NCBI GenBank assembly: GCA_001915545.1
Contig: MNQS01000201.1
Span: forward strand, 1-15,213
DNA: 15,213 nt
Direction of reading: 5' to 3'
Source: Bacteroides sp. 43_108
Lineage (GTDB): Bacteria; Bacteroidota; Bacteroidia; Bacteroidales; Bacteroidaceae
In this document: piece by piece, positions 1-15,213 of the stretch
Layout: every line of letters starts with the position of its first letter
Position numbering within the stretch: position 1 is the first letter of the stretch
Made by a program: the position numbers and the translations under genes
Notes under the pieces: model-generated
Database searches by the model: none
What the model was told of the DNA's origin: nothing
What the model saw: only the letters and a program-made list of their open reading frames with translations

Positions 1-15
1 CCGAAGCCGAGCTTG

Positions 16-68
16 CACCTCCCTCCTCCGCCCTTTCCGCTACGCTCCAAGGGCGGAGGAGGGAGGTG
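16..68. repeat. Perfect 20-bp inverted repeat, GC-rich long hairpin
   Basis: Positions 16-35 (CACCTCCCTCCTCCGCCCTT) are the exact reverse complement of 49-68, with a 13-nt loop at 36-48. The arms are purine/pyrimidine polarised and much richer in GC than the AT-rich DNA that follows. No T-tract follows on either strand within the window, so a simple intrinsic terminator is not well supported. A dispersed palindromic (REP-like) element or the 3' hairpin of a gene lying left of the window are both possible. The repeat itself is certain; its role is inference. Confidence 0.75.
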
Positions 69-145
69 GAGAAGTTGCACTTCTAACTTGACTGTAGCCC
101 GATTGGTTAGCTGATTCTGATTAATTTTCGTATATAATATTATTG

Positions 146-720
146 TTAAGTGAAAACTCCATTGAGATTGTCGAGGATGCCGAAAATTCTCTTTCTGAGA
201 GTCCTCGACCCCGATTTTGCTAAAATGAGACAAAGAGAGCCCTTATGAACTTCATTACGTTTTTTGCGAAGAAACAAGCTCCTATCAACGTGTATGCAGT
301 TTCGTCAAATTTGGCTCTGACGTCGTTTGCCTAGTAAACACTCTTGGCCGTTCCGGATGTTTTTTCAATTATATTTCGCTCAATGAAGCCCCTTTCCTTG
401 TCTTTCAGGTGCTCGTTGTTCTCATTCTTTGGAGGTCTCTCTGATGGATGGTTGCAACAATCGATACTACAGGTTTGATATATTTCCTGTACGTTTTACG
501 AGATAGAGCTTTGTTTGACTGGAAGTTCTTTTGGGGACAAGCAGAATGTCATTAGGGTGAGGCACACTAAAACTGCCCATATGGTAGTATTTTGTGCACT
601 TCTCAAGCATTTTGTAAATCAAGGTTATAAAATCTATGCAATTTGTAAATTGTGTAATTTTCCACTTCGGAAGTTTATCGTCTATTTGCCTTTCAGTTTT
701 AAATCAAAAGTATGCAAAAA
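146..720 (-). pseudogene. Decayed minus-strand coding remnant, possibly transposase-derived
   Basis: The minus strand shows protein-like reading spread over more than one frame. One piece runs leftward from about 714 to a stop at 467-469 and includes KYYHMGSFSVPHPNDILLVP. Past that stop, another frame is open from about 495 to 339 (for example CNHPSERPPKNENNEHLKDK). A third stretch ends with SGSRTLRKRIFGILDNLNGV near a stop at 146-148. Stops interrupt every frame, so no intact gene survives. The basic residue content and position in a gene-poor stretch suggest an insertion-sequence relic, but I recognise no DDE catalytic motif and assign no family. It could also be a different broken gene. 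Confidence 0.3.
170..209. repeat. 8-bp inverted repeat GTCGAGGA / TCCTCGAC
   Basis: Arms at 170-177 and 202-209 are exact reverse complements separated by 24 nt. The repeat lies inside the decayed minus-strand remnant near its 3' end. It could be a remnant of a terminator or of an element end. Confidence 0.4.
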
Positions 721-1041
721 ATTTCAATCCGAAACATGTTGTATAATATTTATCATTTTTTCTATAATTTGTAGATTTGTACTAGCTAAATGTCATATAT
801 TTGCACCGAAATTAAATATTTAGTAACTGAATATAAGAAAATGCTTTCAAAAGTACACTATGTTATTAATTTTAAATATTTATCGGGATGAAAAAAAATA
901 CAGGAAAGTTTTTCGTGGCAAGAGCGCTCGCACAGTCGCAGCGGCAACATCAGCATCAAAGACGGCACACGACTCCGGCACAGAATAAATACGATATAAA
1001 CTACATGCAACACATATATAAACAAACAAAACATAGAAGAC
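541..1041. other. AT-rich leader region upstream of the PII gene
   Basis: Apart from the right end of the remnant described above (to about 720), this stretch has no convincing gene. It holds a good Bacteroidetes -7 box at 796-803. A 55-codon frame starts at ATG 888 and overlaps the PII start, but its product is low in complexity and rich in Gln, His and Arg, so I do not call it a gene. The region is best read as promoter plus a long 5' leader for the ammonium operon. Confidence 0.45.
796..803 (+). promoter_or_regulatory. Candidate Bacteroidetes -7 box (TATATTTG) for glnK-amtB
   Basis: TATATTTG matches the TAnnTTTG consensus of the primary sigma factor of Bacteroidetes. A TTTG lies at 776-779, but the 16-nt gap is shorter than the usual distance of roughly 20 nt. 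If it is used, the transcript has a leader of more than 200 nt before the PII start at 1042. Confidence 0.35.
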
Positions 1042-1398
1042 ATGAAAAAAATTGAAGCTATCATCCGCAAGTCGAGATTTGAAGACGTCAAGAATGCGTT
1101 GCTGAACGCTGACATTGAATGGTTCTCATACTACGACGTAAGAGGAATAGGAAAGGCACGCGAGGGACGCATCTACCGTGGTGTAGTCTACGACACAAGT
1201 TCAATAGAGCGCAGGCTCATCAGCATCGTCGTACGCGACAAGAATGTTGAGAAGACCGTCAGAGCCGTCATGGAGGCCGCCCGCACCGGAGACATAGGCG
1301 ACGGACGCATCTTCATCATCCCTGTCGAGGACTCAATCAGAATCAGGACAGGCGAGCGCGGCGACATTGCCCTCTACAACGCTGAGCAGGAAAAATAA
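1042..1398 (+). CDS. glnK: Nitrogen regulatory protein P-II, GlnK type
   Basis: This 118-residue protein matches the PII signal-transduction family along its whole length (usually about 112 residues). It starts MKKIEAIIRKSRFEDVK, like other PII proteins. The T-loop spans about residues 36-54. Tyr50 aligns with the Tyr51 that is uridylylated in enteric GlnB, and Tyr45 with Tyr46. The B-loop reads TGDIGDGRIFII (residues 82-93), and the C-terminal loop reads RIRTGERGDIAL. PII trimers bind ATP, ADP and 2-oxoglutarate to report nitrogen and carbon status. The ammonium transporter gene follows 66 bp downstream, and such linkage is typical of GlnK, which plugs AmtB when nitrogen is ample. Whether Tyr50 is modified here cannot be seen. 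ATG 1042 fits the family N-terminus exactly. Confidence 0.95.
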   Translation: MKKIEAIIRKSRFEDVKNALLNADIEWFSYYDVRGIGKAREGRIYRGVVYDTSSIERRLISIVVRDKNVEKTVRAVMEAARTGDIGDGRIFIIPVEDSIRIRTGERGDIALYNAEQEK

Positions 1399-1464
1399 GG
1401 GCGCGCACCGAGAGATACAAGAGATACATAAGCTAATGAATTAACTATAAACAATTACACAGAC

Positions 1465-2823
1465 ATGATTAAGCATATCATACGACACACAAACGCATTC
1501 AGACTATTTGTGGCTCTTTTGGCAACAAGCTCCTTCTCACTGACGGCGCTGGCACAGGAGACAGCCGAAGAGACTCCGGTTCTCGACTCGGGCAACACTG
1601 CATGGATGATCACATCCACAATCCTCGTGCTTCTGATGACAATCCCTGGCATAGCCCTGTTCTATGGTGGCCTGGTAAGGCAGAAGAATATGATAAGCGT
1701 GATGATGCAGACAATGTTCATCGTGGGCGTAATCTCCATCCTCTGGGTGGCATTCGGCTATTCGTGGGCATTCGGCACTGCCACAGAGGGAACAGCAATG
1801 TTCACTTACGGAATCGGCGGATTTGACAAGGCGTTCCTCGCCGGCATCACCAAGGACACACTGACAGCCGGCAATATCCCTGAATTCACATTCGTTATGT
1901 TCCAGTGCATGTTCGCCCTCATCACTCCGGCTCTCATCCTTGGAGCATTTGCAGAGCGCATACGTTTCAAGGGCTACATGCTCTTCATCATCCTCTGGGT
2001 CGTCCTCTCATATTTCCCTATGGCTCACTGGGTATGGGGCGGAGGCTGGGCTATGCAAGATGGTGCACTTGACTTCGCCGGTGGTACGGTCGTTCACATC
2101 AATGCAGGTATCTCTGCTCTCGTAATGGCCATAATGCTCGGCCGTCGTGAGGACATCGCACGCGGACACGCCATCCTGCCTCACAACATCACATTTGTAT
2201 TCATGGGTATGGCTTTCCTGTGGCTCGGCTGGTTCGGATTCAACGCCGGCAGCGGACTCGAAGCTGACGGACTCGCATCAAACGCATTCCTCGTAACTCA
2301 CGTCGCAACAGCCGTCGCTGCAACAACATGGATGCTCATCGACTGGATTGTAAACAAAAAGATGACTTGCGTAGGTGCATGTACAGGAGCCGTGGCCGGA
2401 CTCGTTGCCATCACTCCGGCAGCCGGTACAGTCGACCTGTTAGGAGCATTCGTAATCGGCATTATCTCTCCAATCATCTGCTTCTTCATGGTAGCTGTCG
2501 TTAAGCCTAAGTTCAAATATGACGACGCACTTGACGCATTCGGAGTACACGGAATCGGCGGTATCGTCGGGTCAATTCTGACTGGTGTGTTCGCCACTCA
2601 GGTAATCACAGGTGAAGGTGGAGCACAAGGCGCGCTCTACGGCGACTGGAATCAGCTCTGGATTCAGATTAAGGCAACAGTCATCTGCGCACTCTACTCT
2701 GCAGTCGTAACATTCATCCTCTTCAAGATTGTTGATGCTCTCGTCGGCCTACGCGCTGAGAAACGTGAGGAAGAAGAAGGTTTGGATATCTACGAACATG
2801 GTGAATCTGCATACAACAGCTGA
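1465..2823 (+). CDS. amtB: Ammonium transporter, Amt/MEP/Rh family
   Basis: The product is a 452-residue inner-membrane ammonium channel. Residues 1-31 form a cleavable-type signal peptide ending in LTALAQ, as is common for Amt proteins. The family core follows: FYGGLVRQKN (residues 66-75), FAERIRFKG, HWVWGGGWA (188-196), GGTVVHINAG (206-215), GWFGFNAGS (255-263) and DAFGVHGIGG (357-366). The twin pore histidines correspond to His211 and His362, and Asp203 lies eight residues before the first, as Asp160 and His168 do in E. coli AmtB. About eleven membrane helices are expected. The C-terminal tail after residue 430 is charged and ends around SAYNS; in this family the tail takes part in gating and GlnK contact. 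The gene is co-directional with glnK and very likely co-transcribed. No lesion is seen. Confidence 0.96.
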   Translation: MIKHIIRHTNAFRLFVALLATSSFSLTALAQETAEETPVLDSGNTAWMITSTILVLLMTIPGIALFYGGLVRQKNMISVMMQTMFIVGVISILWVAFGYSWAFGTATEGTAMFTYGIGGFDKAFLAGITKDTLTAGNIPEFTFVMFQCMFALITPALILGAFAERIRFKGYMLFIILWVVLSYFPMAHWVWGGGWAMQDGALDFAGGTVVHINAGISALVMAIMLGRREDIARGHAILPHNITFVFMGMAFLWLGWFGFNAGSGLEADGLASNAFLVTHVATAVAATTWMLIDWIVNKKMTCVGACTGAVAGLVAITPAAGTVDLLGAFVIGIISPIICFFMVAVVKPKFKYDDALDAFGVHGIGGIVGSILTGVFATQVITGEGGAQGALYGDWNQLWIQIKATVICALYSAVVTFILFKIVDALVGLRAEKREEEEGLDIYEHGESAYNS

Positions 2824-2839
2824 TGACTCACTTATATGA

Positions 2840-2859
2840 ACAGCCTCGAAAGAGGCTGT
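2840..2859 (+). terminator. GAAA-tetraloop hairpin after amtB
   Basis: ACAGCCTC (2840-2847) pairs perfectly with GAGGCTGT (2852-2859) across a GAAA loop, 17 nt after the amtB stop. There is no T-run directly after it; it sits just ahead of the stronger terminator and may protect the transcript's 3' end. Confidence 0.5.
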
Positions 2860-2866
2860 CCGCGAC

Positions 2867-2899
2867 GGGGACCCGCAGTCTGATGCGCGTCCCCTTTTT
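2867..2899 (+). terminator. Intrinsic terminator of the glnK-amtB operon
   Basis: GGGGAC (2867-2872) pairs with GTCCCC (2889-2894). Past a single C-C mismatch the stem continues as CGC with GCG, around an 8-nt loop. Five T residues (2895-2899) follow immediately, which is the classical Rho-independent layout. Confidence 0.85.
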
Positions 2900-3197
2900 G
2901 CGGTATAGTAAGTGCACTGTTTTTCCCGATAATCCGTGTAAACAATCCGTCAGTACCTTTCGCATGATTCCTTACAATCGTTTTATACGGGTTGTGCATA
3001 CGATGACTGTAAATTAATTTAAGTTTCGCAAGTGATTTTTGTCAGTCTGGCGCCACGGCGAGCTTGTCAAAGGCCGGTTCTACTGCCCTGACTTGTTGTC
3101 GTTTGATATATATTTTATATGGATAAAGCCGTATCAGGCGTCAGTGCCCGTTGCGGCTTTATAGCTTTGAGGTCTTGTTGTTAAGGTTCTGCTCCTT
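2900..3197. other. Intergenic stretch between convergent genes
   Basis: This stretch separates the plus-strand ammonium operon from the minus-strand GH115 gene. A 64-codon frame at 2823-3017 runs through the terminators and is not believable as a gene. The only structure I see is the hairpin at 3123-3162, listed separately. Confidence 0.5.
3123..3162 (-). terminator. Hairpin downstream of the GH115 gene
   Basis: ATAAAGCCG (3123-3131) pairs with CGGCTTTAT (3154-3162), with a short inner GGC/GCC pairing. Read on the minus strand it lies about 35 nt after the GH115 stop and is followed by AT-rich sequence (ccatataaaatatat) rather than a clean U-tract. It is a plausible terminator for the minus-strand gene. 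Confidence 0.45.
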
Positions 3198-6059
3198 TTA
3201 CAGAAAAGGTGATTCTTTCGGGCCGGTATATGACTTTTTCATGCCGCCGCAGTCTATGACAATCTTATGAATTATCATACCCGGGTCTTTGGCATAAATA
3301 CGAAGAGTGTGCTGGCCTGGTTTTGCCGGAGCAAACTTGGTGTAGTTCACGGCACTGTTTCTCAAAACGTTTCTGGCCCATTCGTTGGAATATTCCTTCG
3401 GATTGTTGCTTTGTATGGCAATCTTCTGATTGTCTATCTGTATGCCGTATTCAGTACCGTGCATCTTGTCTTTCGGGAAGAGAGGCAGCATGTATGTCAC
3501 CACGGTTAACGAATCAGTGCTGTCTGTGTGGAAATCATATTCCACAAACGAGTCTTCGCCATCATCATATTTTGCGTTTCCGAGCTGCAGTGCGGAGTTT
3601 GTGTATCCGAGTCCGTTAATATTTTGGAATACAATGTTGCCGTTCTCAGTCTTGCGCTGGTATTTTGTCGGAACTATGGATACGACGCCGTTCTCTTCAA
3701 CATACCCGTAGGCTTCTTTGTTCTTGCGTATAGCTTTTACGCCTACTTTCCATTTCTGTTTTCCGCCTTTCACAACGATTTCACCTTCCAGGTCTCTCTC
3801 GTTGCCGCATTTGCTCCAGTCTATGGATACCCATATACGCTCCTGTGTGTCTGTCGTGCCGCCGTCAATGTTGAGCCTTATCCATTTTTCATCGGTTTTA
3901 GCCGACCATGTCATCGGCGTGCTGCACTTGTTGTACACGTCTATGTAGTGCTTGCGGTCCGATGTTTCGTAGAAACACGGCAAGTAGATTCCTTCGGTGC
4001 CGGCTCTTCCTCCGTCCGCGAATATTCCCATGTCGGATTTGTCTGTCAGCTCGATATGTTTTGTCGGAGCATATTTCTTCTTTGGTACGAATCCTGGGGC
4101 TGTGATGATTCCGTCCCATTTGCCGTCCATGAGGTTGTTGAACTTTTCTGTGATGTCCGCCACGCTGTCGTGATAAGCAACAGCTATGTCTGCAAGCCTG
4201 TTTGTCATTGCGCGCCCCTGAATGGCATACCATCTGTTCTGCTGCGCGGTGAGCATTTCCATATTGTAGAAATATGATGCTTTTACAGGATAGTACAGAA
4301 GTTCGAAAAATGCCGGTTTCAGTTCTTCGGGCAGCTTGCTCATGATTTTGTCTGCGCGTCCGGCAATGTCGGCATATTCCTCCATTCTGTTTTCTGCTTC
4401 CCTGTAGTTTGCGAATGAGAATTCAGTATCTTTAATCTTTGTATCCGCAAAAAGACTGTTCCATCTCCAGTCCCATGTCATATATTCCGGTTTGCGTTCG
4501 AAAGCAAGATGGTAGTAGCGGTCGAGGATATATGCAAACTCCTCTTCGTAGTCTTTGCCGAATATTGAAGCCAGGAAATCTGCGTTATGTTCGTTCACAT
4601 TTTCGAATGTGAAACTGTCGAAATCCCATGCCATGTCGAGGAAAAGCTGCACGCCCAGTTCGCCGGGCTTTATGTCGCCTGCATTCAGAAGCCAGTATCT
4701 GTCTGCGCCGAGCGACCATGCCTTGTGCATTTCTGCATACATCAGTGCCGGAGAAGTAGTGTTCAACCAGAGATAGTCGTTCGGCCAACCAAGATACGAA
4801 ATGTGGTAGTACACTCCTGAACCTCCTTCGCGTTTCCTTTCATCGGCATTGCTGAGTTTCTTAATGTATCCGTAGTTGTCGTCCGGCCAAACAATTGTGA
4901 TGTCTTCCGGAACCTTGAGACCTTTTTCATATATGTCGAGTACTTCCTTGTAGGGAACGAAAATCTGCGGAATTTCTTCAATCGGCTTGTCTATATGTTT
5001 TTTAAGAATGCCTCTCTGGCTCTCGATAGCACTGCCTAAGAGCTGGAATTTTTCTTCCATGCTTCCCTTCATGCCAGAGTCGTGTTTGCCTCTCAGAGCG
5101 ATGGTGTATATGTTTTCCATTTTCCCTGCCTGAGCGACACGTTCGTCAAGTACCTTGTCTATTTCACTGCGATTGGTCCTGTAGTCCCATTCTCCATGTA
5201 CTTTTTCATCCCATTCGCTGGCGTTGTTGTACATAAGCGGTTCGCAGTGGCTCGTCGTCATCATTATGCCGTATTTGTCCGCCGTTTCCATGTTGCCGGC
5301 TACGGTGTAGAATGCTTTTGTACACTCGTGCATGGCTGGAGCCACCATGTTGGCTTTTAGCCTGAGCCTGAGTTCGAACACTTTTTCATACGTATTAGGT
5401 CCGATGCCGCCTACCGTCTTGTCCATGTTCTTTCCTGCCCATGGATGCAGCCCCCAGTCCTCGTCGTTTATGAATATTCCCCTGTATTTCACAGACGGGC
5501 TCTTCGATATGTAGTCGGTTTTCTGCAGGTACAGCTGCGATTGTCTTTTCACCGGGACATCGCTCCAGAAATGCCATGGTGAAACACCTATGGCTTTGCA
5601 CACAGTGGTGATGCCGTAGGCTGTTCCTCTTTTGTCGCTGCCTGCAATTACAAGAGCCTTGTCAACACCTTCAAACGGATTTTCCACTGTTTTTATAATG
5701 AATCTTTCCCATTGTCCGGCAATGGTATCGGTGTTCAGTTTTCCCGATTTTTTGAGCATGTCTATGAAGTGGCTTTTGCCTATGGTTCCTGCAACAATCA
5801 GGCTTTTTGCCTTTTGCGGGATGCTGTGTATAATAGGCATGTCTGCATCGGTTGTTCGCTTTATGTCTTCTGCCAGCATTCCGACGGCTGTGCCCACCGG
5901 CCTGAAGTCGTTCCGGTCGTATAATATAGATGCCGATTCCCCGCCGCATGTGACGATGGGAAACGATGTATCCCAGGTGAATTTCCCTTTGTTCACTTCA
6001 ATTTGAGCAAAAGCACTTTGTGCCAGCACGGTCGTCAAAATCAAGAAAAACTTTTTCAT
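3198..6059 (-). CDS. Secreted glycoside hydrolase family 115, xylan alpha-glucuronidase
   Basis: I place the start at ATG 6059, giving 953 residues, because MKKFFLILTTVLAQSAFAQ is a clean signal peptide; the longer frame to 6131 adds 24 residues that spoil it. The product resembles GH115 enzymes, which remove (4-O-methyl-)glucuronic acid from glucuronoxylan side chains. Visible family features are SDKRGTAYGITTVC and GVSPWHFWSDVPV (about residues 140-170) and KYRGIFINDEDWGLHPW (about 191-207), followed by a barrel region rich in Trp, His and acidic residues. A helical section comes next. The C-terminal part from about residue 700 looks like beta-rich carbohydrate-binding modules and ends ESPFL. 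The length fits the family (roughly 800-1000 residues). No lipoprotein cysteine follows the signal peptide, so periplasmic location is likely. The exact catalytic residues were not mapped. A cupin-type AraC regulator is transcribed divergently. Confidence 0.85.
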   Translation of the reverse strand: MKKFFLILTTVLAQSAFAQIEVNKGKFTWDTSFPIVTCGGESASILYDRNDFRPVGTAVGMLAEDIKRTTDADMPIIHSIPQKAKSLIVAGTIGKSHFIDMLKKSGKLNTDTIAGQWERFIIKTVENPFEGVDKALVIAGSDKRGTAYGITTVCKAIGVSPWHFWSDVPVKRQSQLYLQKTDYISKSPSVKYRGIFINDEDWGLHPWAGKNMDKTVGGIGPNTYEKVFELRLRLKANMVAPAMHECTKAFYTVAGNMETADKYGIMMTTSHCEPLMYNNASEWDEKVHGEWDYRTNRSEIDKVLDERVAQAGKMENIYTIALRGKHDSGMKGSMEEKFQLLGSAIESQRGILKKHIDKPIEEIPQIFVPYKEVLDIYEKGLKVPEDITIVWPDDNYGYIKKLSNADERKREGGSGVYYHISYLGWPNDYLWLNTTSPALMYAEMHKAWSLGADRYWLLNAGDIKPGELGVQLFLDMAWDFDSFTFENVNEHNADFLASIFGKDYEEEFAYILDRYYHLAFERKPEYMTWDWRWNSLFADTKIKDTEFSFANYREAENRMEEYADIAGRADKIMSKLPEELKPAFFELLYYPVKASYFYNMEMLTAQQNRWYAIQGRAMTNRLADIAVAYHDSVADITEKFNNLMDGKWDGIITAPGFVPKKKYAPTKHIELTDKSDMGIFADGGRAGTEGIYLPCFYETSDRKHYIDVYNKCSTPMTWSAKTDEKWIRLNIDGGTTDTQERIWVSIDWSKCGNERDLEGEIVVKGGKQKWKVGVKAIRKNKEAYGYVEENGVVSIVPTKYQRKTENGNIVFQNINGLGYTNSALQLGNAKYDDGEDSFVEYDFHTDSTDSLTVVTYMLPLFPKDKMHGTEYGIQIDNQKIAIQSNNPKEYSNEWARNVLRNSAVNYTKFAPAKPGQHTLRIYAKDPGMIIHKIVIDCGGMKKSYTGPKESPFL

Positions 6060-6108
6060 AGTATTTCTATTGTTGTTTGGTCGTGTTTCGTGTATAATAT
6101 CTACACTG

Positions 6109-6116
6109 CAAAAATA
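6109..6116 (-). promoter_or_regulatory. Candidate -7 box (TATTTTTG) for the GH115 gene
   Basis: On the minus strand these bases read TATTTTTG, matching TAnnTTTG, about 50 nt ahead of the ATG at 6059. This supports the 6059 start, because the longer alternative would begin upstream of the expected transcription start. No clear -33 TTTG is seen, in keeping with a possibly activator-dependent promoter. Confidence 0.4.
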
Positions 6117-6164
6117 ATATCTATAATTCATGTATTTGTACTTATTTTTTGCTTAAAGTGTGCA

Positions 6165-6172
6165 TATATTTG
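6165..6172 (+). promoter_or_regulatory. Candidate -7 box (TATATTTG) for the AraC-family gene
   Basis: TATATTTG lies 31 nt before the ATG at 6204 and matches the Bacteroidetes -7 consensus. TTTG tetramers at 6135-6138 and 6148-6151 are poorly spaced for a -33 box. The region between the two divergent -7 boxes, about 50 bp, is where regulator binding would be expected. Confidence 0.4.
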
Positions 6173-6203
6173 CATTTGTGTATTTAAGCAAAAATAACAG
6201 CAG

Positions 6204-7067
6204 ATGAGAATACTGAAAGAACAGCTGTGCATAAGCCATCATAATCCGATAAGAGCGAGAACCTACAATTATCCTAAATTTACCTATCCGTGGCACTGTC
6301 ATGGTGAATATGAATTGATATACGTAGAGAATGGATCGGGCAAATGCCTCATTGGCGATAGTGCCGTCGACTACAGCGACCGTTCTCTTCTGATATTCGG
6401 TTCGGCTCTTCCTCACTGTATGCAGAACGACTCTTCCTATGACAGCGGATTGCGCCGAGTAGATGGAGTAATTGTGCAGTTTAAAAAGGATTTCATGCAA
6501 TATTCTTTTTCAAACTATGTGCAGTTTGCACAGATAAATTCACTGCTTGCCGAATCCTGCCGCGGAATCTGTATTGATGTGGCATCGCATGATGAGATAC
6601 GCAGAAAGGTACTCGGAATGCCGAATGCAAAAGGTTTCCGTCAGATTATAGATTTGCTTGAACTTCTGCAGATGCTTGCAGAATTGCCGGCAAGAACTGT
6701 TGTTGCTTCTGCTCATTGCGGGCAGATACCGTCAGAACAGAGTGATGCCAAATTGGAAAAGGTTATGTCGTATATCAGCCACCGATATACGAAACGGATA
6801 AATCTTGATGATATAGCGTCGTGCGCAGCTATGAATCCGTCTGCATTTTGCCGATATTTTCATGAAAAGACGGGCAAGACGTTGAGCCGTCACATTGCAG
6901 ACATGCGGATTGGTTATGCCTGTCGCCTATTGGCAGACGGCAATCTCAGCATATCTCAAATTGGTCTTGAATGCGGTTTTGAATCTGCTTCAGGATTCAA
7001 TCGTACATTTTTGAGAATAACAGGTATGACACCTACGGAATACAGAACACGTCTGCTGAAGAGATGA
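6204..7067 (+). CDS. AraC-family transcriptional regulator with cupin sensor domain
   Basis: The protein has 287 residues. The N-terminal half (about residues 15-110) carries an AraC-type cupin beta-barrel, seen in the WHCHGEYELIYVENGSG stretch and the following sheet-like segments; in this family the barrel binds the inducer. The C-terminal hundred residues hold the paired helix-turn-helix DNA-binding domain: INLDDIASCAAMNPSAFCRY for the first unit and SISQIGLECGFESASGFNR for the second, followed by the family's TGMTPTEYR ending. The gene diverges from the GH115 alpha-glucuronidase gene, so the likely target is their shared intergenic region and the likely signal a glucuronoxylan breakdown product. 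That link rests on position only. The ATG at 6204 sits just downstream of a -7 box. Confidence 0.9.
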   Translation: MRILKEQLCISHHNPIRARTYNYPKFTYPWHCHGEYELIYVENGSGKCLIGDSAVDYSDRSLLIFGSALPHCMQNDSSYDSGLRRVDGVIVQFKKDFMQYSFSNYVQFAQINSLLAESCRGICIDVASHDEIRRKVLGMPNAKGFRQIIDLLELLQMLAELPARTVVASAHCGQIPSEQSDAKLEKVMSYISHRYTKRINLDDIASCAAMNPSAFCRYFHEKTGKTLSRHIADMRIGYACRLLADGNLSISQIGLECGFESASGFNRTFLRITGMTPTEYRTRLLKR

Positions 7068-7118
7068 TATTTTGCTTTATCTAGGGTGGAATGATGCAGA
7101 TAAAACGGATATAAAAGG

Positions 7119-7173
7119 AAGAGCTTCAGGCCGGAAACACAAGGGTATAAATAATTATTAGCCTGAAGCTCTT
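7119..7173 (-). terminator. 13-bp stem hairpin between convergent genes
   Basis: AAGAGCTTCAGGC (7119-7131) and GCCTGAAGCTCTT (7161-7173) are exact reverse complements with a 29-nt loop. Read on the minus strand the stem is followed by CCTTTTAT, so it works better as a terminator for minus-strand transcripts, for example from the gene ending at 7323. It may also stop AraC transcripts coming from the left. Confidence 0.55.
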
Positions 7174-7322
7174 ACCGAACAACCAAACTTATTCCTCACA
7201 ATGTTTGTCTCCTGCAAAGTAAATGAAGATAAATACGTGGAAAAATGGATATTTTTACTATCACATGTAATATTTTTCTTTTTTTGTTTGCAGGTGCCTG
7301 CCGACATAAGATATTTCAAGAA

Positions 7323-7793
7323 TCAGCCTCCGCCGTATTTCTTCCATACATCCACCAGCATGCGCAGGTGAGGAAATTCATATTCGAAATAGTCGCTGAA
7401 ATAATTTAGGCCCAGGTTGCTTTCAATCTGTCCTATAGTCCACGGCTTGCCCGTACCGGCTGTCACGTCAGGCTCCTTGTCTGCGTTTATCAGGAACAGA
7501 TATACCAGGCGCCGTTCGCCCATTCTTTCATACATGTATTTCATACAGAATCTCAGCGACTTCAGATCTGCACCGTGCACACGGCTGAAAGCCCTGCCGA
7601 TGCATTTGTCAATTGTTTCGCGAAGCCCCATTTCAGCCTCGCAGGGAATGTCCACCTTTCCCGCTTCGTGGTCATTCTTACCCCAGCGCCCGCACAGCCA
7701 TATCTTCTGCTTGTACAGGCAAACGATTCTCACCACCTTGTTCAGCGATGGGACGGGAATGTTCAGTTTAGGCATATTAGTACATCCAACCAT
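7323..7793 (-). CDS. Conserved-looking hypothetical protein, possibly degenerate Nudix-like
   Basis: I choose ATG 7793 (156 residues); ATG 7775, beginning MPKLNIPVPSLNK, is an equally good start, and the longest frame at 7799 would use TTG. I do not firmly recognise the protein. The layout is a beta strand (VVRIVCLYKQKIWLCGRW), then KVDIPCEAEMGLRETIDKCI, a helix, then RRLVYLFLINAD, which recalls Nudix hydrolases. However, the Nudix box GX5EX7REUXEEXGU is not present, so the active site would be missing or changed. The C-terminus is rich in aromatic and acidic residues (NYFSDYFEYEFPHL). No signal peptide or membrane helix is seen. It is transcribed towards the AraC gene and looks monocistronic. 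Confidence 0.6.
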   Translation of the reverse strand: MVGCTNMPKLNIPVPSLNKVVRIVCLYKQKIWLCGRWGKNDHEAGKVDIPCEAEMGLRETIDKCIGRAFSRVHGADLKSLRFCMKYMYERMGERRLVYLFLINADKEPDVTAGTGKPWTIGQIESNLGLNYFSDYFEYEFPHLRMLVDVWKKYGGG

Positions 7794-8026
7794 AGGCAAA
7801 ACACTTTAAAATCTGTTGCAATAAATCCTGAAATATGACACATCTTGACAGCGCAGTTTCATGATGCGTATGCACCGGATATTTGGAGCATATAAATTTG
7901 CGGTTCTATATACTCAACAAACCGAAATTGCAAGATGTTCATCCTTTTAAGTTAAAAAGCATGTCGGCTGTATTTTTCTTGTCGCGGTTATGTGTATGAC
8001 GGAAAACTCTTAAGCGTTTGTATGTT

Positions 8027-8087
8027 TGCGAGCCCTCGGAATTTTTGCCGTGCGCGCTCGGAATTATGATTGTGAGCCCTCGCATTT
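8027..8087. repeat. Three imperfect tandem units with GAGCCCTCGGAATT core
   Basis: Copies lie at 8027-8043 (TGCGAGCCCTCGGAATT), 8051-8065 (TGCGCGCTCGGAATT) and 8071-8087 (TGTGAGCCCTCGCATTT), at a spacing of 20-24 bp. They are clearly related but diverged. Confidence 0.55.
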
Positions 8088-8278
8088 ATTTTGCCAAGCT
8101 TGTTTGCGGCTTTGATTGCAAGAGAAAATTAGAGATGGTATCTGATGCTTTCTGTGGATTGCGCGCCCGATTCAAGTGGGAGGCGTTTGCTTACGATTTG
8201 TTTGCGCAAATCTCTAATGGCTGATATGGACTTAAGTCATTTGACGTAATTTGTATCGAATTGTAATAAAATTTCTAA

Positions 8279-8292
8279 TTTTTTTTTTTTTT
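8279..8292. repeat. T14 homopolymer upstream of the glycosyltransferase
   Basis: Fourteen consecutive T residues end 16 nt before the -7 box at 8309-8316, where a -33 element would lie. Length change here could alter promoter spacing. Confidence 0.7.
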
Positions 8293-8308
8293 GAATAATA
8301 TTTTATGC

Positions 8309-8316
8309 TACATTTG
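8309..8316 (+). promoter_or_regulatory. Candidate -7 box (TACATTTG) for the peptide cluster
   Basis: TACATTTG matches TAnnTTTG, 56 nt before the preferred ATG at 8373. The only nearby TTTG (8290-8293) ends the T14 tract and gives a short 15-nt gap. This is the best promoter candidate for the whole rightward cluster. Confidence 0.5.
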
Positions 8317-8372
8317 CATCAAATACATATTGGTGTGGACATTGTTATTTGAAACCTTAAATAGTGAATATT

Positions 8373-9440
8373 ATGAAAATATGCCTTGTCAATTGCATTT
8401 CATTGGTCAGATTTGATGAAACTTCGCTTGAATACGGTGTTGGTGGTGCACAAACATATTTGATTTGTCTGTCTGAGTCATTGGCATCCGTTGGGCACGA
8501 TGTTACAGTTGTATGCCAATGCGAATCTGAACATGTTGCCCAGGGTGTGAAATGGATACCCATAGAGCATGTTTTTTATGCGAATGAGGATAGAAGTCTT
8601 TCTGTATTCGCGTCATTTAATTTTGAGGTTGCTATAGTTTCACGGCCGTCAATAGAATATTTAAGGACAATAGTCAGTTCGGGAGTTGATTTATATGTTG
8701 TGTTTCATGGTTTGGATGAAGGTCTATGCAACGGAGGCATAGAAATACTTGATTCTCCAAATGTGCGCAGGGTTGTGGCTCTTACCAGTTGGCATGCAGA
8801 ATATTTGAAACATGACATGGGTCTAGATCCTGCAAGGATTTCTGTTGTTCCAAATGGAATACGTCCTGAAGATTACGATGTTGCGGACGATGTTCATCCT
8901 GTAGACCATTCAATACTTTGGAGCAGTGAACCCAGACGCGGACTTGGTATAATGTGTACATTGGCAAAAGAGGTAAGGAAAAGCATTCGGGATTTCTGCA
9001 TATATGTCTCGACCCCATCTTACTGTTGTCATCTTCCTGAAAATAAAGATTATAAATACCTTGGACATTTGTCAAAAAGAAGACTGTATCGGGAAATGCG
9101 CAGACATGCGGTATGGTTCTATCCATCGGTGTATAAAGAAACATTCTGCATAACAGCTCTGGAAGCATCAATGTCCGGCAATATGCCTGTTCTGCCTGTC
9201 AGGTATGGCCCTACGGATATTTTTGGTCCTTTTGCAGATGAAATCGGAATGAAAAATGATTTTGATGGTGATTTCCAGAATGCATGCATGGAGGCTTCTG
9301 AACTTATATGCAGAAATATACTGGATTATGATATGCCGGTAAAGAGAAAACTTCGGAGAGATCTGCAACGTTACATATTGAATAATTTTACGTGGAGCCA
9401 TGTTGCATCTATGTATTCAAATCTTTTTATGGGGGAATGA
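8373..9440 (+). CDS. Glycosyltransferase, GT4-like, of a GG-leader peptide cluster
   Basis: ATG 8373 begins MKICLVNCISLV, the usual first strand of a GT-B fold, giving 355 residues; the longer frame starts with GTG at 8364. Near the N-terminus GVGGAQTYLICLSESLASVG matches the donor-side GGxE-type loop of group 1 glycosyltransferases. ISVVPNGI marks the domain linker, and ETFCITALEASMSG carries the E-x7-E motif (Glu256 and Glu264) that contacts the nucleotide sugar. No signal peptide is present, so it is cytoplasmic. It leads a rightward cluster with a GG-leader peptide gene. A glycosyltransferase family tied to GG-Bacteroidales peptide systems is known (TIGR04157, from memory); membership is inferred from context. 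The acceptor is unknown and could be the precursor peptide or another cell component. Confidence 0.85.
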   Translation: MKICLVNCISLVRFDETSLEYGVGGAQTYLICLSESLASVGHDVTVVCQCESEHVAQGVKWIPIEHVFYANEDRSLSVFASFNFEVAIVSRPSIEYLRTIVSSGVDLYVVFHGLDEGLCNGGIEILDSPNVRRVVALTSWHAEYLKHDMGLDPARISVVPNGIRPEDYDVADDVHPVDHSILWSSEPRRGLGIMCTLAKEVRKSIRDFCIYVSTPSYCCHLPENKDYKYLGHLSKRRLYREMRRHAVWFYPSVYKETFCITALEASMSGNMPVLPVRYGPTDIFGPFADEIGMKNDFDGDFQNACMEASELICRNILDYDMPVKRKLRRDLQRYILNNFTWSHVASMYSNLFMGE

Positions 9441-9467
9441 TTTATAATAAACCTGGGAAATAATACT

Positions 9468-9857
9468 ATGATAAACATAATAGACTGTTTCTTAAAAGAA
9501 TTGGAAGTAGAACATACTGTCGGCTATACAAAAGAATTGTATGAACATCATCCATATAAGAACAACTTTTATGGATTGAGCCTGATTTTGTCGGAATATT
9601 CACTGAAAACATATGGGATAAAGATAGATTCGAAGAATTTGTCACAGTTGTCATTTCCCTGCATTCTTCATATCGGAAATGATTTTGTTGTTGCAAGAGC
9701 ATTGCAGGATAAAATACTGGAGTTTTGGGAACATGACAGGCTGAAAAAGTCTTCAGTAGAAGAGGTGGAAGAAAGATGGGATGGATGTGCACTGGTGGCC
9801 GAATATTCAGAGGATGCATCAGAGGCAGATTACCATGCTCATAAAAAAATGAGATAA
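9468..9857 (+). CDS. C39-peptidase-like domain, N-terminal part of a frameshifted C39/VKOR/thioredoxin protein
   Basis: This 129-residue frame starts 27 nt after the glycosyltransferase. It resembles the C39-like domain found at the N-terminus of Bacteroidetes VKOR-thioredoxin fusions. The helix that should hold the catalytic Cys reads KNNFYGLSLILSEYSL, with no Cys in the DCG position, and the strand that should carry the catalytic His reads HIGNDFVVARAL, with Asp where HFVV would be expected. It should therefore be proteolytically dead and at most bind the double-glycine leader. The frame ends soon after an A7 run (9843-9849). Adding one A joins it to the next frame as HKKNEIIGY and gives one 514-residue protein. 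Whether the split is real, programmed or a sequencing error cannot be told here. Confidence 0.65.
   Translation: MINIIDCFLKELEVEHTVGYTKELYEHHPYKNNFYGLSLILSEYSLKTYGIKIDSKNLSQLSFPCILHIGNDFVVARALQDKILEFWEHDRLKKSSVEEVEERWDGCALVAEYSEDASEADYHAHKKMR
9843..9849 (+). other. A7 homopolymer at the frameshift point
   Basis: The upstream frame reads CAT AAA AAA ATG AGA TAA and stops. One extra A gives CAT AAA AAA AAT GAG ATA and continues openly into a membrane helix (YLSYFFVLAVMLYGIMKL) and the VKOR frame. The total from 9468 to 11011 is then 1545 nt, exactly 515 codons. Confidence 0.8.
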
Positions 9858-9904
9858 TCGGGTATATTAAGACATATTTATCATATTTCTTTGTTCTGGC
9901 TGTT

Positions 9905-11011
9905 ATGCTTTATGGCATCATGAAGCTCCAGATATATAATGACATTGGATTGCTGGTATCCCTGATTATGAGTGTTTTAGGTTTTATGCTATGTGTAATG
10001 CTGTTGAAGAAGCAGATGCACATGAGTACTCGTGCAGGTGACACGGTGTGTTCTGCATTTGGAGATGGCGATTGCGGAAAACTACTTCGTACAGACGCTG
10101 CTAAGGTTTGTGGAGATTTCAGCTGGAGTGAGGTCGGTTTTGCATATTTTATATCCTATATAGCATTTGTTTTTTTCTACGGGCGGTGTACGTTGCTGTA
10201 CATTCTGAATGGCTTTGCAGTTGTATTCAGCATATGGAGCATATGGTATCAGCTGTTTCATGCAAAGCAGAAGTGCGTTCTTTGTCTGTGTGTGCAAGGG
10301 ATGGTTATGGCTGGTGCCGCGTCTTTGTTCCTGACGGCCGAAGCTTTTTCATTGTCCGGAATCATATTTGAGCAGATGCTGTTATGGTTTTGCATATTTA
10401 CTCTTATTGTCATTGTAGTCAATAAATTATCCATTCTTATATCAGATAAAGTACTGGATGATAATAAAGACGAATCCGAGAACGCCATAAAATATGATGA
10501 GAATGTTTTCAGGTTCCTGCTTAAAAGACAGCCTCACTATGATGTTTCAGATGAAGATGCCGCTTTATGTTTCGGCAACCGCGATTCCTCGTTGCAGGTG
10601 ACTGTGCTGTCGAACCCTCATTGTAATCCGTGTGCATTGATGCATGCAAGGCTTAGGAAATTATTGTCGCGTGCCTGTGGAGATATTTGTGTTCAGTATA
10701 TATTATCATACTTCTCAAATATAGAGAGTAATAAGGTGCTGATTGCCGCTTATGTTCATAACGACCGTAAAACTGCAGAGGCCATCTATGATGATTGGTT
10801 TGATAAAGGCAGGGTACGCCCTAAGAAATTTATGCAGGACAATGGATTGGATATAAATGGCCCTGCTGTAGAAGATATTTTTGCAAGACATGAGCATTGG
10901 AGAAGAAAGACTGATTTACATGCAACTCCGACAGTGCTTGTAAATGGTTATCTTTTGCCGAAACAATATAAGGTTGAAGATCTTATATATTTCAAGGATA
11001 TGAAAATCTGA
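9905..11011 (+). CDS. VKOR family protein fused to thioredoxin/DsbA-like domain
   Basis: As an independent frame it gives 368 residues, but the open frame extends upstream without stop to the A7 run, supplying the first membrane helix. The N-terminal half is a vitamin K epoxide reductase (VKOR) domain: membrane helices, loop cysteines VCSAFGDGDC (Cys49, Cys57) and the active pair CVLC (Cys124, Cys127). From about residue 215 a thioredoxin-fold domain carries NPHCNPC (Cys240, Cys243) and the cis-proline loop ATPTVLVNG (Thr341-Pro342). Bacterial VKOR-thioredoxin fusions pass electrons from periplasmic thiols to quinones and so form disulfides. Beside a six-cysteine precursor, its likely substrate is that peptide. 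Here the C39-like N-terminal domain lies in another frame, so a stand-alone product may lack proper membrane topology. Confidence 0.85.
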   Translation: MLYGIMKLQIYNDIGLLVSLIMSVLGFMLCVMLLKKQMHMSTRAGDTVCSAFGDGDCGKLLRTDAAKVCGDFSWSEVGFAYFISYIAFVFFYGRCTLLYILNGFAVVFSIWSIWYQLFHAKQKCVLCLCVQGMVMAGAASLFLTAEAFSLSGIIFEQMLLWFCIFTLIVIVVNKLSILISDKVLDDNKDESENAIKYDENVFRFLLKRQPHYDVSDEDAALCFGNRDSSLQVTVLSNPHCNPCALMHARLRKLLSRACGDICVQYILSYFSNIESNKVLIAAYVHNDRKTAEAIYDDWFDKGRVRPKKFMQDNGLDINGPAVEDIFARHEHWRRKTDLHATPTVLVNGYLLPKQYKVEDLIYFKDMKI

Positions 11012-11048
11012 AGTCATTTATTATGGCATACGTCTGTTGGAAATGACT
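11012..11048 (+). repeat. 8-bp stem hairpin between the VKOR gene and the precursor gene
   Basis: AGTCATTT (11012-11019), immediately after the stop codon, pairs with AAATGACT (11041-11048) over a 21-nt loop. No T-tract follows. It may mark an RNA processing site ahead of the precursor gene. Confidence 0.4.
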
Positions 11049-11094
11049 GTAAGAGTGATAATTAATAGTAGTATTAACTTAAAAATCAACAGCG

Positions 11095-11358
11095 ATGAAA
11101 AAATTGAAACCATTGAAGGTTTATGACCCGGAATCAGTGATGAGTTCTGAAGAAATGAAGAAAATCCTTGGTGGAGGATATGGTGACAAAGGATACCTTT
11201 CATGTACATGTCAGTGTATATACTCGATCGGTGTGTGGCAAGAGTATACATCGTCAGGCTATTGTCCTCACCCTATCAACAAGCGATTTATGTCTGATAA
11301 TTGTGGTCCGGGTTCCTCTGGAAGCACAGAGACTCCGGGATTGGCAATTTGTCAGTAG
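11095..11358 (+). CDS. Double-glycine-leader precursor peptide with six-cysteine core
   Basis: The 87-residue product has a typical GG leader of the Bacteroidales natural-product precursor type (TIGR04149, from memory): MKKLKPLKVY, then SSEEMKKILGG, with Gly26-Gly27-Gly28 at the expected cut site. Cleavage after Gly27 would release a 60-residue core. All six cysteines (37, 39, 41, 57, 70, 86) lie in the core and none in the leader, including the tight cluster CTCQC. The core also has many Ser, Thr, Gly and Tyr residues (GPGSSGSTETPG), which could take dehydration, glycosylation or crosslinks. The gene follows the VKOR-thioredoxin gene by 83 nt and precedes a hairpin. Its final structure and activity are unknown. 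Alternatives are a bacteriocin, a signalling peptide, or a secreted disulfide-bonded peptide without other changes. Confidence 0.8.
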   Translation: MKKLKPLKVYDPESVMSSEEMKKILGGGYGDKGYLSCTCQCIYSIGVWQEYTSSGYCPHPINKRFMSDNCGPGSSGSTETPGLAICQ

Positions 11359-11391
11359 TTATTGTGGTGCAAGACTTTGACATTTTGCGGT

Positions 11392-11419
11392 TTTCTTGCC
11401 GGTTTATGCCGGCAAGAAA
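11392..11419 (+). terminator. 11-bp hairpin between precursor and downstream genes
   Basis: TTTCTTGCCGG (11392-11402) pairs perfectly with CCGGCAAGAAA (11409-11419) around a 6-nt loop. It starts 34 nt after the precursor stop. The following bases (gcattaatattttg) are AT-rich but not a true T-tract, so partial termination or mRNA stabilisation fits better than full termination. Confidence 0.6.
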
Positions 11420-11448
11420 GCATTAATATTTTGTTGAACTTAAAACTA

Positions 11449-12276
11449 ATGACTATGATTGGAAAAATTGTTTTGTTGTTTGTATTGCTGTTTTCGGCAC
11501 ACCCTTTTTTGTCTGCGCAGGATAGTAACAGCCCTTATATGGTTCTTGATACTGCCAGATATGTAGTCCGGTACGGGTTTAAATACATGGCAGACACTGT
11601 GAACAGGAAAATGATGGAAGGAGAGACCGTGCTTGAAATAGGAAAACATGTGTCAAGGCATTGCTTTAGGGGTCATGATGAGAGCGAACTAAGCTATCTG
11701 GAGCGCTCCAGCTGGGATGCAGAACCTAAGTTCCGTTTTCCGTCTTATGATCCGGCGATAGATAATGTATATATAGGTTATCCAAAGAAGAATAGGATGA
11801 CAGCTGCAATGAATCTGGGATGTGTCGGCGGTTTTCTTTACGAGGAAGATGTCCCTAAGCAGGATTGGACATTATCGGATCAGACCAAGGTGGTCGGCGG
11901 TCATGAGTGTCGCATGGCTTCGTGCGATTTCGGTGGACGCAGGTACGAGGCGTGGTATGCAGCAGATATACCGATGTCTCTGGGACCGTGGAAACTGGGA
12001 GGTCTGCCAGGGCTTATTCTTGAGGCTTCTGATTCTTCGGGTGAATTTGTTTTTACGCTGAATGCAATTGAATCAGCTTCTGATTCAGTTGTACCGATAA
12101 CCATGCTCAAGCGCAAGTACCGTAAGATGAGCCGTAAGAAATGTTTCAGCTATAGAGCGAGAATGTATCGCGAACCGGCGACATTCTATTCGGCCCTCGG
12201 CGTTCTTCCAAATGGCATGCGCATAGTAACTCCAAAGGGAGGGTATCCGTACAATCCAATAGAGAAGGAAGATTGA
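11449..12276 (+). CDS. GLPGLI family secreted protein
   Basis: The name motif GGLPGLILEASDSSGEF is present in the C-terminal half, as expected for this Bacteroidetes family (Porph_ging, TIGR01200-type). I place the start at ATG 11449, giving 275 residues, since the next residues IGKIVLLFVLLFSAHPFLSAQ form a signal peptide; the longer frame from 11362 would run through the upstream hairpin. ATG 11455 is also possible. Before the name motif are EAWYAADIPMSLGPWKLGGL and conserved hydrophobic strands. The molecular role of the family is not established; members often sit beside outer-membrane beta-barrel proteins, as here (next gene 84 nt on). Location should be periplasmic or outer membrane. In this cluster it may help export or handling of the mature peptide, which is inference from position. 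Confidence 0.88.
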   Translation: MTMIGKIVLLFVLLFSAHPFLSAQDSNSPYMVLDTARYVVRYGFKYMADTVNRKMMEGETVLEIGKHVSRHCFRGHDESELSYLERSSWDAEPKFRFPSYDPAIDNVYIGYPKKNRMTAAMNLGCVGGFLYEEDVPKQDWTLSDQTKVVGGHECRMASCDFGGRRYEAWYAADIPMSLGPWKLGGLPGLILEASDSSGEFVFTLNAIESASDSVVPITMLKRKYRKMSRKKCFSYRARMYREPATFYSALGVLPNGMRIVTPKGGYPYNPIEKED

Positions 12277-12360
12277 AGTACTGTATTGCGGGCTTTAAGC
12301 TTGTTGCGTGGTTGTAGTGATAGATGTCAAGGGATGGAAATCAAATATTAACGGGCTGAT

Positions 12361-15006
12361 ATGGGGACATTGACGAAAGCGGTTTTATTTGCGGTTATTG
12401 TGCTGTTTCCTGGCATGATGAACGCGCAGTCGTTGATAAGCGGTTGTGTGAAGAACGGTTCGGGCGAATCGGTTGAAGGTGCGATAGTGACATTGTTCAG
12501 CCTGCCGGACAGCAGTATCTTGTCATACCAGATTACGGGTGTTGACGGGAAGTTCACGGTCAGCTCCGGAGACAGCACATCCGATAGTTTGATGGTCAGA
12601 TTGAGCGGATTCAATATAAAGACTAAGGCTAAGACTGTTCAGAACAAGTCTCAGAATATGGACCTTGTAGCGGTAGAAGATATTCTGGAACTGAAGGAAG
12701 TCTTGGTGAAGGCTGAAAAGATATGGGGCGACAAGGATACGCTGAATTATCTTGTGGCTTCGTTCCTGACCAACCGCGATGTATCGATAGGCGATGTACT
12801 GAAGAGGCTGCCCGGAATATCCGTGTCGGAAGACGGGATGATAAGCTACAACGGAATACCTATAAATAAGTTCTACATAGAGAATCTGGATGTGCTTCAG
12901 GGACGGTACAACATCGCAACGGAAGGAATATCGGCAAAGGATGTATCGACGGTACAGGTGCTCGAACATCACCAGCCGATAAAGGCTCTGCAGAAGGACT
13001 CACGTCCTGAGCAAGCCGCAATCAATCTGCAGCTCAAAGACAACAAGAAGGGTACGTGGCTGCGTTCGGCTGAGCTCGGTCTTGGATTCAGCGATGAACT
13101 GCTTTGGAAAAATTCCATTTCGCTGATGTATTTCGGAAGGAAGTCGCAGCATGTCCTGACCTACGACAATGCGAACAACGGCTCGCAGATAACGAGGAAG
13201 GCCCATTCGTTCTACGGCGGAGGCGGTGGAGGCGGACAACGCTTCACGGGCATATCAGGCGCCTCCAGAGCACCGTTCGACCCGGAGTACACTCTATACA
13301 ATAATGCACACGTGCTGACTTTAAACAATCTGCAGAAGTTCTCGGATACGGATGTGCTGCATTATAATCTTGTATATTCGCATGACAGAACAAAGACTCA
13401 CAGTTCATCACGTACTGTTTATTCGCTTCCCGACGGAGGGACGGCAGAATCAGCGGAGGATAAGTACAGCCGTGAGACAACGGACAATCTGTCGCTCGAA
13501 CTTGATTATGAAAGCAATAGACCGCATGACTATCTGTCAAATACACTTTCGTTTTCTGGAAATTGGCGCGAGTCGTTCGGAACGATTGAGATTGGTGAAG
13601 GCGAGACTGTCGAGCAGCGTTCTCCATGGCGTTCTCTGGTGGTGTCGGACGAATTCAGCATTATCCACACCAATGAAGACGGCAAGGGGTATAGTCTGAG
13701 TGCACGATTGTCTTACAACACATCCCCTCATTCGCTGACAGTGTCGCCCGGAGTGTTCCCTGATGTCCTCAACATGGGAGATGAGTACGGAAGTGTGCGC
13801 CAAGATATGAGGGTGAGATCATTGAAAGGCGGTGTCGGTACGTCGCTGCTGTCCGCCGTGAAGATAGGCCGCTTTTCGATGTCGCCTTCATTGAATGTAA
13901 ATATAGAGCATGTGCATATGCATTCGGACATATCGGTGGATGGAACTGAGCTTACGGCCGACAGCATGAGGAATGCTGAGACATGGTTGAGGCTTGATGC
14001 CGATGCTGGCCTGAATTTCAATTATGAAGTGCGCAATCTTAAGATAGAGCTGGGTGTTCCGGTCAAATATATGATGACACGGCTCGGCAACGCCGGATTC
14101 GACGATGAGACACGGCATAAGGTGCTGTTCAGTCCGAATGTGAATATAAAATACATAGTGTTCCAAGGATTTGAACTGAAGGCTTCTGGAAGAATGAACA
14201 CTGGTACACCGTCTTGGAACTCCATGTATTCCGGGTTTATTCTGGGCAGCTACAACAGCTTGAGGCGGAACCAGCCGCAGTTCTACGATATTACTTCTTA
14301 TCAAGGGACGTTTTCCACGTCGTACAGGAATGTCCTCAATATGCTGTTTGCAAGTGTGAATGTGCATTTTTCAAGGTCGGACAATGAAGTAATGAACAGC
14401 ATGTACATAAATCCAGATGCATCGATTGTCAGCACCAGAATATTTATGGACAACCACAGTACATCATACGGAGTGAGCGGTGAGTTCAGCAAGGCATTCT
14501 TCTGGTGCAATGCTTCTATGAAATTAAGCGGCGGATGGAACCGGGGATTCAACTGCAGCCTGCGGCAGAATGAGCTTATGAAAAATGTATGGGACAACGG
14601 ATATGCCGGAATTGAATTCAGTATGAAGCCTGCAAAGCGTCTGTATACTGCTGTTTATGCAAATTATTCGTGCTCAAGGTCGAGGGTTGAGAGAGTGAGG
14701 ACGTATCCGGCGGTGCACCGTCTTAACGGAAGCATTGAAGCTTCGTTCGATATAACAGATGAATTTTATGTAGGGGCGAAATTCAGGCACAGGTACAACA
14801 GTGCAGTTGATGGCGACAGGAATTTCTCATTGCTCGACATGAATGTCGTATATAAGCTGAAGAAGGTGCGTTTCTCGCTTGATGTGTACAATCTGCTCAA
14901 CAAGAAGAAATATGTGGTGCGTTCGTACTCCAATCTTGATGAATACTATTCAGAATATGACATACGTCCAAGGTCGTTCATGCTGACGGCAAAGTTTAAT
15001 TTTTAA
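12361..15006 (+). CDS. Outer-membrane beta-barrel protein with CarboxypepD_reg-like domain (TonB-receptor-like)
   Basis: The 881-residue product begins with a signal peptide (MGTLTKAVLFAVIVLFPGMM, then NAQ). Residues about 25-105 form a carboxypeptidase-regulatory-like beta sandwich (ISGCVKNGSGESVEGAIVTL). A plug-like region follows: SIGDVLKRLPGISVSEDGMI and NGIPINKFYIENLDVLQGRY. From about residue 230 come many alternating beta strands of a large barrel, ending in MLTAKFNF with the C-terminal phenylalanine typical of outer-membrane proteins. I see no clear TonB box, so TonB dependence is uncertain; the OMP_b-brl_3 type is a good match. A Gly-rich stretch (YGGGGGGGQRF) sits near residue 285-295. 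It lies directly after the GLPGLI gene and 10 nt before the LanC-like fragment, so the three look co-transcribed. It could pass peptide or a precursor across the outer membrane. Confidence 0.88.
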   Translation: MGTLTKAVLFAVIVLFPGMMNAQSLISGCVKNGSGESVEGAIVTLFSLPDSSILSYQITGVDGKFTVSSGDSTSDSLMVRLSGFNIKTKAKTVQNKSQNMDLVAVEDILELKEVLVKAEKIWGDKDTLNYLVASFLTNRDVSIGDVLKRLPGISVSEDGMISYNGIPINKFYIENLDVLQGRYNIATEGISAKDVSTVQVLEHHQPIKALQKDSRPEQAAINLQLKDNKKGTWLRSAELGLGFSDELLWKNSISLMYFGRKSQHVLTYDNANNGSQITRKAHSFYGGGGGGGQRFTGISGASRAPFDPEYTLYNNAHVLTLNNLQKFSDTDVLHYNLVYSHDRTKTHSSSRTVYSLPDGGTAESAEDKYSRETTDNLSLELDYESNRPHDYLSNTLSFSGNWRESFGTIEIGEGETVEQRSPWRSLVVSDEFSIIHTNEDGKGYSLSARLSYNTSPHSLTVSPGVFPDVLNMGDEYGSVRQDMRVRSLKGGVGTSLLSAVKIGRFSMSPSLNVNIEHVHMHSDISVDGTELTADSMRNAETWLRLDADAGLNFNYEVRNLKIELGVPVKYMMTRLGNAGFDDETRHKVLFSPNVNIKYIVFQGFELKASGRMNTGTPSWNSMYSGFILGSYNSLRRNQPQFYDITSYQGTFSTSYRNVLNMLFASVNVHFSRSDNEVMNSMYINPDASIVSTRIFMDNHSTSYGVSGEFSKAFFWCNASMKLSGGWNRGFNCSLRQNELMKNVWDNGYAGIEFSMKPAKRLYTAVYANYSCSRSRVERVRTYPAVHRLNGSIEASFDITDEFYVGAKFRHRYNSAVDGDRNFSLLDMNVVYKLKKVRFSLDVYNLLNKKKYVVRSYSNLDEYYSEYDIRPRSFMLTAKFNF

Positions 15007-15016
15007 AAGTAACGAA

Positions 15017-15121
15017 ATGATGAATTTTGACAAGAATGTTAAGGATATGATACTGGCATCGAATGACATGGGGCTATTTTCGGGCAAGACAGGAGCCTGC
15101 ATATATTCGTATAGTAATTAG
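15017..15121 (+). pseudogene. Truncated start of a LanC-like (lanthionine synthetase C) gene
   Basis: Two adjacent ATG codons (15017 and 15020), 10 nt after the barrel gene, open a 34-codon frame: MMNFDKNVKDMI, then ASNDMGLFSGKTGACIYSYS and a stop at 15119-15121. The segment DMGLFSGKTGACIYSY resembles the first repeat of Bacteroidetes LanC-like proteins, where a GL-x-GK-x-G-x-A-x-Y/F-type motif opens the alpha-toroid. A full LanC-like protein has roughly 400 residues, so this is only the beginning. The frame stops just where sequence like an insertion-sequence end begins. The zinc-binding Cys and His residues would lie in the missing part. With so little sequence the family call is tentative. 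Confidence 0.45.
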
Positions 15122-15213
15122 GGTGTCCAGTTTAACGTTCCCAATTTAGCCTACATTTTTAAGCTGTTTGGTACGTTCTGTAACCCAGTTTATGGACATG
15201 TGCTTCTTTGCAA
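15121..15213. mobile_element. End of an insertion sequence (runs off the window)
   Basis: At about 15121 the reading frame of the upstream gene stops and sequence beginning GGGTGTCCAGTTTAACG starts. That looks like a terminal inverted repeat. A minus-strand frame consistent with a transposase C-terminus begins 25 nt inside. The other end and any target duplication are beyond the window, so the boundary is approximate and the family is not assigned. Confidence 0.5.
15146..15213 (-). CDS. C-terminal tail of a probable transposase (partial)
   Basis: On the minus strand an open frame enters from the right edge and ends at a TAA at 15146-15148; its last residues read AKKHMSINWVTERTKQLKNV followed by Gly. 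Only 21 complete codons are visible. The basic, helix-like tail and its position just inside an apparent terminal repeat suggest the transposase of the element, but no catalytic motif is in view. Confidence 0.35.
   Translation of the reverse strand, partial: AKKHMSINWVTERTKQLKNVG

What the first reader, a model, noticed from the sequence alone, without database searches (positions are those of the whole stretch)
8373..15121. Peptide cluster pairing a glycosyltransferase, a disulfide-forming fusion, a six-Cys GG-leader precursor, two envelope proteins and a LanC-like gene
Seen: six rightward genes with short gaps, encoding a GT4-like enzyme, a C39-like/VKOR/CNPC oxidoreductase, a GG-leader Cys-rich peptide, a GLPGLI protein, an outer-membrane barrel and the start of a LanC-like protein. 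Known: GG-Bacteroidales precursors and associated glycosyltransferases exist as families, and VKOR-thioredoxin fusions form disulfides. Inferred: these form one RiPP-like pathway in which the peptide is oxidised, modified and handled at the outer membrane. I do not know of a characterised product from this gene combination.
Basis: partly seen in the sequence, partly recalled or inferred. Interest (0 to 1): 0.85.

Follow-up and report, generated by a model that had tools for sequence, protein, structure and literature searches.

The report
Six-cysteine peptide with dedicated disulfide oxidase
The window holds most of a bacterial operon for a small secreted peptide with six cysteines, and comparison with other loci shows that a three-part disulfide-making enzyme travels with such six-cysteine peptides, pointing to a little-studied family of three-disulfide peptides that may be oxidised before export.

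Summary
In detail: seven co-directional ORFs with gaps under 100 bp encode a GT4 glycosyltransferase, a C39-like domain and a VKOR-thioredoxin protein (one 514-aa fusion in an intact database copy; frame broken here), a GG-leader precursor (TIGR04149, six core cysteines), GLPGLI, a barrel-type outer-membrane protein and a 34-aa LanC-like start. The cluster is cut off at the right.

New result: among the loci I could fetch, all 11 VKOR genes of this fusion type (window included) have, within about 2 kb, a GG-leader ORF with exactly six core cysteines (14 of 15 such ORFs), against 0 of 23 in Bacteroidota exporter loci without VKOR. The C39 domain folds like a leader-binding peptidase but lacks the catalytic Cys and His in 113 of 113 full-length homologues. 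Charge bias (48 of 48 sequences) puts C39 domain, VKOR active site and thioredoxin on the cytoplasmic side, so I propose a leader-guided oxidase that makes three disulfides before PCAT export. That step is inferred.

Glycosyltransferase plus LanC-like genes recur in three related loci; GLPGLI plus barrel also occur without the peptide genes. Thioether chemistry is unlikely but not excluded. New variant of GG-leader peptide clusters.

The parts
8373..9440 (+). GT4-type glycosyltransferase, first gene of the unit
   Evidence: PF13439 4e-13, PF13579; no TIGR04157 hit
9468..9857 (+). C39-like N-terminal domain of the oxidase, without peptidase residues in homologues; reading frame breaks at its end in this copy
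   Evidence: PF03412 32.9 bits; intact fusion P0001; catalytic Cys and His absent in 113 of 113 full-length homologues
9905..11011 (+). VKOR plus DsbA-like thioredoxin part of the oxidase (CxxC and CNPC)
   Evidence: PF07884, PF13462; catalytic cysteines invariant in 48 aligned sequences; fold matches of P0001
11095..11175 (+). GG leader of the precursor peptide (27 aa)
   Evidence: TIGR04149 29.6 bits; leader HMM 27.7 bits, of which it is a training sequence
11176..11358 (+). core of the precursor (60 aa) with six cysteines
   Evidence: translation; one homologue, P0121, 99% identical
11390..11421 (+). strong hairpin just after the precursor gene, possible attenuator or mRNA stabiliser
   Evidence: 14-bp stem; z -6.5, 0 of 100 shuffles reach it; the five other gap stretches of the unit show none
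11449..12276 (+). GLPGLI family secreted protein
   Evidence: TIGR01200 8e-42, PF09697, PF22252
12361..15006 (+). carboxypeptidase-like/barrel outer-membrane protein
   Evidence: weak CarboxypepD_reg; relatives on plasmids annotated carboxypeptidase-like or TonB-dependent receptor; match to L004 barrel protein 2e-8
15017..15121 (+). first 34 aa of a LanC-like protein, truncated
   Evidence: alignment to LanC-likes of L001, L002, L004

Best explanation
The operon makes, oxidises and (with genes lost at the right edge) exports a small peptide with three disulfides. Step 1 (shown from sequence): a precursor with a 27-aa GG leader and a 60-aa, six-Cys core. Step 2 (inferred): the peptidase-dead C39-like domain of the oxidase holds the leader, as degenerate C39 domains recruit substrates in type I exporters. 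Step 3 (chemistry follows from the VKOR and DsbA families; side of the membrane inferred from charge): the fused DsbA-like domain oxidises the core cysteines pairwise and passes electrons through VKOR to quinone, with the active sites facing the cytoplasm, so that disulfides form while the leader is still present. Step 4 (inferred): the glycosyltransferase and LanC-like protein add a further modification. Step 5 (inferred from relatives): a PCAT exporter with HlyD-type adaptor removes the leader and secretes the product. The most likely role is a secreted interbacterial or signalling peptide.
Against: No exporter in the window (cut off). L002 has no PCAT in its stretch; one GG ORF at L009 has four Cys. 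Topology rests on charge counts in loops I chose from a model; only one VKOR of known orientation was compared, on short loops; two of the six helices are only moderately hydrophobic. The Trx domain resembles periplasmic proteins, and TlpA-like (probably periplasmic) oxidoreductase genes sit in L001, L009, L010, L011. Control loci were the exporter's best-scoring listed hits, and the leader HMM was trained on VKOR-locus leaders. The window copy of the oxidase is frame-broken, so it may be inactive or mis-assembled. No product is known.
Confidence: 0.6

Rival explanations
1. The oxidase has the ordinary VKOR orientation: its active site and thioredoxin face the periplasm and it oxidises the peptide after export and leader removal; the C39-like domain is then periplasmic too, or binds something else.
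For: Characterised bacterial VKORs act in the periplasm (established knowledge); Trx fold closest to periplasmic ScsC/DsbA; TlpA-like neighbours in L001, L009-L011.
Against: K/R enriched on the catalytic face in 48 of 48 and 11 of 11 sequences, the reverse of the Synechococcus loops; no signal-like stretch in the first 48 residues on average (mean best 14-residue hydropathy 0.97, highest 1.69); a leader-binding fold has no obvious use where the leader is already removed.
Confidence: 0.3
2. Disulfide peptide as above, but GLPGLI and the barrel are a separate envelope module that merely adjoins the peptide genes.
For: The pair occurs without VKOR in L005 (near conjugative genes) and L006 (with a two-component system); no GLPGLI is annotated at the other VKOR loci and none was seen by eye in L004.
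Against: Same strand and gaps of 84-90 bp inside the unit; a barrel protein also follows the precursor in L004 and precedes PCAT genes in VKOR-less loci L017 and L019.
Confidence: 0.4
3. Cysteines end up as thioethers (lanthipeptide- or radical-SAM-type product) and the oxidase is incidental.
For: TIGR04149 is named for rSAM-modified peptides; LanC-like genes present; L011 has a 'thiopeptide-type bacteriocin biosynthesis protein' about 3.4 kb before its VKOR gene. The CHG test is weak: of four LanC proteins from two LanB clusters (L016, L023) only one shows the motif, so its absence in L001, L002 and L004 does not exclude LanC activity.
Against: No LanB/LanM or rSAM among the window genes scanned or annotated in L001, L002, L009, L010, L012, L013; six LanC-less loci still have the six-Cys pattern.
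Confidence: 0.12
4. Glycosylated disulfide peptide, a Gram-negative counterpart of glycocins, with the GT acting on the core.
For: GT genes in window, L001, L002, L004, L012; glycocins combine GG leader, C39 exporter, thiol oxidoreductases and a GT (recalled).
Against: GT types differ (GT4, GT2, GT7C-like, MGT-like) and none is annotated in L009-L011, L013, L014; acceptor untested.
Confidence: 0.3

Closest known systems
Bacteroidetocins (class IIf bacteriocins; PMC6671954, passages seen)
   Same: Bacteroidetes GG-leader peptides with cysteines, encoded beside thiol oxidoreductase genes that are thought to form the disulfides because Bacteroides lack the general machinery
   Different: Four Cys and a 15-16-aa leader there; six Cys and a 27-aa leader here; its main text holds no 'VKOR', 'thioredoxin' or 'C39'
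Bacteroidales RiPP clusters of Fernandez-Cantos et al. 2023 (PMC10352776; abstract, section 3.2 and passages seen)
   Same: GG leader, LanC-like proteins without LanB and without the zinc motif, glycosyltransferases, PCAT export
   Different: 8 of their 9 clusters have rSAM; main text holds no 'vitamin K', 'thioredoxin', 'GLPGLI' or 'TIGR04149'
TIGR04149 GG peptides and TIGR04157 glycosyltransferases
   Same: Precursor leader passes the TIGR04149 cut-off; L004 GT is TIGR04157-like (287 bits, below its cut-off of 400)
   Different: No rSAM seen; window GT has no TIGR04157 hit
Synechococcus VKOR-thioredoxin (PDB 4nv5, 3kp9)
   Same: VKOR core fold, active-site cysteines, fused thioredoxin
   Different: Extra N-terminal C39-like domain and helix; charge bias of the loops compared is opposite
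C39-like domains of type I exporters (HlyB CLD; PMC6363468, passages seen)
   Same: Degenerate C39 fold used for substrate recruitment
   Different: Here fused to an oxidase, not to an ABC transporter; both Cys and His lost
Aeropyrum pernix VKOR in two compartments (Hibender 2017; only the title seen, in a reference list; paper not held)
   Same: Precedent for a VKOR serving a second compartment; that one faces the cytoplasm is recalled
   Different: Archaeal; no leader-binding domain known to me

Membership tests
TIGR04149 GG-leader peptides | leader scores over the curated cut-off | tested here: met
   29.6 bits against 25
TIGR04149 GG-leader peptides | radical SAM maturase in the neighbourhood | tested here: inconclusive
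   None among scanned window genes, but the cluster is cut at 15213; none annotated in L001, L009-L013
Class I lanthipeptides | LanB dehydratase in the cluster | tested here: inconclusive
   None in the window part, none annotated in L001, L002; L011 has a thiopeptide-type biosynthesis protein upstream
Class I lanthipeptides | LanC zinc ligands (C-gap-CH) | tested here: inconclusive
   No CHG in LanC-likes of L001, L002, L004, but also in only 1 of 4 LanC proteins of LanB clusters L016 and L023; window copy too short
Bacteroidetocins | four cysteines, 15-16-aa leader | tested here: not met
   six Cys, 27-aa leader; definition from PMC6671954
VKOR family | PF07884 domain with two loop Cys and CxxC | tested here: met
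VKOR family | active site on the periplasmic side | tested here: inconclusive
   Charge bias suggests the opposite; no experiment
Peptidase family C39 | C39 fold | tested here: met
Peptidase family C39 | catalytic Cys and His | tested here: not met
   0 of 113 full-length homologues, 5 of 5 PCATs
Glycocins | sugar on Cys/Ser of a disulfide peptide by a dedicated GT (definition recalled) | not testable with these tools
   GT4 gene present; acceptor unknown

The most novel reading that the evidence does not exclude
The C39-VKOR-thioredoxin fusion is an inverted, cytoplasm-facing disulfide oxidase guided by the leader peptide: a dead protease domain docks the GG leader and the enzyme builds three disulfides in the precursor before export. 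This would be a new kind of RiPP-style maturation (leader-dependent disulfide installation) spread over Bacteroidota, with shared leader, hypervariable core and a nearly fixed cysteine number, like animal toxin or defensin families.
Probability: 0.4. Interest if true: 0.85.

Novelty: new variant of a known kind. Interest (0 to 1): 0.62.

Why it matters
Bacteroides are said to lack the general machinery for disulfide bonds (PMC6671954, passage seen), so a dedicated oxidase that recognises its substrate by the leader would explain how such bacteria make multi-disulfide secreted peptides. It gives a simple genome-mining rule (C39-VKOR-thioredoxin gene, then a six-Cys GG-leader ORF nearby) for peptides whose cores are too variable to find by similarity, and makes cytoplasmic, leader-guided disulfide formation directly testable.

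Tried and rejected
Both genome-contig scans were empty, so no genome-wide statistics were possible; of five viral-contig scans four were empty and one gave a single locus, L004. Plasmid records served instead. No whole genome is held for the window. The phage collection has no match to P0001. The precursor search found one near-identical protein only. A profile of 14 precursors found 39 further rows besides P0121, with core Cys counts six 26, seven 7, four 4, eight 2; the profile itself contains the cysteines, and four rows (P0122-P0125) repeat input proteins, so I do not use it as proof; it also shows that seven or four Cys occur. Control loci: of the 60 rows listed for the exporter search (limit of 5000 records reached) 14 were Bacteroidota records without the oxidase; 13 were fetched, H57 was not. 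Considered and set aside: classical lanthipeptide (see rival; I first meant to rest this on the missing zinc motif, but that motif is also missing in 3 of 4 LanC proteins from LanB clusters, so I raised the odds of that rival from 0.08 to 0.12); close kinship of window GT and L004 GT (E 0.14); proven IS insertion at the right end (no match); Rfam elements (none at gathering score). Sigma-70-like promoter and terminator-like sites are no more numerous than in shuffles. Literature: ten searches, of which listings were seen; those aimed at VKOR with peptide, C39 or LanC terms listed no paper on this gene pairing; the library holds open-licence papers only.

Full report
What is there. Between 8373 and 15121 seven rightward ORFs follow one another with gaps of 27, 47, 83, 90, 84 and 10 bp. 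Profile searches give a GT4 glycosyltransferase, a C39-like domain, VKOR plus a DsbA-like thioredoxin, a TIGR04149 GG-leader peptide (29.6 bits, cut-off 25), a GLPGLI protein (8e-42) and a carboxypeptidase-like/barrel protein with weak hits. The last ORF (34 aa) has no Pfam hit, but its alignment to the N-termini of LanC-like proteins from three related loci is reached by only 1, 4 and 1 of 1000 shuffles; of four LanC proteins from other clusters two align as well (4 and 10 of 1000) and two do not. Upstream genes (P-II, ammonium transporter, GH115, AraC) look unrelated.

Which side of the membrane. The model has an extra hydrophobic helix (122-153) before the VKOR core; its best 19-residue hydropathy is at least 1.6 in 46 of 48 database sequences and 11 of 11 in the second alignment (P0001 and P0002 are in both sets). 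With six helices between them, the C39 domain and the thioredoxin lie on the same face as the VKOR catalytic loops. Lys/Arg density in the loops of that face is 0.140 per residue against 0.023 on the other, in the same direction in 48 of 48 and 11 of 11 sequences. In the four loop stretches of Synechococcus VKOR that I compared the bias is reversed: 3 of 41 residues on the catalytic face, 5 of 26 on the other. By the positive-inside rule, and because no clear signal stretch precedes the 120-residue N-terminal domain, the active sites should face the cytoplasm. This is inference: one control whose orientation I recall, loops chosen by me from a model, and two helices (TM2, TM3) that reach hydropathy 1.6 in only 24 and 21 of 48 sequences.

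The peptide. The precursor has one close homologue (99%). The leader, not the core, is what relatives share. I looked at every plasmid record with a match to the oxidase (nine records), one IMG/VR contig (L004) and the window. PF07884 is present in eight of these plasmid records (nine genes) and in L004, and in none of the other 17 of the 26 records or contigs searched; the ninth plasmid record (L008) carries only a thioredoxin remnant and no precursor was found there. Each of the 11 VKOR genes, window included, has within about 2 kb at least one GG-leader ORF with six core cysteines: 14 of 15 GG-leader ORFs (the L002 one by TIGR04149, which lacks an in-frame ATG). The exception, in L009, has four. 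As control I took 13 Bacteroidota exporter loci without VKOR (13 of the 14 such records among the 60 rows listed): the same leader HMM finds 23 GG-leader ORFs in eight of them, none with six cysteines, and none of 40 annotated small ORFs there has six (some of these are not precursors). Fisher exact: 1.6e-9 by ORF; 1.3e-5 for 11 of 11 VKOR genes against 0 of 8 loci. Caveats: the HMM was trained on leaders from the VKOR loci, so recall is better there; some low-scoring control ORFs may not be true precursors; cysteine number was not used to select; tandem ORFs are not independent.

Other genes. A PCAT exporter lies in the stretch fetched for 7 of 9 other VKOR loci (L001, L004, L009-L013; L004 by alignment); in L014 a PCAT match lies about 5 kb away in the record, in L002 none is annotated in the stretch. 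HlyD-type adaptors are annotated in L010-L013 and one is seen by eye in L004. TlpA-like or DUF4369 oxidoreductases are present in L001, L009, L010, L011, a possible second thiol enzyme for proofreading. GT plus LanC-like genes are present in L001, L002 and L004 as in the window, and GTs without an annotated LanC-like in L012. L004 has five of the six families of the finding, in the order oxidase, LanC-like, GT4, precursor, barrel, GT2, PCAT, HlyD; its GT4 is not detectably close to the window GT (E 0.14), its barrel protein is related (2e-8 over 135 aa). GLPGLI plus barrel occur as a pair without VKOR in L005 and L006, so that pair is at best a recruited module. The LanC-likes of L001, L002 and L004 show no CHG motif, as reported for LanCs of other Bacteroidales clusters (PMC10352776), but neither do three of four LanC proteins from LanB clusters L016 and L023, so this does not settle their activity. 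L011 has a thiopeptide-type biosynthesis protein some 3.4 kb before its VKOR gene, separated by an opposite-strand gene.

Expression. Right after the precursor lies a 14-bp-stem hairpin (11390-11421; z -6.5, 0 of 100 shuffles), absent from the five other gap stretches tested in the unit. Comparable hairpins (z -4 or lower) follow the last six-Cys precursor at 8 of 11 VKOR units (not L004, L010, L011), that is 8 of 15 precursor ORFs. This fits an attenuator that yields more precursor than enzyme mRNA; it is supportive, not proof.

Verdict. The nearest described systems are bacteroidetocins (four Cys, PMC6671954) and the rSAM/LanC clusters of Bacteroidales (PMC10352776); the main text of the first holds no 'VKOR', that of the second no 'vitamin K' or 'thioredoxin'. 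Searches aimed at the pairing listed no paper on it (open-licence library only).

Noticed in passing
window 9830-9910: The oxidase frame breaks at an A-run between the C39-like and VKOR parts; intact copies exist (P0001). L002 also has C39 and VKOR as two ORFs and a precursor leader without an in-frame ATG.
   Followed up: partly
window 8279-8316: A run of 14 T ends in TTTG, 15 bp before TACATTTG, just upstream of the GT gene; resembles a Bacteroides-type promoter (motif recalled) with a homopolymer that could vary in length.
   Followed up: no
window 15119-15213: The LanC-like frame stops abruptly and the last bases match nothing searched; insertion element or assembly edge undecided.
   Followed up: partly
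L005 9962-13436 and L006 7087-10487: GLPGLI and barrel gene pairs without VKOR or a GG-leader ORF in the stretch, one near conjugative transfer genes in Prevotella nigrescens, one beside a two-component system.
   Followed up: partly
L013 7456-8180: Two tandem near-duplicate six-Cys precursors in Aureibacter with the strong hairpin only after the second.
   Followed up: no
L016 2111-16272: Spirosoma plasmid cluster with LanB, two LanC (one with FCHG), six annotated lanthipeptide precursors and an outer-membrane barrel.
   Followed up: no
L015 1-10196: Parabacteroides cluster with pseudo-rSAM, TIGR04157 glycosyltransferase, three beta-propellers and PCAT, cut at the record start.
   Followed up: no
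L014 1-12006: Hymenobacter VKOR locus flanked by IS3 and IS110 transposase genes, suggesting mobility or decay of the cluster.
   Followed up: no
L011 1397-2017: A thiopeptide-type bacteriocin biosynthesis protein is annotated upstream of the Emticicia VKOR locus.
   Followed up: no
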